Assembly (NCBI RefSeq): GCF_028283685.1
Contig: NZ_JAPWKF010000001.1
Span: forward strand, 434,001 to 498,000
DNA length: 64,000 nt
DNA from: Edaphobacter sp.
GTDB lineage: Bacteria > Acidobacteriota > Terriglobia > Terriglobales > Acidobacteriaceae
Direction: 5' to 3'
The notes below the pieces were generated by a model. That model was given only the letters and a program-made list of their open reading frames with translations. It searched no databases and was not told the DNA's origin. The position numbers and the translations under genes were made by a program. This document shows, piece by piece, positions 1-64,000 of the stretch; position 1 is the stretch's first letter, and every line of letters starts with the position of its first letter.

Positions 1-745
1 CACCAATAACCTTGAATGTTGCCTTATGAAATAAGACTTCTTTCCCAATAGGGTCAGTCTTACCGAAGAGCTTTTCACTCACAATGCTGCCGAGTACGAT
101 CACGGGCTTAGCTTGATCAATATCCGACTCACTGAAAAACTTCCCTTTGGCGAAGATCCACGATCGCCGTATCCGTGGCAAGTCGGCTCCCTCACCATGC
201 AGTCTCGTAAACCACGTGCGGTCGCCGGCCGTCACTAGCTCGTTCTCCGCCACTCCCGCAGAGACATATTGCACTCCCTGCAGCTTCGTGACAGCATCAG
301 CGTCAGCGAGCGTCAACTTATCGGAGGCTCCGAGACCTGCTGCATTTTCTCCACGCTGGGCCAGGCCCATTGTTGGGTTCGTCCCGGGTTGCCAGACGTA
401 GTGGAGATAAAATTGAGGTCTGGGCAGAGAGCGCAATTCCATCGTCTGAATGTGTGCTTTATCGTGCTCGGGTCTGTAGGCTGCGGGCTCTTCCGCTTCT
501 CCCTGGCTTGTCCACTGCTGCTGCATCTTGTAGTTCCCGGACGTGACGACGATGACATTCATACCGGCTGCGCGGACCTGGTCCTGGATCGCAGACTGGG
601 CTCCCGCCCCTAATCCGATCATGGTGAGCACCGTAGCCACGCCGATGGTCATGCCGACCATGGTCAGAATCGTCTGCAACCTATTTCGGCGCAGCGAACG
701 CCATGCGATCGAAGTGCTCTTCTGGATGGACGAGATCTCTGTCAC
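1..745 (-). CDS. MacB/FtsX-type ABC transporter permease, third paralogue, cut by window edge
   Basis: The C-terminal part lies beyond the left edge. I translated it directly from the minus strand: it starts with GTG at 745, three bases after the stop of the upstream permease, and reads VTEISSIQKSTSIAWRSLRR, then an N-terminal membrane segment (TMVGMTIGVATVLTMIGLGA) and the start of a MacB_PCD periplasmic domain. It is clearly a paralogue of the next two upstream genes, with the same NKLRT/NRLQT-GMTIGVA start. After the first strand of the periplasmic domain it carries a charged, His/Gln-rich insertion of about 50 residues. It should work with the ATPase at 3565-4320. Known for the family: MacB-like permeases drive mechanotransmission across the periplasm. 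Substrate unknown. Confidence 0.85.
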   Translation of the reverse strand, partial: MTEISSIQKSTSIAWRSLRRNRLQTILTMVGMTIGVATVLTMIGLGAGAQSAIQDQVRAAGMNVIVVTSGNYKMQQQWTSQGEAEEPAAYRPEHDKAHIQTMELRSLPRPQFYLHYVWQPGTNPTMGLAQRGENAAGLGASDKLTLADADAVTKLQGVQYVSAGVAENELVTAGDRTWFTRLHGEGADLPRIRRSWIFAKGKFFSESDIDQAKPVIVLGSIVSEKLFGKTDPIGKEVLFHKATFKVIG

Positions 746-748
746 GTT

Positions 749-2101
749 CTACTCAAAACGCAGTGCTTCGATAGGGTTAAGCTTTGCTGCACGACGAGCA
801 GGATAAAAACCAAAAAAGACTCCTGTTGCGGCAGAGATTCCAAATGCAAGAGCAACAGCCTGAGGGGACACGGTCGCATCCCAATCAAGCGTTTTGGTGA
901 TAGCAAAGGATGCAAGAAAGCCCAGTATGATGCCGAGCACACCGCCAGCCATCCCCAGCGTGACAGCTTCAACGAGAAACTGCATCAGCACGTCATAAGA
1001 ACGCGCGCCTACGGCTCTTCGGATGCCAATCTCACGTGTGCGTTCTGTTACAGAGACCAACATAATATTCATAATTCCAATTCCACCAACAATGAGCGAA
1101 ATCGTTGCGATGGCCGCCAGCAAGGCCGTCATCGTCTGCCCCGCGCGGCTTAGCGTGCCGGACATCTCCTGTAAATTGACCTGATCCATCTGCGGCATGT
1201 TCGCCAGGATGAATGCGGCAACAGAAGTATTAAGTCCCTTTGTCAGAGCTTCGGAGGCCTGCGTCTTAACAGTGAAGTCATCAGGTGTTGCGCCAGCCAT
1301 AGAACCACCTTGAAGACCGCCAAGACCTGCAGGCGCACTTGAATGGCGAGCTGTATCAAGGTGATGTCTCGACCGCAGGACCGGGATGACGTCCGTTGCG
1401 ACCTGTGAAGAATTACCCGCCTGGTCCGCGGAGACCATGATGTTTGAAAGATAGCTCACACCCAGCAGTTTTTGCAGTTTGGTGTATGGCACAACCGCCA
1501 TCTGAGACTGCTCTTCGTCGCTGGTGCTGAACACGCCCCTGACCTTGAAGATCTCACCGTGAATCTCTATCTCTTCCCCAATCGGATTTGAGTCCGGGAA
1601 GAGTGTGTCGCGAAGTGCAGCTCCTATTACGGCAACATTCTCGGCAGAGTCTACGGAGGACTGCTTGAAAAACTTCCCTTTCTCAAAGCCCCAGTCATAC
1701 ATCTCGGCATACTCTGAACCGACACCATAGATTTGCGTGTAACTCCTGTCACCGCCACCAGCCACCCAGCCGCGCATGCGAGATACGGGCGATACGTGTG
1801 CCACGCCACTGACCGCACGCACGGCATCGGCATCCTCGGTGGTCAATGTTGTCGCAGAACCAAGCCCCGTCGCGATCTTTGATTCTTCCCCGCCACGAGT
1901 AAAGTTGCCTGCACGAATATTGATGAGAGTCGTACCCGCGGATTTTACGTCCTTAGATACACTCTGCTGTGCACCGGTTCCAAGGGCGAACATCGTCAAC
2001 ACAGCGGCAACGCCAATTGTCATCCCGAGCATAGCCAGTCCTGTTCTCAGCTTGTTCGCTCGCAATGCTTTGACGGCGATCTTGAAACTTTTCTTGAGCA
2101 T
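749..2101 (-). CDS. MacB/FtsX-type ABC transporter permease, second paralogue
   Basis: 450 residues. An N-terminal transmembrane helix (about 20-42, [20 protein letters not shown]) is followed by a MacB_PCD periplasmic domain and a C-terminal FtsX domain with three helices. The FtsX domain contains the conserved [20 protein letters not shown] motif and ends in the [17 protein letters not shown]-type tail. There is no fused ATPase domain. Its ATG directly abuts the TAA of the upstream permease (TAAATG), so translational coupling is likely. Unlike its two neighbours it has only a short linker in the first periplasmic insertion site, but has a Gly/Ala-rich insert near residues 245-265. Inner-membrane component of an export or lipoprotein-release type transporter; substrate not deducible. 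Confidence 0.9.
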
Positions 2102-3565
2102 TTATTCAAACCTCAACGAAGTCAGCGGCGCAACGCGAGAGGCTTCGCGTGCCGGATAGTAGCCAAAGAAGATGCCGACAGCAGCCGAGATACCAAACGA
2201 GAGGGCGACGGCCAGAGGTGAGATGCTGGTCGACCACTGCACGGCATGGGAGATGGCGATGGCAGCTACAACGCCGATCAGAATGCCGAGAAGGCCCCCA
2301 ACGACGCTAAGCGTGACCGATTCAAGAATGAACTGAAGCAAGACATCCGTAGCCCTTGCACCAACAGCGCGGCGGATACCAATCTCGCGCGTGCGTTCCG
2401 TCACGGAGAGCAACATGATGTTCATAATTCCGATGCCGCCCACAATTAGGGACACAGTTGCGATGCTTGCAAGAAGCGCGGTCATGGTCTTGCTCGATTT
2501 ATCCAGAGTCTTTCCTAGCTGATCGAGCGTGACCTTTTCCAGCCCAGCTGCATTGCCCGTTACGGCGGAGGCAACATCCGGCCGCAGACCTCCCTTGGTT
2601 AAGGCCTTACTAGCCTGGCTGGCCACGGTGAAATCATCCGGCGTATTACCACCAATCTTGTGACGCGAACGTAACAGGGTAACGATTGTCTTCGAGACAC
2701 GAGTGACATCGCCGGTAGAGCTCGTGGTGACCGTAATATCGTTCAGCTTTGAGAGGTTCAGAAGCTTCTGCATTGTCGTCACGGGAATATAGACGGCGTC
2801 AAACTGGTCATCCCCGGATTCCGGAGTCACCATCCAGCTCGAACTGGTCACAACGCCAACAATCTTGAATGGCTGCTTCCAGAGCGTAACCGTCTTGCCA
2901 ACCGGGTTTACATCGCCAAAAAGCTTCGCGGCAACGATGTTGCCCAGGACCACGACCTGCTCATTCTTTCGTTGCTGACGGGCACTGAAGAAGTCGCCGT
3001 GTACGAAGCTCCAGGCGCGGCGGATATTCGGCAGCGACGAGTCATCTCCATGCACACGAGTGAACCAGCGCGTATCTCCGTCAGCGACATGGACGTTCTC
3101 GTGAATGCCTTCGCAGGCATACTGCACACCGTTGATCTTGCGGATCGCATTCGCATCCTCGATCGTCAGTGTGGCTGCTGCACCGAGTCCAGCTTCGGAG
3201 TCCCCGAGCCTCTGGCGCGCGGTTGGGTGATCGTGAATGGCGAATGGATCATCCTCCGGGTGAAAGAGGGCCAATTGCAGATGAGGATGCCCGTTCACCT
3301 CCGGGTTGCGAACGGCTCCCATCTCAATCGCATCGTCCGGCGGTTTCTCTCTCTGCGCCTGGTAGTTGCCTGCGGTGACGACAAGCATGTTCATTCCTGC
3401 GGCTTTGACCTGGTCCTGGATCGCTTTTTGCGCGCCGCTTCCGAGTGCGATCATGGTCAACACGGTCGCAACACCAATCGTCATACCAAGCATCGTCAGA
3501 GCGGTCTGCATCTTATTTCGACGCAGCGCCTTTAACGCGATGATGTAGCTATTGCCGAGGGACAC
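2102..3565 (-). CDS. MacB/FtsX-type ABC transporter permease, first paralogue
   Basis: 487 residues, the longest of the three tandem permeases. It has the same architecture: N-terminal helix, MacB_PCD domain, and FtsX domain with the [20 protein letters not shown] motif. An insertion of about 50 residues with many His, Pro and Asp residues lies at about 70-125 of the periplasmic domain. The start is GTG at 3565, overlapping the TAG stop of the ATPase gene by one base (TAGTG), which indicates coupling. The gene set ATPase, permease, permease, permease reads as one operon. The three permeases could form alternative homodimers or heterodimers on one ATPase; that is inference. Confidence 0.9.
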   Translation of the reverse strand: MSLGNSYIIALKALRRNKMQTALTMLGMTIGVATVLTMIALGSGAQKAIQDQVKAAGMNMLVVTAGNYQAQREKPPDDAIEMGAVRNPEVNGHPHLQLALFHPEDDPFAIHDHPTARQRLGDSEAGLGAAATLTIEDANAIRKINGVQYACEGIHENVHVADGDTRWFTRVHGDDSSLPNIRRAWSFVHGDFFSARQQRKNEQVVVLGNIVAAKLFGDVNPVGKTVTLWKQPFKIVGVVTSSSWMVTPESGDDQFDAVYIPVTTMQKLLNLSKLNDITVTTSSTGDVTRVSKTIVTLLRSRHKIGGNTPDDFTVASQASKALTKGGLRPDVASAVTGNAAGLEKVTLDQLGKTLDKSSKTMTALLASIATVSLIVGGIGIMNIMLLSVTERTREIGIRRAVGARATDVLLQFILESVTLSVVGGLLGILIGVVAAIAISHAVQWSTSISPLAVALSFGISAAVGIFFGYYPAREASRVAPLTSLRFE

Positions 3566-4320
3566 TAGGCGACTCCTTCCGCAACGGAAGGCAGCACATC
3601 GAGTTCCCCCTTCGCATGACGACGGCTCTCATTTGTAACGTCAGAGATGATGTTGCCGTCCTTGAAGCTGATGATGCGCGATCCATATTCTGCCACATCC
3701 ATCTCGTGGGTGATGAGGACGATGGTGATGCCACGCTCTTTCTGCAATGACTGAAAGATCTCCATCACCTCAATGCTTGTTTTGCTATCGAGGTTTCCCG
3801 TGGGCTCATCCGCCAGGAGGATGGAGGGATTGTTTAACAGGGCACGTGCAATTGCCACGCGCTGTTGTTGGCCGCCTGAGAGTTGGTTGGTGTGGTGATC
3901 GTAGCGCGACTCCAGACCTACGGATGCGAGGGCCGCCATCGCACGCTTGCGGCGCTCAGCTGCCGTAATGTTTCCGGTTCCGTATAAGAGAGGTAGCTCG
4001 ACGTTTTCAAGAGCCGAGGTACGGGTCAGCAGATTGAACCCTTGAAAGACAAAGCCAATCTGTTTATTTCGGACAAGCGATATCTCATCGTCGCTCAAAT
4101 GCGAGACATCTCGTCCATCCAGAAAATACTGGCCACTCGTCGGCTGATCGAGGCAGCCGAGGATATGCATCAACGTCGACTTACCTGAACCAGAGGGGCC
4201 GATAACCGAGACGAACTCGCCTGCCTGAACATCCAGGGAGATCGAGCGCAGAGCGTTAACCTGATGCTCGCCCACGTGGTAAGTCTTCGTGAGATTTCGA
4301 ACTGAGATCACAGGGTTCAT
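3565..4320 (-). CDS. ABC transporter ATP-binding protein, MacB/LolD type
   Basis: About 251 residues. Walker [11 protein letters not shown]-loop FQGFNLL, signature [15 protein letters not shown] and Walker [14 protein letters not shown] are all intact, and the [11 protein letters not shown] and [11 protein letters not shown] segments are typical of the LolD/MacB ATPase branch. Two in-frame ATGs exist. The one at 4332 would have its purine run touching the start codon, while ATG at 4320 has AAGGGA about eleven bases upstream, so I chose 4320. It energises the three permeases that follow. No MacA-like membrane fusion protein or TolC is seen on this side; one could lie past the left edge. Confidence 0.92.
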
Positions 4321-4392
4321 GAAGATCGCCATCCCTTCAAGGAGCGGAATCCCGGCGCGAATCTTTCTGCGCCGGGTACCACGTTCGCTGGG

Positions 4393-6102
4393 CTATTTGC
4401 CAGCCGTCGTCTTTGGTTTTGGAGCAACCGTCGTCGTCTGCGCATACTCCCAGATGCTGGCAACAACAATCTTTTCCGCGCCCGCCATACCGTTATCCCA
4501 CTTCTTGCCTTCGATGGCATACCATTCGTTTGCGGCGTGCGCCCGTCCTCCGGCACCTCCGCGGGCTCCCATGCCCATCGGGATCGATACGGTGCCAACC
4601 TTCTGACCTACTTCACCATCGGCAAAGAGATACGAAGGCCAGTAACCACCAGTCGCCTCGGCTTCAGCTACACCCAGAGGCTTATCTTCACCCATGTGGT
4701 TGTAGTGAGAGGCCATCATGAAGCGGTTGTCGTCGCCTGACAGACCGAGCATCACCGAAGCCTTCTTGTGCGCATTGGTAATGTCTGTATCCAGAGACGA
4801 ACCTCGCGACCAGGGGACATCGCCGATCAGCTTGATCTCGACATCCTTGTAGCCGTTTTTATCCAGCTGGGCTCGAAGCTTCTTGATTAGATCAGGACCA
4901 CTCATCTTTGGTACGTATCGGAAGTTATGTTTTGACGTGATCTTGTTCGGCAAGATCGCGCCAGCGCCACCAGCGTACATATTGCCGCCCCAGATACCGT
5001 CAAGATTGAAGCTGGTTCCGAAGCGCCCGTCCTTCAGGACCTCGACAGGATCATCAGACATGTAGCGTGCAACGCCCTGAGCCTTGGCCATCTTCGCCAG
5101 ATCCATCTTGGCGGCACGGTCACGCAGCTGTTGCATTTGCTCCGGCGTTGGCTTCTCCATATTGTCAAAGAAGCCATCGATCAGCGGCGTATTTCCGTCG
5201 GGAGAGGTCAACGACGCCAACATATGAATATGGCGCCATGCGGGACTGTCAGTCGTGCGCTTCATCACGCCATGGACGTCGCTCTCCACCGGACCGCGAC
5301 CCCAGCTCTTTCCACTTGTCGTCAGTTCGACATAGACGCAGCCTTCGGAGGGACCGCCTGCATACAGGGCATCTGCTTCCTTCAACAGGTCAGAGTGATC
5401 GGAGATGAACTTGCGCAGACCAATATCCATGCGCTCCTCATCTCCCTCGGCGATAAAGATCAGGTTGACGGGAAGCTTGCCCATCACCTGTTTGTAAGCC
5501 ATCAAGGCGTTCAACTGCGCCATCTCCGGCCCTTTGGAGTTCGTCGCTCCGCGGCCAATCAGAACCCGCGGGATATCCGGCAGACCAGCAACCTTACCTT
5601 CGACGATCTTTCCATCGAACGGTGGCGAGATCCAGAGGTCAGGCTGCGTCACCGGCATCGTATCGTACTGCCAATAGAAGGCCACCGTCTTCGGCGCGCC
5701 TTCATCGCACTTGGCATAAACGACAGGGTTTCCTGGGGAGCCATACTCCGTAATGCCGACGTCATACACACGCGTCGTCTGACATCCCAGCTTATCGAAG
5801 AAGCCCTTCACCATCTCTGCCGATTCAGGAATTCCCTCTCCGCTGTTAGAGATCGAAGGCTGCTGGATCCACTTCTGCAGATTTTCGACGTGATCATCGA
5901 TATGGCCATCGATGTACGCGAAGACCTTCTGCAGGTCGGCCGGCACTTTGCTCATGTCGGGCTTTTGCCCCGAGGTTCCGTACGGATTCACTCCAAGTTT
6001 GGCCTTTGTGGTCGTAGAAGGCGTCTTCGTCTCTTTTTTATTGCACGCGGCCGTTCCCACAAGAAGGCCCATCACACACAAGGACATCCATCCAGATCGC
6101 AT
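4393..6102 (-). CDS. M20-family peptidase-fold lipoprotein with substituted metal ligands
   Basis: 569 residues with a lipoprotein signal peptide (lipobox LLVGTAAC, Cys20), so it is probably anchored in a periplasmic membrane leaflet. The fold is M20 (carnosinase/CPG2-like): GRGATNSKGP corresponds to GRGxxDDKGP, EGDEE (219-223) to the catalytic EGxEE, and GRAHAANEW (His522) to the last metal ligand. Against the family, the HxD histidine is Gln145, the bridging Asp is Asn188 and another Asp ligand position reads Gly (about 249). The general-base Glu pair and His522 remain. It lies 72 bases upstream of the ABC ATPase and may be cotranscribed. It may be catalytically altered or a binding protein; the fold call is firm, the activity is not. 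Confidence 0.8.
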   Translation of the reverse strand: MRSGWMSLCVMGLLVGTAACNKKETKTPSTTTKAKLGVNPYGTSGQKPDMSKVPADLQKVFAYIDGHIDDHVENLQKWIQQPSISNSGEGIPESAEMVKGFFDKLGCQTTRVYDVGITEYGSPGNPVVYAKCDEGAPKTVAFYWQYDTMPVTQPDLWISPPFDGKIVEGKVAGLPDIPRVLIGRGATNSKGPEMAQLNALMAYKQVMGKLPVNLIFIAEGDEERMDIGLRKFISDHSDLLKEADALYAGGPSEGCVYVELTTSGKSWGRGPVESDVHGVMKRTTDSPAWRHIHMLASLTSPDGNTPLIDGFFDNMEKPTPEQMQQLRDRAAKMDLAKMAKAQGVARYMSDDPVEVLKDGRFGTSFNLDGIWGGNMYAGGAGAILPNKITSKHNFRYVPKMSGPDLIKKLRAQLDKNGYKDVEIKLIGDVPWSRGSSLDTDITNAHKKASVMLGLSGDDNRFMMASHYNHMGEDKPLGVAEAEATGGYWPSYLFADGEVGQKVGTVSIPMGMGARGGAGGRAHAANEWYAIEGKKWDNGMAGAEKIVVASIWEYAQTTTVAPKPKTTAGK

Positions 6103-6433
6103 CCAGTCGCAGCACTCCTAATGATTTTTCGTAGCTGTTCCACAAAAACGAGTGGGCTTCCAAAACTATTTCCGATAAAAAATAAGGTATTACACACGCA
6201 ATGACGAACTGTTGAGTTATTAGTAGCTACAGCAAACAGGTCTGATCCACGGAGACTGAAGCGCCTGCGGAATAAGAGAAAGACAGCATCAGCAGGGATG
6301 AGTCTTATGAATTGTGCGGCGTGATGATTTTCAGCGTATGTGCTGCTCCATGCCATGTCAAGAGTCAGCAATCATCAATAAATTCGATCATTCGATTGAC
6401 AATCTACATCACTGACTTACTGCATCTTCTTAT

Positions 6434-6462
6434 TCGACAAGAAGCTAGCGTTTGCTTATATT
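6434..6462 (+). promoter_or_regulatory. Predicted sigma70-type promoter of the copper locus
   Basis: TCGACA (6434-6439), a 17-base spacer and TATATT (6457-6462), each one mismatch from consensus. It would start transcription near 6469, about 110 bases before the HxHP gene at 6578. The stretch 6103-6433 between the divergent genes holds no convincing gene. A short direct repeat TTCGATCATTCGAT at about 6382-6396 lies upstream of this promoter and could be a regulator site. Confidence 0.5.
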
Positions 6463-6577
6463 GAATCTCACCGAGCCAAATCAACAGCGGCGAACCTCGT
6501 GCTTCACGCTGTTTCTGCATGGCGCAGACCTCACACGCAAGTCAACACATCCATCAGGGTCCTTAGCGGAGTACTGC

Positions 6578-7414
6578 ATGAAAGCGCTGCTGTCGAAGTG
6601 TCTTGTAGTTTTTGTTTCTATCCTTTCCATCTCTCGGGCTGAGACCATAAAAGGTATCTCCGCACTGCAGGGCGAGGCTCCCCAGACAGACGGATTTCTT
6701 AGGGTTACGCATCTCGCAACCAACCCTTTCGAACAGAAACTTGATTTCTGGATGACCCCGCAACACTCCACTGTGCCCATTAAGAGCTACCAGGTGGAGA
6801 TGACCCAAAAGCTGCACGTCGTTCTTGTCAGCGACGATTTCAGAACATTTCTGCATATTCATCCACAACTGGGGCCTAACGGCCACTTCACCATCACGCA
6901 GAAGTTCGCCACGCCTGCGATCTATCACGTATACGTGGACGGAGAGCCAAATAACCTCAACCATCAGGTCTTCCGTTTCGATCTTCCAGTAGGCAACGAC
7001 AAGCCCGCTGGTGCTCGCGTTCTGCCGCCAACCGGTATGGGAGTGCATGTGGGGCCGTATGAGGTCGACCTCTCGACCGTACGTCTTCACTCCGGTCAGA
7101 TGGAGATGATCGACGTTGAGATCCTGAAAGACGGCAAGCCGGCGAAGGACCTTCATCCATACCTAGGCGTGCCTGCTCACGCTGTTTTTCTCAACGACAA
7201 GGACCTCTCCTACGTCCATGTGCATCCCATGGCGATGGGTGGCGACATGGATATGTCCAAACCCGTGGCTACACTTCCCGACAGCGCATCATCTCCACCC
7301 GAGATGATGCTGCATGTTTCAATCAAAGAAGCAGGCACCTATAAGCTGTGGCTTCAATTTCGTGGCGCGAACAACCAGCTGTACATCGCCGAATTCACTA
7401 TGCTTGCCAGCTAA
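6578..7414 (+). CDS. Periplasmic protein with paired HxHP motifs, copper-locus associated
   Basis: 278 residues from ATG 6578, chosen because AGCGGAG lies five bases upstream and the N-terminus is then a clear signal peptide (MKALLSKCLVVFVSILSISRA). The frame extends upstream, but that part has no signal-peptide logic. Two beta-rich repeats each end in a metal-ligand-like motif: TFLHIHPQLG near 95 and LSYVHVHPMAMGGDMDM near 225, the second followed by a Met/Asp cluster. Such FLHxHP/YVHVHP repeats occur in secreted proteins beside copper genes. It is followed 21 bases later by copC. Copper binding or delivery in the periplasm is inferred from motif and context. Confidence 0.75.
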   Translation: MKALLSKCLVVFVSILSISRAETIKGISALQGEAPQTDGFLRVTHLATNPFEQKLDFWMTPQHSTVPIKSYQVEMTQKLHVVLVSDDFRTFLHIHPQLGPNGHFTITQKFATPAIYHVYVDGEPNNLNHQVFRFDLPVGNDKPAGARVLPPTGMGVHVGPYEVDLSTVRLHSGQMEMIDVEILKDGKPAKDLHPYLGVPAHAVFLNDKDLSYVHVHPMAMGGDMDMSKPVATLPDSASSPPEMMLHVSIKEAGTYKLWLQFRGANNQLYIAEFTMLAS

Positions 7415-7435
7415 CACTTCTGAAAGGAATGCACC

Positions 7436-7795
7436 ATGTCATTTCGGTTTCGGCCTTACGCTCTCACCACAGCGTTGCTATTCACTTCCTCTCTCAGCTG
7501 GGCGCATGCTCGTCCCAAGGCGATGGTGCCAGCAGCGGAATCGACTGGACCAGCTCCGCAGAAGATCGTCGTTACATTCACCGAAGCAGTCGAACCTAAG
7601 TTCAGCTCACTATCGCTTACGAGTGAAGCTGGCGTGGCCATCAAGACGGAACATTCGCAGGGTGATCCCGGAGACGCCAAGACGCTCACGCTTCCGGTTC
7701 CGGCACTCTCTGCGGGGGGCTACCTCGTACATTGGGTCTCCGTCGCTCCTGATGGCCACCGTATGCAGGGAGAGTATAAGTTCAGCGTGAAATGA
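7436..7795 (+). CDS. copC: CopC-domain periplasmic copper-binding protein
   Basis: 119 residues. The signal peptide is cleaved after SLSWA, leaving His24 as the mature N-terminal residue (HARPKAM), the position of the Cu(II)-binding amino-terminal His in CopC proteins. The TFTEAVEPKFSSLSLTS strand pair and the C-terminal VSVAPDGHRMQGEYKFSV (His108) match the CopC beta-barrel and its second copper ligand. The Met-rich Cu(I) site of some CopC proteins is not evident. Start ATG is preceded by GAAAGGA. The last four bases (ATGA) overlap the copD start, so the two are translationally coupled. Confidence 0.93.
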   Translation: MSFRFRPYALTTALLFTSSLSWAHARPKAMVPAAESTGPAPQKIVVTFTEAVEPKFSSLSLTSEAGVAIKTEHSQGDPGDAKTLTLPVPALSAGGYLVHWVSVAPDGHRMQGEYKFSVK

Positions 7796-8676
7796 GCATC
7801 CAAGGCAGCACATGGATACTGCGTCTAACCGTCTTTAGTAACGGAAGCGCAGATCTCGCCTTCAGCCTGATCTGCGGTAGTCTCTTTGCCGCCTTATGGG
7901 GAGGCCACAGCTCTTTTGTCTGTAAGCGCCTCATAAAGCTGCTTGCCCTTGCTGCCGGTCTCTTCTGCGTCATCTTGCTGGTGCAGAGCTATCTGCTGAC
8001 CGCGACCATGACTGGAGACGCAGGTTTATCCTCCGTAAGGCAGCAGCTGCGTGATGTCATGTTTGCGACTCATGCGGGACGTATCCTTATCCCGCAGTGC
8101 GGGGCTGCATTACTGATCGCGATCCTCTCTATCGCAGGCGCGAGCCGATATCTTGTTGGCGCGAGTGCAGTCTCTTTCCTGCTGCTGTCCGTCTTCCGCG
8201 CTGCAACGGGTCATGCATCTTCAGACGGCGATTTTGCCTTGCGCGAATGGGTGCAATGGATGCACCTTGTCTCGATGGGTATGTGGTCAGGCGGTGTGAT
8301 TGTTGCAGGCATACTGTCGCTGGCGCAGGACCGCGTAACGATATCGCATCGGCCAGCAACACGTCTCTCGCGTCAGGCAACGGTGGCGTTATGCTTTGTC
8401 CTACTCAGCGGCGTCGCGAACATATGGCTGGGATCAGGTGGTGCGATCGGACAGATCCCTGCCAGCGGATGGGGACGGATCCTGATCGCCAAACTTGTTC
8501 TTGTTCTTGTTGTACTCGGATTGGGTTTTGCCAATCGGAGATTGATTGACCGGCTCCAAGCAGATGCGACTATTGCACCGAAGCTCGAGCGAACCATCCG
8601 TTACGAGTCACTGATCATGGTCGCAATTTTGTTTCTCTCAGGCTGGCTTGCAGCGACTCCCCCAATCGGCGAGTAA
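7792..8676 (+). CDS. copD: CopD-family copper transport membrane protein
   Basis: 294 residues, about eight hydrophobic helices. The conserved CopD/PcoD segment WVQWMHLVSMGMWSGGVIVAG (around 150-170) contains the family His, and a further family-like block HASSDGDFALREW precedes it. It overlaps copC by ATGA, which is the usual CopC-CopD pairing for moving copper from the periplasm across the inner membrane. It ends five bases from the convergent stop of the regulator on the other strand, so there is no room for a separate terminator. Confidence 0.92.
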   Translation: MSIQGSTWILRLTVFSNGSADLAFSLICGSLFAALWGGHSSFVCKRLIKLLALAAGLFCVILLVQSYLLTATMTGDAGLSSVRQQLRDVMFATHAGRILIPQCGAALLIAILSIAGASRYLVGASAVSFLLLSVFRAATGHASSDGDFALREWVQWMHLVSMGMWSGGVIVAGILSLAQDRVTISHRPATRLSRQATVALCFVLLSGVANIWLGSGGAIGQIPASGWGRILIAKLVLVLVVLGLGFANRRLIDRLQADATIAPKLERTIRYESLIMVAILFLSGWLAATPPIGE

Positions 8677-8681
8677 CTGGC

Positions 8682-10913
8682 TCAAGGACGAACACTCTCC
8701 ACCAAGGTGATATGGCGGCCGATATCTCGTTCACGAGTCAGCAGAATCGATCGGCCATCCTTGAAGACCGTCAGGCCCTGATAAGGAGGGGGCGTGAGGC
8801 GCAATACGGCAAAGGTCTTTGACTGGCGCGTATCGGGATCGAGAATGCGAATCGCCGCAGGAGATTCCCGCGTATCCAGGTAGAACACTCCCTGCGGCAT
8901 CACTTGCCAGTATCCCCAATAGCCGGCTACAGGTGCCGATGAGATCAATGTCTCTTCCCCGCCCTTTGCAGGCATCCTCCAAAGACCGGATTCATCGCCG
9001 CGCGTGAAGTAGAGCCATTGCCCGTCCGGCGACTCCTGTGGAGCCATCCCGTCATCGCGTGTTACCGGCTGCGGCTCTCCTCCCGTTACCGCAACGCGCC
9101 AGACCTGCCAGCGGCCGCCTCGATTCGAGCGAAAATAAACGGACTGATCATCCGCAGACCAGCGCGGGACGATATCGTTGACCCCGCCAAAGGTAATTTG
9201 CTTCGCCGCTCCGCCCTTTGCTGCGATCACGAAGATGTGCGAGTGTCCATCCGGGCGCGAGTCGTACAGGATCTGATCACCGTGGTGGGACCATGACGGG
9301 CTGCCTGTCACTGGTCCGTTCGCTGAAGTCAGCTGGCGTAGCTGATCGCCCGCGATCGACGAGATCCATATCTCCTGGTTTCCAGAGCGGCGTGATTGGA
9401 AGGCGAACCACGCATCATCCGGCGACAGTGTTGGCGCAGAGTCCTCCTGGGTGGAAGAGAGCACCGTGTCCTGCGGAGACTCATTATCCGTTCCGAGCCG
9501 GATTCGATCGACGCTCCACAGCGCCGATCCACGTGTATAGGCCAGTTGCGCAGGTAAAGGCCCCACGGCAGGCTCGGTTGCATCCTCTGTTCCAACCGGC
9601 ATGCGCACCGGATTTGAATCCTTCAGCCCTATGCGCCAAAGCGAAAACCGTCCCACACGGTTGGAGGAGAAGATGATGTGATGACCATCTCGGTCCCAGG
9701 CGAAACTATCGATGTTCATGCGGTCGCTGGTGAGTTGATGCACCGGACCGTCGGGCAGAGAGCGATAGTAGATATCGCGAACCGCCGTCTCGCTTGCTCG
9801 TATAAAGGCCAGATACCTCCCATCCGGAGAGTAGGCTGGAGCGAGATCGCCCTCAGAGCCCGGTGGGGGCGTCGTGATGGCTTGCGTGCGAAGGCTGGCC
9901 AGTTCCAACTGATAGATCGAGGAGCTGGCTGAATCTCCCATATGATCGGGGAACGCCAGCGTCTTTCCATCCGGCGACCAGGAGAGTGCCCGTTGCTCCC
10001 AATTGCTGGCCTGTTGCGGGATAAAAACCTTCCGCGGCCGGCCTGACGGACCGAGCGCCGAGATATAAATTCCCAACCCCGTATCCGATCGCCCAAGATA
10101 AGCAATCTCTCGGCCATCGGGCGACCATACCGGGCTAAACTCCTCCACCTCATCCCGGCTAAGTTCCTGGGAGGTCTCGCCGCCTATCTCCTTAATATAG
10201 ATATGCCTTGATCCGTCGCCGGGTGAGGTCCGGGCATAAGCAATGGATCTTCCATCGGGCGAAAAGACCGGTTGCGTCTGTTCGCCCGCATCGCCGGTGA
10301 AGGCCGTCGTCTTCAGCATGGCGGCATCCACCTGTGATGGATGGAACCGCTGCCACAACCACCAGGCGACGATTCCCGCTCCGATGACCATACATGCGGC
10401 CAAAGCCAACAGGACGTATTGCTTCGAATGTGCAGACGGAGATGGAGCTATCGCAATCGGCTGCGGCTCCAGTGCGATAGCTGAACCGGGCGTGGAAGCA
10501 TCATCCGTCAGGGCATGATCCATGCCAGAATCAGCAGCCGTGTGTCCCGGAGCCGACTCGATCTGCGGCTCTTCAATCTCCGATACAGGGGCTACCAGGC
10601 GATACCCCCTCTTTGGGACCGTCTGAATGAAGCGCGGCTCGTGCGGATCGTCTTCCGTGACCCGACGCAGGATGGAGATGCAGCGGGTCAGTGCATCGTC
10701 ACTGACGAAGGTGTCCGGCCAAACTGCGGCGATGAGCTCTTCCTTGGTAAAGACATGGCCCTGTCGTGCTGCCAGCGTCAGGAGCACTTTCATGACCTTT
10801 GGCTCGACGTGGCGCTCTTGGTCCCCGTCCTTCCTGAGGACATTTGCTTCGGGGATGATGAGCCATTCTCCGGCCCGGAAAGGCGTATTTTTCTCTTGCC
10901 CAATCACAAACAT
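8682..10913 (-). CDS. Winged-helix regulator with C-terminal TolB-like beta-propeller
   Basis: 743 residues. Residues 10-112 are an OmpR/CadC-type winged helix (VLLTLAARQGHVFTKEELIAAVWPD ... FIQTVPKRGYRLVAPV), which is cytoplasmic. A single transmembrane helix (about 168-190, LALAACMVIGAGIVAWWLW) follows a low-complexity linker. The rest is a periplasmic run of PD40/WD40-like blades with repeated FSPDGRSIAYAR, WSPDGREIAYLG, YSPDGRYLAFIR and WSADDQSVYFRS motifs. This one-component, membrane-spanning layout would let a periplasmic signal act on DNA binding without a kinase. It is divergent from the TonB-dependent receptor gene with a shared 143-base intergenic region, so that receptor is a plausible target; this is inferred. 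Confidence 0.88.
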   Translation of the reverse strand: MFVIGQEKNTPFRAGEWLIIPEANVLRKDGDQERHVEPKVMKVLLTLAARQGHVFTKEELIAAVWPDTFVSDDALTRCISILRRVTEDDPHEPRFIQTVPKRGYRLVAPVSEIEEPQIESAPGHTAADSGMDHALTDDASTPGSAIALEPQPIAIAPSPSAHSKQYVLLALAACMVIGAGIVAWWLWQRFHPSQVDAAMLKTTAFTGDAGEQTQPVFSPDGRSIAYARTSPGDGSRHIYIKEIGGETSQELSRDEVEEFSPVWSPDGREIAYLGRSDTGLGIYISALGPSGRPRKVFIPQQASNWEQRALSWSPDGKTLAFPDHMGDSASSSIYQLELASLRTQAITTPPPGSEGDLAPAYSPDGRYLAFIRASETAVRDIYYRSLPDGPVHQLTSDRMNIDSFAWDRDGHHIIFSSNRVGRFSLWRIGLKDSNPVRMPVGTEDATEPAVGPLPAQLAYTRGSALWSVDRIRLGTDNESPQDTVLSSTQEDSAPTLSPDDAWFAFQSRRSGNQEIWISSIAGDQLRQLTSANGPVTGSPSWSHHGDQILYDSRPDGHSHIFVIAAKGGAAKQITFGGVNDIVPRWSADDQSVYFRSNRGGRWQVWRVAVTGGEPQPVTRDDGMAPQESPDGQWLYFTRGDESGLWRMPAKGGEETLISSAPVAGYWGYWQVMPQGVFYLDTRESPAAIRILDPDTRQSKTFAVLRLTPPPYQGLTVFKDGRSILLTRERDIGRHITLVESVRP

Positions 10914-11056
10914 CTAACCATCTAAACTGCCAAGGGTAAACAACTTAGCTTCCATCAGAAAACCATCACCGAAATAATCGGTCAATCATCGGGACTATCG
11001 TATACCGCGATACCTACTGTTCGAGACGCTTTTGTTTCACGTATTTGGAGGCCATA

Positions 11057-14000
11057 TTGGAAAGCATAAAAACAACAACATCCGAGCCGAGAACAGCATC
11101 TGCCGTCCGACTCGGAACAGCATCTTCGGCACACCTTATATGGGCCGCACTTATTCTATTCGTTTTTGGTATCTGCCTGCCTTCCGGTGCTCAGGTCACC
11201 TCGGGTATGATCCTCGGCTCTGTGCAGGATTCGTCCGGAGCCGTCATTCCCAAGGCGAAGATCGTTGCTGCAGCCCGGAACATCGGTGTCACCAGAACCG
11301 TTGTCTCCAGCGATAGCGGCACCTTCTCTATTCCGAACCTGCCTGCCGGCACGTATCAACTCACCATCATCGCCACGGGCTTCGAGACCCTGGTCAAGGA
11401 TGGTGTGGTTCTGAACTCGACGGATCGGCTGAATGCCGGCTCTCTCGTCCTGGCGGTTGGAGCTGAAGCCACCACAGTGAACGTCAACGCAGATAGCGGC
11501 CAACTGCAGATCCAGGCCAACTCCGGTGAGCGGTCCGACCTGATTACCGGCAAACAGATGAACGACATCGCTCTCAATGGCCGCAATGTTCTCGATATTC
11601 TTCGGGTTATCCCGGGAGTCTCGGGAGTAGGCGCGTTCGGTGCTTCGGGCACGGGCGGCCTCGATACCTATTCGGTTAACGGTACCCGCGCCAATCAACA
11701 CGAGTTCAACGTGGATGGAGCATCCAACGTCGACACCGGCAACAACGGCGGCACCCAGGTCACGATCAACACCGACGCCATCGCAGAGGTGAAGGTGCTG
11801 ACCTCTAACTTCCAGGCTGAGTTTGGCAAGGCCGGAGGCGGATCGATTGTGGTCACCTCTCGCGGCGGCACCAACGACTTCCACGGAAACCTTCATTTCT
11901 TTCATCGCAACGAAGGTATGAACGCCAATGACTGGGTGAGCAATCACAACGACACGGCCAAGCAGCTCTTCCGCTACAACACCTTCGGGTACCAGATCGG
12001 CGGTCCGATCATTAAGGACAAGCTGTTCTTCTTCTTCTCGAACGAGTACTACCGGCAGCTGGTTCCCGGCAGCGTTATCCAGTACCGCACGCCGACCTCC
12101 GCCGAACGTACGGGAGACTTCTCGCAGAGCGTCGACAGCAGCGGCAATCCGCTCCAGATCTACAACCCAGCCACGGGAGCCCAGTTTGCGGGCAACAGGA
12201 TCACCGCGGGGCAGATGAATGCAGACGAGCAGGCTGCCTTCGCCCAGATCCAGAAGATCTACAGCCTGTATCCTCTGCCGAACGTGACCGGCAACAACAG
12301 CTATAACCGGCAGGACCCGCTCTCTTCAACACATCCACGTACCGAGTACATTGGCCGCGTCGATTACCAGATCAGCCCGAACGAGCGCATCTTTGCCCGT
12401 TATATCAATAACCGTGACATGCAGGATGGCCCCATCGGCAGCTTCGGTCTTCCCTGCTCGGGCACGCTGATTATCCCCGGCGGCTGCACCAACAAGCAGC
12501 CCGGCTGGAATCTGTCTGTTGACCTGACCAGCACTCTGCGCTCCAACCTGCTGAACGAAGTCAGTATCGGACCGAGCGTTTATAGCTCGCGCGTCCAAGG
12601 CAATAACGGCAACCTGTCGGTGGGTGCAAACAACATCAGCCTGCCGCTGCTCTACTCGGTAACGCCCGACACCTCGATTCCCGATCTGGGGTTCAGCGGT
12701 AACGGCGCCAACTATGCGTCGAGCTACTTTGGAGCGACCCCCTGGCATCAGGCTGCGACAACGATCAACGTCAACGACAATCTGACCTGGATCTACCGCA
12801 GCCATACCCTCAAGTTCGGCGCCTTCTACCAGCGTTCGCGCAAGGACCAGGTTGCATGGGGAAATTCGAACGGTCAGTTCAGCTTCAGCAACTGCTCCAC
12901 CGGCGAGGGCGGATGCGTCTCCGGTGTCAGCTCGAACCAGGGCTCTCCGATTGCCAGCGCTCTGCTGGGCTACTTCCAGAACTTCGACCAGTCCAGCGCA
13001 CGTCCTGTCGGCTACTTCCGTTATAACCAGGTCGAGTTTTACGCGCAGGATACCTGGCAGGTAACTCCACGCTTCACTCTCGACTACGGCGTTCGCTTTG
13101 TCTATATCCCACCGCAGTACGATGCTCACAACCAGATCGCCCTGTTTACGCCGTCCGCTTACAACGCGGCCAGCGCTGTCACAATCGATACCACCGGCAA
13201 CGTCGTTCCTGGAAGCGGCAATCCGCTGAACGGAATGACCTACTCCAACAATGGCACGCTGCCTAAGGGTGGCTGGAACGCCCAGGGCATCATGCCTGAG
13301 CCTCGCGTGGGCTTCGCGTGGGACTTCTATGGCGATCACAAGGGAGTTATTCGCGGCGGCTTCGGCACATCGCACGATCGCTCACAGGGCAACCTGGTCT
13401 TCAACACCGTCTTCGGCAATCCCGCAGTCGTGACAACCCCCAACATCTACAACAGCACCATCGCGCAGATCTCCTCGTCTGCAGTCGCGGCGAACACTGG
13501 CGTTCTTAACGGCATCTATGGCGCCGATGTCTCCGGGCAGGTGCCGGTCACCTACAGCTATTCGCTCGGCATACAACGCGAGGTGGCTAACGGAGTGACG
13601 CTGGACGTCGCCTACGTCGGTAACGTGGGACGCCACCAGGTTACGGCACGCGACCTCAACACCATTCCTTACGGAACGACATTCACCCGAGCAGCGCAGA
13701 ATCCTGCGAACTTCGCGGGCGGTGTCGTCCCGACCGTCGAACCGAATCTTCCGCCCGAGTATGCTGCGGCCGGTTACAGCTTCAGCGGACAGTACGCGTA
13801 TCCGCAGAACTACCTCTCCCCGTATAAGGGCTATGGCCAGTTGGAGTACTACAAGTTCGACGGCACTTCCAGCTACAACTCGCTTCAGGTCTCCGTGCAG
13901 AAGCGTTACAACCGCAGCCTGACCTTCGGCGGCTTCTATACCTGGTCGAAGTCTCTGACAACCTCGACGGCAGACGAGAGCTTCGTCGATCCGTTCAACC

Positions 14001-14623
14001 CGCGCAAGTACAGCTATGGTGTTGCCGGTTATGATCGCCGCCACGTCGCTGCTATCAACTATGTCTACAGCCTGCCGGAGTTTTCGAAGGCCCTTCATGC
14101 CGGACACTGGGCATCGTATATTACCGATGGCTATCAGCTCTCCGGCCTTGCCAGCATTCAGAGCGGCGCTCCAGTCATCAACCCGCTCTGGTACCCTGCC
14201 AACCAGCTTACGGGCGGCTCACAGTGGAGCAAAGTCGCACCGGCCTTTGTCGGTGTGGACGATCGCGGCAACCTGATCCAGCCAACCATCGGTCACCCCA
14301 CACTCTCTGCCCGAGGTAGCCTGCGCCAGGGCGGACTCGTCACGTGGGATCAGTCCATCTTCAAGAACTTCAACATCGGTCCGGAGAGTTCAGGACGCTA
14401 TCTCCAGCTCCGTGGCGAGTTCTTCAACATCCTCAACCACCCCAACTTCGCATCCCGCGACTACAACGCGAATGTGACGCTGCCCGGCTATAGCGGCAAC
14501 GGCACGTATACTCCGCTGTCGGTTTCCAAGGACTCGAACTGGGGGCAGCCGACCTCCAGCTTCAATCCTGCCGGACCGGGTGGACCTCGCGTTATTCAAC
14601 TTGCCGCGAAGCTCTACTTCTAA
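11057..14623 (+). CDS. TonB-dependent receptor with N-terminal carboxypeptidase regulatory-like domain (Oar-like)
   Basis: About 1188 residues. I start at TTG 11057 because GGAGG sits five bases upstream; the in-frame TTG at 11045 overlaps that site. After a signal peptide comes a CarboxypepD_reg-like beta-sandwich (MILGSVQDSSGAVIPKAKI ... GTYQLTIIATGFE), a plug domain (about 150-260, with NGRNVLDILRVIPGVSG and VNGTRANQHEFNVDG), then a very long outer-membrane barrel ending in AAKLYF with the C-terminal Phe expected for barrel insertion. This is the acidobacterial Oar/TonB-receptor type. With two glycosidases directly downstream it probably imports an oligosaccharide, though the ligand is not readable from sequence. 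No SusD partner is present. Confidence 0.9.
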   Translation: MESIKTTTSEPRTASAVRLGTASSAHLIWAALILFVFGICLPSGAQVTSGMILGSVQDSSGAVIPKAKIVAAARNIGVTRTVVSSDSGTFSIPNLPAGTYQLTIIATGFETLVKDGVVLNSTDRLNAGSLVLAVGAEATTVNVNADSGQLQIQANSGERSDLITGKQMNDIALNGRNVLDILRVIPGVSGVGAFGASGTGGLDTYSVNGTRANQHEFNVDGASNVDTGNNGGTQVTINTDAIAEVKVLTSNFQAEFGKAGGGSIVVTSRGGTNDFHGNLHFFHRNEGMNANDWVSNHNDTAKQLFRYNTFGYQIGGPIIKDKLFFFFSNEYYRQLVPGSVIQYRTPTSAERTGDFSQSVDSSGNPLQIYNPATGAQFAGNRITAGQMNADEQAAFAQIQKIYSLYPLPNVTGNNSYNRQDPLSSTHPRTEYIGRVDYQISPNERIFARYINNRDMQDGPIGSFGLPCSGTLIIPGGCTNKQPGWNLSVDLTSTLRSNLLNEVSIGPSVYSSRVQGNNGNLSVGANNISLPLLYSVTPDTSIPDLGFSGNGANYASSYFGATPWHQAATTINVNDNLTWIYRSHTLKFGAFYQRSRKDQVAWGNSNGQFSFSNCSTGEGGCVSGVSSNQGSPIASALLGYFQNFDQSSARPVGYFRYNQVEFYAQDTWQVTPRFTLDYGVRFVYIPPQYDAHNQIALFTPSAYNAASAVTIDTTGNVVPGSGNPLNGMTYSNNGTLPKGGWNAQGIMPEPRVGFAWDFYGDHKGVIRGGFGTSHDRSQGNLVFNTVFGNPAVVTTPNIYNSTIAQISSSAVAANTGVLNGIYGADVSGQVPVTYSYSLGIQREVANGVTLDVAYVGNVGRHQVTARDLNTIPYGTTFTRAAQNPANFAGGVVPTVEPNLPPEYAAAGYSFSGQYAYPQNYLSPYKGYGQLEYYKFDGTSSYNSLQVSVQKRYNRSLTFGGFYTWSKSLTTSTADESFVDPFNPRKYSYGVAGYDRRHVAAINYVYSLPEFSKALHAGHWASYITDGYQLSGLASIQSGAPVINPLWYPANQLTGGSQWSKVAPAFVGVDDRGNLIQPTIGHPTLSARGSLRQGGLVTWDQSIFKNFNIGPESSGRYLQLRGEFFNILNHPNFASRDYNANVTLPGYSGNGTYTPLSVSKDSNWGQPTSSFNPAGPGGPRVIQLAAKLYF

Positions 14624-14643
14624 GCAGCAAGAGCAATTTCATG

Positions 14644-14675
14644 GGGCTCCCAACACAACGGGAGCCCTCTTCTTT
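14644..14675 (+). terminator. Intrinsic terminator after the TonB-dependent receptor
   Basis: GGGCTCCC (14644-14651), an eight-base loop, GGGAGCCC (14660-14667), then TCTTCTTTC. It lies 20 bases after the receptor stop and before the GH30 start, so it may attenuate rather than end transcription. Confidence 0.7.
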
Positions 14676-14701
14676 CATTTCGTTCAGCGTTTCGAGGTCT
14701 T

Positions 14702-16126
14702 GTGCTGCTCCGACATCAAATATTCTCCGTTGCTTTCCTGTTTTACTTTGTGCCCGCAGCCGGTGCGCAGACGGTCGCTTCCTATCAGACTTCAGCCGAC
14801 CTTCACACTAAACTGGCGCCGCAGCCAGCTGCAAAGTTTGCCTCCGAAAAAAAATTATCCGCTGACAACATGATGACCATCGCCATCGACGATCACCAGC
14901 GCTTCCAGACGATGGAAGGATTTGGCGGATCGATTACTGACGGAACAGCATGGCTTTTGGACAAGCAGGTATCACCGGCCACGCGTAACAAGGTCATGTC
15001 AGCCCTGTTCGATCCTCACCGAGGAATCGGTCTCAGCTTCCTGCGTCAACCGTTCGGCTCTACCGATCTGTCGCGCTCTGAATCGACATATGACGATGTA
15101 CCTGCAGGAAGCGAAGATCGCAACCTTGAACATTTCTCGATCGAACACGATCGGGAATCGATCCTGCCGATCACACGGCAGGCGATTGCTCTGAATCCGA
15201 AGATCACCGTCATGGCCAGTCCGTGGAGCGCACCAGCGTGGATGAAGACCAAGGGATCGCTTGACGGCGGGCAGTTACGGGATGAAGCGTTACCTTTCTA
15301 CGCAAACTACCTCACGCGAGCAATTCAGGCTTATCAAAAGGCCGGTGTTCCCATTCGCTATCTCACCGTGCAGAATGAACCGCTCTACGAGACGAAGAAC
15401 TATCCGGGGACCTTTCTCCCTGCGACGCAGGCTGCCGTGCTCATCGGAAAATATCTTGGCCCGGAGCTGAAGCATGACGGTCTCAAGACCGCGATTCTCG
15501 CTTACGACCACAACTGGGATCATCCGGAGTATCCTCTTTCGCTGCTCTCCGATGCATCGGTTTCCCCTTATCTCGCTGGATCGGCGCTTCACTGCTATGG
15601 CGGTGAGGTTACGGCACAGGAGAAGATTCATCAGGAGTTTCCGGAAAAAGGCATCTGGCTGACGGAGTGCTCCGGCGGCACATGGGATCGCGAGCCTGCG
15701 CTGATCAAGACGTCGCATCTGCTGATCGAATCGACCCGTAACTGGGCGAAAGCAGTCTCGTTGTGGGGGCTGGTGCTGGATTCCGATCATGGACCGCACT
15801 CCGGCGGCTGCGGAACCTGTCGTGCTCTCGTAACACTCGATCTGCACGTATCGCCAGCTGAGGTGACCTATACCGGCGACTTCTACGCGCTGGGGCACGC
15901 GAGTAAGTTTGTCCAGCCAGGAGCAGTTCGGATTGCTTCCAACTCCTACGGGGATAAGAGTCTTGAAACCGTTGCCTATCAAAATCCCGATCGCACCATC
16001 GTGCTGATCGCCCTCAACAACCTCGCACAAAATACATCGTTCCGTGTAACTTGGGCTGGGCGAACCTTCACCACGTCGCTCAAGCCGTCTACATTGGCGA
16101 CTTATATCTGGCAGCCAACGCCATAA
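14702..16126 (+). CDS. Secreted glycoside hydrolase family 30 (glucosylceramidase-like)
   Basis: 474 residues, GTG start with GAGG four bases upstream, and a signal peptide ending near AAGAQ. The GH30 (beta/alpha)8 barrel shows the hallmark QTMEGFGGSITD, MASPWSAPAWMK, the acid/base Glu226 in TVQNEP and the nucleophile Glu322 in WLTECSGG. The C-terminal beta domain (residues 395-470) is the usual GH30 side domain. Members cleave beta-1,6- or beta-1,3-glucosidic or related bonds; the exact specificity cannot be given. It is followed 15 bases later by a GH3 gene, suggesting stepwise breakdown of a beta-glucan or glucoside. Confidence 0.92.
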   Translation: MLLRHQIFSVAFLFYFVPAAGAQTVASYQTSADLHTKLAPQPAAKFASEKKLSADNMMTIAIDDHQRFQTMEGFGGSITDGTAWLLDKQVSPATRNKVMSALFDPHRGIGLSFLRQPFGSTDLSRSESTYDDVPAGSEDRNLEHFSIEHDRESILPITRQAIALNPKITVMASPWSAPAWMKTKGSLDGGQLRDEALPFYANYLTRAIQAYQKAGVPIRYLTVQNEPLYETKNYPGTFLPATQAAVLIGKYLGPELKHDGLKTAILAYDHNWDHPEYPLSLLSDASVSPYLAGSALHCYGGEVTAQEKIHQEFPEKGIWLTECSGGTWDREPALIKTSHLLIESTRNWAKAVSLWGLVLDSDHGPHSGGCGTCRALVTLDLHVSPAEVTYTGDFYALGHASKFVQPGAVRIASNSYGDKSLETVAYQNPDRTIVLIALNNLAQNTSFRVTWAGRTFTTSLKPSTLATYIWQPTP

Positions 16127-16141
16127 CTCTTCGAGAGGTCC

Positions 16142-18484
16142 ATGCATTCTCTAAATCTGCCTCACCATTCTCCAAAGCAGTTCTTTGAGTCCGCAACCGC
16201 GGCTATTCTCCTTGCAGTTCTTGCCGTGCCTTCATTGCCGGCGCAGGGCCTATCTACCCAGAAGGCTCCGCCAGCGCCGCCTGCCGCAGCTATTGCATTT
16301 GCCAACAAGCTGCTGGCGAAGATGACGCTTGAAGAAAAGGTCGGCCAGATGAGCCAGGTCGCGATGAACTCTGACGGCGGCACCGGTGTTGAGCAGCAGA
16401 TTGCCGAAGGCAAGGTCGGCTCATTGCTCTTTGTCACCGATCCGGTTGAGTTGAACCGGTTGCAGAAGATCGCTGTCGAGCAGTCGCGGCTACATATCCC
16501 TCTGATCGTCGGCTTTGATGTCATTCACGGCTTCCGCACCATCTTCCCTGTCCCGCTGGCAATGGCGTCGTCGTGGAATCCTGCGTTGATCGAGCGAGCG
16601 CAATCGCTCGCCGCGCGAGAGGCTCGGGCCGTGGGAGTGGACTGGGCTTTTGCTCCCATGGTCGACATCGCCCGCGATCCGCGCTGGGGACGCATCATGG
16701 AAGGCGCGGGAGAAGATCCTTTTCTTGGCTCAAAGATCGCCGCTGCGCAGGTTCGCGGCTTTCAGGGCACGGACCTTGCCTCGAACGATTCGATCATCGC
16801 TTGCGTCAAGCACTTTGGAGGCTATGGTGCTGCGGTTGGAGGACGTGATTATGACTCGTCCGACATCTCCGATAACCAGCTGTACAACGTTTATCTGCCG
16901 GCATATCACGCAGCCGTGGATGCCGGTGCAGGCTCAGTGATGAGCGCCTATATGGACCTCAACAGCGTGCCCGCAACCGGCAATAAATTCCTGCTCACCG
17001 ACACGCTGCGTACACAGTGGAAGTTTCCGGGGTTTGTCGTCAGCGATTGGGATTCCATTAAGAGCCTGACGACGCATGGCTTCTCCTCTGATGACGAGGA
17101 TGCTGCCGTACGCGCCGTCAACGCAGGCGTCGACATGGAGATGACCAGTCACACCTACCGCGATCACCTGGCGCAGGCAGTACGCGAGCACAAGGTTTCG
17201 CTCACGACCATCGACAATGCGACACGAAGAATCCTCATCGCCAAATACGACCTTGGTCTCTTCAAGAATCCTTACGTTGATGTGGATCGCTCCAGGACGG
17301 TCATTGGCTCGCCTGAGATTCGTACCGAAGCGCGGCACACGGCCACGCAGACAGCCATTCTGCTTAAGAACGACAACAACCTTCTTCCGCTGAAGAAGGA
17401 CGTCCGCACCCTCGCGCTGATCGGTCCTATGATCGACAGCAAGCCGGATACGCTCGGCTCCTGGAGCCTGGCAGGTGATGTCAAATCGACCGTCACGTTG
17501 CTCGACGGCCTGCAGCATGCTCTGCCGTCGACGACAAAACTGCTTAGCACCAAAGGAGTTGAGATTGAGCGGGTACAGCCCTCCATCTTTGATTCGCAGT
17601 TTCCCAGCCCGAAGCCACAGCTAACGACAGAAGCAGAACGCAAGAAGGAGTTCGACCACGCCATCGATCTGGTTCGGAGCTCGGATGTGGCAGTCCTGGC
17701 TCTTGGGGAGGCGCAAAACATGAATGGAGAGCGCGCCTCGCGCTCGACCCTGGTGTTGCCTGGTGAACAGGAAAAGCTGCTTGAGGCGGCTGTCGCCACG
17801 GGCAAGCCGATCGTCCTGCTCCTGATGACCGGGCGCCCTCTAAACATCACCTGGGCCTCGCAGCATGTACCTGCCATTCTCAACATCTGGTATCCCGGCT
17901 CCGAAGGAGGCAATGCTGTCGCCGACCTTCTCTTTGGCGAGGCCAATCCAGGCGGCAAGCTTACCGTCTCCTGGCCCGTTGACGTCGGACAGGTTCCGAT
18001 CTTCTACGCACGCCAGCTGACCCAGATCCCGGATCATCCGGAGACACGCTACTGGGATGGGACGAGCGCACCGCTCTATCCCTTCGGCTTCGGTCTCAGC
18101 TACTCAACCTTCTCCATCACGGGGCTCACGCTTGATAAGCCTGATGTTGTCGCGGGTGCAAGCCTGACGGCCTCGGTCGATGTCGAAAATACATCCGACC
18201 GCGAAGGCAGCGACATCATTCAGCTTTACACGCATCAGCGGGCCGGAAGCGCCTCGCGTCCTGTGCGTGAGTTGAAGGGCTTTCAGCGCATCGTTCTAAA
18301 GGCACATGAGCACCGCCGGGTTCAAATCCTGCTCGACACCAAAGATCTTGCTTTCTGGAGCCCCCAGACCAAGACCCAGGCAATTGAACCGGGAAGCTTC
18401 GACCTATGGATGGGGGACAGCTCCGAGGCTACGCTGCACCAGCAGTTTCGCGTATCTTCCAACACCCACGCCGCAAACCGCTAA
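16142..18484 (+). CDS. bglX: Secreted glycoside hydrolase family 3, BglX-type beta-glucosidase
   Basis: 780 residues with a signal peptide (ending near SLPAQG). The N-terminal GH3 barrel contains GQMSQVA, the WGRIMEGAGEDPFLG and KHFGGYGA blocks and the nucleophile Asp302 in FVVSDWDS. The GH3_C alpha/beta sandwich (about 400-620) has IVLLLMTGRPLNI and WYPGSEGGNAVADLLFG, and the fibronectin-III-like domain (FN3-like, 670-760) has the typical VRELKGFQRI strand. This is the BglX order and size. AGAGGTCC precedes the ATG. Periplasmic hydrolysis of beta-gluco-oligosaccharides is the expected role, together with the GH30 gene and the TonB receptor. Confidence 0.93.
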   Translation: MHSLNLPHHSPKQFFESATAAILLAVLAVPSLPAQGLSTQKAPPAPPAAAIAFANKLLAKMTLEEKVGQMSQVAMNSDGGTGVEQQIAEGKVGSLLFVTDPVELNRLQKIAVEQSRLHIPLIVGFDVIHGFRTIFPVPLAMASSWNPALIERAQSLAAREARAVGVDWAFAPMVDIARDPRWGRIMEGAGEDPFLGSKIAAAQVRGFQGTDLASNDSIIACVKHFGGYGAAVGGRDYDSSDISDNQLYNVYLPAYHAAVDAGAGSVMSAYMDLNSVPATGNKFLLTDTLRTQWKFPGFVVSDWDSIKSLTTHGFSSDDEDAAVRAVNAGVDMEMTSHTYRDHLAQAVREHKVSLTTIDNATRRILIAKYDLGLFKNPYVDVDRSRTVIGSPEIRTEARHTATQTAILLKNDNNLLPLKKDVRTLALIGPMIDSKPDTLGSWSLAGDVKSTVTLLDGLQHALPSTTKLLSTKGVEIERVQPSIFDSQFPSPKPQLTTEAERKKEFDHAIDLVRSSDVAVLALGEAQNMNGERASRSTLVLPGEQEKLLEAAVATGKPIVLLLMTGRPLNITWASQHVPAILNIWYPGSEGGNAVADLLFGEANPGGKLTVSWPVDVGQVPIFYARQLTQIPDHPETRYWDGTSAPLYPFGFGLSYSTFSITGLTLDKPDVVAGASLTASVDVENTSDREGSDIIQLYTHQRAGSASRPVRELKGFQRIVLKAHEHRRVQILLDTKDLAFWSPQTKTQAIEPGSFDLWMGDSSEATLHQQFRVSSNTHAANR

Positions 18485-18502
18485 TCTAACGAACGACCAA
18501 TG

Positions 18503-18542
18503 GCAGCGTCACACGAGTATGTGTGGCGCTGTCGTTTTCTTG
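18503..18542 (+). terminator. Intrinsic terminator after the GH3 gene
   Basis: CAGCGTCACAC (18504-18514), loop GAGTAT and GTGTGGCGCTG (18521-18531), pairing over eleven positions with one wobble, followed by the T-rich TCGTTTTCTT. It closes the glycan-use cluster. Confidence 0.75.
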
Positions 18543-18632
18543 TAGCCTTCAGCGCGTTTCCCTCTCTAGGGCGATTGCCTTATTCACCCTTCTGTTTCAC
18601 ACCTGCTATGGTTTTCATCAAAGGATCATTCC

Positions 18633-20180
18633 ATGTCCATTGAGATTGTTTCGCCTGACGACGTGCGATTCGAAAGGCTCAGCCACGGACAGAACGCACG
18701 CTTTCCTGCAACGGTTGCCGATCGCGCCAGCCGTATCGCTCTATGCGATAGCAGCGAGGATGTTGCCGAGGCCCTCGAACGCTTCGTGCATGCGGGCATA
18801 CGTCCCACGATCCGCTCCGGTGGCAACTGTTATGAAGATTTCACGGATAACAACCCCGGCGGCGCAATCATCGATATCAGCTTCATCGCTGGTACGGATC
18901 CTCTGCCGAACGGCCTGAAGTATCGTCTGGGAGCGGGTACTCCACTCGGACGGGCTTATCCCGATCTTTATAAGCGTGACCTGGTAACCATCCCGGGCGG
19001 CACCTGCGCGCCGGTCTGTGCCGGTGGACATATCTCTGGCGGCGGCTTCGGCCTTCTTTCGCGGCTTCATGGCATTACCCCGGACTGGGTATCGGCCGTC
19101 GACATCGTCACCGTCGATCATGCAGGCAAGGCGCAGATCCTTCGCGCGGACAAAAAGAACCACCCCGATCTGCTGCGAGCCTGCCGAGGCTCCGGGGGCG
19201 GAAACTACGGTATCGTCACCAACTTTCACTTCGAAGAGCTTCCCAAGGCTCCCGTCGAGGTTCTCCGGGGAGGCATCAGCTTCTCGTGGGACAGCATGAC
19301 GCAGGAGCGGTTTACTCGCCTGCTGTATCTGTTCAGCAACTACTGGGAGACGCGTGGTCAGGATAAGGACACCTGGGGCCTCTTTTCCATCTTCAATCTT
19401 TCGCATAGCAGCTCAGGCCACCTCTCGATGTCGGTCAACTTCACGAATCCTGACGGGACCGTGAAAGACACGCGAGTTCTCGACGAGTTCCTGGCTGTCT
19501 TCGACGAGTGCAAGCCCATCGCCGAGATCTCAAAGCATCCGGCGATGGCGCTGCATCACGCCGAGCCGGATCATCCCGGCGAGACCGTCTGCCTGGCAAA
19601 GCATAACGTCTCGAAGATCGCCTGGATCGACTCGCACGGTGGCGGCGGCCGCTCCGGTGGTCCGCCCAGCACGGAACGCCATAAATACAAATCGACATTT
19701 ATGAAGCGAGCCTTCTCCGCAGATGAGGCCGCGTGCTTTTATAAGCACCTCACACGCGAGATTCCCGGCGTCGATCTTTCGAGCAACACGGTGCTCTGCG
19801 ATTCTTTCGGGGCAGCAGTGAACCAGCAGGTGAAGTACGAAGAGACCAGCTCCCCGCAACGCAATTCCATCATGAAGCTGCAGTTCATCGCGTCATGGCG
19901 GGACCCAAAGCAGGATGCCGGTCAGTTTCAATGGATCCGCGACTTCTATACCGATCTCTACCCCGCTATCGGGGATCGTGCACGCTATGCGGGCACACCG
20001 TTCTGGGGGGATCGCTATGAAGGCTGCTATATCAACTACCCGGACGCGGACATGGTGCAGCACGACTTCTGGCATCAGCTCTACTACGGAACGGGCGAAC
20101 TCTATCCGTTCCTGCAGAACGTAAAACGCACCTACGACCCGAACAACATCTTCCACCACGCGATGTCGATACGAGCCTGA
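18633..20180 (+). CDS. FAD-binding oxidoreductase of the BBE (berberine-bridge) type
   Basis: 515 residues with no signal peptide. The PCMH FAD domain is clear: RSGGNCYEDFT near 61-71 and the PGGTCAPVCAGGHISGGGFG loop near 121-140. The C-terminal BBE segment reads YINYPDADM ... YDPNNIFHHAMSI. Bicovalent members attach FAD to a His in RxGGH and a Cys about 60 residues later. Here Cys125 is kept, but the His position is Asn65, so at most a single 6-S-cysteinyl link is expected. Family members oxidise sugars, alcohols or natural products with O2, making peroxide. The substrate is unknown; the position beside glycosidases is only weakly suggestive of a sugar. Confidence 0.82.
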   Translation: MSIEIVSPDDVRFERLSHGQNARFPATVADRASRIALCDSSEDVAEALERFVHAGIRPTIRSGGNCYEDFTDNNPGGAIIDISFIAGTDPLPNGLKYRLGAGTPLGRAYPDLYKRDLVTIPGGTCAPVCAGGHISGGGFGLLSRLHGITPDWVSAVDIVTVDHAGKAQILRADKKNHPDLLRACRGSGGGNYGIVTNFHFEELPKAPVEVLRGGISFSWDSMTQERFTRLLYLFSNYWETRGQDKDTWGLFSIFNLSHSSSGHLSMSVNFTNPDGTVKDTRVLDEFLAVFDECKPIAEISKHPAMALHHAEPDHPGETVCLAKHNVSKIAWIDSHGGGGRSGGPPSTERHKYKSTFMKRAFSADEAACFYKHLTREIPGVDLSSNTVLCDSFGAAVNQQVKYEETSSPQRNSIMKLQFIASWRDPKQDAGQFQWIRDFYTDLYPAIGDRARYAGTPFWGDRYEGCYINYPDADMVQHDFWHQLYYGTGELYPFLQNVKRTYDPNNIFHHAMSIRA

Positions 20181-20216
20181 GGCACAACCTCAGGCCGTAC
20201 CCGTCTTCGCCTGTGC

Positions 20217-21254
20217 TTATGCCATGACCGGCTGCGCCAGCAGTTGCGAGACGATCCCCGCAGCCTCCTCGCACATCTTGCGGCTTACGTCGTAGTGGGT
20301 TACGAAGCGGACGGTGTGTGGTCCAATCGCGCTTGCCAACACTCCACGCGCCTTGAGGGCGGCGGTGAAAGCAGCAGCATCGCCATCGTCCTTGAGCGTA
20401 AAGATGACGATGTTCGTCTGCACACGATCGAGATCAATAATGGCCGAAGCCGTATCTGCCACGGACTTCGCCAACAGACGTGCATTGGCATGATCCTCCG
20501 CGAGCCGCTTCGGCATCTCGTTGAGGGAGATCAGGCCGGCAGCAGCAAGAATACCGGCCTGCCTCATTCCTCCGCCAAGCGCCTTCCTGATGCTTCGGGC
20601 TTTTTCAATTGCAGAACTGCTGCCGACAAGCATCGACCCTACCGGCGCTCCCAGCCCCTTCGACAGGCAGAACATCACCGTGTCGAATCCCTCGGTCAAC
20701 GTCGCAACATCGATACCTAACGCCGTGGCCGCATTGAAGACTCTCGCGCCATCCAGGTGAACCGGCAGGCCTGCTTTCGCGGCTCCGCTCCATACCTCCT
20801 GCATGACGTCGAGCGGTGTCACGGTTCCTCCCGCCATGTTGTGCGTGTTCTCCATGCAGATCAATCCGGTCGTCTGCCGGAAGTACATCTTTGGACCGAA
20901 GGCGCGGCTGATCCTGTCCCAGGTGAGGATGCCACTATCTCCCTCCACCATGCGCGCCTGGCAACCGGAGAAGGCCGCCATCATGGCCATCTCCCAATCG
21001 AGTACATGCGACCGCGACTCGCAGATGACCTCCTGGCCGTGTTGCGTGTGCAAGCGAATGGCAATCTGGTTTCCCATTGAACCTGTGGGCACGAAGATCG
21101 CAGCCTCGCGGCCGAAGACCGTTGCCGCCTCCTGCTCCAACCGGTTCACCGTGGGGTCTTCACCGTAGACATCATCGCCGACTTCCGCCTCGGCCATCGC
21201 CCGTCGCATCGCTTCGGTTGGTTTGGTTACCGTATCGCTTCGCAGATCGATCAT
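20217..21254 (-). CDS. ltaE: Low-specificity L-threonine aldolase
   Basis: 345 residues from ATG 21254, chosen because GGAGG lies eight bases upstream and the protein then begins [12 protein letters not shown], the family's canonical N-terminus. It is a PLP fold-type I enzyme: [15 protein letters not shown], the [11 protein letters not shown] block and the Schiff-base Lys in [13 protein letters not shown]. It cleaves L-threonine or L-allo-threonine to glycine and acetaldehyde. Its ribosome-binding site overlaps the hemW stop codon, so the pair is probably cotranscribed. No functional link between the two is obvious. Confidence 0.92.
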
Positions 21255-21268
21255 TCGACAATCCTCCT

Positions 21269-22486
21269 TCATGCTTCCACCGCTTCAGCGATCAACAGTC
21301 TGCTGAAGACTTCGTTGGAGGCCATACGGCCACTCTGTGTCAGACGCATCCAGCCATCTTTTACCGTAAGTAATCCGGCAGCTTCAATCTCTTTCACGGA
21401 AGGTATAACCCGCTCCAGCAAGTCGCCGTAATCATGCCGGAGGACAGCTATATCGACTCCAACACTCATCCTTAGCCCTAAGAACAGCGACTCTTCAAAG
21501 GCTGCCTCGCGCGTCAGGTACTCTGCCGTGGGCACTTTGCTGCGTGGCATGACAGTTAATGGTCCGCGATCCTGAGAATACGAGTCGAGGTCATCCGTAT
21601 TCTGAAACCTCACCGCGCCACCATCTGTCAGCAGCATGGAGTGGGCATCCAGCCCAAAGCCGATGTAGGGCTGCCTGCGCCAGTATTTGCTGTTGTGCCT
21701 CGACTCGTGCCCTGTGCGTGAGAAGTTTGAGATCTCGTACTGATGCACTCCGGCTGCTTCGAGCAGCGAGCAGCCCAGTTCGTACCATGCGGCAGCCGTA
21801 TCTTCATCAGGAACAGCTGCCGCACCGTATCGTGCGCCCCCTTCGATCACCTCGCGGCCGAGCCGGGAGTCTTCATCGACCTCAAGCATATAGACACTGA
21901 TATGGGTGACTCCGCTGGCAATGGCACGCTGCAACGATTCGCGCCAGCTGTTCTCCGTTTGATGAGGAAGGCCGACGATCAGATCAAGGCAGACTTCCGC
22001 TATACCAGCCGAACGTAGCCGCTGTATCTCGGATTCGCACTCTTTGCCTGTGTGCAGGCGACCTACGGCTGCGGCCTCCCTGTCGAGAAACGACTGGACG
22101 CCAAGACTGATGCGGTTGACGCCCTGCCGCAGAAGTTCGTCCAGCGTCTCATCGCTCAGCTGACCGGGGGCACACTCGATCGTTGTCTCGGCATTGTCGG
22201 CAAGATCAAAGTGGCCGCCAAGAGTCGTGAAGATTCTACGGAACTGTTCGGACGAAAGCAGGCTGGGAGTGCCTCCGCCAAAGTAGATGGAGTCGGCAGT
22301 CCTGGCGAGAATCGCACATTTGGCCGCTGCTGCATCTCTCGCCAGAGAGACCTCTGTGCATAGGCGATCGACGTAGGCATCCATACGCTGAGGCGCAAAG
22401 GCATCCGATGCGAAGTTGCAGAAGCTGCACTTCGCCTTGCAGAACGGTACCGCAAGATAGAGTCCCACCGGATGATTCGGGTCCAC
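21269..22486 (-). CDS. hemW: HemW-type radical SAM heme chaperone (HemN-like)
   Basis: 405 residues, GTG start with GGGAGG five bases upstream. The radical SAM motif is C16xxxC20xxC23 in [12 protein letters not shown]. The family-typical [20 protein letters not shown] and [10 protein letters not shown] blocks and the HemN_C domain follow. The short start, without the N-terminal residues needed for coproporphyrinogen binding in HemN, favours HemW, the heme chaperone, over oxygen-independent coproporphyrinogen oxidase; I infer this from length and motif spacing. It is cytoplasmic and contains a 4Fe-4S cluster. It is upstream of ltaE on the same strand. Confidence 0.9.
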
Positions 22487-22599
22487 AATAGCCTCCCTTC
22501 TATTTTTTCATGCCTGAGCGCTCCGGTACGGCATTTCCCTGCTCACTTCGACGAAACCGCTTGAATCTGCAGCCGCCAGCCAGCATCTAGAATGGAAAG

Positions 22600-24645
22600 A
22601 TGGCCGACCAAGCGAAATCCGCAAAGAAGGAGCCTGCAAAGAAGCCGCAGCAGGACGACGAGGTGGCAGGAAAGGCCTATGACAGCCGCCTGATGCGCCG
22701 CCTGCTCCGTTACCTCAGGCCATACAAGCTTCAGGTCGTCCTCTCCGCTGTTGCGATCCTGATCAAGGCAGCTACCGACGTTGCCGGACCGTTTCTCGTC
22801 AAAGTTGCGGTCGACAACTATATGAGCGGTGCGGTCGCCGGGAATCGTTCGTGGCTCGCGCGGCATCTTGATCCTTCACCGATGGTCGGCATTACCCAGA
22901 TTGCGGCGATCTACCTGGGCGCGCTGCTGCTCAACTTCATCCTTGAGTTCATCCAGACCTACCTTATGCAGTGGACCGGCCAGAAGATTATGTTTGACCT
23001 TCGGAGCCAGATCTTCCGCCATCTGCAGCGCATGTCGCCTGCATTCTTCGATCACAATCCAGTAGGGCGCCTGGTTACCCGTGTCACGTCGGACGTCGAC
23101 GCCCTCAACGAGATGTTTACCTCTGGCGTGCTGGCGATCTTCGAAGACGTCTTCGTTCTTGCCTTCATCATCATCATTATGCTGCGCATGAGCTGGCCAC
23201 TGGCCCTGATCACCATCTCGGTGATTCCGGCCATTCTTTACGTCACCAAGATCTTCCGCAAGCATGTGCGAGACAGCTACCGACGCCAGCGTTCGGCCAC
23301 GGCGCGTATCAACTCTTTTACGCAGGAGTACGTCTCGGGCATGGCCATCGTGCAGCTGTTCAACCGCGAGCGCCGCGCCTTCGATGACTTTGCCGAGGTC
23401 AACGCCGAAAACAAGAAGGCGTGGTCGGACGCCATCTTTGCCTATGCGCTCTACTATCCCATCGTCGAGCTGCTTAGCTCAACCGCCATTGCGCTTGTCA
23501 TCTGGCGCGGCGGCATCAGCGTGCTGAACGCAGAACACTTTCACTGGCTCTCTGCGCATGCGTTCAACGGCCCGGATGGCACAGTGCAGACCAGTCTGTT
23601 CGGAACCGTAACGCTCGGCGTCCTCATAGCGTTCATCCAGTATGCCCAGCGCTTCTTCCGTCCTATCCAGGATCTGAGTGAGAAGTACAACATTCTGCAG
23701 GCGGCGATGGCTGCCGCCGAGCGCGTCTTCAAGCTGCTTGATACCAGCTCCGACATCGTCTCGCCTGCGGCCCCCGTCGCAGGCGATGGGTCAGGGGGCA
23801 TCGAGTTTCGCGACGTGTGGTTTACCTACCAGCGCCTGAACCCGGATCAGCAGGCTCAGATCGCCTCCGCCACCACCTCGGAAGAGCTTGAAGCGATCCC
23901 CGATATCGAATGGATTCTTCGCGGCGTCTCCTTCGAAATCCAGCCCGACGAGACGGCTGCGATCGTCGGCCACACGGGTGCAGGAAAGACGACCATCACC
24001 GGGCTGATGATGCGTTTCTACGACATCCAGCGCGGAGAGATTCTCATCGATGGCGTCGACGTACGCCGGCAGGATCTCAAGACACTGAGGCAGCGTTTCG
24101 GGGTGGTTCTGCAGGACCCATTCCTGTTCACAGGAACGATCGCCGACAACGTACGTCTCGGCTCCAGTTGGATCACCGACGAGCAGCTGGAACGTGCCTG
24201 CGACGAGGTCAACGTAGGCGATTTCATTCGTACCCTGCCGCAACAGTTTCAGGAGCCGGTCCGCGAACGCGGAGCGACACTCTCCACTGGTCAGAAACAG
24301 CTGATCAGCTTTGCCCGGGCGCTTGCGCACGCTCCACGCATCCTCATCCTCGATGAGGCTACCAGCTCGGTCGACACCGACACCGAACTGCGTGTTCGCA
24401 TGGCTCTGTCGCGCATGATCACGGGCCGGACTTCGATCCTCATCGCTCACCGGCTGTCGACCATCCAGCGCGCCGATACCATCCTCGTCATGCACAAGGG
24501 AAAGCTTCGCGAGCGAGGCACTCACCAGCAGCTACTGACTCAACGCGGTCTGTACTGGAAGCTGTACGAGTTGCAGTACAAAGATCAGGAGCTCGATGTC
24601 AGGCCTGATCTCGCGGGACCTCTTCAGCCCCTCAGTGCCGACTAG
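22600..24645 (+). CDS. ABC exporter, fused membrane and ATPase domains
   Basis: 681 residues. A Lys-rich cytoplasmic head (1-30) is followed by a six-helix exporter membrane domain (about 40-350), then an ATPase with Walker A GHTGAGKTT (about 457-464), signature LSTGQKQLISFARAL and Walker B ILILDEATSSVD. The signature is LSTGQ rather than LSGGQ, which is common in MdlB-type half-transporters. A 30-residue insertion (LNPDQQAQIASATTSEELEA) sits between the first ATPase strands. It may homodimerise or pair with an unlinked half. It is divergent from hemW; substrate unknown, lipid or drug export being the common family roles. Confidence 0.9.
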   Translation: MADQAKSAKKEPAKKPQQDDEVAGKAYDSRLMRRLLRYLRPYKLQVVLSAVAILIKAATDVAGPFLVKVAVDNYMSGAVAGNRSWLARHLDPSPMVGITQIAAIYLGALLLNFILEFIQTYLMQWTGQKIMFDLRSQIFRHLQRMSPAFFDHNPVGRLVTRVTSDVDALNEMFTSGVLAIFEDVFVLAFIIIIMLRMSWPLALITISVIPAILYVTKIFRKHVRDSYRRQRSATARINSFTQEYVSGMAIVQLFNRERRAFDDFAEVNAENKKAWSDAIFAYALYYPIVELLSSTAIALVIWRGGISVLNAEHFHWLSAHAFNGPDGTVQTSLFGTVTLGVLIAFIQYAQRFFRPIQDLSEKYNILQAAMAAAERVFKLLDTSSDIVSPAAPVAGDGSGGIEFRDVWFTYQRLNPDQQAQIASATTSEELEAIPDIEWILRGVSFEIQPDETAAIVGHTGAGKTTITGLMMRFYDIQRGEILIDGVDVRRQDLKTLRQRFGVVLQDPFLFTGTIADNVRLGSSWITDEQLERACDEVNVGDFIRTLPQQFQEPVRERGATLSTGQKQLISFARALAHAPRILILDEATSSVDTDTELRVRMALSRMITGRTSILIAHRLSTIQRADTILVMHKGKLRERGTHQQLLTQRGLYWKLYELQYKDQELDVRPDLAGPLQPLSAD

Positions 24646-24679
24646 CTTCTTTGGAGGACTTGTCTGCTGTAAACAAAAG

Positions 24680-24711
24680 AATGGCCCGGAGAGGTAACTT
24701 TCCGGGCCATT
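24680..24711. terminator. Bidirectional terminator between the ABC exporter and eda
   Basis: AATGGCCCGGA (24680-24690), a ten-base loop and TCCGGGCCATT (24701-24711): an eleven-base perfect stem with A- and T-rich flanks on both sides. It lies between two convergent genes. Confidence 0.85.
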
Positions 24712-24733
24712 TAGATTTGAGGACTCAGGCAGA

Positions 24734-25387
24734 TTAGCTGGCCTTCTCCTGAAACTCCTTCACGATCGCGAGGTACTTCTTCGCGCTCTCAGTGACAATC
24801 TCGGGCTTGCCTTCGGCCATCGCCTTTGTATTCACAAGGTCAGCGCCGACACCTAAAGCAAAGGCTCCAGCTTCGAGGAAGTCCCTGGCGGTCGCCAACG
24901 AGACACCACCGGTAGGAATCATCTCTACCTGAGGCAGCGGAGCCTTCAGGGAGCTGAGGTACTTCGCTCCGCCCATTGCTGAGGCCGGAAAGACCTTCAC
25001 AACGTCGGCGCCTGCCTGCCATGCGGTGACAATCTCGGTTGGCGTCAGAGAGCCGGGCAGTGCGGCGATCGAGTACCGCTGGCACATCTCGATTGTCTTG
25101 AGGTTGAGCGCCGGGCTGACGACGAACTTCGCGCCCTCAAGGATGCATGCGCGCGCAGTTTCGGGGTCCAGCACGGTGCCGGCGCCGATGAGAATGTCGG
25201 GGCGCTGCTCGGAGAGCTTGCGCATCACCTGGATCGCACCTGGAACCGTCATCGTGATCTCGAGCACGGTCACACCGCCGGCTGCGATTGCCTCGGCCAG
25301 TGCCAGCGCCTTCTCGACCGACTCGGCCCGCAAGACCGGAACCAGGCCGATCTCCTGCATCTTCTTTAGAACTTCTGCCTTCTTCAT
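24734..25387 (-). CDS. eda: KDPG/KHG aldolase
   Basis: 217 residues, the usual length. Family motifs in order are VLEITMTVPGAI (catalytic Glu43), GAGTVLDPETA, FVVSPALN, LPGSLTPTEI and the Schiff-base Lys131 in ADVVKVFPA. It splits 2-keto-3-deoxy-6-phosphogluconate into pyruvate and glyceraldehyde 3-phosphate, the last step of the uronate route encoded by the two genes just upstream. It lies 12 bases after kdgK and ends the operon before a strong terminator. Confidence 0.95.
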   Translation of the reverse strand: MKKAEVLKKMQEIGLVPVLRAESVEKALALAEAIAAGGVTVLEITMTVPGAIQVMRKLSEQRPDILIGAGTVLDPETARACILEGAKFVVSPALNLKTIEMCQRYSIAALPGSLTPTEIVTAWQAGADVVKVFPASAMGGAKYLSSLKAPLPQVEMIPTGGVSLATARDFLEAGAFALGVGADLVNTKAMAEGKPEIVTESAKKYLAIVKEFQEKAS

Positions 25388-25399
25388 AGTCTCTCTATC

Positions 25400-26500
25400 C
25401 TACCGCTGTACCGCCGCTGAACCACCGCCCATGAGCCGTTCTACCTCACCCAGCGTCGCCATGGAGCTGTCTCCGGGAGTCGTCATCGCCAGCGCACCAT
25501 GCGCCACGCCGCAGTCGAGCGCCCACTTCAGCCCCTTGTGCTCCATCAGGCCGTAGATCAGGCCTGCAGCAAAGGAGTCGCCGCCGCCGACGCGATCGAA
25601 GATCTCCAGATCGTCGAACTTTACGCTCTCGAAGACATTTCCTTCGGCAAACCCAAAGGCTCCCCAGTCATTACGGTTCGCGGTACGGGGACGACGGATC
25701 GTCGTTGCGATGACCTTGATCGCCGGGAAGCTCTCCTGAATGCGTTTGGACATCGCCTCATAGCTTTCGCTGTCGTACCACGGTGGACCGGAGGCAGCAG
25801 CGCAGGTGTCCAGAAGGTCTCCCTCGTGTCCGAAGAGAACATCAACGTACTGCGCCAGTTCGCGATTGAGTCTGCAGGCTGCGGCGCGTCCGCCCGAGGC
25901 CTTCCAAAGCGACGGGCGGTAGTTGCAGTCGAACGAGACGACAACGCCATGCCGTTTGGCGGAGGCCATTGCTTCTTTGGCGACCTCAGCGGTGCTCGGA
26001 GAGAGAGCGCAGTAGACCCCGCCAGTGTGAAACCATCGCACACCTTCGGTGTTGAAGATTGCATCCCAATCGATGTCACCGGGCTTCATCTGCGAGACCG
26101 GGGTATGTCCACGGTCCATCATTCCCATTGCGCCGCGATTGCCGAAGCCGCGCTCAAGGAAGTAGATGCCGTTGCGCGACGCGCGACCGATGCCGTCGTA
26201 CTCGACCCATTTGAGGTGGGAGAGATCGACGCCGCCCTGCAGCATCAGGTCTTCGAGCAGACGACCGACCGGATTATCTGCGACCGCAGTGACCAGCGTC
26301 GTCCGCTGACCGAAGCATCGCCGCAGACCGCGTGCGACGTTGTACTCACCGCCGCCCTCCCAGACGCGAAAGTTGCGCGTCACAGCGATACGTTCTTCGC
26401 CGGGATCGAACCTGACCATCACTTCGCCAAGACTCAGTTCATCCCAGCGACACGCATTCTTCGGCTTAATGTTTAGCCCTGCTGTACCAGACTCGCTCAA
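25400..26500 (-). CDS. kdgK: 2-keto-3-deoxygluconate kinase (PfkB family)
   Basis: 366 residues, a ribokinase/PfkB fold. SLGEVMVRFDPGE and WEGGGEYNVARGL mark the sugar-binding start, and DRVGGGDSFAAGLIYGL (305-321) holds the catalytic Asp308 and anion hole. It phosphorylates KDG to KDPG, feeding Eda 12 bases downstream. It begins six bases after kduI stops. At 366 residues it is longer than E. coli KdgK (about 310), with extra sequence around 120-150 and 230-285. The assignment to KDG rather than another sugar rests mainly on the operon. Confidence 0.92.
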   Translation of the reverse strand: MSESGTAGLNIKPKNACRWDELSLGEVMVRFDPGEERIAVTRNFRVWEGGGEYNVARGLRRCFGQRTTLVTAVADNPVGRLLEDLMLQGGVDLSHLKWVEYDGIGRASRNGIYFLERGFGNRGAMGMMDRGHTPVSQMKPGDIDWDAIFNTEGVRWFHTGGVYCALSPSTAEVAKEAMASAKRHGVVVSFDCNYRPSLWKASGGRAAACRLNRELAQYVDVLFGHEGDLLDTCAAASGPPWYDSESYEAMSKRIQESFPAIKVIATTIRRPRTANRNDWGAFGFAEGNVFESVKFDDLEIFDRVGGGDSFAAGLIYGLMEHKGLKWALDCGVAHGALAMTTPGDSSMATLGEVERLMGGGSAAVQR

Positions 26501-26506
26501 CGCCGC

Positions 26507-27337
26507 TTACCTCAACTCGGCGATAGCAACGCCGTCCATGTCGTCATAGGCCTGGTTTTCACCACCCATGCCCCAGCAGAAGGTGTAGTTCTTCGTGCCG
26601 ACGCCGGCGTGGATCGACCAGCCCGGCGAGACCACGACCTCCTTGTCGGCGACGACGAGGTGGCTGGTTGCATCCGGCGGTCCCATCAAGTGCAGCACGC
26701 GGTGAGCCGGGTCTACGTCGAAGTAGAAGTAGACCTCGCTGCGGCGCATGTGGGTGTGCGGCGGCATCGTGTTCCAGTTGCTGCCGGACTCCAGCATGGT
26801 GAAGCCCATGACCAGCTGGCAGCTCTTGATGCCGTCTTTGAAGATGGCCTTGTAGATCTTGCGCTTATTGCAGGTCTCCACCGCGCCCAGCTCGACCGGC
26901 TTCATGTCGGCGAACTTGACCATCGCGGTCGGATACTCGGCGTGGGCAGGGTAGCTCAGCAGATAGAAGGCGGCGGGATTTGCGGCATCCTTGCTGGAGA
27001 AGGCAACGTCTTTGGCGCCGCGTCCGACGTAGAGGCAGTCGAGCTTGTCGAGGTCGAAGGTCTTCCCATCGACGGTCACGCTGCCTGCACCGCCGACGTT
27101 CAAGATGCCCAGTTCGCGGCGCTCCAGGAAATAATCGGCACGCAGATCGGGATCTGTCTCAAGCTTCAGCGGAGAGGCCGTCGGCACAGCCGAGCCGATG
27201 ACGGTGCGGTCGAGGTCGACATAGGCGAACTCGATCTCGCCGGGCTCAAAGAGCTCCTCAATTAGAAATGTCTCGCGCAACTCCTCGGTATTCATCAGTC
27301 CGTAGCGGACGTGGTCCGCCATCTGGTACAGCCTCAT
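26507..27337 (-). CDS. kduI: 5-keto-4-deoxyuronate isomerase
   Basis: 276 residues from ATG 27337 (AGGAGAG six bases upstream), matching the usual 276-278. The cupin-like fold carries the zinc-site pattern THMRRSEVYFYFD (two His and a Glu) and SIHAGVGT (His). It converts 5-keto-4-deoxyuronate, released from pectin or other unsaturated uronides, to 2,5-diketo-3-deoxygluconate. It is first gene of the kduI-kdgK-eda operon, with a good promoter at 27389-27418. The open frame extends upstream of 27337, but that extension lacks both a ribosome-binding site and family similarity. Confidence 0.95.
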   Translation of the reverse strand: MRLYQMADHVRYGLMNTEELRETFLIEELFEPGEIEFAYVDLDRTVIGSAVPTASPLKLETDPDLRADYFLERRELGILNVGGAGSVTVDGKTFDLDKLDCLYVGRGAKDVAFSSKDAANPAAFYLLSYPAHAEYPTAMVKFADMKPVELGAVETCNKRKIYKAIFKDGIKSCQLVMGFTMLESGSNWNTMPPHTHMRRSEVYFYFDVDPAHRVLHLMGPPDATSHLVVADKEVVVSPGWSIHAGVGTKNYTFCWGMGGENQAYDDMDGVAIAELR

Positions 27338-27388
27338 CGCATCTCTCCTTGGTTCCAAGCCGGCACAAAAGCAATGGCAACCCTTCCA

Positions 27389-27418
27389 ACCATACGAAAC
27401 GGCCAACATCAGCGTCAA
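27389..27418 (-). promoter_or_regulatory. Predicted promoter of the kduI-kdgK-eda operon
   Basis: On the minus strand TTGACG (27413-27418), an 18-base spacer and TATGGT (27389-27394). Transcription would start near 27382, leaving a leader of about 45 bases before kduI. It lies in the 179-base region shared with divergent kduD. Confidence 0.55.
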
Positions 27419-27445
27419 TCAAGCGTGGGAGACACATGAAGAAAA

Positions 27446-27461
27446 GTGGGATTCTTCCCAC
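27446..27461. promoter_or_regulatory. Palindrome in the kduI/kduD intergenic region, possible operator
   Basis: GTGGGATTCTTCCCAC is a perfect six-base inverted repeat with a four-base spacer. A further GTGGGA copy lies at 27425-27430. The site is midway between the two divergent uronate genes, where a shared repressor would bind. No regulator gene adjoins it. Confidence 0.4.
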
Positions 27462-27516
27462 GATAAGGCCAACAGTTGCTCGTGTCGCGCCGTACACAGT
27501 AGTCTTTGGAGCAACC

Positions 27517-28279
27517 ATGCCAACCATTTTTGATACCTTTCGCCTCGACAACAAAGTCGCCCTCGTTACCGGAGCAGCCACGGGTTTGGGAGCCGCTATC
27601 GCCCAGGCTCTGGCCCAGGCAGGCGCCACTGTCGCCGCCCACGGGAACCGCCGCGCCGCGACCGAGACAGCCGAGACGATCGGCGGGAAGGCAGCCGCCT
27701 TCCAGGCCGACCTTTCCACCACGAACGGCCCGATAGAGCTGTTTGAGCAGGTGAAGAGCAAGTTCGGCCAGGTCGATATTCTTATCAACAACGCCGGAAC
27801 GATCATTCGCCATGAAGCAACGGAATATCCCCTCGATGACTGGCAGACGGTGCTGCAGGTCAACCTGACCAGCGTCTTTCAGCTTTCGCAGCTCGTCGGA
27901 CGCGATCTGATCGCGCGCAGCGCTCCGGGCAAGATCGTCAACATCGCTTCACTTCTCAGCTTCCAGAGGTGGAATCCGCGTGCCTGCCTATGCCGCCAGC
28001 AAGGGTGGAGTCGCGCAGCTGACCAAGGCCCTGGCGAACGAGTGGGCACCGAAGAATATCCAGGTCAATGCCATCGCCCCCGGCTACTTTGCCACGACGA
28101 ACACAGAGGCGCTGCAGGCCGATGAGACACGCAACCGTCAGATCCTCGAACGTATTCCGGCCGGTCGATGGGGCAAGCCGAGCGATCTAGCAGGCGCTGC
28201 ACTGTTTTTGAGCGCACCAGCCAGCGATTATGTGACCGGAACCGTGATCACCGTCGATGGCGGATGGATGGGCCGCTAA
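27517..28279 (+). pseudogene. kduD: 2-dehydro-3-deoxy-D-gluconate 5-dehydrogenase (KduD), single-base frameshift
   Basis: An SDR split between two frames. ATG 27517 (GGAG five bases upstream) reads MPTIFDTFRLDNKVALVTGA with the TGAATGLGAAIA nucleotide loop and NNAG, up to [11 protein letters not shown]. The frame then breaks. One extra A at about 27967 (CAG-A-GGTGGA) shifts it. Removing it restores [17 protein letters not shown] with the catalytic YxxxK, and the rest to VDGGWMGR, a 253-residue protein, exactly the KduD length. Both halves are fully conserved, so this is a very recent mutation or a sequencing error. The enzyme would reduce 2,5-diketo-3-deoxygluconate to KDG, between KduI and KdgK. 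Confidence 0.88.
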
Positions 28280-28289
28280 CGCGGCGGCC

Positions 28290-29366
28290 TTATTCGACGG
28301 GGAGGACTACTCCGCCACGCTCGCTGGAGATGTAGGCAGCTTCGACCGTGCGCATCGTGTCGATGGCATCTTCAACGCTGGTCGGAAGCGTCGGCGCTTC
28401 GCCCTGGACATAGGCCTGCAGGGCTCCCATCGACCCCATAAAAGCATCCGGAAACCAGTTTCCAGAGACTGTCGCCACCCTCCAGCCCTCCTCGTCGCGG
28501 AGGATGTATTCCAGATCATCCGGCTCGCCAACGGGGTAGTTCAGATTGACACCCATCTGCGCGCGCATGGCGCCTTCCATGCCCTCCCACTGCACAAAGC
28601 TGCGCTGCAGCGTCGGCGCGAAGTCGTGGCTGTGATTCGTCGCGATGAAGACGCGCTTGTCGTCTCCATAGTCGAGGGTGATCACGCTCTTGGTCGAGGC
28701 CAGATCTGGCGTTCGCGGGCTGCGGACACTCTTGCAATAGACGCTGCGTGGCGTACCGAACCAGCTCCTCACCAGGTCGATGTAATGAATGGAGTGGTAG
28801 GTGATCTCGAGCCGGGGCGCGGTTTTGAGGAAGCTCCAGAGTTCCCAGGGCATATGGACGCTGACTGAGACCTCCATATCGTGGAGCTCTCCCAGGGTAC
28901 CGCTCGACGTCAACGCCCGAGCCAGCAGCATGTTCGGTGCCCAGCGAAGCTGAAAGTTCACTGCGGCCGTCAGCCCCTTCGCTCGGCAGAGAGCGAGAAT
29001 CTCGTTCGCCTCGGCCAGATTATCGCCCATCGGCTTCTGGAGAAGGACTGCGGCTCCATCCGGAAGTTGCTTCAGGATGCCGGGAATAGCCTTTGCAGGC
29101 ACCGCGACGTCGAAGATGGGATCCTTCGGGGCAAACCGAATTGCCTCGGCGATCGATCCACTGCCAAAGGGAATATTGAACTTTTTCGCCAGCACCTCGG
29201 CCTTCTCGGGGTTGAGGTCGACCAGTGCGGCCACGGGGAATTCTGCCTTGGCATATGCAGGCAGGTGCGCGTCGTGGACGATACCGCCTGAGCCGATCAT
29301 GACAATAGAGCGCGGAGTCTTTGGCTTCGGCGCCACAGCGTGGCGAAAGATCTCATCAACGTTCAT
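28290..29366 (-). CDS. Gfo/Idh/MocA-family oxidoreductase
   Basis: About 358 residues from ATG 29366 (an upstream in-frame TTG at 29375 is less likely). The N-terminal Rossmann fold reads VMIGSGGIVHDAHLPAYAKA, with ALVDLNPEKAE ending the second strand. The usual EKP motif appears as LLQKPMG, so Glu is replaced by Gln next to the catalytic Lys-Pro. The C-terminal domain includes YHSIHYIDLVRSWFG, with the His expected in the active site of sugar dehydrogenases. It probably oxidises or reduces a sugar or sugar acid with NAD(P). It lies tail-to-tail with kduD, 10 bases apart, and a role in uronate use is plausible. Confidence 0.85.
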   Translation of the reverse strand: MNVDEIFRHAVAPKPKTPRSIVMIGSGGIVHDAHLPAYAKAEFPVAALVDLNPEKAEVLAKKFNIPFGSGSIAEAIRFAPKDPIFDVAVPAKAIPGILKQLPDGAAVLLQKPMGDNLAEANEILALCRAKGLTAAVNFQLRWAPNMLLARALTSSGTLGELHDMEVSVSVHMPWELWSFLKTAPRLEITYHSIHYIDLVRSWFGTPRSVYCKSVRSPRTPDLASTKSVITLDYGDDKRVFIATNHSHDFAPTLQRSFVQWEGMEGAMRAQMGVNLNYPVGEPDDLEYILRDEEGWRVATVSGNWFPDAFMGSMGALQAYVQGEAPTLPTSVEDAIDTMRTVEAAYISSERGGVVLPVE

Positions 29367-29486
29367 AAGTAACAATTACCTTTCACAGGTACAAGATAAA
29401 CTTTAACTGCCGCACCGGCGATCCCCGCGCAAATCAGGCCCCGGTTCCTTGCATGGACAGCGTATCGCCCCGTAGGCTACCAGTGA

Positions 29487-30239
29487 ATGCCGTCTACGCT
29501 CGAGCTCGCCTTGTTGTCCTGTGCCCTGCTGGGCTTCCGCCACGGCTTTGATTACGATCATCTGGCAGCCATTACAGACATTACAAGCGTTCAACGCAAC
29601 TGGCGCGAGGGCATGGCGCTGGGCCTGCTCTATGCGCTGGGCCATGCGGTGACCGTGGCGCTGCTGGGAATCAGCGTGATGCTGCTGCACCTACGGCTCC
29701 CGGAGCGCATGGACGCCGTTGGAGAACGGCTGGTCGGCGCGACCCTGATTGTGCTCTCTGTCTATGTCGCCATTGCCTTCCTGCGACGCGGGAAGGGCCA
29801 CCGTCACGCTCTCCCTCCCAGCCGTATTGCCCTGCTGATTACCGGTGCCCGTCATCTTGCGTGGAAGGTACGCAGGCTCTTTGGGTCAGAGGCTGAACGC
29901 CCAGATCCATTTGCTTTTCGTTATGACCGCAGCTCGGTATTTGTTGTGGGAATCATTCACGGGCTTGGCGCGGAGACCCCATCGCAGCTGATGCTGTTTC
30001 TGCTGGCAGCCAACCTGGGCGGGACGAGCCGCGGTCTTTTCGGCCTGCTGTGCTTTATCGGCGGACTGCTGCTCATGAACTCCCTTATGACAGCATCGGC
30101 ATCGGGCCTCTTCGTCTCCAGCCGCAACCAGCCACGTCTGCAGGCGCTTGTCACCTCGCTGACTGCCGCCTACAGTCTGGTGATTGGGGTTATCTTTCTC
30201 TTCGGTGTAAGCGATAAGCTTCCGCCGCTGCTCCACTAA
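29487..30239 (+). CDS. NiCoT-like nickel/cobalt transporter
   Basis: 250 residues with about six to seven membrane helices. The first helix carries GFRHGFDYDHLAAITDIT, equivalent to the NiCoT signature RHA(V/F)DADHI that binds Ni2+ or Co2+. LGHAVTVALLG and IIHGLGAETPSQ fit the second and third NiCoT signatures. It is shorter than classical NixA/HoxN. Just 31 bases separate it from the dehydrogenase that leads into larE-larC-larB, and the products of those genes need nickel. I therefore infer that it supplies Ni2+ for the nickel-pincer cofactor. Confidence 0.8.
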   Translation: MPSTLELALLSCALLGFRHGFDYDHLAAITDITSVQRNWREGMALGLLYALGHAVTVALLGISVMLLHLRLPERMDAVGERLVGATLIVLSVYVAIAFLRRGKGHRHALPPSRIALLITGARHLAWKVRRLFGSEAERPDPFAFRYDRSSVFVVGIIHGLGAETPSQLMLFLLAANLGGTSRGLFGLLCFIGGLLLMNSLMTASASGLFVSSRNQPRLQALVTSLTAAYSLVIGVIFLFGVSDKLPPLLH

Positions 30240-30270
30240 TAATCTTTTTCGAAGAGGACTGGACAGAACC

Positions 30271-31275
30271 ATGCTTCGTATTCCCTTTCCCGATCTCTAT
30301 CAAGCTCTTTTGAAGGCCATGCTGGCACTTGGCATCCCCCAGGAGCGGGCTCAGCGCTGCGCTCAACTGTTTGCCGAAACTACCCGCGACGGCGTCTATA
30401 CACATGGGCTTAACCGCTTTCCGCGCTTTTCGGCGATGGTGGAGAACGGAAGCATCGACGTTCATGCAACGCCGACGCTTTCGGCAGCCTTCGGAGCGAT
30501 CGAGCGCTGGGATGGTCATCGAGGGATCGGTAACCTGAATGGGCAGGATGCCATGAGCCGTGCGATCGAACTGGCACGCAAGAATGGCATCGGCGCAGTC
30601 GCGCTCGCGAATACCAACCACTGGATGCGGGGCGGGGCTTTCGGCTGGCAGGCAGCAGATGAGGGCATGTTTGCCATCTGCTGGTCGAATACACTGGCAA
30701 ACCTTCCGGTGTGGGGAGCGAAGACGCCTGCCCTGGGCAACAACCCGCTGGTGCTGGCGATTCCACGGGAGGGCGGACACATCGTCCTCGACATGGCGAT
30801 GAGCCAGTTTTCATACGGATCGCTGTCCAGTTACAGCAAGCGTGATGTGCCACTGCCGGTGCCTGGAGGCTATGACAGCGAAGGCAACCTGACGCAGGAT
30901 GCCAAGGCTATTGAGGCATCGCAGCGAGCGCTTCCGATCGGCTACTGGAAGGGGTCGGGACTGGCATTGGTGCTGGATGCCATCGCCGCGATGCTTTCGG
31001 GGGGGACGGCAACGCATCAATTTTCTCCCGATCCCCTGCGCGAGGCTGGCCAATCCCAGATGTTTCTCGTCATCGATCCATCGAACCTCGCTGCAGCGGA
31101 TGAGCTGAACCACATCGCCGACGGCATCATCGCCTCGCTCGCTCAGGCGACGCCAATCGATCCGGCCAAACCGGTGCGCTATCCGGGGGAACAGACGTTG
31201 ACTCTTCGCGAAGAAAATATGCGCTCGGGCGTTCCGGTCGATCCCGAAATCTGGAGTCGAATCAGCGCGCTGTAG
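30271..31275 (+). CDS. dlgD: 2,3-diketo-L-gulonate reductase-like (LDH2/YiaK family)
   Basis: 334 residues, close to E. coli YiaK/DlgD in length. The blocks resemble that enzyme as I know it: TTRDGVYTHGLNRFPRF with the catalytic His45, ANTNHWMRGGAFGWQAA, GNNPLVLAIPR and GYWKGSGLALVLD. The family uses NAD(P)H with an unusual non-Rossmann fold to reduce 2-keto acids. DlgD reduces 2,3-diketo-L-gulonate to 3-keto-L-gulonate. Here it sits between a nickel transporter and the lar cofactor genes and next to the uronate operon. The diketo-acid substrate is inferred from similarity; another 2-keto sugar acid is possible. Confidence 0.85.
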   Translation: MLRIPFPDLYQALLKAMLALGIPQERAQRCAQLFAETTRDGVYTHGLNRFPRFSAMVENGSIDVHATPTLSAAFGAIERWDGHRGIGNLNGQDAMSRAIELARKNGIGAVALANTNHWMRGGAFGWQAADEGMFAICWSNTLANLPVWGAKTPALGNNPLVLAIPREGGHIVLDMAMSQFSYGSLSSYSKRDVPLPVPGGYDSEGNLTQDAKAIEASQRALPIGYWKGSGLALVLDAIAAMLSGGTATHQFSPDPLREAGQSQMFLVIDPSNLAAADELNHIADGIIASLAQATPIDPAKPVRYPGEQTLTLREENMRSGVPVDPEIWSRISAL

Positions 31276-31333
31276 GGCATCATTCGCAAAACCTGTGGCT
31301 ACTCCGATACCATCTCAATTGCAGGAGGATGCC

Positions 31334-32173
31334 GTGGAACTGGCAGCTAAAAAGGAGACGCTGGAGACGACGCTGCGTGAACTGGGCAGCGTCATGATCG
31401 CCTACTCCGGCGGCACCGATTCGGCGTATCTCGCCTATGCCGCTCATTGCGTGCTCGGCGATGCCATGCTGGCCGTCATTGCGGATTCGGCGTCTCTGCC
31501 ACGCGCAGAACTGGCACGCGCGCTGGCGTTTACGGCCGAGCACGGGATTCCCACGCACATCCTCCAAACAGCAGAGCTCGACAATCCCAGCTACCAGAAG
31601 AACGACTCACAGCGCTGCTTCCACTGCAAGGATGAGCTGTTTACACAGATGGAATCAGAGCGCGCAGCGAGAGGCTTCGCGCATCTTGCATTCGGCATGA
31701 ACCTGGATGATCGCGGCGAGTTTCGCCCCGGTCAGGTGGCGGCAAAGAATCATCATGCCGTCGCACCTCTGGTCACCGCGCAGCTGACGAAGGAGGAGAT
31801 CCGGCAGCTCGCTCGTGCAGCCGATCTTACGCTGTGGGACAAGCCTGCATCTGCATGTCTTGCGTCGCGTATCGAGTATGGACGTCCGGTGACACGGGAA
31901 AATCTTCTGCAGGTTGAGCAGGCAGAGGAAGCGTTGCACCTTATGGGCTTCCAGCGTGTGCGCGTTCGGCATCATGGGGAATTGGCACGGGTCGAGATTG
32001 ACCGCGCCGATCTGGCGCGAGCGCTGAATCTTGAAGCGTTCGATCAGATCACAGCCGCTCTTCATGCGCTTGGCTTCCTCTACGTCACGATGGATATGCA
32101 GGGTTATCGCTCGGGATCAATGAACGCCGTCTTACCGCTCTCGGCGATTGCCCCGGCAGCCGTGAAAGAATAG
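31334..32173 (+). CDS. larE: LarE, sulfur-transferase for nickel-pincer nucleotide synthesis
   Basis: 279 residues. I choose GTG 31334 because AGGAGG lies five bases upstream; the in-frame GTG at 31295 has no such site. The ATP PP-loop is AYSGGTDSAYLAY. Cys175 in LWDKPASACLASRIEYG corresponds to the sacrificial Cys176 of Lactobacillus plantarum LarE, which donates its sulfur and becomes dehydroalanine. CFHCKDELF gives two further Cys that could bind a cluster, as in some other LarE proteins. LarE adenylates the LarB product and converts its two carboxylates to thiocarboxylates. It is followed by larC six bases later. Confidence 0.93.
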   Translation: MELAAKKETLETTLRELGSVMIAYSGGTDSAYLAYAAHCVLGDAMLAVIADSASLPRAELARALAFTAEHGIPTHILQTAELDNPSYQKNDSQRCFHCKDELFTQMESERAARGFAHLAFGMNLDDRGEFRPGQVAAKNHHAVAPLVTAQLTKEEIRQLARAADLTLWDKPASACLASRIEYGRPVTRENLLQVEQAEEALHLMGFQRVRVRHHGELARVEIDRADLARALNLEAFDQITAALHALGFLYVTMDMQGYRSGSMNAVLPLSAIAPAAVKE

Positions 32174-32179
32174 AGCACC

Positions 32180-33511
32180 ATGCGAATTGCCTATCTTGAC
32201 TGCTTTGCGGGAATCAGTGGAGATATGTTTCTTGGAGCGTTGATCGACGCTGGCGTTGAGCCGAAGATTCTGCATGACGCCGTCGCCGCGCTGAACCTGG
32301 GGGCATCGCTGAAGATTGAGCGAGTCGACCGCAGCGGAATCTCATGCACTAAGATCCATGTTCTTGAGAACGGCGAGCTGGCGGAGACGGCACAGCATCA
32401 CTCGCATGACAACTTTCAAGACCAGCGATCGCAGGAGGATGCTGGCCATCAGCACCACCCCAAGACGCAGCATCTCCACAAAGCCGGACACCCGCATACG
32501 GATCAGGATCACGGCCATGAGTACACGCACCACGACCATGCTCATGGCCGATCCCTCAGCGTGATCCGTTCACTGATTCAGTCCACGACACTCGCCAATC
32601 CGGTCAAGGATACGGCGATTCGTGTCTTTGAATCACTCGGCGCCAGCGAGGCGAAGATTCATAACGTCGACATTGAGAAGATCCACTTCCACGAGGTGGG
32701 AGCGGTGGATGCGATCGTCGATATCGTTGCGGCGAGCGCAGGAATTCACGCTCTCAAAATCGAGCGCTGGTATTGCTCCCCGCTCAACGTTGGCGGTGGC
32801 ATGGTGGACTGCGCGCACGGCCGCTTCCCTGTTCCGGCACCAGCGACCGCGGACCTTCTACGTGGGATGCCGACCTATTCGGCGCATGTGCAGCAGGAAC
32901 TGGTTACGCCGACTGGAGCAGCGATTATTCGCGCGCTCGAACCGACGTTCGGTGTGCAGCCTGCGATGCAGGTGAACCAGATCGGCTATGGCGCCGGAGG
33001 ACGAAATCCAAAGGACTTCCCGAACGTGCTACGGCTTTCGATTGGGGAGTCGAGTGAGACGGTGCAAGGTTCCGTTGCTGTCCTGGAGACGGCGATCGAC
33101 GATCTCTCACCACAGATTCTTGCCTATGTCAGCGAACGGGCGCTGGCGCTTGGAGCGCTGGATGTGATGTCTTCAGCGGTGCAGATGAAGAAGGGTCGCC
33201 TGGGGACACTGATCACCATTCTCGCGGAGGACAGCAAGGTGACCCTGCTAGAGGATCTGCTTCTGCGCGAGACCAGCACACTGGGAATCAGGATTCATCA
33301 CGAGCGGCGGAGTTGCCTGGAGAGGCGGCATGTTGCCGTAGCCACTCCGTATGGCGAGATTCGCATCAAGATCGGCTCGCGTGGCGATGAGGTCTTCAAT
33401 GCTGCGCCGGAGTTCGAAGACTGCCGTGCGGCGGCGACAAAGCACTCGGTTGCGGTCAAGCAGGTGCAGCAAGCTGCCATTGCGGCATATCTTTCCAGTG
33501 GGGCAAATTGA
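32180..33511 (+). CDS. larC: LarC, nickel insertase, single uninterrupted frame
   Basis: 443 residues. MRIAYLDCFAGISGDMFLGALIDAG is the canonical start and EVGAVDAIVDIVAASAGIHAL a core block. Residues 72-122 hold 16 His, a flexible metal-storage tract typical of LarC. The C-terminal half (about 300-443, VLETAIDDLSPQILAYV ... HERRSCLERR) is the LarC2 part that in L. plantarum needs a programmed frameshift; here it is in frame without one. LarC uses CTP to insert Ni into the thiolated dinucleotide. larB begins four bases after its stop. Confidence 0.94.
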   Translation: MRIAYLDCFAGISGDMFLGALIDAGVEPKILHDAVAALNLGASLKIERVDRSGISCTKIHVLENGELAETAQHHSHDNFQDQRSQEDAGHQHHPKTQHLHKAGHPHTDQDHGHEYTHHDHAHGRSLSVIRSLIQSTTLANPVKDTAIRVFESLGASEAKIHNVDIEKIHFHEVGAVDAIVDIVAASAGIHALKIERWYCSPLNVGGGMVDCAHGRFPVPAPATADLLRGMPTYSAHVQQELVTPTGAAIIRALEPTFGVQPAMQVNQIGYGAGGRNPKDFPNVLRLSIGESSETVQGSVAVLETAIDDLSPQILAYVSERALALGALDVMSSAVQMKKGRLGTLITILAEDSKVTLLEDLLLRETSTLGIRIHHERRSCLERRHVAVATPYGEIRIKIGSRGDEVFNAAPEFEDCRAAATKHSVAVKQVQQAAIAAYLSSGAN

Positions 33512-33515
33512 GACG

Positions 33516-34277
33516 ATGAACAGGAGCACACTGCTCGATCTGCTGGCCGCAGTTGAGCGCGGAGAGATGCCGTCAGCTGTCGCAGCTGATCGGCTGACAA
33601 ACCTTCCCTTTGAAGATATCGGGCATGCCCGCATCGATCATCATCGCTCGCTGCGCAGTGGACTGCCGGAGGTGATCTATGCCGCCGGCAAGCTGCCGCA
33701 GCAGACTGCTGAGATCTTCGCCCACATGGCCGCCGCCGGATCGGATGTTCTGGCGACGCGGGTCGACGGTGCTACCGCCGAGAAGGTGAAAGCGATGGTT
33801 CCTGCCGCGACGCATCATGCGGAGGCTCGGGCAATGACCCTGAGGCAATCCCCTGCGGGGGAGCTTCGCGGAAGAATTGCCGTGGTCTGCGCAGGCACCA
33901 GCGACCTTCCCGTGGCCGAAGAGGCTGCGGTGACGGCAGAGCTTTTCGGAGCTGAGGTGACACGGCTTTACGATGTCGGAGTCGCCGGACTGCATCGGCT
34001 TCTGGCTGTAAGGGAGAGCCTGACTGCAGTTAACGTGGTGATCGTCTGTGCCGGAATGGAAGGCGCGCTGCCATCGGTGGTCGGAGGCCTGGTTGGGGTT
34101 CCGGTGATCGCGGTGCCGACATCTGTCGGCTATGGAGCCTCGTTCAGTGGCGCTGCGGCACTGCTGGGGATGCTGAACTCCTGCTCGCCCAACGTAACGG
34201 TCGTCAACATCGACAACGGCTTTGGTGCGGCGTACACGGCGACTTTGATCGCACGGACGGCTTCGACAGAGCGGTGA
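33516..34277 (+). CDS. larB: LarB, pyridinium carboxylase (PurE-like)
   Basis: 253 residues from ATG 33516; the longer frame upstream overlaps larC and has no family similarity. The N-terminal part has RSGLPEVIYAAGK. The C-terminal PurE/AIR-carboxylase-like domain has VVCAGTSDLPVAEEAA, VVIVCAGMEGALPSVVGGL, PVIAVPTSVGYG and VVNIDNGFGAAYTA. LarB carboxylates the pyridinium ring of nicotinic acid adenine dinucleotide and hydrolyses it, the first step of nickel-pincer synthesis. Together larB, larC and larE make a complete cofactor route in this window; the apoprotein LarA is absent. Confidence 0.94.
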   Translation: MNRSTLLDLLAAVERGEMPSAVAADRLTNLPFEDIGHARIDHHRSLRSGLPEVIYAAGKLPQQTAEIFAHMAAAGSDVLATRVDGATAEKVKAMVPAATHHAEARAMTLRQSPAGELRGRIAVVCAGTSDLPVAEEAAVTAELFGAEVTRLYDVGVAGLHRLLAVRESLTAVNVVIVCAGMEGALPSVVGGLVGVPVIAVPTSVGYGASFSGAAALLGMLNSCSPNVTVVNIDNGFGAAYTATLIARTASTER

Positions 34278-34330
34278 AGCCCCTCAGAGAATGTGAGAAT
34301 GAGCCGACGGCAGACTGGTATGATCAAGGC

Positions 34331-34612
34331 ATGACACAGCTTGATGTTGTTTATCGCTACGGAGTTCCGCCTAGTGAGGCAGCGACCCTTGCGATCGCAC
34401 GGGTGCGTGAGGTCTACGGCGTTCGTGGTGTGGTGTTTGATGAGGCGGAAAAGACGATTCGCATAGAGTACGACGCAACCCGGCTGAACGAGTCGATGAT
34501 TCACCAGCTGCTGCGCCGTGCCGGACTCGATATTGTCGAAAGTCTTCGCCAGTTCAGCGATCCGCCGCCTCCGCCAGAGCCTGCGGCAGCCGCTCCTGCC
34601 CCGGCCAAGTAA
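34331..34612 (+). CDS. Small conserved-looking protein at the end of the lar cluster, unknown function
   Basis: 93 residues from ATG 34331; an in-frame GTG at 34274 would overlap larB by four bases and give 112. I do not recognise a named family. Predicted secondary structure looks like beta-alpha-beta-beta-alpha: LDVVYRYGV, ATLAIARVREVYGV, RGVVFDEA, TIRIEYD, ESMIHQLLRRAGL. This is the pattern and spacing of heavy-metal-associated (HMA) domains, but there is no CxxC or any Cys. The tail is Pro/Ala-rich. Coupling with larB suggests a role with the Lar proteins, perhaps as an adaptor; this is inferred from position only. Confidence 0.65.
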   Translation: MTQLDVVYRYGVPPSEAATLAIARVREVYGVRGVVFDEAEKTIRIEYDATRLNESMIHQLLRRAGLDIVESLRQFSDPPPPPEPAAAAPAPAK

Positions 34613-34634
34613 TATTGTTGTTCGAGATGTACCC

Positions 34635-34711
34635 GCGCCCGTAGCTCAGCTGGATAGAGCATCTGGCTTCGAACCAGAGGGTCGGAGGTTCGAGTCCTTC
34701 CGGGCGCACCA
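34635..34711 (+). tRNA. tRNA-Arg (anticodon TCG)
   Basis: 77 bases with encoded CCA. The acceptor stem GCGCCCG pairs with CGGGCGC, the D-arm contains AGCTCAGCTGGATAGAGC, the anticodon loop CTTCGAA gives TCG (reads CGA), and the T-loop is GGTTCGAGTCC. It lies 22 bases after the last lar-cluster gene. Confidence 0.97.
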
Positions 34712-34727
34712 GATTTGAGAAGAGAAC

Positions 34728-34757
34728 AAAAAGCCCTCGCCGAAGCGAGGGCTTTTT
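34728..34757. terminator. Bidirectional terminator between tRNA-Arg and atpE
   Basis: AAAAAGCCCTCGC, loop CGAA, GCGAGGGCTTTTT: a strong GC stem with A- and U-tracts usable on both strands, ending the tRNA and lar transcript on plus and the atp transcript on minus. Confidence 0.92.
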
Positions 34758-34778
34758 GCGGCTGCGAGAGCCTGGGTC

Positions 34779-35093
34779 TTACGCCTTCACCTGAAGGAAG
34801 ATGATGACGAAGGTGAACAGAGCGAGGGACTCGATGAAGGCAAGGCCGAGAATCAGGAAGATGAAGATTCCGGGGCGAGCGCCGGGGTTGCGTGCGAGAG
34901 CCTCGGTGGCCGACGCGGTTGCCTTACCCTGTGCAAGACCGCAAAGACCAGCGGCGAGGGCCATGCCCAGACCGGCTGCCAGCGGAACCCACTGACCTGC
35001 GGCAGAACCGCCGTTGACTGCGCTCTGCGCGAAGGCCGGCGTCGCGAGGAACATCGCGGCCAGCGACATGAACAGATACTGAAGCTTCTTCAT
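34779..35093 (-). CDS. atpE: ATP synthase Fo subunit c, with N-terminal signal-like extension
   Basis: 104 residues from ATG 35093, preceded by GGAG at seven bases. Residues 1-23 (MKKLQYLFMSLAAMFLATPA, then FAQ) look like a cleavable signal peptide, so the mature protein would start near SAVNGG. This is longer than the standard 75-80 residue subunit. The hairpin has GxGxGxxxGxxxG-like packing in GLGMALAAGLCGLAQGKATA, the polar loop ARNPGARP and the ion-carrying Glu88 in LAFIESLALF. I see no clear sodium motif, so proton coupling is likelier. It forms the rotor ring. It follows atpB on the same strand. Confidence 0.94.
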   Translation of the reverse strand: MKKLQYLFMSLAAMFLATPAFAQSAVNGGSAAGQWVPLAAGLGMALAAGLCGLAQGKATASATEALARNPGARPGIFIFLILGLAFIESLALFTFVIIFLQVKA

Positions 35094-35183
35094 GGTGTAA
35101 CTCCATCTCCCGTTAGATTCCGCCGCCAGTGGGTGGTTGATGCTCACCGTGCTGGCACCCTCACGCTTGCGGCGTTGTTGCTA

Positions 35184-35208
35184 CGGCGGAGAGGGAGTCC
35201 CTCCGCCG
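35184..35208 (-). promoter_or_regulatory. Intercistronic hairpin between atpB and atpE
   Basis: The minus strand reads CGGCGGA-GGG-loop-(bulged)CCC-TCCGCCG: seven outer and three inner pairs around a short loop. It lies in the 160-base gap between atpB and atpE and has no U-tract. It could block decay or tune the higher output needed for subunit c. Confidence 0.4.
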
Positions 35209-35253
35209 CAAAGCTTGAATGCAGCCCAAACCGAGGCCTGAGCGAACCGATAA

Positions 35254-35985
35254 CTAGTGGTCGTGCGCCACGGCGAGGGACAGATAGATCGTCGCCAGCA
35301 GCATGAAGACGTAAGCCTGGATAACCGCCACGCCAAGGTGGAGGCCAAGGAAGATAAGCGGAATACCGATCGGCACCAGCGAGAAGAAGGCCAGCGTCAG
35401 CAGGTCGCCTGCGAACATGTTCGCGTAGAGACGAACCGTGAGCGAGAGCACACGGGCGAAGTGCGAGATGACCTCGATCGGAAACAGTAGCGGATACAGC
35501 CACCAGACCGGTCCGAGGAACTGCTTGATGTACGCAGCGCCGTTCGCACGGATACCGTGGAAGTGGTAGTAGAGGAAGGTCATCAGCGCCATACCCAGCG
35601 GCACGACTACGTCGGCGGTCGGCGACTCCAGGCCAGGAATCAGACCCATCAGGTTGCTGAGCAGGATGAAGAGGAACAGCGCCGTCAGGTAGGTGACGAA
35701 GCGCTCCGAGCCATGACCGATGATCTGGTGTCCCTGATCTTCGACAAAGCCATTCGTCATCTCGGCGAGATGCTGGAAGGCACCCGGCTTTTCGACACTG
35801 AGCGTAAAACGCACGATCAGGAAGTAGGCGATCAGGACCAGGAAGACCAGAATCTCCATCGCAAACGCGTTGCTGATGGGAGCCTGCGGATGCTTCGGAT
35901 GGACATGAACGGCCTCAAGCAGCGCGGTGACAGGCGCGGCGAGGTGACCGTTCAGAAACTTGGTGAACAAAAGCTGTTTCGGCAT
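35254..35985 (-). CDS. atpB: ATP synthase Fo subunit a
   Basis: 243 residues. The essential stator Arg185 is in HFARVLSLTVRLYANMFAGDL, and the C-terminal helices end LMLLATIYLSLAVAHDH-like. The N-terminal region includes EILVFLVLIAYFLIVRF. The subunit forms the proton half-channels next to the c ring. Order atpZ-atpI-atpB-atpE on the minus strand matches Fo operons, but the b, delta and F1 subunit genes do not follow and must be elsewhere. Confidence 0.95.
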   Translation of the reverse strand: MPKQLLFTKFLNGHLAAPVTALLEAVHVHPKHPQAPISNAFAMEILVFLVLIAYFLIVRFTLSVEKPGAFQHLAEMTNGFVEDQGHQIIGHGSERFVTYLTALFLFILLSNLMGLIPGLESPTADVVVPLGMALMTFLYYHFHGIRANGAAYIKQFLGPVWWLYPLLFPIEVISHFARVLSLTVRLYANMFAGDLLTLAFFSLVPIGIPLIFLGLHLGVAVIQAYVFMLLATIYLSLAVAHDH

Positions 35986-36016
35986 AAATGTATTCGTTGA
36001 ACGACCTTAAGGGGTC

Positions 36017-36427
36017 TTAGACAGTCCACGCCTTTACCAGCCTCAGGCCCTCGATTGCGAGTGAAAACACTCCCAGTGCAAGCCCGGCTGCCAGCGCATA
36101 GACAGATCCGTTCAGTACCTTAAGGCTAACATACAGCAGCGCTACCGTGGCAGCGAGACGGATAAAGAATCCAAGTAGCAACATGACCATCGGGCGGGCT
36201 TGTCCGCCATCGTCCATGCGGGCCATGACGGCCGTCATCAACCGGAGCCACTCCCACAGTCCGGAGCCGGAGATAGCCGACCCCACGAGGAGCAGAACGG
36301 CGGACTGCCAGCCCAGTTTCCACCACAAAAGCAACGCCCCAACGGCCGTGATGACTGCCAGCAGGCGCAATGCCCGCATCACCGTCGTCCGAAAATCGGC
36401 GTCGGAAAATGATTCTAAAGACCGCAC
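36017..36427 (-). CDS. atpI: AtpI-like ATP synthase accessory membrane protein
   Basis: 136 residues, four hydrophobic helices (RLLAVITAVGALLLWWKLG, SAVLLLVGSAISGSGLW, VMLLLGFFIRLAATVALLYVSL, ALAAGLALGVFSLAIEGL). It is poorly conserved, as AtpI always is. The call rests on its place between atpZ (stop and start abut) and atpB. AtpI/AtpZ proteins assist c-ring assembly or Mg2+ uptake in other bacteria. Confidence 0.75.
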   Translation of the reverse strand: MRSLESFSDADFRTTVMRALRLLAVITAVGALLLWWKLGWQSAVLLLVGSAISGSGLWEWLRLMTAVMARMDDGGQARPMVMLLLGFFIRLAATVALLYVSLKVLNGSVYALAAGLALGVFSLAIEGLRLVKAWTV

Positions 36428-36661
36428 TTACTCGCCCCTTTTGAGATACCGCGATGCGGTCATGAAGATCTGGAGGAATCCCCCGATGGCGCCGAGGATG
36501 ATGCCGGCGATGCCGATCCAGTTCTGGTGGAAGTGTTTATCCAGCCACTCCCCCAGCAACCAGCCAATGACGCACCCCGCCGGGAGAGCGATCGCCAGCT
36601 GGATCATGGACTCAGCCTTGACCAACTCCCCGAACGCGCCTTTTTTGTTTTGATCCGGCAT
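36428..36661 (-). CDS. atpZ: AtpZ/ATPase gene 1 family protein
   Basis: 77 residues with two helices (IQLAIALPAGCVIGWLLGEW and IGIAGIILGAIGGFLQIFM), the PF09527-type layout with GxxxG-like motifs. It is first gene of the atp Fo cluster and directly abuts atpI. It is divergent from lysS. Confidence 0.85.
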   Translation of the reverse strand: MPDQNKKGAFGELVKAESMIQLAIALPAGCVIGWLLGEWLDKHFHQNWIGIAGIILGAIGGFLQIFMTASRYLKRGE

Positions 36662-36742
36662 AGCCTGACTATTACAACACGCAGGTGGGCCGCAACACCA
36701 TGACCGCTATACTGAACAACGACCACAACTAAAGGAAATACT

Positions 36743-38422
36743 GTGCACTTCGAGTCAGAATTTGAGCAGAAGCTCTATCAGCAGCGCCAGGACAAGCTGA
36801 AGGAGATCGAGGCCCTCGGCCACGCGACGTACCCGAACGCCTTTGCGTTTACCGAGCTGATTTCCGAGATCAAGAAGCAGTACGACGCGCCCGATTCCCA
36901 GGTGCTGGGGGAGCAGTTGGAGGCCGACCGCAAAGAGGTCGCCATCGCCGGACGCATTATGGCGATCCGCATCCAGGGCAAGGCGGGTTTTGCGCAGCTG
37001 CAGCAGAATGGCCAGCGTCTGCAGATCTACGTCCGCAAGGACGACGTGGGCGAGAATGCCTTTGCTTTGTATAAGCTGCTCGATCTTGGCGATCACATTG
37101 GCGTGCGCGGCTACCTGATGCGAACGCGCACCGGTGAACTGACCGTACATGCAGCGACCACGCCGGAACAGCCGGGGATCACCTTTCTGGCCAAGGCCAT
37201 GTTGACTCTGCCGGACAAGTATCACGGCCTTGAGGACACCGAACTCCGCTATCGTCAGCGCTATGTTGACCTGTTTATGAATACAGGCTACTCGGCCAAG
37301 GCTGCGGCAGCAGCAGAAGAGGCGCAGGCGGAGAGCGTTGAAGAGGCTCGCAATGTGCGCGAGGTCTTCGTCAAGCGCGCTGCAGTGCTGCGTGCACTGC
37401 GGAAGTTCTTCGACGAGCGCGGCTATCTCGAGGTGGAGACGCCGATGATGCAGCCGATTGCGGGTGGAGCAGCGGCACGGCCGTTCATCACGCATCACAA
37501 TGAGCTCGACATCGATCTCTATCTACGCATTGCGCCGGAGCTTTATCTAAAGCGGCTGGTGGTGGGCGGCCTGGATCGCGTCTATGAGATCAATCGCAAC
37601 TTCCGCAACGAGGGCGTCAGCACGCGGCATAACCCCGAGTTCACCATGCTGGAGTTCTACCAAGCGTACGCAAACTACCACGACCTGATGCAGCTGACGG
37701 AGGATGTGGTCAAGTTCGTGGCCATGGAGGTGAATGGGACGGCCATCACTCGCTTCAATGGCAACGAGATTGACCTTGGCGCCTGGCGTCGCTTCTCGAT
37801 GCGTGAGGCGATTCTCCACTTCTGGCCGGAGACCGCGGGCAGCAAGCCGACGAATGAGAGCTTTACCAGCCAGGAGGGCGTGGCTGCACTGGTGCAGCAG
37901 CTTCGCTCGGCAAAGATTTCGATCGATTACGACGCTGAGGACCCGGCTGGAAAGACGATCGCCACGATCTTTGAGACAGTGGCGGAAGAGCACCTGATCC
38001 AGCCGACGATCATCTACGACTTCCCTCTCGCGGTTTCGCCTTTATCGAAGGTGAAGCCCGAAGAGCCGGAGTGGGTGGAGCGATTTGAGTTCTATATCGG
38101 CGGCTTTGAGGTTGGGAATGCCTTCTCGGAGCTGAATAATCCGGTGGACCAGTACGAGCGGTTTGCCGACCAGATCGAACAGAAAGAACGCGGTGACGAA
38201 GAGGCCATGTCGGAGATCGATCATGACTACGTGCGCGCGCTGGGATATGGCCTGCCGCCGACTGGCGGCGAAGGTATCGGTATCGACCGCCTCACGATGC
38301 TTCTGACCAATTCCAGCTCCATCCGTGACGTCATTCTGTTCCCCCTGATGCGGTCTCGGCAGAAGACCGCCGACCAGATCGCGCAGAAAGAAGAGCGGGT
38401 TCGCGGCGAGTCCGCGGAATAG
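36743..38422 (+). CDS. lysS: Lysyl-tRNA synthetase, class II
   Basis: 559 residues, GTG start with AAAGGA six bases upstream. The N-terminal OB anticodon domain (about 60-150) and the class II core are intact: motif 1 [21 protein letters not shown], motif 2 [18 protein letters not shown] and motif 3 [21 protein letters not shown]. Between [12 protein letters not shown] and VREVFVKR there is an insertion of about 20 residues (182-204) rich in Ala and Glu that normal LysRS lacks, at the junction between the anticodon and catalytic domains. Charges tRNA-Lys. Confidence 0.95.
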
Positions 38423-38458
38423 TCCGCAGCCAAAACCTGAATTTCACGGATAAAATTC

Positions 38459-38482
38459 GTGGGAGCCATTCATGGCTCCCAC
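38459..38482. promoter_or_regulatory. Perfect 10-base hairpin between lysS and the next gene
   Basis: GTGGGAGCCA, loop TTCA, TGGCTCCCAC. On plus it is followed by CGGAAGGG, which includes the next gene's ribosome-binding site, so it lacks a U-tract. On minus a GAATTTTATC run follows. It may be a terminator for lysS without a clear U-tract, or a leader structure for 38494-39726. Confidence 0.45.
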
Positions 38483-38493
38483 GGAAGGGTTCC

Positions 38494-39726
38494 ATGCGCG
38501 CCGCACTGGTACTGATTCTCCTCGTCCTGACAGGCTCCTTCGCGCACGCGCAGATGACGGTTGGCGATCTCGACGGCCCTGTCACTCCAGCCGAAACCGA
38601 TTCCCTGCTTGCATATATCGCGGCGATGCAGCCCGCGGCCAGCAACGAGAAGAATGCCTGGTCCTACGGCGTCTCCGGACAGGCGATTCGCGCTCTGGGC
38701 CTGATCAACCAGATCGTCCACGACCCTCGCTTTGTCGATCAGATGGTGCGGTTCTGCGATGCCCAACTGACTGAACGAAACGATCTTGCTGCCCCTCCGC
38801 TAGGCCAGCACATGATCTGGACCGGCCGCATCGATCCTGCATGGCCCAACGATCTCTCAGAGAAAAGGCTGAGTACGGGCGGCGAGCAGGGCGACCTGAT
38901 CGGCAATCTCGGCAACTGCGCCGTCACAATCCTCAAGATGCGCGCACTCTGGACGAAGCCGGTGCCTTTTGGAGATCCGCATCACTTCGGTTCGACATAC
39001 CTCGAGCGCGCCCGGACCTATGTCCGCCACGCCGACTTTGTCATCGACCATCACGTTCTTGATGGCCTGCTCGATCTCTCCCACGATGACCATCAGTACT
39101 TCTCCGCCGCATCTCCGTACAAGGGCGGTAGCGCCGTTCCGTGGAATCAGGTGATGATGTTCAACTACGGTTTCCAGATGCTCGCCTCGGCCCATGCCAT
39201 GCTCCACGATGCGCCAGCACGGGCTACGCGATATCACCGGATTGTTGCAGACAATATCGAATGGTTCTTTACCGCCGGTGTCCGCACGGTTACGACGAAG
39301 CGCGGCCGCCAGGCCTACGACTGGGGCTATGCGCTGCCCAGCCAGGGGGGCGAGGACTGCGTCCATGCACGCATGGACGTTGCGGGCCTCTACCTGTCTT
39401 ATCTCGACGGCAGCTATCCCGTTACACGCGCTGAGATGACGCGCCTGGCCAATACCTTCACGGACGTCATCACCCTCGCCCCGGGAAGCTATGCGGGACG
39501 AGTCAACGGCACATCGGGTACGGGGCATGCCGCTGCAACGAATAAGGTCAAAAACGGCTTTCTCTTTTTGCTTGAGTTCCAGCCTGCGACCTATGATGAC
39601 GTCGTGCGCCACGCCGTCACTCAAGACCAGAGCGTTGCCGTCTCCGAAGGAGGCACCACGGGCGACATCGATCTCTTCGCCCGCTATCTCTGGGCCAAGT
39701 CCCGGCATCTTCACCCACAGCAATAG
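38494..39726 (+). CDS. Secreted protein of unknown function, probable alpha/alpha-toroid
   Basis: 410 residues with a clear signal peptide (MRAALVLILLVLTGSFAHA). Start ATG 38494 has GGAAGGG five bases upstream. Spaced helices with aromatic and acidic clusters (AWSYGVSGQAIRALGLINQIV, DHQYFSAASPYKGG, VPWNQVMMFNYGFQMLASAHAML, GRQAYDWGYALPSQGGEDCVHARMD) resemble six-hairpin sugar-processing folds such as lyases, but I cannot match it to a family. Conserved-looking HDDHQ, DWGY and EDCVHARMD would be candidate active-site elements. It stands alone between lysS and an Rrf2-type gene. Confidence 0.7.
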   Translation: MRAALVLILLVLTGSFAHAQMTVGDLDGPVTPAETDSLLAYIAAMQPAASNEKNAWSYGVSGQAIRALGLINQIVHDPRFVDQMVRFCDAQLTERNDLAAPPLGQHMIWTGRIDPAWPNDLSEKRLSTGGEQGDLIGNLGNCAVTILKMRALWTKPVPFGDPHHFGSTYLERARTYVRHADFVIDHHVLDGLLDLSHDDHQYFSAASPYKGGSAVPWNQVMMFNYGFQMLASAHAMLHDAPARATRYHRIVADNIEWFFTAGVRTVTTKRGRQAYDWGYALPSQGGEDCVHARMDVAGLYLSYLDGSYPVTRAEMTRLANTFTDVITLAPGSYAGRVNGTSGTGHAAATNKVKNGFLFLLEFQPATYDDVVRHAVTQDQSVAVSEGGTTGDIDLFARYLWAKSRHLHPQQ

Positions 39727-39735
39727 CCTTGCAAC

Positions 39736-40113
39736 TTACTTCGCCTTGCGCACGCGTTTGACGACGCCAGCCAGCGAGTGCTCGTTCATCGCGTCGATCG
39801 CATCTTCGCGAACCTTCTTCATCAGCCCGGCGATGGCCTTGTCTTCGATCGAGAGCCAATCGCCTGCCGTCGCGGCAAATACATCTCCAAGACCAATCTG
39901 CTTTGGCGGCAGTTTCAGCCTGGCTCCCCCATGAGGTCCCTTGCGCTGCATGATGAGTCCTGCCTTATGAAGGAGCAGGAAGGACCTGCGTACCATCACA
40001 GCACTCTCCTGCAGCGTCTCGGCGATCTCGGCCGAGGTGAGCATTCCTTCCTGTCTCTCGGCGAGGAGTGAGAGGACTTTGACGCCTAACTGAAATCGTT
40101 CGCTGTTTGCCAC
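39736..40113 (-). CDS. Rrf2-family transcriptional regulator without iron-sulfur ligands
   Basis: About 125 residues from GTG 40113 (a TTG at 40122 is also possible; neither has a good ribosome-binding site). The winged helix reads RFQLGVKVLSLLAERQEGMLTSAEIAETLQESAVMVRRSFLLLHKAGLIMQRKGPHGGARL, the Rrf2 pattern. The protein has no Cys, so it cannot bind an Fe-S cluster as IscR or NsrR do and is closer to the YwnA/CymR type. It is divergent from the YmdB-type gene with a 68-base gap. Confidence 0.85.
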   Translation of the reverse strand: MANSERFQLGVKVLSLLAERQEGMLTSAEIAETLQESAVMVRRSFLLLHKAGLIMQRKGPHGGARLKLPPKQIGLGDVFAATAGDWLSIEDKAIAGLMKKVREDAIDAMNEHSLAGVVKRVRKAK

Positions 40114-40181
40114 GTCAAGCAAACTATCACAATCGAAGGCGGATGGGCTTCAAGGGCCACAGAGCCATGTAAAATTTTGTT

Positions 40182-40976
40182 GTGAACATTCTCTTTGTCG
40201 GCGATGTTTTTGGCTCCGCCGGCCGCCATATCGTAAGCGAGCATCTTCCCCACGTCATCGAAACCAACGCGGTCGACCTGCTGATCATCAACGGCGAGAA
40301 CTCCGCCGGTGGCTTCGGGATCACCCCGTCTATCGCCGAAGAGATCTTCGACATGGGCGCACACGTCATCACGACGGGCAATCATATCTGGGACAAGCGC
40401 GAGATCTTTGAATACATGACCGTCCCAGCCGACTCCCATGAGCGCGGCCGACGGGTTCTACGTCCGGCGAACTACGCCGTAGGGACCCCGGGGTTCGGGT
40501 TCTACCAAGGAGAACTGCCGAACGGACAACAGTATGCCGTCCTGAACCTGCAGGGACGGGTCTTTATGTCCTCCTGCGACGATCCCTTCCGGAAAGTCGA
40601 TGAGCTGCTGTCAAAGATTACGGCCAAGGTCATCCTGTTGGACATTCACGCGGAAACCACCAGCGAAAAAGTCGCGTTAGGGTGGTATCTCGACGGCCGG
40701 GTGACGGCCGTGATGGGGACACATACCCACATTCCGACGGCGGATGCCCGCGTTCTTCCGAATGGCACTGCGTTCATCACCGACGTGGGGATGTCGGGGC
40801 CGTACGACTCGGTGATCGGCGTGGAGACACAGCTCGTCCTGAACCGCTTCCTCACTGGCATGCCAGGAAAATTCGAGGCCGCCCGAGGGAATCCGAAGAT
40901 GTGCGCGGCTCTCATTGGCTGCGACGGCGCTTCGGGACGCGCTTACTCCATCCATCACCTCATGCTGGGCGAGTAA
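40182..40976 (+). CDS. ymdB: YmdB-type metallophosphoesterase (2',3'-cyclic nucleotide phosphodiesterase)
   Basis: 264 residues, GTG start. The TIGR00282 pattern is complete: MNILFVGDVFGSAGR, LLIINGENSAGG, VITTGNHIWDKREI, LDIHAETTSEKVALGWYLDGRVTAVMGTHTHIPTAD and FITDVGMSGPYDSVIG. The metal ligands (Asp8, Glu/Asn of NGEN, Asn/His of GNH, His of DIHAE and THTH) are all visible. Known family members hydrolyse 2',3'-cAMP or cGMP and affect biofilm decisions. No RNase Y gene adjoins it here. It ends one base from the convergent acetyltransferase gene. Confidence 0.93.
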   Translation: MNILFVGDVFGSAGRHIVSEHLPHVIETNAVDLLIINGENSAGGFGITPSIAEEIFDMGAHVITTGNHIWDKREIFEYMTVPADSHERGRRVLRPANYAVGTPGFGFYQGELPNGQQYAVLNLQGRVFMSSCDDPFRKVDELLSKITAKVILLDIHAETTSEKVALGWYLDGRVTAVMGTHTHIPTADARVLPNGTAFITDVGMSGPYDSVIGVETQLVLNRFLTGMPGKFEAARGNPKMCAALIGCDGASGRAYSIHHLMLGE

Positions 40977-40977
40977 C

Positions 40978-41502
40978 TCAGACAGGCTTCTCGAGAAAGA
41001 CGAACTCAAGATCCTCACGAAGCGGGCGGCCAAACCGTTCGTCTCCGTAGGGAAAGGGCTGTCGTTCGCCGGTAAGCACATAGCCTCGTCGCTGATACCA
41101 GGCGATCAACTGATCCCGCACGTTGACGACAGAGATGCGGATGCGTTCAGCGCCTTCCGCCCTGGCTCGCTCTTCTGCCGCCTCCAGAAGACGCCTTCCA
41201 AGTTGCCTTCGCTGGAGATCCGGGCGGACATTGAGCAGGCCGAGATACCAGGCGCCCTGTTTCGCAGGCTCGAGCCACACCGAGCCCAGCAGCTTGTCGT
41301 TGCTCTCATCGCGCCACATCAGGAAGAGCGCCTGTGGCCTGTCCGCGAGATCCTTCTGCAGGTCCCCGATGGTCGTCCGCTCCCCTTCGATGTACTTGTT
41401 CTCTGTCGCCCAACCGGCATCATCTCCCCGGCCACGGTAGGCAAGGTTGATGAGTGCGACGATCTCCGAGAGATCGTCAGCCGTTACCGCCGCAAGATGC
41501 AT
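40978..41502 (-). CDS. GNAT-family N-acetyltransferase
   Basis: 174 residues from ATG 41502, chosen because GGAG lies six bases upstream (a TTG at 41526 falls inside the preceding terminator). The GNAT fold shows the acetyl-CoA loop LLNVRPDLQRRQLGRRLLEAAE (motif A, R/QxxGxG/A variant) and the C-terminal AWYQRRGYVLTGE beta-alpha element. Substrate unknown. It is convergent with the YmdB gene. Confidence 0.88.
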   Translation of the reverse strand: MHLAAVTADDLSEIVALINLAYRGRGDDAGWATENKYIEGERTTIGDLQKDLADRPQALFLMWRDESNDKLLGSVWLEPAKQGAWYLGLLNVRPDLQRRQLGRRLLEAAEERARAEGAERIRISVVNVRDQLIAWYQRRGYVLTGERQPFPYGDERFGRPLREDLEFVFLEKPV

Positions 41503-41522
41503 CCTGTACTCCGATGGTGCAG

Positions 41523-41564
41523 GCAAAGATAAAGGGCAACCCGAAGGCTGCCCTTTATCTTTGC
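41523..41564 (-). terminator. Intrinsic terminator after the secreted repeat protein gene
   Basis: GCAAAGATAAAGGGCA (41523-41538) and TGCCCTTTATCTTTGC (41549-41564) form a perfect 16-base stem around a ten-base loop, 13 bases downstream of the stop at 41577. Confidence 0.85.
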
Positions 41565-41576
41565 GATTTACCGCAA

Positions 41577-42890
41577 TTACTTCTTGCGGGTGGTGTGGTG
41601 AGCCGGAGTCGGCTTGGCAGCCTTCTTGGGCACAATTGCACCATCGTCCATCGTGATCATGATGGGCTGGGGCGTGAAGGAGGCGTAGGTACCAGTGACG
41701 GTAATCTTGTCTCCTGCCGCAGGCGGGGTCTTGAGGGGTTCCTTCAGATTGAAGGTGAAGTCAGCAGTCTTCGACTGAACAGCATCGTCGGAGACGGCAA
41801 CCTGAAGAGCAGTATCAGAGACCGAGACGACAGTCGTGTCCGGGAACTGAACCGACTTGCCCTTGACCGTATCCCAAACCTTTGCGGAGTCATCAGGCGA
41901 TCCATTGGCAAGGATGAACTCCTTGTCAGAGATAGCGAGGGTTGCAAGATCGGGGGTGCTGGCGATGACCTGCTTCACGATGTCAGCCGGCTTGGGGGCG
42001 GGCTTGATGGTATCGCCGAGAGTTGCCGGCGGCTCGAGTGCGGTCTGTGACTGGGTGGCGAGAGCATCAAAGCCGTCGTCGGCACCGTGGTACTTCTTGT
42101 AGCAGTACTTGGCCAGCGGCATCATCTGCGTCTTGTACGGCTCCGGGGCAAACGACGCAGCGCGCGCAGCGTACCAGGCGCAGCTCAGCAGATCCGGCGG
42201 GGTGGACAGGTAGTAGGCCTGTGCCAGCGAGTAGGTGTCCTGCAGCAACGGTCCGGGTGTCTTGGTCTGATCGACCGGAACGCTGGAGAGCCCAGCCTTG
42301 AACTGCGTAACCGCCGTTGCTGCATCCTTCTTGCCGAGCGCCGCGGAGGCGATGGCGCGATGGTAAACAGGGGCGGCAGCATTCTTGACCTGATCGAAAT
42401 CAGCCTGGCTCATTGCAGCAGGCTTGGTCGCATCCAGTGCCTTCTGACCGAACTCCGCAGCCTTGTCAAGCGCAGCCTGCTTCGCAGTCGCATCCTGAAT
42501 CTGATCGGCTGCCTGGAGACGGAAATAGGTCTCAAAGGTCAGCGCGCGGATGTTGCTGGGATCTACCTGCAGGAGGCGATCTGCAGCATCGATCGTCTTG
42601 GTGGGATCGAAGGAGCTGTACGCCAACATCAGGCGCTGCAGCACGTCGGTCTTCACCTGTGACTGAGGATACTTCGTCAGATAAGCTTCCAGTGCGGGTG
42701 CCGCTGCCTGGGGTGAGCTCTGTCCAACAGCCGCTGTGTAGTCGTTATATTCGGCCGGGGCAAGCGTAACGCCGCCGCCAGCCTGCTGCGCGCTGGAACC
42801 TGTACTTGCCGGGGCTTGTGCAACCGCAACACGCGCAACTGTTGCTGCGCTAGCGACCGCCAGGAGAGACGCAACTACCACCTTCTTCAT
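41577..42890 (-). CDS. Secreted TPR-like protein of unknown function
   Basis: 437 residues from ATG 42890 (GAGGAG six bases upstream), where the protein begins with a signal peptide (MKKVVVASLLAVASAATVARVAVAQ). The middle is helical and Ala-rich, with repeat-like segments (DVLQRLMLAYSSFDPTKTIDAADRLLQVDPSNIRALTFETYFRL) typical of TPR arrays. The C-terminal 110 residues look like a small beta domain (FTFNLKEPLKTPPAAGDKITVTGTYASFTP), then a Lys/His tail ending HHTTRKK. I do not know a family for the whole. Likely periplasmic or surface. It is preceded by a good promoter with a long leader. Confidence 0.75.
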   Translation of the reverse strand: MKKVVVASLLAVASAATVARVAVAQAPASTGSSAQQAGGGVTLAPAEYNDYTAAVGQSSPQAAAPALEAYLTKYPQSQVKTDVLQRLMLAYSSFDPTKTIDAADRLLQVDPSNIRALTFETYFRLQAADQIQDATAKQAALDKAAEFGQKALDATKPAAMSQADFDQVKNAAAPVYHRAIASAALGKKDAATAVTQFKAGLSSVPVDQTKTPGPLLQDTYSLAQAYYLSTPPDLLSCAWYAARAASFAPEPYKTQMMPLAKYCYKKYHGADDGFDALATQSQTALEPPATLGDTIKPAPKPADIVKQVIASTPDLATLAISDKEFILANGSPDDSAKVWDTVKGKSVQFPDTTVVSVSDTALQVAVSDDAVQSKTADFTFNLKEPLKTPPAAGDKITVTGTYASFTPQPIMITMDDGAIVPKKAAKPTPAHHTTRKK

Positions 42891-43059
42891 TCCACACTCC
42901 TCAGTTAAATCTCTCTTCGTTTCAACTACTGCCAACCGGCGACCCCGGGGTCAGTTAGATGCAACATCTCATGAAACACTCTACAGCCCACCACCTCCGT
43001 ATGTCCTCAAGGACAGACGAATCAACTGTAAAGCGACCTCTATTGCCATGATGATGCGG

Positions 43060-43089
43060 ATTATAGAAAGCTCGTTGCTCCCGTTGCAA
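43060..43089 (-). promoter_or_regulatory. Predicted sigma70 promoter of the TPR-like gene
   Basis: On the minus strand TTGCAA (43084-43089), an 18-base spacer and a perfect TATAAT (43060-43065). The leader to ATG 42890 would be about 165 bases. The rest of 42891-43370 holds no gene I can support. Confidence 0.6.
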
Positions 43090-43370
43090 GCGGCAGATGC
43101 CTTCAGCTTTACTTCCAGTGTCGTATCAAACTGTGACAGAAAGCATGAAAATTAAGCGGCAGCCCTAAAATAATCCCTACTGCTGACCCTGCCAAGGAGA
43201 ACCAGTCCAAGGCCGTCAGGCGTTGAGAATAGGAAATTTGGGAGGCGGCAAGATGTACCTTCGACCTATTGGTTGTATTAGGGACATCTTATCCACAATC
43301 CATAGTGTTGTTCCCGTTGATTCCATGCTTCGGCAACGCTAGAGTTAGTTCAGTCTTACCCCCGTGCCCT

Positions 43371-43409
43371 GCTCCCCCGCAGGAGCCGCCACAGGCGGCC
43401 CAGGGGGCA
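43371..43409 (+). promoter_or_regulatory. GC-rich structured leader just upstream of smc
   Basis: Inner stem GCCGCC-ACA-GGCGGC (43385-43399) nested inside CCCCC (43374-43378) and GGGGG (43403-43407). It ends 18 bases before the smc start, so it could restrict translation or act as a terminator for upstream transcription. Confidence 0.4.
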
Positions 43410-43426
43410 CGCTGTGAGAGGTGATT

Positions 43427-46400
43427 GTGCTCAAGCTCAAGAAGGTTCAGATCCTCGGCTTCAAATCGTTCTGCGACCGTACAGAGGTCCAGCTTTCCGG
43501 TGAAGGTATCGCGGCCATCGTCGGCCCGAACGGCTGCGGAAAATCCAATATCTCCGATGCCATCACCTGGGTTCTGGGCGAGCAGTCGGCCAAGAGCCTG
43601 CGCGGCATCAAGATGGAAGATGTCATCTTCGCTGGAACGCGCGACCGTAAACCAACAGGAATGGCCGAGGTCTCGCTGACACTGGTTGATCCCGAGGTCT
43701 ACGACGGCGCGACGCTGTCGCCTGAAGGCCCAGAGATCATGATTGCGGACGAGCATCCCTCTGAGCAGCACGCCGCCGCGGGCGACTGGGATGAGGATGA
43801 GATGCGCCGCCAGCGAGCCCAGGACACCGAGGAAGCGGTCGCAGAGGCCCAGCCCGGCACTGTGCTCGAGGGTGAAGGAGAAGCAGCAGCTATCGCCGAT
43901 GGGGCCGAAGCTGAGGCCTCAGCCAATAGCAATGTCGTCCTGAAGATCCGGCGCCGCAAGTTCAACCGCGCTCCCATCCGCGCCGGCGAATTGACGATCA
44001 CACGCCGTCTGTTCCGTTCCGGTGAGTCGGAGTACCTGCTGAACGGCAAGATCTGCCGTCTGCGCGATATTCAGGACATTTTCATGGGTACGGGTCTGGG
44101 CGGTGAGTCCTACGCGATTATCGGACAGGAGCGCATCGGACAGCTGCTGAGTTCGAAGCCGCTGGATCGCCGCTCCATCATCGAGGAGGCGGCCGGCATC
44201 ACCCGCTTCAAAACCAAGAAGCGCCTGGCTGAACTGCGGCTCGAAGCAGCCAAGCAGAATCTCTCGCGCGTCAACGACATCTTTGACGAAGTCACGCGGC
44301 AGATGGGAACGCTGAAGCGCCAGGCCGCAAAGGCGGAGCGTTATGGCGCACTGCGCGATGAGCTTCGCACGAGGCTACGCGTCGTACTGGCTAGCCGCTT
44401 GTCGCAGCTTGACAGCGAGCAGGCCACGACTACAGAGAAGATTGCCACTCTCGCCACGCAGATCGACACGCAGGCAGTGACGGTGGAACAGCTGGATGCT
44501 GAGCACACCGATGGCGTAAATCGCGGCTACGTGCTCGATCAGCAGATCCGAGAGGCCGGAGCGCGAGCCAATCAGTCAGCGGTTGAGCTCGAACGCATTG
44601 CGGCACGGACTGCATCGAACACGGATCGCATCATCGAGCTCGAAGATCGTCTGGAGAACGGTTCCGGCGACCTCGCCCAGGCACGCGAGCAGCTGAGCAC
44701 GCTTGCAGGCGAGCTTGAGCAGCATCGCAGCTTCCTCGAGAACGCAACGACAGAGGCTGCCGGTTCGCGCGAGGCTGCACAACAGCGGCAGGCACAGGTT
44801 CATGAGGCGATGCGTTCCCTGCAATCTGCCGAGCAGCAGGCGGAGCAGAACCGGCGTCAGACACTGCAGCTGGTACAGCGTGCCTCGCAGACACGCAACG
44901 AAGTTGCACAGGCCGAGGCTTCGCTCGCGGGGATGGAGCAGGAGGCACAGCGCCTGAACTCCGAGTCCGACGTGGCACGCCAGGAGCTTGAGTCGCTGGG
45001 GGTACAGCGCGGCCAGGTCAAGATGTCGTTCGAGTCGGTGACGGAGCGTTTGAAGCGACTGGAGGCAGGAATCGCCGAGGGCCGCCAGCAGATCGACGAG
45101 CGGCGCAAGGAAGAAAACGAGAGCAAGCGCCGCGGCGACCAGTTGCGTGGCGAGCTGGCAACGCTGAACGGCAGGCGCAACTCGCTCGAAGGCCTGATCA
45201 GGGATCACAGCTATTCCACCGAGACGGTGAGAAATATCTTCAAGTCGAGCGCGGCGTCCGAGACCGGAACAATGGCTCCGGTGGGCACGCTGGCTGACTT
45301 CCTCGAAGTTGAGGGAAAATATGAGAGCGTGGTCGACGAGTTTCTTCGCGATGAGTTGAACTACATCGTCGTCAAGAGCTGGGATGCCGCCAACGCCGGC
45401 ATGCATCTGTTGCAGACCGATGTTGCCGGACGAGCAACCTTCCTCGTCCATCCGAACGACTCCCAGGCAAACTTCTCGTTTGCGGAGGGCATGCCGAGTG
45501 AAACGGTCACCAACACGGCCCAGATCGATGGCGTCGTGGCATTGCGCGACTGCGTGCGTGTGCTGGATGGCTTCGGCAAGTCGCTTGAAGTGATCCTGCC
45601 GAAGCTCCGCGAAGGCTACGTCGCTCCGGATTCGTACACCGCACGTTCGTTGGCGCTATCGAATCCGCATGCCTTCTTTTTGTCGCCAACGGGTGAGACA
45701 TTCCATAACGTTACGGTGACGGGGGGTAGACCCAGCACGCAGGGTCCGCTGGCGCTGAAGCGTGAGTTGACTGCAGTGCAGCACAAGCTAGACCAGACGG
45801 AACAGGAGCTGGCTCAGACAGAGCTGGCAACCGCCGATCTGAGTCGCCAGATCGCTGAGCTGAACGCGGCGATCGAGAGCCAGACGATCGAGCGTCGCGA
45901 TGCAGAGCGTGAGGCCGCGAACTCCGGAGCCGCACTGCGGCAGATGGAGTCGGAGACGGCTCGTATCGAGCGTCGCCTGCAGGACTGGGCGCTGGCGACG
46001 GAACGCAATCGCGATGCACGCAACCAGAAGACCGACCTGATCTCCCGCAAGCAGCAGGAAGCAGAGGCTCTGGAGGCGGAACGATCCGCGCTGGAAGGAT
46101 CGTTGACCGAGTTGCAAGGGAAGCTCGATGACCTGCGCGGTCGCCGCGAGCAACTGCAGCAGGAAGCAGCAGAAGCATCTGCGTCCCTGGCAGGGCTGGA
46201 GGAACGGCGTCGCAACGCGCAGGCAAACTTCGACCAGACATCGCGGCTCCATAACGGGCAGCAGCAGAGGATTCAGCAGCTCGAGCAGCAACTTTCTGCC
46301 TCGGCGAGTGAGAAGCTGCGACGCGAGGAGGAGACATCTTCTCTCTCCAGCCAGCATACGGAGTTGGCGGAGACGCGGTCAGCTGCTGTGGCCGAAAGTG

Positions 46401-47320
46401 CAAGCCTGACGGCTCAAGCCGCCGAACTTCGCACGGCGATGTCAGAGCTCGATCAGAGGCTCCGTTCGCTTCGCCACGAAACCGATGGGCTTCGCGAACA
46501 GCGGGCAGAGCTGACGGCCCGCGCTGCAAGACTCGCCTCGGATATTGAACATCTGGAGGCGACCTGCCTGAACGACCTCGCGGTCGAAGCAGTCACTCTG
46601 CGTGAAAACGAGAGCATCGCCCGCATCGAGGGCGATGCCCTGCAGACCGAAGAAGAAGAGTCCCGCACCCTGAAGCAGAAGCTTGAGGCGATGGGACCGG
46701 TCAACATGATGGCCCTTGAGGAGTACACCGAGACAGCCCAGCGTCACGGCTTCCTGGAGACGCAGCGTAAGGATCTACTCGATTCGATTGAAAACACGCA
46801 GGCCTCGATCAAGGAGATCGATGAGGTCTCGAAGCTGAAGTTCGATGAGGCGTTCCACATCATCAACGACAACTTCTCCGTAACGTTTACTAAACTCTTC
46901 GGCGGAGGCCAGGGATTTATGAAGCTGACCGATTCCGAGAACACTGCGGAGAGCGGCATCGACATCGTAGCGTCACCTCCGGGCAAGAAGCTGCAGAATG
47001 TGCTGCTGCTATCGGGTGGCGAGAAGGCGTTGACGGCTCTGTCGCTGCTGGTCGGTATCTTCCAGTTCCAGCCGGCTCCCTTCTGCATCCTGGACGAAGT
47101 TGATGCACCTCTGGACGAGACCAACGTCGGACGATTCGCCAAGCTGATCTCAGACATGAGCGCGACGACACAGTTCGTGGTGATCACCCACAGCAAGCGC
47201 ACCATGTCGCAGGCGGACGTCATCTATGGCGTAACGATGCAGGAACCGGGCGTCTCAAAGGTCGTGAGCGTCAACCTCAATCGCCGCGACGATACCGCGA
47301 CACGCAAAGCTGTAGCTTAG
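43427..47320 (+). CDS. smc: Chromosome segregation protein SMC
   Basis: 1297 residues from GTG 43427; AGAGG lies five bases upstream, and the GTG at 43421 would sit against it. N-terminus MLKLKKVQILGFKSFCD, Walker A GPNGCGKSN (33-41), two coiled coils (about 250-600 and 790-1110), a hinge around 610-740 (VGTLADFLEVEGKYESVV ... ATFLVHP), signature LSGGEK (1195-1200) and Walker B FCILDEVDAPLDE (1219-1231). Residues 89-186 are an unusual acidic, Ala-rich insertion between the third strand and GELTITRRLFRSGESEY of the head, about 80 residues more than normal SMC. Forms the dimeric DNA-organising ring with ScpA and ScpB. Confidence 0.95.
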   Translation: MLKLKKVQILGFKSFCDRTEVQLSGEGIAAIVGPNGCGKSNISDAITWVLGEQSAKSLRGIKMEDVIFAGTRDRKPTGMAEVSLTLVDPEVYDGATLSPEGPEIMIADEHPSEQHAAAGDWDEDEMRRQRAQDTEEAVAEAQPGTVLEGEGEAAAIADGAEAEASANSNVVLKIRRRKFNRAPIRAGELTITRRLFRSGESEYLLNGKICRLRDIQDIFMGTGLGGESYAIIGQERIGQLLSSKPLDRRSIIEEAAGITRFKTKKRLAELRLEAAKQNLSRVNDIFDEVTRQMGTLKRQAAKAERYGALRDELRTRLRVVLASRLSQLDSEQATTTEKIATLATQIDTQAVTVEQLDAEHTDGVNRGYVLDQQIREAGARANQSAVELERIAARTASNTDRIIELEDRLENGSGDLAQAREQLSTLAGELEQHRSFLENATTEAAGSREAAQQRQAQVHEAMRSLQSAEQQAEQNRRQTLQLVQRASQTRNEVAQAEASLAGMEQEAQRLNSESDVARQELESLGVQRGQVKMSFESVTERLKRLEAGIAEGRQQIDERRKEENESKRRGDQLRGELATLNGRRNSLEGLIRDHSYSTETVRNIFKSSAASETGTMAPVGTLADFLEVEGKYESVVDEFLRDELNYIVVKSWDAANAGMHLLQTDVAGRATFLVHPNDSQANFSFAEGMPSETVTNTAQIDGVVALRDCVRVLDGFGKSLEVILPKLREGYVAPDSYTARSLALSNPHAFFLSPTGETFHNVTVTGGRPSTQGPLALKRELTAVQHKLDQTEQELAQTELATADLSRQIAELNAAIESQTIERRDAEREAANSGAALRQMESETARIERRLQDWALATERNRDARNQKTDLISRKQQEAEALEAERSALEGSLTELQGKLDDLRGRREQLQQEAAEASASLAGLEERRRNAQANFDQTSRLHNGQQQRIQQLEQQLSASASEKLRREEETSSLSSQHTELAETRSAAVAESASLTAQAAELRTAMSELDQRLRSLRHETDGLREQRAELTARAARLASDIEHLEATCLNDLAVEAVTLRENESIARIEGDALQTEEEESRTLKQKLEAMGPVNMMALEEYTETAQRHGFLETQRKDLLDSIENTQASIKEIDEVSKLKFDEAFHIINDNFSVTFTKLFGGGQGFMKLTDSENTAESGIDIVASPPGKKLQNVLLLSGGEKALTALSLLVGIFQFQPAPFCILDEVDAPLDETNVGRFAKLISDMSATTQFVVITHSKRTMSQADVIYGVTMQEPGVSKVVSVNLNRRDDTATRKAVA

Positions 47321-47327
47321 AGAACAG

Positions 47328-47355
47328 AAGGCGCGGTCTTGACCGCGCCTTTCTT
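47328..47355 (+). terminator. Intrinsic terminator after smc
   Basis: AAGGCGCGGT, loop CTTG, ACCGCGCCTT (47328-47351), followed by TCTT: a perfect ten-base stem seven bases after the smc stop. It overlaps the region just before the TTG start of the next gene. Confidence 0.75.
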
Positions 47356-47377
47356 CGCCACCAGATCAGGAGCGACA

Positions 47378-48007
47378 TTGCACTTCGAAGAAGCCATCGG
47401 ACTGCTGCTGACAGTGACCATCGCGGCCAGCATTCTAAGGTTCTTCTGGTTTCGTATGCCCCTTTGGGCTGAGAGAATTCTCCTGGCAACGGCAGTCTCT
47501 GCCACTCTCGTGCGGCTCTTCTTTTTCGTATCGCATTGGGGCACAGTTTCGTTGCGTTTCAACGCGGCGTTTTGCTGGGTAGCGGTCATCGGCTATGAAC
47601 TGATGCTGGTTCGCTTCAGCCTTATGAGGCCTCGCTGGCTGACATGCATCTGCGCGGTGATCCTCTTCCTGCCGATGTTTGCTTCAGCCCTGCTTGTTCC
47701 ATTGACAGCCATTTTCGACACGGAACAACCTGATCTCAAGCAGATCGGAAAGAACTACCTGCTTCTGGTCAATCCCTGGGATGAGCAGTTGGACGGTCAT
47801 ACGGGACATGACCTCATCGTGATGTATCAGCCATCATGGGCTCCGTTTCTCCAGCACGGAGTACAGCGCGCCTCTTTCAGCGACGATCAGTGCCGCTCCC
47901 AGGAGACACAGGTAACGGTCGATCGCGCAAAGAAGCAGGTGAGTTTTCACTGTCCGGGCCTTCATGGTGAGCGGGATGCCATCGCCATGACGTTGCCGAT
48001 CAAGTAA
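47378..48007 (+). CDS. Membrane protein of unknown function
   Basis: About 209 residues from TTG 47378, chosen because AGGAG lies five bases upstream. Four hydrophobic helices in the first 125 residues (EAIGLLLTVTIAASILRFFWF, RILLATAVSATLVRLFFFV, FNAAFCWVAVIGYELMLVRF, LTCICAVILFLPMFASALLVPL) precede a soluble C-terminal part with two Cys (QCRSQETQ and SFHCPGLHG) that could form a disulfide if outside. I recognise no family. It lies between smc and purC and may have its own transcript. Confidence 0.65.
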   Translation: MHFEEAIGLLLTVTIAASILRFFWFRMPLWAERILLATAVSATLVRLFFFVSHWGTVSLRFNAAFCWVAVIGYELMLVRFSLMRPRWLTCICAVILFLPMFASALLVPLTAIFDTEQPDLKQIGKNYLLLVNPWDEQLDGHTGHDLIVMYQPSWAPFLQHGVQRASFSDDQCRSQETQVTVDRAKKQVSFHCPGLHGERDAIAMTLPIK

Positions 48008-48064
48008 TCCCTACAGCCTGGCGATCGAACCCGATGCGCAGTATGGAGAATGGTACCGTCATAG

Positions 48065-48964
48065 ATGATGCAAAACGCACTGCTTGAGACCCGTCTTGGA
48101 GGCCTGTCGCCGATCGCTCGCGGCAAGGTCCGCGATATCTATTCGCTTGGCGATCACGAACTGCTGTTTGTCGCGACGGACCGCATCTCTGCGTTCGATC
48201 ACGTCCTGGCGACCGGTGTTCCCGACAAGGGACGCATCTTGACGCAGCTATCGCTGTTTTGGTTCGACTTTCTCAAGGACACGGTAAAGAATCATGTCCT
48301 TACCGCCGACCCATCGCAGTTCCCTGCCGAGTTGCAACCGCATCTCGACCAGCTTGCAGGACGCAGCATGGTGGTCCGACGGGCACAGATGTTTCCCGTG
48401 GAGTGTGTCGTGCGCGCCTACCTTTCGGGCTCCGGCTGGAAGGACTACCAGGCGACGGGCGCCGTGTGCGGTATCAAGTTGCCAGCAGGCCTCAAGGAGT
48501 CAGACCGTCTTCCAGAGCCGATCTTTACGCCTGCAGCGAAGATCAACACCGGCGGGCACGATGAAAACATCTCGTTTGAGACAGTGATCGAGACGGTCGG
48601 CCTGGAGCATGCCAATGCGTTGCGCCAGTTGACGCTGGACATCTTCGAAAAGGCCTCGCGACACGCCGAGAGCCGCGGGCTGATCCTCGCGGATACGAAG
48701 TTCGAGTTCGGCCTGATCGACGGAGAGATTGTCCTGGCCGACGAGGTGCTGACACCGGACTCTTCGCGATACTGGCCAAAGGATGGCTACGCACCGGGCG
48801 GCCCGCAGCCATCGTTCGATAAGCAGTATGTGCGCGATTACCTGGAGTCTATCCGTTGGAACAAGCAGGCACCCGCGCCCGCGCTCCCGGACGATGTCGT
48901 GGCTCGCACGCGGGAAAAATATCTTGAGGCGTTCCGTCTGATCTCGGGACGAGAGACCCTCTAG
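48065..48964 (+). CDS. purC: SAICAR synthetase
   Basis: 299 residues, the length of the longer, yeast-type PurC forms. Motifs: ARGKVRDIYSLGDHELLFVATDRISAFDH, MFPVECVVRAYLSGSGWKDY, EPIFTPAAKINTGGHDENIS and LADTKFEFG ... LADEVLTPDSSRYWP with the ATP and Mg sites. It joins CAIR and aspartate in purine synthesis. cvpA follows within nine bases, as in many bacteria where purine genes and cvpA are linked. Confidence 0.95.
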   Translation: MMQNALLETRLGGLSPIARGKVRDIYSLGDHELLFVATDRISAFDHVLATGVPDKGRILTQLSLFWFDFLKDTVKNHVLTADPSQFPAELQPHLDQLAGRSMVVRRAQMFPVECVVRAYLSGSGWKDYQATGAVCGIKLPAGLKESDRLPEPIFTPAAKINTGGHDENISFETVIETVGLEHANALRQLTLDIFEKASRHAESRGLILADTKFEFGLIDGEIVLADEVLTPDSSRYWPKDGYAPGGPQPSFDKQYVRDYLESIRWNKQAPAPALPDDVVARTREKYLEAFRLISGRETL

Positions 48965-48973
48965 AAACCCGTG

Positions 48974-49510
48974 ATGACACCCTTCGACTGGCTGATGGTC
49001 GTGGTTCTGGCCTACTCCACGGTGCAGGCATTTATGCGCGGCCTTGTCCGGGAGATCTTCTCGCTTTGCGGATTGATCGCCGGTGTCCTGCTGGCAAGCT
49101 GGAACTATGGTCGATTAGTTCCTTTTTTGGGGAATCTGATCCATAACCCCGCCTTTGCGAGTGCCGCAGCATTCCTGATTATTGCGATCGTTGTCATGAT
49201 TCTGGCGGCGATTGCAGGTCGCCTGGTACATGCAACTGCTCACGCGATTGGACTTGGATTCTTCAACCGCCTGGGGGGCGCGGCATTTGGCTTTCTGCGC
49301 GGCTGTCTGATCGGTGTCGCGATTCTGATGGCGATCAGTGCGTTCCTTCCCGAGCTGGGCTGGGTGAAAAATTCCCGGCTTGCTCCCTATTTCCTTGAAG
49401 GAGCACATGCGGTATCCTTCGTTGTACCTCAAGACCTTGAGCAACGCATCCTGACCGGCGCAACGCTAATTAAGCACAACACTGCCGATTGGATCAAACT
49501 GCACCCTTAG
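48974..49510 (+). CDS. cvpA: CvpA-family membrane protein
   Basis: 178 residues (ATG 48974; a GTG three bases earlier is possible). Four helices with FDWLMVVVLAYSTVQAFMRGLVREIFSL, the CvpA start, and LGFFNRLGGAAFGFLRGCLIGVAILMAIS, the conserved GxxxRxLGxxFGxxRG-like block. CvpA is named from colicin V production and affects envelope stress and membrane homeostasis; its mechanism is unclear. It is coupled to purC. Confidence 0.9.
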   Translation: MTPFDWLMVVVLAYSTVQAFMRGLVREIFSLCGLIAGVLLASWNYGRLVPFLGNLIHNPAFASAAAFLIIAIVVMILAAIAGRLVHATAHAIGLGFFNRLGGAAFGFLRGCLIGVAILMAISAFLPELGWVKNSRLAPYFLEGAHAVSFVVPQDLEQRILTGATLIKHNTADWIKLHP

Positions 49511-49565
49511 GGTCACAATGAGGAAGACGTCGCAAAAAGAAGACGACCTGTAAGGAGCAAACCCC

Positions 49566-49856
49566 TTGAAGCGCGAATTGGACATGCTTGTAGTTCAGAT
49601 GCACAGTGCCGGAGTTTCTTATGCTGAAGCCGTTCGTCAGTTCAAACGGCGTTACATTCTGGAAGTTCTCGCGCAGCACAAGGGCAATCAGTGCAAGGCC
49701 GCCGAAGATCTCGGCATGCACCGCAACACGTTGAGCCGCACCCTTGCAGAGCTCGACATGGATACCACTCAGATTCGTCTCGGCATGCGCCGCCCCCCTG
49801 CCAGTGAGCGGCCGCGCCTGGAGAGCATTACCCGCGGGGTTGTCGGAAGCCGATAG
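49566..49856 (+). CDS. Small Fis-type helix-turn-helix protein
   Basis: 96 residues, TTG start with AAGGAG eight bases upstream. Residues 25-65 (FKRRYILEVLAQHKGNQCKAAEDLGMHRNTLSRTLAELDMD) are a Fis/NtrC C-terminal HTH_8 domain. There is no AAA+ or receiver domain, so it is a stand-alone DNA-binding protein, possibly nucleoid-associated or a small regulator. The C-terminal 25 residues are basic. It is 28 bases upstream of the secretin gene and perhaps cotranscribed with it. Confidence 0.85.
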   Translation: MKRELDMLVVQMHSAGVSYAEAVRQFKRRYILEVLAQHKGNQCKAAEDLGMHRNTLSRTLAELDMDTTQIRLGMRRPPASERPRLESITRGVVGSR

Positions 49857-49884
49857 CCACTCCGCTCCGTCTAAACTGCAGTTC

Positions 49885-51852
49885 ATGACGTTTGGCAATC
49901 CACATCGTGCAGCCATGCTGCGACAACTTGTTGTTGCTGCAACATGCATTGTTGTGCCCATGCTGCCATCGACTGCATTTTCGCAACAGGCTGAAAGTGC
50001 AGGGACAAGCCAGTCTTCCCCGACTCCGTCAACCCCTGATTCCTCTAAAAAAACTCTGAGTTCGAAGGCGCTGCGGGAGGCCGATGACGCGTATCTGGCA
50101 GGAGCACGCCTGTTGGACCATGGCGACCTGAAGGGCGCGGAAGAAAAATTTACCCGTGCAGTGAACCTCAACCCAGAAGACAGCGACTACCTCAAAGCCG
50201 CAGCCGTTGCCCGTGAGCATCGAGTTACGCAACTGGTTCAACAGGCGGGTAAGGCACGCATGATGGGTCAGCAGCAGGAGTCGAGCAAGCTTCTGGCAGA
50301 GGCCCAGGCCCTCGATCCTAACAATCGGTTCGTCGCACAACACATGGATCCCTCTTCCGCAGAGAGTGCCTTCCATACGCAGATAGAATCTGTCGCCGAT
50401 ACGCCTGCCGGCCAGTGGTCGCGCAGCACGATGAGAATCGCCGGCCCCATCGCCCTCGATCCGAAAACGGGGAAACAGAGCTTTCTCGTGGAGGCCGATT
50501 CCCGCCAGACGATCCGCCAGGTTCTCTCCCGCTACGGCATCACGGCATACTTCGATGACTCCCTGGAGAGCAAGCACCTCCGCTTCAATCTCGAAGACGC
50601 GACCTATGAACAGGCGACGGGGGTTCTTTACGAGATGTCCACGGCTCTGGCTGTCCCGCTCGATGCCCATAGCGTTTTAATCGTCAAGGACGACGCTGAT
50701 AACCGGCAGAAGTTCGAACGCCTGCTCGAAGAGACTATTTACCTGCCCGGCAAGACCGTCGAAGAGATGAATGAACTTGGGACGCTAATCCGCAGTGTGT
50801 TCGATGTCAAACAAACGGCCATACAGACGACCTCAGGCTCTCTGGTGCTGCGTGCTCCAGAAGATACACTCACGGCGATCAACCTGACGCTGGCGGATAT
50901 GATGGACGGCAATCCCGAGGTTGTGCTGGATATGAGGCTATACAGCATCGATCGGACGTATCAGAAAAATATCGGGACACAGCTGCCGCAACAGATCGGG
51001 GTGTACAACGTCAGCACCGAGGCGAACAGCATTGTCTCCTCGAACCAGTCGATTGTGGATGAGGCCATCGCAAATGGCCTGATTCCAGCTGGCTCCAGCA
51101 ACACCATCATCGCTCTGGCACTTATTGCTTCAGGTCTGGTTTCGAATAGTTTGGTCACCAATACGATCGGCTTCTTCGGTGGCGGCATGACCATGTCAGG
51201 CATCAGCGCCAATGTTCAGACCACGTTCAATCTTTCGCTGAACTCCAGCGATACGCAGGCTGTCGACAACCTGCTGCTTCGCGTGAGCGATCGTCAGTCA
51301 GGAGAGTTTCGCTCCGGAACAAAATATCCGATTACCACCTCGACCTATTCCACCCCCGTCTCCTCCACCGCCTCCGCGCTGGCAGGAACGACGATCAATG
51401 GCGTGAGCGTCTCGCAGCTGCTGGGAACGTCGAGCGCGCTGACGATTCCCCAGATCCAGTACGAAGACCTTGGACTGTTGGTAAAGGCCACGCCGACGGT
51501 TGAGCGCTCCGGCCTGGTGCGCATGAAACTGGAGCTGAAGATCGAGGCGCTCACTGGAAGCACGCTGAACAACATCCCGATCCTTGCCAACCGCTCGTAT
51601 ACCTCCGATGTCACGGTCAAAGATGGCGAGACGACAATGATCGGCAGCTCGATGAGCAAGACAGAAGCAGCAGCGCTCAGCGGATGGCCACTCCTGAGCG
51701 AACTACCAGGCTTTCAAAGCACGACCGGTTATAAGACCACGGAGACGGACTCAAGTGAGCTTATTCTTCTTATTACGCCGCACATCGTCCGTCATCGCTC
51801 GAGTGAGTCAGCTGGTCCTCGCATTGCCTATAACCAGCGCCTCCCGAATTAA
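49885..51852 (+). CDS. Secretin-domain protein (GspD/PilQ-like) with N-terminal TPR
   Basis: About 655 residues from ATG 49885 with a signal peptide ending near STAFSQ (ATG 49915 is an alternative). A TPR-like segment (60-130, GDLKGAEEKFTRAVNLNPEDSDYLKAA) is followed by a secretin/TonB N-type fold (VLSRYGITAYFDDSLESKHLRFNLEDATYEQA) and an N1-like domain. The C-terminal secretin barrel shows VLDMRLYSIDRTYQKNIG, VERSGLVRMKLELKIEAL, TSDVTVKDGETTMIGSSMSKTE and SSELILLITPHIVRHR. Forms an outer-membrane ring. Whether it serves type II secretion, type IV pili or another machine cannot be told, since no partner genes adjoin it. Confidence 0.88.
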   Translation: MTFGNPHRAAMLRQLVVAATCIVVPMLPSTAFSQQAESAGTSQSSPTPSTPDSSKKTLSSKALREADDAYLAGARLLDHGDLKGAEEKFTRAVNLNPEDSDYLKAAAVAREHRVTQLVQQAGKARMMGQQQESSKLLAEAQALDPNNRFVAQHMDPSSAESAFHTQIESVADTPAGQWSRSTMRIAGPIALDPKTGKQSFLVEADSRQTIRQVLSRYGITAYFDDSLESKHLRFNLEDATYEQATGVLYEMSTALAVPLDAHSVLIVKDDADNRQKFERLLEETIYLPGKTVEEMNELGTLIRSVFDVKQTAIQTTSGSLVLRAPEDTLTAINLTLADMMDGNPEVVLDMRLYSIDRTYQKNIGTQLPQQIGVYNVSTEANSIVSSNQSIVDEAIANGLIPAGSSNTIIALALIASGLVSNSLVTNTIGFFGGGMTMSGISANVQTTFNLSLNSSDTQAVDNLLLRVSDRQSGEFRSGTKYPITTSTYSTPVSSTASALAGTTINGVSVSQLLGTSSALTIPQIQYEDLGLLVKATPTVERSGLVRMKLELKIEALTGSTLNNIPILANRSYTSDVTVKDGETTMIGSSMSKTEAAALSGWPLLSELPGFQSTTGYKTTETDSSELILLITPHIVRHRSSESAGPRIAYNQRLPN

Positions 51853-51895
51853 ATGCCAAGCTCCCCAGACACAGTAACTTCCACAGGCAGATGGT

Positions 51896-51924
51896 TTGAC
51901 CGAAGGGAGACTGATCTATATACT
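51896..51924 (+). promoter_or_regulatory. Promoter of the tRNA-Gly/tRNA-Cys pair
   Basis: TTGACC (51896-51901), a 17-base spacer and TATACT (51919-51924), both five of six to consensus, ending 13 bases before the tRNA-Gly gene. Confidence 0.8.
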
Positions 51925-51937
51925 TATTTTTGTGAGA

Positions 51938-52012
51938 GCGGGAGTAGCTCAGTGGTAGAGTGCTTCCTTGCCAAGGAAGATGTCGCCGGTTCGACCCCGG
52001 TCTCCCGCTCCA
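51938..52012 (+). tRNA. tRNA-Gly (anticodon GCC)
   Basis: 75 bases with encoded CCA. Acceptor GCGGGAG pairs with CTCCCGC, anticodon stem CTTCC/GGAAG with loop TTGCCAA gives GCC, and the T-arm contains CGGTTCGACCCCG. Confidence 0.97.
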
Positions 52013-52077
52013 AATTTGTCCCTGCCTGCGTTACACTTCACCTATACAATTTGCAGGGCTTATTGATAGCCCACCGA

Positions 52078-52152
52078 GGCGCGGTACCCAAGTGGTAAGG
52101 GAGAGGTCTGCAAAACCTTTATGCGTCGGTTCGATCCCGACCCGCGCCTCCA
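52078..52152 (+). tRNA. tRNA-Cys (anticodon GCA)
   Basis: 75 bases with encoded CCA. Acceptor GGCGCGG pairs with CCGCGCC, anticodon stem GAGGT/ACCTT with loop CTGCAAA gives GCA, and the T-arm contains CGGTTCGATCCCG. It shares the promoter upstream of tRNA-Gly. 52153-52405 holds no gene I can support. Confidence 0.96.
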
Positions 52153-52405
52153 AATTCTCCTCCAAGTTCACATGATCTTCCCTCCTCTGCTCGTTTCGAG
52201 CGATGCCGCAGGAGGGATTTTCTCGTCCTGTTCCGCGACTCGAAGGCGATCGCGGAACGCCTGCAGCAACTGCCGACGATCCGGAGCTCCCGCAAAGAAT
52301 GATCGAGGCTCTACTGCAGGGATACAACACATCGGAGGATGGGTTGATTATGGCGATCGCCGAGAAAAGATCAGGCAAGAGGTAGCTGGCAGAGCCTGAT
52401 TACGC

Positions 52406-52624
52406 TTAACAGCCACCACCGACAAAATGCACCATCTCGACGCGGTCCCCTTCGATCAGGGAGACCTGCGCCCATGTGGTACGTGGAACGATCTCACCGT
52501 TACGCTCGATGGCGACGCGATCGGATTTGAGCCCCAGCTCCTGGACGAGAGCATCGACGCTGGGAGACTCGCCGAGAGATTCAAAGCTGCGGGACTGTCC
52601 ATTGAGCACAATGTTGATGGGCAT
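52406..52624 (-). CDS. thiS: ThiS sulfur carrier with an extra C-terminal Cys
   Basis: 72 residues, a beta-grasp fold (MPINIVLNGQSRSF ... VAIERNGEIVPRTTW, EGDRVEMVHFVGGG). ThiS carries sulfur as a thiocarboxylate on its terminal Gly for thiazole synthesis. Here the gene ends GGT GGT GGC TGT TAA, giving GGGC, so a Cys follows the Gly-Gly. Activation would need removal of that residue, as in QbsE-like carriers. It lies 177 bases downstream of thiD on the same strand; no thiG, thiF or thiazole enzyme is in the window. Confidence 0.9.
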   Translation of the reverse strand: MPINIVLNGQSRSFESLGESPSVDALVQELGLKSDRVAIERNGEIVPRTTWAQVSLIEGDRVEMVHFVGGGC

Positions 52625-52801
52625 CTTTAAAGCCTAGCAGGTCATCCGCTATAGCCATACGGAGCGAGAGGCGAGTCACTTCTTTTTGTAAGCATTCATC
52701 CAGTCATCAAAGATCTCGCGGCTGAGACACCGGAGTAGATCCTGGCTTCATGCTCAAGCAATGTAATGAGGAGCGCATGGGAGGCCGTCTGGAACGAAGG
52801 A

Positions 52802-53602
52802 TCAGCGCTGCACCCATAAATGGTTGAGCGGGCCGCGGCCATGACCGATGGGATTGGCCTCTCGGATGGCTCCAGCGACGTAGTGCTTGGCTTGTGTTGC
52901 CGCCGCCAGCGGATCATCCCCAAGAAGCAGGCGGCTGAGCAACGCGCTTGAAAGAGCACAGCCGGTTCCGTGAGTCGACCTGCTCTCGATCATCTCCCCG
53001 GGAATCCAATGGGCTTGCGAAGAAGCGGAAGGCAGCACCAGGTCGTCGGGCTGAGGCAGATGGCCTCCTGTGGCCAGTACGTTGAGCTGCGGCCAGCGTA
53101 TCTGCAACGCGCTCGCTGCGGGCTCAACCTCTGCGCGTGAAGTAACAGGAAGCCCAGTGAGAAGGCTCAACTCGTCCAGGTTCGGGGTGATCCAGCCAAC
53201 CAGGGGGAGAAGGCGGTCTCGCAGCAGAATGAGTCCCTCCGCAGAGAGCAGTTCCCTGCCGGAGCTGGAGCGCAGAACCGGGTCGAGGACAATTGGAGTG
53301 CCGGGACGCTCGGCGGAAAGCCGTTCAAGATAGTCCGCCAGGGTGGCGACGATCTCTGCAGTGTCGAGCATGCCGATCTTTACGCCATCCGGAGGAAGAT
53401 CCTCGTGCAAGCAATCGAGGGTATCTCTCAGAAGTTCGGCTGGGACAGGCTGACTAGCGCGGACTCCCAACGTCGACTGCACCGTGAGACTCGTAATGGC
53501 AGAGGTCCCAAAGTGTCCGTGAGCGGCAAAGACCATCAGGTCGGCGGTGATGCCGGCTCCTGAAGAGGGGTCAAAGCCGGCAATCGTCAAAGCAGTCTTC
53601 AT
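52802..53602 (-). CDS. thiD: HMP/HMP-phosphate kinase
   Basis: 266 residues from ATG 53602, the usual ThiD length. The frame extends to 53716, but that part is low-complexity and AT-rich. Motifs: LTIAGFDPSSGAGITADLM, TSLTVQSTLGV, VKIGMLDTAEIV, VLDPVLRSSSG, TPNLDELSLLTG and STHGTGCALSSALLSRL with the catalytic Cys/Asp area. It phosphorylates hydroxymethylpyrimidine twice in thiamine synthesis. I see no TPP riboswitch upstream. Confidence 0.92.
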   Translation of the reverse strand: MKTALTIAGFDPSSGAGITADLMVFAAHGHFGTSAITSLTVQSTLGVRASQPVPAELLRDTLDCLHEDLPPDGVKIGMLDTAEIVATLADYLERLSAERPGTPIVLDPVLRSSSGRELLSAEGLILLRDRLLPLVGWITPNLDELSLLTGLPVTSRAEVEPAASALQIRWPQLNVLATGGHLPQPDDLVLPSASSQAHWIPGEMIESRSTHGTGCALSSALLSRLLLGDDPLAAATQAKHYVAGAIREANPIGHGRGPLNHLWVQR

Positions 53603-53822
53603 AAGGCGAAATTCATCGTCGACAGCCGGAAAATGGCCGAAGGAGCCTTTTTTTGAACTTTTTGAAAAATTAGCAGGTTTGGAAAAAAATGTCGTAAAAA
53701 GCCGATTTTTGGCCAATACTCGCCCAAAACAGACCGAATATCGGCATCACACTCAGTGATTACCTTTAGCACAGAAGGCGGGGTGCGGGCAAGCCAATTT
53801 ACCCCTTAACCTAAGCAGCTGA

Positions 53823-53851
53823 TTGACTTAGCCGTTTTGAAACGGGACAAT
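53823..53851 (+). promoter_or_regulatory. Predicted promoter of rlpA
   Basis: TTGACT (53823-53828), a 17-base spacer and GACAAT (53846-53851). The start point would be near 53858, at or next to the rlpA ATG, which would make the mRNA nearly leaderless. Confidence 0.4.
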
Positions 53852-53857
53852 TAAGGA

Positions 53858-54394
53858 ATGAACGATGCCATGAAGATAATTCCTGTGAAGAGAGACGGAA
53901 CCGTCTCCACCAAACTTGGAGTTGCCGTCGTGACACTGCTTGTGGCGCTTGGAGTCACAGCTTCGGCAAGCGATGCTTCGCCGTCACAGATGCAGAGCCA
54001 GAATACTCCCCAAAGCAGCAAGCCACGCAAGTGGTACCAGGTCGGCGAAGCCTCCTGGTACGGCAAGTACTTTCAGGGCAAGAAGACCGCAAACGGCGAA
54101 GAGTTCGACATGAACAAGCTGACCTGCGCTCACCGCAGCCTTCCCCTGAACACCTGGATCAAAGTCACGAATCTGAAGAACCGCCGCTCTATCTTTGTCC
54201 GCGTCAACGACCGTGGCCCGATGCCGGAAGACCGCATCGTGGATTTATCGTACGCCGCCGCAAAGGCGCTACATATCACCGGATTGGGTAAGGTCAAGCT
54301 CGAGACGTTACGTCCGAATGATTCGGACATGATGCGTCAGCTGATCGCCCAGGTTCGTATGCCGATCCTGGCTGATACCGGCACCGGGATGTAA
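53858..54394 (+). CDS. rlpA: RlpA-like septal ring lytic transglycosylase
   Basis: 178 residues. An N-terminal membrane anchor or signal (LGVAVVTLLVALGVTASASDA) is followed by a DPBB domain: GEASWYGKYFQGKKTANGEEFDM, LTCAHRSLPLNTWIKVTNL, VRVNDRGPMPEDRIVDLS. Glu81, His92 and Asp118 match the catalytic residues described for Pseudomonas RlpA, which cleaves naked glycan strands at the septum. There is no SPOR domain, so septal targeting would need another route. Confidence 0.9.
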   Translation: MNDAMKIIPVKRDGTVSTKLGVAVVTLLVALGVTASASDASPSQMQSQNTPQSSKPRKWYQVGEASWYGKYFQGKKTANGEEFDMNKLTCAHRSLPLNTWIKVTNLKNRRSIFVRVNDRGPMPEDRIVDLSYAAAKALHITGLGKVKLETLRPNDSDMMRQLIAQVRMPILADTGTGM

Positions 54395-54423
54395 TCTCCG
54401 CAGTTCCCTTCCACAACACCCTG

Positions 54424-54466
54424 TTTAGCGTGGAGGAGCGGGCAATTCAGTCCCCTCCACGCTAAA
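54424..54466. repeat. Long inverted repeat between rlpA and pyrF
   Basis: TTTAGCGTGGAGG (54424-54436) and CCTCCACGCTAAA (54454-54466) are perfect 13-base arms separated by 17 bases. It ends eight bases before the pyrF start. It may terminate rlpA, although no U-tract follows, or regulate pyrF. Confidence 0.75.
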
Positions 54467-54474
54467 CTGAACAG

Positions 54475-55224
54475 GTGACGACTCCACTTAGCAGCTTGGC
54501 GAAGACAGATGCCATCATCTCGGCGCGAGACAGGATTGCCGTTGCGCTCGACGTGCCGGGAAGCCGTGAGGCACTCGACCTGGCAGACAGGCTGGGAGAT
54601 GCCTGCAGCTGGCTGAAGGTCGGTATGGAGCTGTACTACGCCTCAGGCAACAGCCTCATTGCAGAACTTCGTTCTCGCGGATTTCGCGTATTTCTCGATC
54701 TGAAGCTGCACGATATTCCTAATACCGTGGCGGGAGCGGTTCGCTCCGTGAGCCAGACCGGAGCCGAACTACTCACCGTTCATGCCTGCGGCGGTCCAGC
54801 CATGTTGGAGGCTGCGGCTAAGGCTGCTGAGACGCCCGGAGCTCCACGCCTGCTGGCCGTGACCGTGCTCACCAGCATGGATGCACATGAGCTGAATGCA
54901 GCCGGTGTTCCCGGCCTCCCCGGGCCACAGGTCGTCCGGCTGGCAACGTTAGCCAAAGATTCAGGTATTGACGGAATGGTCTGCTCTCCCGAGGAGGTCT
55001 CAGCAGTCCGCGAGGCCACCGGACCGGATTCGATCCTTGTGGTACCGGGAATTCGCCCCAAGGGATATCCCACTGACGATCAGCGTCGCATCGCTACGGC
55101 AGGCGAGACGATTTCACGGGGAGCTTCCATCCTGGTAGTGGGGAGACCGATCACACGCGCCGCCGATCCAGCAGCTGCGGCACGTGCCATCGTCGATGAG
55201 ATTGCTTCTGCTGAATTGGCCTAG
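54475..55224 (+). CDS. pyrF: Orotidine 5'-phosphate decarboxylase
   Basis: 249 residues, GTG start. Motifs: RIAVALDVPGSREALDLADRLGD, the catalytic FLDLKLHDIPNTVAGA, LLTVHACGGPAMLEAA, and VVPGIRPKG ... GASILVVGRPITRAADP for phosphate binding. It decarboxylates OMP to UMP. Its TAG stop shares the palindromic CTAG with the stop of the convergent gene. Other pyrimidine genes are not adjacent. Confidence 0.95.
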   Translation: MTTPLSSLAKTDAIISARDRIAVALDVPGSREALDLADRLGDACSWLKVGMELYYASGNSLIAELRSRGFRVFLDLKLHDIPNTVAGAVRSVSQTGAELLTVHACGGPAMLEAAAKAAETPGAPRLLAVTVLTSMDAHELNAAGVPGLPGPQVVRLATLAKDSGIDGMVCSPEEVSAVREATGPDSILVVPGIRPKGYPTDDQRRIATAGETISRGASILVVGRPITRAADPAAAARAIVDEIASAELA

Positions 55225-56132
55225 GGCCTGGGCTGCCCCAACCCGGCGGTGATGCGTGAGTCGCTGAGACGCAGCGTAAGGGACTTGGCAGACCCGCCTC
55301 CGCAGATAAATTCACTCAGGTTCAGTTCGTGCACGGCATAGCCGCGCTCAGTCAGCTTTGCCGCAACTCCCGTGCCTGTGGCTCCAAGAATGATGTGCCG
55401 ACCGACGTTGATCAGATTGCAGGCAAACTGGGTCGCCTCGGACTCCGTCACCGCGATCCTCTTCTCCGGAGAGTAAGCAGCCTCAATCTTTGCGCGGGAC
55501 GGTGCATCGAAGGCCGACGGGAAGTAGAGCAGCTCGCCGCCTGACAGCGGGGCAAAGCAGATATCGAGGTGGTAAAAGCGCGGATCGACCAGGTGAAGTG
55601 AGGTGACCGGCGTGTGCCAGGCATCAGCAACGTGCCGGTGGCTCTGGCGGCAGGTCCGAACGCCATGAGCGGCCCAAAGGTGATCGCCGTTCGCGTTGAA
55701 CAGGGCATCCCCCTCACCCTCGAAAGCGGTCTCGCGTGGGGTCTCCCACACGAGGAATCCTGCGTTCTGCAGCCAATGGCGGAGCGGTTGCTCCTCGGAC
55801 TGACGCTGCGGATGGGCGAAGCTGGAGAGTGCTGCGACGCCGTGCTGCACGAGTGCAGCGTGTGCGACGAACACCATGTCCGGCATGCCGGGCTGCCCAT
55901 GAACGAGGCGCACGTCTGCGATCTGCTGGAGGTGGTGGTGCAGATTCTTCCACTGCGCGTATGCCTTGTCGCGTGACGGACGATGCAGATTGCCTGCCAT
56001 CCATGGATTGATGACGTAGTTGACGTCATACCACTCAGGCGGGCACATCAGAAAAGTCGGGCGATCAAAGTGAGGAAGAGAGGAGAACGAGGAGGAGGTG
56101 CGGCTTGGGGTGGCGGTACTAATAGAACTCAT
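55221..56132 (-). CDS. Amidinotransferase/DDAH-fold protein lacking the expected catalytic Cys
   Basis: 303 residues, a guanidine-modifying-enzyme fold. The Ser-rich first 20 residues are followed by the core PTFLMCPPEWYDVNYVINPWM, GMPDMVFVAHAAL, ETAFEGEGDAL (Asp/Glu region) and the catalytic-His element DPRFYHLDICFAPL. At the end, where homologues read GG(S/G)V(H/K/R)CLT, this has GGGSAKSLTLRL: Ser284 (TCC) instead of Cys, with the only nearby Cys seven residues earlier (EFICGGGS). It may therefore be inactive, or use Cys277. Arginine or dimethylarginine chemistry is the family role. Confidence 0.8.
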   Translation of the reverse strand: MSSISTATPSRTSSSFSSLPHFDRPTFLMCPPEWYDVNYVINPWMAGNLHRPSRDKAYAQWKNLHHHLQQIADVRLVHGQPGMPDMVFVAHAALVQHGVAALSSFAHPQRQSEEQPLRHWLQNAGFLVWETPRETAFEGEGDALFNANGDHLWAAHGVRTCRQSHRHVADAWHTPVTSLHLVDPRFYHLDICFAPLSGGELLYFPSAFDAPSRAKIEAAYSPEKRIAVTESEATQFACNLINVGRHIILGATGTGVAAKLTERGYAVHELNLSEFICGGGSAKSLTLRLSDSRITAGLGQPRP

Positions 56133-56262
56133 AAAAACTTCTATTCCCTGCTTTCCGGACTAAAGTCTGCTCTCCTGGTAAGACGATCGTCAAGTAACGC
56201 CGGGTTGGAATCTATACAACTTTGGTTCATGCCGGTATGAGGTTCTGAAGTTATCCCCATGC

Positions 56263-56291
56263 AAAAAGAGCCCCTTACGGGGCTCTTTTTT
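56263..56291. terminator. Bidirectional terminator after the zinc-ribbon gene
   Basis: AAAAAGAGCCCC, loop TTAC, GGGGCTCTTTTTT. A strong stem with A and U tracts serving the minus-strand zinc ribbon gene ending at 56313. Confidence 0.92.
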
Positions 56292-56312
56292 AGAAGGATA
56301 CTACGTTGGTTT

Positions 56313-56492
56313 TTAGAGCTTCTCGAAGAAGTCGCAAGCCGAGCAGGAGATGTAAACTCCGCCGGGGGTTCCGCGCTCGCGATCTTTGACGCGCTTGACG
56401 ATACGCGTGGGCTTGGAGCACTTCGGGCAGTCCGTGCTCTTGTTTGTATCCATGACCTTCTTACGGTCGCCGGTCTTGGCAATCTTCGCCAT
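56313..56492 (-). CDS. Small zinc-ribbon protein
   Basis: 59 residues read directly from the minus strand, ATG 56492 to TAA 56313. MAKIAKTGDRKKVMDTNKST is followed by DCPKC ... YISCSACDFFEKL, a Cys4 ribbon with two CxxC pairs (22/25 and 50/53) and a basic middle rich in Arg and Lys (RIVKRVKDRER). Size and charge resemble ribosome- or RNA-binding zinc ribbons such as L33/L44-type proteins, but I cannot name it. It has its own strong terminator, so it is likely a real, separately transcribed gene. Confidence 0.82.
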   Translation of the reverse strand: MAKIAKTGDRKKVMDTNKSTDCPKCSKPTRIVKRVKDRERGTPGGVYISCSACDFFEKL

Positions 56493-56705
56493 AATGCTTG
56501 ATCTCCCTGTTACGAATGTTTCAGCCCGCGCAAGGATGGCTGACGCTCAATCCGCGGCCGCAGTGTTGGGGACGCGAGAGATCGTAGACATCCGGGAACT
56601 TCTCAGGATTTTTCCGGGACTGGCCTCGGCAGGAATCAGAGGAGAAGAACTGCGGTTGTAGCTCGATACCATTCTACAACGGAGCCGACGTTAAGGCTAT
56701 GGGGC

Positions 56706-57908
56706 CTATTGCGTGCGGGGAACCTGTCCCGGCTGCGCCGGCACTCCCTGGGTTGATGCTGACGGAATAGGTGCAGCAGTCTGCTGGGTCTGCGGCGCGT
56801 CCGTGTCAGCGGGCGATCCCGGAGCCGCGGGAATGGGCTGACTATCGGCTTTGCGGGAGGCAGAATCCTCTGCGGGATACTGCACTTTCCTCTGGGCATT
56901 GGCGGGATCCTTGGCCTCACCTGGCAGACGCAGGCTGGGAGGTGAGGTCGAGGCCGTCGTGTCTTCTCCTTCTTTACCGGGCTGGCGGTCTCCCATCGCA
57001 ATCTCGCGTGTATTAGTCGGAGTCTCTGAGCCATCAAGTTCGTTCTTGTCGTGAATCTCAAGGGGTTTGCCCATGGCTGCAATCTCTACAACGGAGACGT
57101 GATCGCCAACGAAACGGATAAACTTCACCGTCTGCGGGACGTGGCCGTATATCCACTCCTCATACCGTGCGCCGTTGAGGTCGCCGCTCTGCTGCTCTCG
57201 AATTTTGTTCTCGGGGGCTCCAAGCGAGGCAAGTACCATTCGGTGGTTCATACCAACCAAAACCTCATGCGCGGCAATGGCGTCGCGAAGCCGGGGAGGA
57301 AGTGTGTCGGCATAGGCCTGGTCACTGGATTTGACGCCAAAATCAATTACCGGCTCGAGTAGTGCTTTCACCTCGGGACCGGAGATCTCAGGCACACCGT
57401 CAGGAAAAACCAGCGTGACGCGAGACCCTGTCGCCTGCTCTCCAGTATTCCCGGCGACCGGAGCATTGCCGAACTGAACATGGCTGAGAAAACGATGTTT
57501 CGCATAAGGACCGCCGTTCAGATCAACGACGATCTTATCCCCTTTGATATCCAGCGCGGTTACGACGACTCTGTCGCCTGCCGCAGCGGACTGCCCTTTC
57601 TGATAGATCATCTGCCTGTATTTGTCAGGCTCCGGCAGCAGGTTGCCGTTCGCCTGTAGCGTAATGACGCCGATGGGAAGCGCTCGATGCGCAAACCCCT
57701 GTTCAGCGTTCAGGCTGCGAACCAGATCACGCCGGCCGCGCTCAGTCATCTTGCCTGTGGGAAGAGGAATGTCCGTCGGCTTGAACGCCGTTGTGATGTC
57801 AGCTGTCGCGGTCTTTTCGCCCACAACAAAGACCTGCGCCCGGAGTGCTGGGAGACAGATCGTCAGGCATCCTGCCAGGAGAACCCATCTGTGCGTGCGC
57901 ATCGCCAT
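56706..57908 (-). CDS. Secreted Pro-rich protein of unknown function
   Basis: 400 residues, signal peptide MAMRTHRWVLLAGCLTICLPALRAQ. Residues 30-150 form a beta-rich segment (GDRVVVTALDIKGDKIVVDLNGGPY). Residues 215-265 (VLVGMNHRMVLASLGAPENKIREQQ ... YEEWIYG) resemble the small BamE/SmpA-like motif in which a conserved Met-Val pair precedes a LGxP turn. The C-terminal 90 residues are Pro, Ala, Gln and Ser low-complexity. It is upstream of nothing obvious; it is in the same orientation as the CPBP-fold gene. Confidence 0.7.
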   Translation of the reverse strand: MAMRTHRWVLLAGCLTICLPALRAQVFVVGEKTATADITTAFKPTDIPLPTGKMTERGRRDLVRSLNAEQGFAHRALPIGVITLQANGNLLPEPDKYRQMIYQKGQSAAAGDRVVVTALDIKGDKIVVDLNGGPYAKHRFLSHVQFGNAPVAGNTGEQATGSRVTLVFPDGVPEISGPEVKALLEPVIDFGVKSSDQAYADTLPPRLRDAIAAHEVLVGMNHRMVLASLGAPENKIREQQSGDLNGARYEEWIYGHVPQTVKFIRFVGDHVSVVEIAAMGKPLEIHDKNELDGSETPTNTREIAMGDRQPGKEGEDTTASTSPPSLRLPGEAKDPANAQRKVQYPAEDSASRKADSQPIPAAPGSPADTDAPQTQQTAAPIPSASTQGVPAQPGQVPRTQ

Positions 57909-57991
57909 GGGAGCACCTCAGATACAGACAAGCTTGCGCCTCCTCTTCCCTTTTGACAAGTGGGTTGAGCAAAGGCAAGCAGGGCGCTGAA

Positions 57992-59041
57992 TCAGATGGG
58001 CTTCGGGGGGGGAGGAGGAGAATCCTCGACCGAACGCCCCTGGGGAGTATTGGGCATGATCTGTACCAGCGCGGAGGCTTTGGCCTGTGCGGACTGCTCC
58101 ATCGCCGTATGCGCTGCGGGAGGGGCGACGTCCATGGGGAAACCTCCGGGAACGATCTCCGAGTGGGTATAGTCCCATGCCCAGGTACGGGTGACACGGA
58201 TCATCACGACTAATCCGATAACCAGCGCGACAAGCGTAATCCAGGCCGCCTCAGGCCCGTAATAGCGGCCAGTGAGCCAACGGCTGCCGACAGCCACCGT
58301 CTGGATGATGGAGCTGTAATCCGTCGAACCCGAGACGGGCAGGCCGAAGACGACCCCCATGCCGAATATCCATCCAAATCGCATTCCCCAGGAGAGCCAG
58401 AGGCCATGCGTCCGATGCCACGCGATGGAAAAGACGATCGCCGTACAAAAGGCAATGATGATTCCGGAACGCGGTGTCCTGGTCTCAATCGTCTTCATCA
58501 GAGCGAAGATCAGAGCCATTCCGAAGGTTCCGGCGATCGGCCCAACGGCCTCCATTAACCGCTGGTAAGGATAGCCACGATAGACCATCTCCTGCGCCAG
58601 CGAGACGAGAGCGGCTGAGATGAGTCCCAGAAGAAGGACAGGGACGGCGCGAGGCTGGAACCATACGCTAATGTGCAGATCACCGGCCAACGTCATGGGC
58701 AGAACAGACAGGACGACCATGCCCCATCCCAGAGCCATGCCCACAAGCCACTCCCGGCCACTCGACGCGCGCCTGGGCAAACCCAGGCTCAAACCGGGGG
58801 GTGAAGGACGTCGTCCGATCACATCCAGAACCGTGAAGCCTACAGCCAGCAGGAAGATTAAAAATAACGACGAGAGGATCGGCGTTAGCCAATCGGCGTT
58901 AAAGCGATTGCTGATTCCGGTAGCGGAGCTAACGGAGAGCACATGGGATGAGACCGACCATGCCAATGCAGCGCAAAAAAGCGCGAGATGGAAGGCTCTT
59001 CCCGTTCGCTGCTGCGGGGTCTTCGATTCTAGGGAAGACAA
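57992..59041 (-). CDS. CPBP-fold membrane protein with degenerate protease motifs
   Basis: 349 residues with about eight helices and the CPBP (CAAX protease/bacteriocin-processing) core at 135-235. All three catalytic motifs are altered: EExxxR reads Q150-E-M-V-Y-R155, FxxxH reads F179ALMK183, and HxxxN/D reads R221FGWI225. The surrounding framework, including YRGYPYQRL and HGLWLSWG, is well kept. It is probably a non-proteolytic member. The C-terminal 60 residues are cytoplasmic with a Pro-rich end. It is close to accA (29-base gap) on the same strand. Confidence 0.85.
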   Translation of the reverse strand: MSSLESKTPQQRTGRAFHLALFCAALAWSVSSHVLSVSSATGISNRFNADWLTPILSSLFLIFLLAVGFTVLDVIGRRPSPPGLSLGLPRRASSGREWLVGMALGWGMVVLSVLPMTLAGDLHISVWFQPRAVPVLLLGLISAALVSLAQEMVYRGYPYQRLMEAVGPIAGTFGMALIFALMKTIETRTPRSGIIIAFCTAIVFSIAWHRTHGLWLSWGMRFGWIFGMGVVFGLPVSGSTDYSSIIQTVAVGSRWLTGRYYGPEAAWITLVALVIGLVVMIRVTRTWAWDYTHSEIVPGGFPMDVAPPAAHTAMEQSAQAKASALVQIMPNTPQGRSVEDSPPPPPKPI

Positions 59042-59070
59042 CGTCGAATACTCCGTCGTAGTTCGTGGGC

Positions 59071-59958
59071 TCAGGCGCCAGTTGCCGTTGCAGGAACCGC
59101 GGCGTCGCTGGTGTAGAACTGGGCGATGTTACGGAATTTAAGATATCGTTCTTCCAGCATCTGTTCGATGGAGATGGAACGCAGGTTCGAAAGATGCTGG
59201 CGAAGGCTGTTACCGACGAGGGCGAAGGCTGCAGATGGATCGTTCTGGCTGCCGCCGTCGGGTTCGCCGATGACTTCATCGACACAGCCGAGGCGCAGCA
59301 CGTCGGGTGCTCCGTACTTCAAGGCGGCCGCGGCCTGCTCCTTCCGGTTGGCGTCCTTCCACATAATGGACGCGCATGCCTCGGGAGAGATCACCGAGTA
59401 GATCGCATTTTCGAGCATCAGGACGCGATCCGCCACGGCAAGAGCTAACGCGCCTCCCGATCCGCCCTCTCCGGTAATCGTTGCGATCGTCGGAACACGA
59501 AGCCGTGACATCTCGATGAGATTCCGGGCGATCGCTTCGCCCTGGCCACGTTCTTCCGCACCGATTCCGGGATAGGCACCTGCAAGATCGATGAAGGTAA
59601 AGATCGGTCGTCCAAACTTTTCGGCTATCTTCATCGCACGCAAAGCCTTGCGGTAGCCCTCTGGATCAGGCGAGCCGAACTTCCTTGCCACACGCTCCTT
59701 GAGCGTACGGCCCTTGAGGTTGCCGATGACCATGACGGGCTCACCATGAAACCATGCCATGCCACAGGACATTGCCTGATCGTCGCCATAGGCTCGATCA
59801 CCGTGAATTTCTGTGAAATCCGTAAAGATCGACTCGATGAAGTCCATGGGATATGGGCGCTGCGGATGCCGTGCCAACTCCGTCTTCCGCCAGGCTTCCG
59901 GCTTGTGCGCCCCTGCGGATAGAGTAGAACCGGCTTTGTTCGTCTGGTGTTCTGCCAT
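59071..59958 (-). CDS. accA: Acetyl-CoA carboxylase carboxyltransferase subunit alpha
   Basis: 295 residues, shorter than E. coli AccA (319) by its N-terminus. Signature blocks: ELARHPQRPYPMDFIESIFTDFTEIHGDR, KGRTLKERVARKFGSPDPEGYRKALRAM, FIDLAGAYPGIGAEERGQGEAIARNL, ITGEGGSGGALALAVADRVLML and YSVISPEACASIMWKDANRKEQAA. It transfers carboxyl from biotin to acetyl-CoA in the first step of fatty-acid synthesis, with AccD, AccB and AccC encoded elsewhere. Confidence 0.96.
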   Translation of the reverse strand: MAEHQTNKAGSTLSAGAHKPEAWRKTELARHPQRPYPMDFIESIFTDFTEIHGDRAYGDDQAMSCGMAWFHGEPVMVIGNLKGRTLKERVARKFGSPDPEGYRKALRAMKIAEKFGRPIFTFIDLAGAYPGIGAEERGQGEAIARNLIEMSRLRVPTIATITGEGGSGGALALAVADRVLMLENAIYSVISPEACASIMWKDANRKEQAAAALKYGAPDVLRLGCVDEVIGEPDGGSQNDPSAAFALVGNSLRQHLSNLRSISIEQMLEERYLKFRNIAQFYTSDAAVPATATGA

Positions 59959-60048
59959 ATCGAAAGTAAATTAACCCGACTTCGATTGTACCGTTCGCTG
60001 CCTTTCCTCGTCTCGATGGCCGGTGTGATGTTCGCCCAGCTTGTAACT

Positions 60049-61770
60049 TTACTTACGATTCCAGGCAAAAGAAGATGCAATTGGGGGAACATCGCTCGCG
60101 TCGCCGAGCATCTCCCAGCGCTGCAGCGCAAAGGGGACATTTCCGTTCAGCCAGACGAAGTCGTGAAACGTCTGCAGATTGAAGGCGCTCCCCTGCTTTT
60201 GCCGAGCGTCGCTGAGCATGCGAATGATGTCGAGCTTGCCGATCTGGTAGGTAATCGCCTGCCCCGGCGTGGAGGCAAACATGGCAGCCTCGTCACGGGC
60301 TGTCGGCGCGTCCATGGGAACGGTGCGGGTGAGATAATCGGCTGCCTGTTCCAGAGTGAAGGTATCGAGTGCCAGGCGGATGTCGACCTCGGTCCGCAAG
60401 GCGCGCAGACGCATCATGCTGTAGATGCTCTCCTTCATCCGCGGTGCGTCGTCGAAGATGCCGGCCTCGAGCATCATCTCTTCGGCATAGAAGCCGATGC
60501 CCTCATTCGATTCGGAGTCGTAATAGTGGCGGCGGATCGGATCCGGATGATGCCAGCTCCATGCCATCTGGAAGTAATGGCCGGGGACGCCTTCGTGAAT
60601 CATCAATGGCCGCGTGTCCATGGCGGTGACGACGGAGAAGAAGTCAGTGGCCTTGGCCGGATCGCCTTTATAGCTTGTGCTGTCCTCGTTGAGACGGGAT
60701 GGACCGGTCAGGTCGTCCGTAACTCCGAGGAAATCAAGTGCGGCGACGTAAGGTGGAATTGCGCGGTCGTGATAATGCTTTACATCTTCAGGAACGGAGA
60801 GGATGCCGTGTGAGACAAGGTATTGCCGAATGGAGAGTTCGGCCTGATTGGCACTCTGCTCCTGCGCCTGGATGTCAGGAAAGATTGGCATCCTGGGCAG
60901 CTTGCTGTTGGCTGCCTGAGCGAAGCTTTCGAATGCGACGGAGCGTTGCCACTCCTGACGTCCCATGGCTAGCATCTGCTCCGGGCTATAGGACAGGAGA
61001 GCGACGTTGCGAAGGAAGTACAGGTACCCCTCTCGTCCAACAGCAGTCTTTTCCGGCAGCCCCGACGACCTGCTCTTGAGCCACTCGCGATAACTGGCGA
61101 GGGCCTCCTGCGCCGCGACGACGTCCTTATCGAGCTTCGTCTTGTTGTCCTGAGAGAACTCTGGCTGCAGGCCTTCCTTGAAGCGCTGGAGGTGGCCTTC
61201 GATGTGATCAAGATTGTGCAGCGTCACGCGAACATAGGGGCCGCGCATGTCGGTGAGATTCTCGCGGGCGTCTTTCAGCGTGTCCGGGATTCGTTCGAGA
61301 CGCGCGAGAATGATCTTCTGCCGTTCGGCCTGAATTGGAGGAGGAGGCAGGATGGCAGCATAGACACTGCCAAGCCCCTGCTGCACATAAAAGTCCGGAT
61401 TCTCACGCCACATGGGGACGACATCGAGCTCCCAGTCGACACGGGCAATGGCAGAGCCAAGGAGCCGATAGTCGATCTGGTCGATGACCGAGGCGCCACT
61501 CACATCGAGCGCACGCCACTGCTTTTCAAACTCCGCGATGCGTGCGTGATAGCGCTTGACCGCAGACGGAGACCAGTCGACGCGGAAGTCTGTTGCGCGC
61601 TCAATGCGCGGGATATCGTCGTTGGTAAACGGCTGCTCTGTCGCTCGCCATGTCCAGAACGACTCGCTGAGGTCATCCAATTGCCTGCGCTGAAATGCCG
61701 CATGCGCATCGGCGCACGCCAGCAGAGACACTGCTGCCAACAGTGCTGCGATTCCTCGATGAAAGGCCAT
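60049..61770 (-). CDS. DUF885-family secreted metallopeptidase-like protein
   Basis: 573 residues, signal peptide ending near ADAHA. The DUF885 zinc motif is MIHEGVPGHYFQM (about 390), with two His and a Glu, and the downstream ligand block is ESNEGIGFYAEEMM, where many family members read EGWALYAE. The C-terminal GQAITYQIGKLDIIRML matches the family's PGQAxxYxxG helix. DUF885 proteins have a gluzincin-like fold, with peptidase activity probable but rarely shown. Likely periplasmic. It lies 46 bases upstream of accA with a small gap and is not clearly coupled. Confidence 0.88.
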   Translation of the reverse strand: MAFHRGIAALLAAVSLLACADAHAAFQRRQLDDLSESFWTWRATEQPFTNDDIPRIERATDFRVDWSPSAVKRYHARIAEFEKQWRALDVSGASVIDQIDYRLLGSAIARVDWELDVVPMWRENPDFYVQQGLGSVYAAILPPPPIQAERQKIILARLERIPDTLKDARENLTDMRGPYVRVTLHNLDHIEGHLQRFKEGLQPEFSQDNKTKLDKDVVAAQEALASYREWLKSRSSGLPEKTAVGREGYLYFLRNVALLSYSPEQMLAMGRQEWQRSVAFESFAQAANSKLPRMPIFPDIQAQEQSANQAELSIRQYLVSHGILSVPEDVKHYHDRAIPPYVAALDFLGVTDDLTGPSRLNEDSTSYKGDPAKATDFFSVVTAMDTRPLMIHEGVPGHYFQMAWSWHHPDPIRRHYYDSESNEGIGFYAEEMMLEAGIFDDAPRMKESIYSMMRLRALRTEVDIRLALDTFTLEQAADYLTRTVPMDAPTARDEAAMFASTPGQAITYQIGKLDIIRMLSDARQKQGSAFNLQTFHDFVWLNGNVPFALQRWEMLGDASDVPPIASSFAWNRK

Positions 61771-61816
61771 ATCAGCAACAGTACATGGGCAGACGTGTTG
61801 ACTGAAAGCTGTATTG

Positions 61817-64000
61817 TTATTCGATCACGCGGACACCGCCCTGCCCGACAAGCTCTTCGACACGATCGATAAAGAGCCGGTCAGCGGCAACCGTGACTCC
61901 TGACGGCTCAAGGACAGCACAGAACTCTCCCGGCTCTTCAAGATCAAGCAACAGCTTCCCCTGTCCGGGCGCGTCCGTGAGGATAGCGTGCAGTTTCTCC
62001 AGCAACGCGACATCGGGGCTGTGCAGCGGCACCTTGATCCGCAACGCGCCAGGGAGCCTGACCTTGACATCTTCAAGCGCCTGAATCGAGGAGATGGCTA
62101 GCTTGGGCGCTGAGTCTTCTTCGCCACGCAGCACGCCACGCACGAGAACCGGAACTTCGATCTTAAGTTTCTCGGCTAGCTTCTCGTACGACTGCGGGAA
62201 AGCAATCAGCTCAATCTTTCCGGTCGTGTCCTCGAGAGCGGCCTGCGCATAGAGTTCGCCGGAGCGCTTGGACTTGGCGACCTTGAGGCCGGTGATCACG
62301 CCTGCTATCTGGATCTCGTTCTGTGGGGACTCGTCGCGGCCGCGGCGGTAGACCTGCGGCTCCGGCTTCATCTCGACGGCTGTGGCGGTATCGACCACCT
62401 TAATGTTGCGTAGCTTCTCGCGGTACTTGTCCATCGGATGTCCGGAGACGAAGAAGCCAAGGACTTCCTTTTCGTTCTGCAGGCGAGTGTGTTCATCCCA
62501 TTCAGGAACGCTGGGAAGCGAATCGACCGATTGACCGGACGAGGCCATGTCGGAGTCGAAGATACCGAAGAGGCCGTGCTGTCCGGCAGCAGCATCGCGT
62601 TGCGCCTTCTGAGCGCGCTCCATCGCCGAGTCCAGTGCCGCTGAAGTCTGCGCACGATTGCCGAAGGCGTCCATGGCACCGGCCTTGATCAGCGACTCCA
62701 GCACGCGCTTGTTGAGACGGCTGAGGTCAACCTTCTCGCAGAACTCCCATAGCGAAGAGAAACCGGGCTTGCCTTCCTTCCGCAATTCGGAACGAGCAGC
62801 GATGATGGACTCAATGGCGTTGTGACCGACGTTCTTGATGGCGGCAAGACCGAAGCCGATAGCGTTCCCCTGCTCATTCTTCACCGGAGTGAAATTCGCG
62901 TCGGACATCTGCACGTTGGGCGGCACAACGGGGATATTCATCTCCTTGCACTCGCCGATGTACTTCACGACGTTTTCCGGCTTGGAGGTTTCACTCGTAA
63001 GCAGTGCAGCCATAAATTCAACCGGGTAGTGCGTCTTCAGCCACGCTGTGTGATACGCGAGGAGAGCGTATGCAGCCGAGTGCGACTTGTTGAATCCGTA
63101 GCCCGCAAACTGAAGGATAAGGTCGAAGAGCTGGCCCGCTTTATCCTTTGGGTGCTTGCGATCGGCGGCACCTTGCATAAACAAGTCACGTTGCTTGGCC
63201 ATGGCTTCGGGATCTTTTTTACCCATGGCGCGGCGCAGCAGGTCTGCGCCGCCAAGCGAGTAGCCAGCGATTGCCGAACTGATTTGCATGACCTGCTCCT
63301 GATAGACGATCACGCCGAGTGTCTCTATCAGGATGGGCTCGAGTTCGGGAAACATGTATTCGACGGCGCGGCGCCCCCACTTGCGCTCGATGAAGTCGTC
63401 GATCATACCGCCCTGAATCGGGCCAGGACGATAGAGCGCGTTGAGAGCGGTGAGGTCTTCGACGGTCGTCGGCTTGTAACGGCGGAGCACGTCACGCATG
63501 CCGCCGGATTCAAACTGGAAGACGCCGGATGTCAAGGCTCGATGGAAGACCTGTTCGTAGGTCTTCGCATCGTCGAGAGGAATCTTGGTCAGGTCAAGCT
63601 CTTCGCCGGTCGTCTGCTTGATGAGCTTCAGGCAATCATCAATAACAGTGAGTGTCGTCAGACCGAGAAAGTCCATCTTGAGAAGACCCATCTTCTCGAC
63701 GGCCTTCATGTCGTAGGCGGTGACGGTGGCGTCGTCCTTGGTGCGCGTAACGGGAACGAGCTCGGTGAGCGGCTTGGGAGCGATGACGACACCGGCGGCG
63801 TGAACGCCGGCCCCACGCACCAGTCCCTCAAGCCGCATAGCCGTATCGATCAGCTCTTTGACCTTAGGATCGGAGTCGTATGCCGTTGCGAGCGGACCGT
63901 TGTCCTTAAGTGCCTGATCGATCGTGATGCCGATGGTCGGCGGGATCATCTTGGCGACGCGATCGACCTCGCCATAGGGCATCTCGAGCGCACGTCCAAC
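61817..64000 (-). CDS. dnaE: DNA polymerase III subunit alpha, 3' part (5' end beyond the window)
   Basis: Over 725 residues are inside the window and the frame stays open to the right edge. The third catalytic Asp lies in LLKMDFLGLTTLTVIDD, equivalent to E. coli Asp555. Typical blocks follow: TSGVFQFESGGMRDVLRRYKPT, ALYRPGPIQGGMIDDFIERK, GVIVYQEQVMQIS, LRRAMGKKDPEAM and AGYGFNKSHSAAYALLAYHTAWLK, then the helix-hairpin-helix and the OB fold (IQIAGVITGLKVAKSKRSGELYA). Replicative polymerase of the holoenzyme. The PHP domain and first two catalytic Asp lie outside. Confidence 0.96.
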   Translation of the reverse strand, partial: VGRALEMPYGEVDRVAKMIPPTIGITIDQALKDNGPLATAYDSDPKVKELIDTAMRLEGLVRGAGVHAAGVVIAPKPLTELVPVTRTKDDATVTAYDMKAVEKMGLLKMDFLGLTTLTVIDDCLKLIKQTTGEELDLTKIPLDDAKTYEQVFHRALTSGVFQFESGGMRDVLRRYKPTTVEDLTALNALYRPGPIQGGMIDDFIERKWGRRAVEYMFPELEPILIETLGVIVYQEQVMQISSAIAGYSLGGADLLRRAMGKKDPEAMAKQRDLFMQGAADRKHPKDKAGQLFDLILQFAGYGFNKSHSAAYALLAYHTAWLKTHYPVEFMAALLTSETSKPENVVKYIGECKEMNIPVVPPNVQMSDANFTPVKNEQGNAIGFGLAAIKNVGHNAIESIIAARSELRKEGKPGFSSLWEFCEKVDLSRLNKRVLESLIKAGAMDAFGNRAQTSAALDSAMERAQKAQRDAAAGQHGLFGIFDSDMASSGQSVDSLPSVPEWDEHTRLQNEKEVLGFFVSGHPMDKYREKLRNIKVVDTATAVEMKPEPQVYRRGRDESPQNEIQIAGVITGLKVAKSKRSGELYAQAALEDTTGKIELIAFPQSYEKLAEKLKIEVPVLVRGVLRGEEDSAPKLAISSIQALEDVKVRLPGALRIKVPLHSPDVALLEKLHAILTDAPGQGKLLLDLEEPGEFCAVLEPSGVTVAADRLFIDRVEELVGQGGVRVIE

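Follow-up and report, generated by a model that had tools for sequence, protein, structure and literature searches.

The sulfur carrier protein ThiS is usually described as ending in a free Gly-Gly, and in the mycobacterial CysO-CysM-Mec system Mec releases cysteine from CysO-Cys. Carriers that run on beyond this point include QbsE of Pseudomonas, which ends in GGCF, and the Ptm carriers of a platensimycin-producing Streptomyces. In the sections of PMC6006322 used here, two of the Ptm carriers are described as capped after GG, PtmS2 by MV and PtmS3 by C; no thioacid products were made once the JAMM gene ptmS1 had been inactivated, whereas they were not abolished when only ptmS2 was inactivated, and use of the capped carriers is inferred by the authors. 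The same sections place the thiocarboxylate on an adenylated C-terminal Gly and cite QbsD as the protease exposing QbsE, a carrier with residues after GG. In Deinococcus, according to the part of PMC8832034 drawn on, DRJAMM cuts MoaD-MoaE and leaves a C-terminal Gly. The relevant passages of Iyer et al. 2006 (PMC1779556) note ThiS-ThiG and MoaD-MoaE fusions and suggest that JAB may free the carrier C-terminus, while stressing the absence of JAB from thiamine and molybdenum cofactor neighbourhoods; operons that combine cysteine synthase with both a carrier and JAB, one of them acidobacterial, are also listed there.

Capped carriers, JAMM maturation, ThiS-ThiG fusions and a proposed JAB role for fused ThiS and MoaD are already in print. 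Drifting tails on a ThiS of primary metabolism were not found in the open-licence literature, outside which most subscription papers lie and whose index confuses ThiS with 'this'; neither tails on every carrier of a genus nor a test of co-occurrence between carrier extension and JAMM was found in the same literature, which is weak evidence of absence.

ThiS of the window is encoded with one residue after Gly-Gly-Gly

The window, i.e. the whole stretch of 64,000 nucleotides of Edaphobacter DNA that was analysed, contains the following features at thiS:

52406..52624, minus strand: thiS, encoding a sulfur carrier protein ThiS precursor of 72 aa that ends in HFVGGGC (ORF; TIGR01683 and PF02597 above cut-offs)
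52412..52420, minus strand: GGT GGT GGC, the Gly-Gly-Gly end of the predicted mature protein, lining up with the ends of the chains 1tyg_B and 1f0z_A
52409..52411, minus strand: TGT, a one-residue C-terminal tail (Cys) that is predicted to be removed (from the sequence, and from tails of 0-35 residues in the genus)
52406..52408, minus strand: TAA, the stop codon of thiS
52802..53716, minus strand: a thiD-like gene (phosphomethylpyrimidine kinase) upstream of thiS (PF08543, 224.7 bits; the start, at the 53716 end, is a mechanical call, and the PF08543 match starts only at residue 49)

The initial annotation had reported a Cys after Gly-Gly-Gly, and this was confirmed: the reverse complement of 52406-52420 reads GGT GGT GGC TGT TAA (Gly-Gly-Gly-Cys-stop) at the end of the 72-aa ORF. 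The protein scored 68.9 bits against the NCBIfam equivalog TIGR01683 (thiS; cut-off 37.45) and 56.7 bits against Pfam PF02597 (cut-off 22.5), and positions 1-64 of 64 of TIGR01683 fall on ThiS residues 5-71, such that the window ThiS lies above the curated cut-off across the full model and the Cys is the sole residue outside it on the C-terminal side. The model ends at Gly-Gly; that the Gly-Gly be terminal is not part of it and is what separates mature ThiS from precursor forms, and the encoded C-terminus of the window ThiS is not Gly-Gly, one Cys following GGG. The chains 1tyg_B and 1f0z_A, the ThiS of B. subtilis and of E. coli, align up to residue 71 of the window ThiS and stop at that residue, which places the single Cys one residue past the functional end. 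The third Gly is expected to be the thiocarboxylate carrier.

A ThiD match adjoins thiS in 25 of 30 loci of the genus. The ThiG partner is encoded away from thiS (C9:547215-547949, 366.1 bits) and three ThiF-family matches occur in the same genome. Neither a TPP riboswitch nor any other Rfam element was found near thiS and thiD (51800-54500), where only two tRNAs passed the gathering threshold. Past the 3' end of thiS, the plus strand carries genes for tRNA-Gly(GCC) at 51938-52012 and tRNA-Cys(GCA) at 52078-52152, and an ORF of 702 aa at 49744-51852, secretin-type-like by eye, ends approximately 550 bases short of the same 3' end.

Tails on ThiS are the rule in the genus

The 37 genomes of the genus contain 39 ThiS copies, of which 35 continue after HFVGGG with mutually unrelated tails of 1-35 residues, many of them only one or two residues long (for example C, IDA, AREN, MPIN, CGVVD, V, TT, WK and AVDPRAR, with M at locus L042), and four copies have no tail after GGG. 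The body ends in HFVGGG in 38 of the 39, and mean identity is 58% over the body and 98% over the last seven residues, while the first tail residue is the same in 12% of tail pairs. The residues after GGG are, as judged by sequence comparison, the most variable part of ThiS. As most ThiS of the genus (35/39) continue past GGG and Cys is the first tail residue in only 5 of the 35 tails, the Cys by itself is unremarkable, and the distinguishing feature is the presence of any tail, rather than the Cys that the initial annotation had singled out. Cys was likewise rejected as a conserved element of ThiS, being merely one among many tail residues. An alignment of ThiS C-termini among relatives, which that annotation had suggested as a check, thus bore out the extension as common but not the Cys. 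Of the ThiS in another 23 genomes, from the order and class, 12 are extended (10 by tails and 2 by fusion to ThiG) and 11 end at GGG; no ThiS match was obtained in one of the 61 genomes, which is 54% complete.

These comparisons also bear on the possibility that TGT is a sequencing or assembly error and that the true ThiS ends at GGG. The four tailless copies are in keeping with such an error, as is the frameshifted appearance, by eye, of the cysM-like and moeB-like genes of this assembly, which means that indel errors may exist. It is nevertheless very unlikely, given that tails are found on 35 of 39 copies, that a second copy in the genus (L035) likewise ends in GGGC and that there is no long homopolymer around the TGT codon. 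The general tail phenomenon is independent of this codon.

All four carriers of the genome are tailed

The genome of the window encodes four PF02597 proteins (ThiS/MoaD-like carriers), every one of which has a tail:

Adjoining moaE: MoaD carrier, ending in GGAR (PF02597; MoaD family match of 66.0 bits, just under the cut-off of 66.15)
Window: ThiS carrier, ending in GGGC (PF02597)
Adjoining thrC (TIGR00260, 271.7 bits, cut-off 167.1): thrC-linked carrier, ending in GGRC (PF02597)
G000 C1:745991-746287 (approximately 5992-6288 of L072), adjoining a cysM-like gene: CysO-like carrier, ending in GGSACCSCCPLL (PF02597)

The name CysO is an assumption that follows the gene neighbourhood; the nearest NCBIfam family of this carrier is SAMP1, below the cut-off, and its cysM-like neighbour also scores below the cut-off (319 bits compared with 394), the ORF being cut short. 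In the stretches collected from the genus, this genome included, the MoaD (20/20), CysO-like (25/25) and thrC-linked (17/17) carriers are all extended.

Some extensions are whole proteins. MoaD-MoaE fusions (L076 and L078) and a CysO-MoeB fusion carrying a ThiF/MoeB domain (L101) occur within the genus, with the domains verified in L076 and L101. At two acidobacterial loci, L151 and L184, the reading frame of ThiS continues for 294 and 298 residues into a membrane protein that looks zinc-ribbon-like (DUF3667 was matched in L151, and L184 was assigned by its likeness to L151), and in an Omnitrophica bin (L210) ThiS is in frame with DNA topoisomerase I; the genomes of these three loci (G076, G109 and G135) each contain a JAMM gene. 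Ubiquitin occurs fused to ribosomal proteins, and the ThiS-DUF3667 and ThiS-topoisomerase fusions may be read as parallels of that arrangement, found in single metagenome bins in which errors are possible. The MoaD-MoaE, CysO-MoeB, ThiS-ThiG, ThiS-DUF3667 and ThiS-topoisomerase I fusions are all expected to be inactive unless cut.

The first residue of the tail differs in composition from those behind it. Over the four carrier families of the genus, with three whole-domain fusions omitted, D, E, K, Q, H, N or P account for 2 of 94 first tail residues compared with 120 of 506 later ones (Fisher p 4e-8), or for 2 of 81 compared with 119 of 490 once identical tails are removed, values that are inflated by shared tail ancestry. 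On these counts, the first tail residue looks to be under selection in this genus. A universal rule for this residue was rejected, since E, D, K, R and N occur outside the genus; 16 of 20 ThiG fusions start with D after GG.

Cys is the first residue in 26 of the same 94 tails, compared with 3.5% in translated 3' flanks, and GG-C is found among known capped carriers (PtmS3, in the sections of PMC6006322 used here). Both observations would favour the Cys-based sulfur route predicted in the initial annotation. On such a route the C-terminal Cys would itself participate in transferring sulfur, for example as a persulfide site or through a thioester formed when the Gly-Cys bond undergoes an N-to-S acyl shift. 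However, a Cys that was required would be conserved, and among ThiS of the genus Cys starts only 5 of 35 tails, four copies have no tail at all and the residues after GGG are highly variable; the prediction is left without support, and participation of the Cys in sulfur transfer is considered extremely unlikely.

The tails of the CysO-like carriers are Cys-rich, with 51 Cys among 198 residues (24 short tails, from genus loci L096-L115 and L132-L135 and the genome of the window) compared with 9 among 172 in the 35 ThiS tails. The DNA TGTTGTAGCTGTTGT of the CysO-like tail, encoding CCSCC, is kept in G000, G010, G012 and G027. The Cys-rich tail possibly binds a metal, carries a persulfide or acts as a translation signal that responds to cysteine.

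A single JAMM peptidase is encoded apart from thiS

The genome of the window contains one Prok-JAB (JAMM) match, a protein of 153 aa (PF14464, 76.9 bits):

Contig C1, approximately 745,527-745,988: JAMM gene, in the order cysM - JAMM - cysO-like - moeB (PF14464)

Its active site is complete, with Glu, two His, Ser and Asp, and the same residues are present in 55 of 55 aligned JAMM rows, of which one was taken per scanned locus by the HxH-Ser-Asp motif, such that the Glu alone counts independently. Among solved structures, the one nearest to this JAMM by sequence is 2kcq, and a score of 81.6 bits against the haloarchaeal desampylase family NF041370 (cut-off 130) indicates a relative rather than a member. 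A JAMM gene is present in 58 of the 61 genomes of the genus, order and class, this one included, and in 43 of 43 of good quality; it is absent from G007, G019 and G048, which are 73-85% complete and were also negative with a second profile. JAMM and the CysO-like carrier stand side by side in 25 of 25 stretches from the genus, which is not an independent count as these stretches were selected near JAMM or CysO-like matches. By eye, the cysM-like and moeB-like ORFs (approximately 5430 and 7440 of L072; G000 C1) switch frame near their ends, and these switches seem to be assembly indels or disrupted genes.

It had been suggested in the initial annotation that a JAMM gene be sought near thiamine or cysteine genes. 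The second part of this suggestion held, in that the gene adjoins a cysteine-synthase-like gene, but the first did not, as the 110 thiS loci searched (30 of approximately 3.2 kb and 80 of up to 10 kb) contained no JAMM gene. Because none was found in these loci, the JAMM would act on ThiS in trans. Two features of the described capped-carrier systems are present, namely residues after GG (GGGC) and a genomic JAMM with a complete active site, whereas clustering of the JAMM gene with the capped carrier gene, as for PtmS1 and PtmS2, is not seen for thiS, the JAMM adjoining the CysO-like carrier instead.

Extension of ThiS co-occurs with JAMM

In the Acidobacteria, JAMM is present with or without a tail and discriminates little, and because it is nearly universal there the comparison was moved to genomes in which it varies. 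Among named genomes, represented by the best 80 ThiS loci of a longer list, 36 ThiS end at GGG, 24 are tailed and 20 are ThiS-ThiG fusions, and JAMM (E at most 1e-15) was found with 26 of the 36, 23 of the 24 and 19 of the 20, respectively, i.e. with 42 of 44 extended ThiS compared with 26 of 36 unextended ThiS (Fisher p 0.005). JAMM was not detected in the genome of the tailed locus L181 (G106), and in that of the fused locus L178 (G103) the JAMM match is only partial. At least five of the 80 loci (L150, L153, L161, L190 and L204) are contigs of genomes among the 61 relatives, and the two samples are not fully independent. The record at L190, CAJCHN010000093.1, is titled Rhodanobacteraceae but is apparently the same contig as G006:C93 of the genus of the window; it is probably mislabelled, and JAMM also lies at matching places in G115 and G006.

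In the Alphaproteobacteria, 290 genomes were searched with a ThiS-ThiG fusion and PF14464; of the 174 with matches, 150 were classified, and the other 24 were excluded because their matches were not strong enough or not listed. JAMM was present at E at most 1e-10 in 66 of 67 genomes with a fused ThiS-ThiG compared with 8 of 83 with a separate ThiG, and at 1e-15 in 63 of 67 compared with 3 of 83. The fused genome G334 had no JAMM detected even with a second profile. Separate ThiS ends were read in 39 of the 83 genomes, of which 36 stop exactly at GG, 30 of them without JAMM (E up to 1e-10) and 6 with JAMM, and three are tailed, two with JAMM (G373 and G267) and one, G379, which ends in GGGM, without a detectable JAMM. 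In G382 and G321 (L246 and L247), ThiG is 86-87% identical to the Sphingomonas pseudosanguinis query yet unfused and ThiS stops at GGG; G382 is without JAMM and G321 retains it, which is possibly indicative of a fusion that was reversed, followed by loss of JAMM.

A ThiG tree was built from 80 self-chosen alphaproteobacterial genomes: 41 drawn from the 67 with a fusion, including G334, and 39 drawn from the 83 with a separate ThiG, including all 8 that are JAMM-positive. This tree requires at least 8 changes in extension and at least 11 in the presence of JAMM. A sign test of extension against JAMM over supported branches offered only 2 and 5 independent pairs (p = 1) and had no power. Extension and JAMM agree in 72 of the 80 genomes, an agreement reached by 0 of 2000 kept simulations in each direction when each trait was simulated independently along the best tree (means of 45 and 47 and maxima of 66 and 64 under the null), in a procedure that trusts a weakly supported single-gene ThiG tree and discards runs whose state count differs from the observed one by more than 8.

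Proposed maturation of the carriers

The QbsD-like JAMM maturation step envisaged in the initial annotation is supported by the JAMM of this genome with its complete site, its presence in 58 of 61 genomes and the alphaproteobacterial co-occurrence (66/67 compared with 8/83). The preferred reading, with a probability of approximately 0.8, is that the JAMM would trim ThiS and the other carriers in trans and thereby expose the terminal Gly. As regards the cut, its position and the JAMM as the cutting enzyme, we infer the following course: the gene in the window would encode an ordinary ThiS made as a precursor, a JAMM/MPN+ metallopeptidase encoded elsewhere would cut after the last Gly of HFVGGG to give a free Gly carboxylate, and the freed Gly would then be adenylated and sulfurated by a ThiF/MoeB-type enzyme, for ThiG. 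One JAMM would mature all four ThiS/MoaD-like carriers of the genome. If, as proposed, JAMM reads the folded carrier and GG, the residues behind GG would be little constrained and would drift, with a single Cys as the outcome here, 0-35 residues in relatives and whole domains in some. A broader form of this reading, in which all carriers of the genus (for thiamine, for the molybdenum cofactor, cysM-linked and thrC-linked) would be ubiquitin-like precursors with drifting tails and one JAMM their general maturase, is favoured by a little.

The short tail might instead be removed by a general carboxypeptidase or another peptidase, which would suit the many tails of one or two residues, the GGGM end of G379, where no JAMM was found, and the missing genetic link between thiS and JAMM in 110 loci. 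The shortest tails could be accounted for by a carboxypeptidase, but long ones and fusions could not: where the tail reaches 35 residues, or where ThiG, DUF3667 or topoisomerase I is fused to ThiS, an endopeptidase has to cut at Gly, and extension goes with the presence of JAMM, which makes this alternative unlikely relative to trimming by JAMM. That the tailed ThiS functions as it is, with an activating enzyme that tolerates or bypasses the tail, is highly implausible, since the thiocarboxylate forms on an adenylated C-terminal Gly (in the sections of PMC6006322 used here) and 36 of the 39 separate alphaproteobacterial ThiS stop at GG, 30 of these 36 without JAMM.

It appears that in this genus the carriers, a ThiS of primary metabolism among them, depend on a JAMM peptidase acting in trans. 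Trimming of this kind gives a testable function for the JAMM genes found in Acidobacteria and in those Alphaproteobacteria whose ThiS and ThiG are fused, provides a bacterial parallel to ubiquitin precursors that extends to ThiS fused to unrelated proteins, and would explain odd ThiS C-termini as harmless drift. Were the general-maturase reading true, the synthesis of both thiamine and the molybdenum cofactor would depend on a deubiquitinase-like enzyme, and one step could gate sulfur trafficking.

Comparison with described systems

A close likeness is to the Ptm system (PMC6006322, as far as the sections used here describe it), in which a carrier, PtmS3, is capped by one Cys as in the window ThiS and there is one JAMM gene. 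The Ptm carriers, however, serve a natural-product pathway, whereas the capped carrier here is the thiamine carrier; the Ptm genome keeps two carriers with a free GG, whereas all four are capped here; and PtmS1 is clustered with PtmS2 (which is not stated for PtmS3), whereas the JAMM here is unlinked to thiS. In QbsE and QbsD, residues after GG are likewise exposed by a protease, but within a dedicated biosynthetic cluster, again in contrast to the unlinked JAMM. DRJAMM, in the part of PMC8832034 drawn on, is a bacterial JAMM that activates a carrier fused to its partner, and MoaD-MoaE fusions are also found in the genus of the window; it acts on MoaD in a fixed fusion, whereas the case made here concerns ThiS with drifting tails. 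The passages of Iyer et al. 2006 (PMC1779556) that were drawn on do not mention tails on standalone ThiS or a co-occurrence test, both of which are reported here. Lastly, the mycobacterial CysO-CysM-Mec system comprises the same kinds of gene as the cysM - JAMM - cysO-like - moeB order of this genome, for whose JAMM a wider processing role is proposed.
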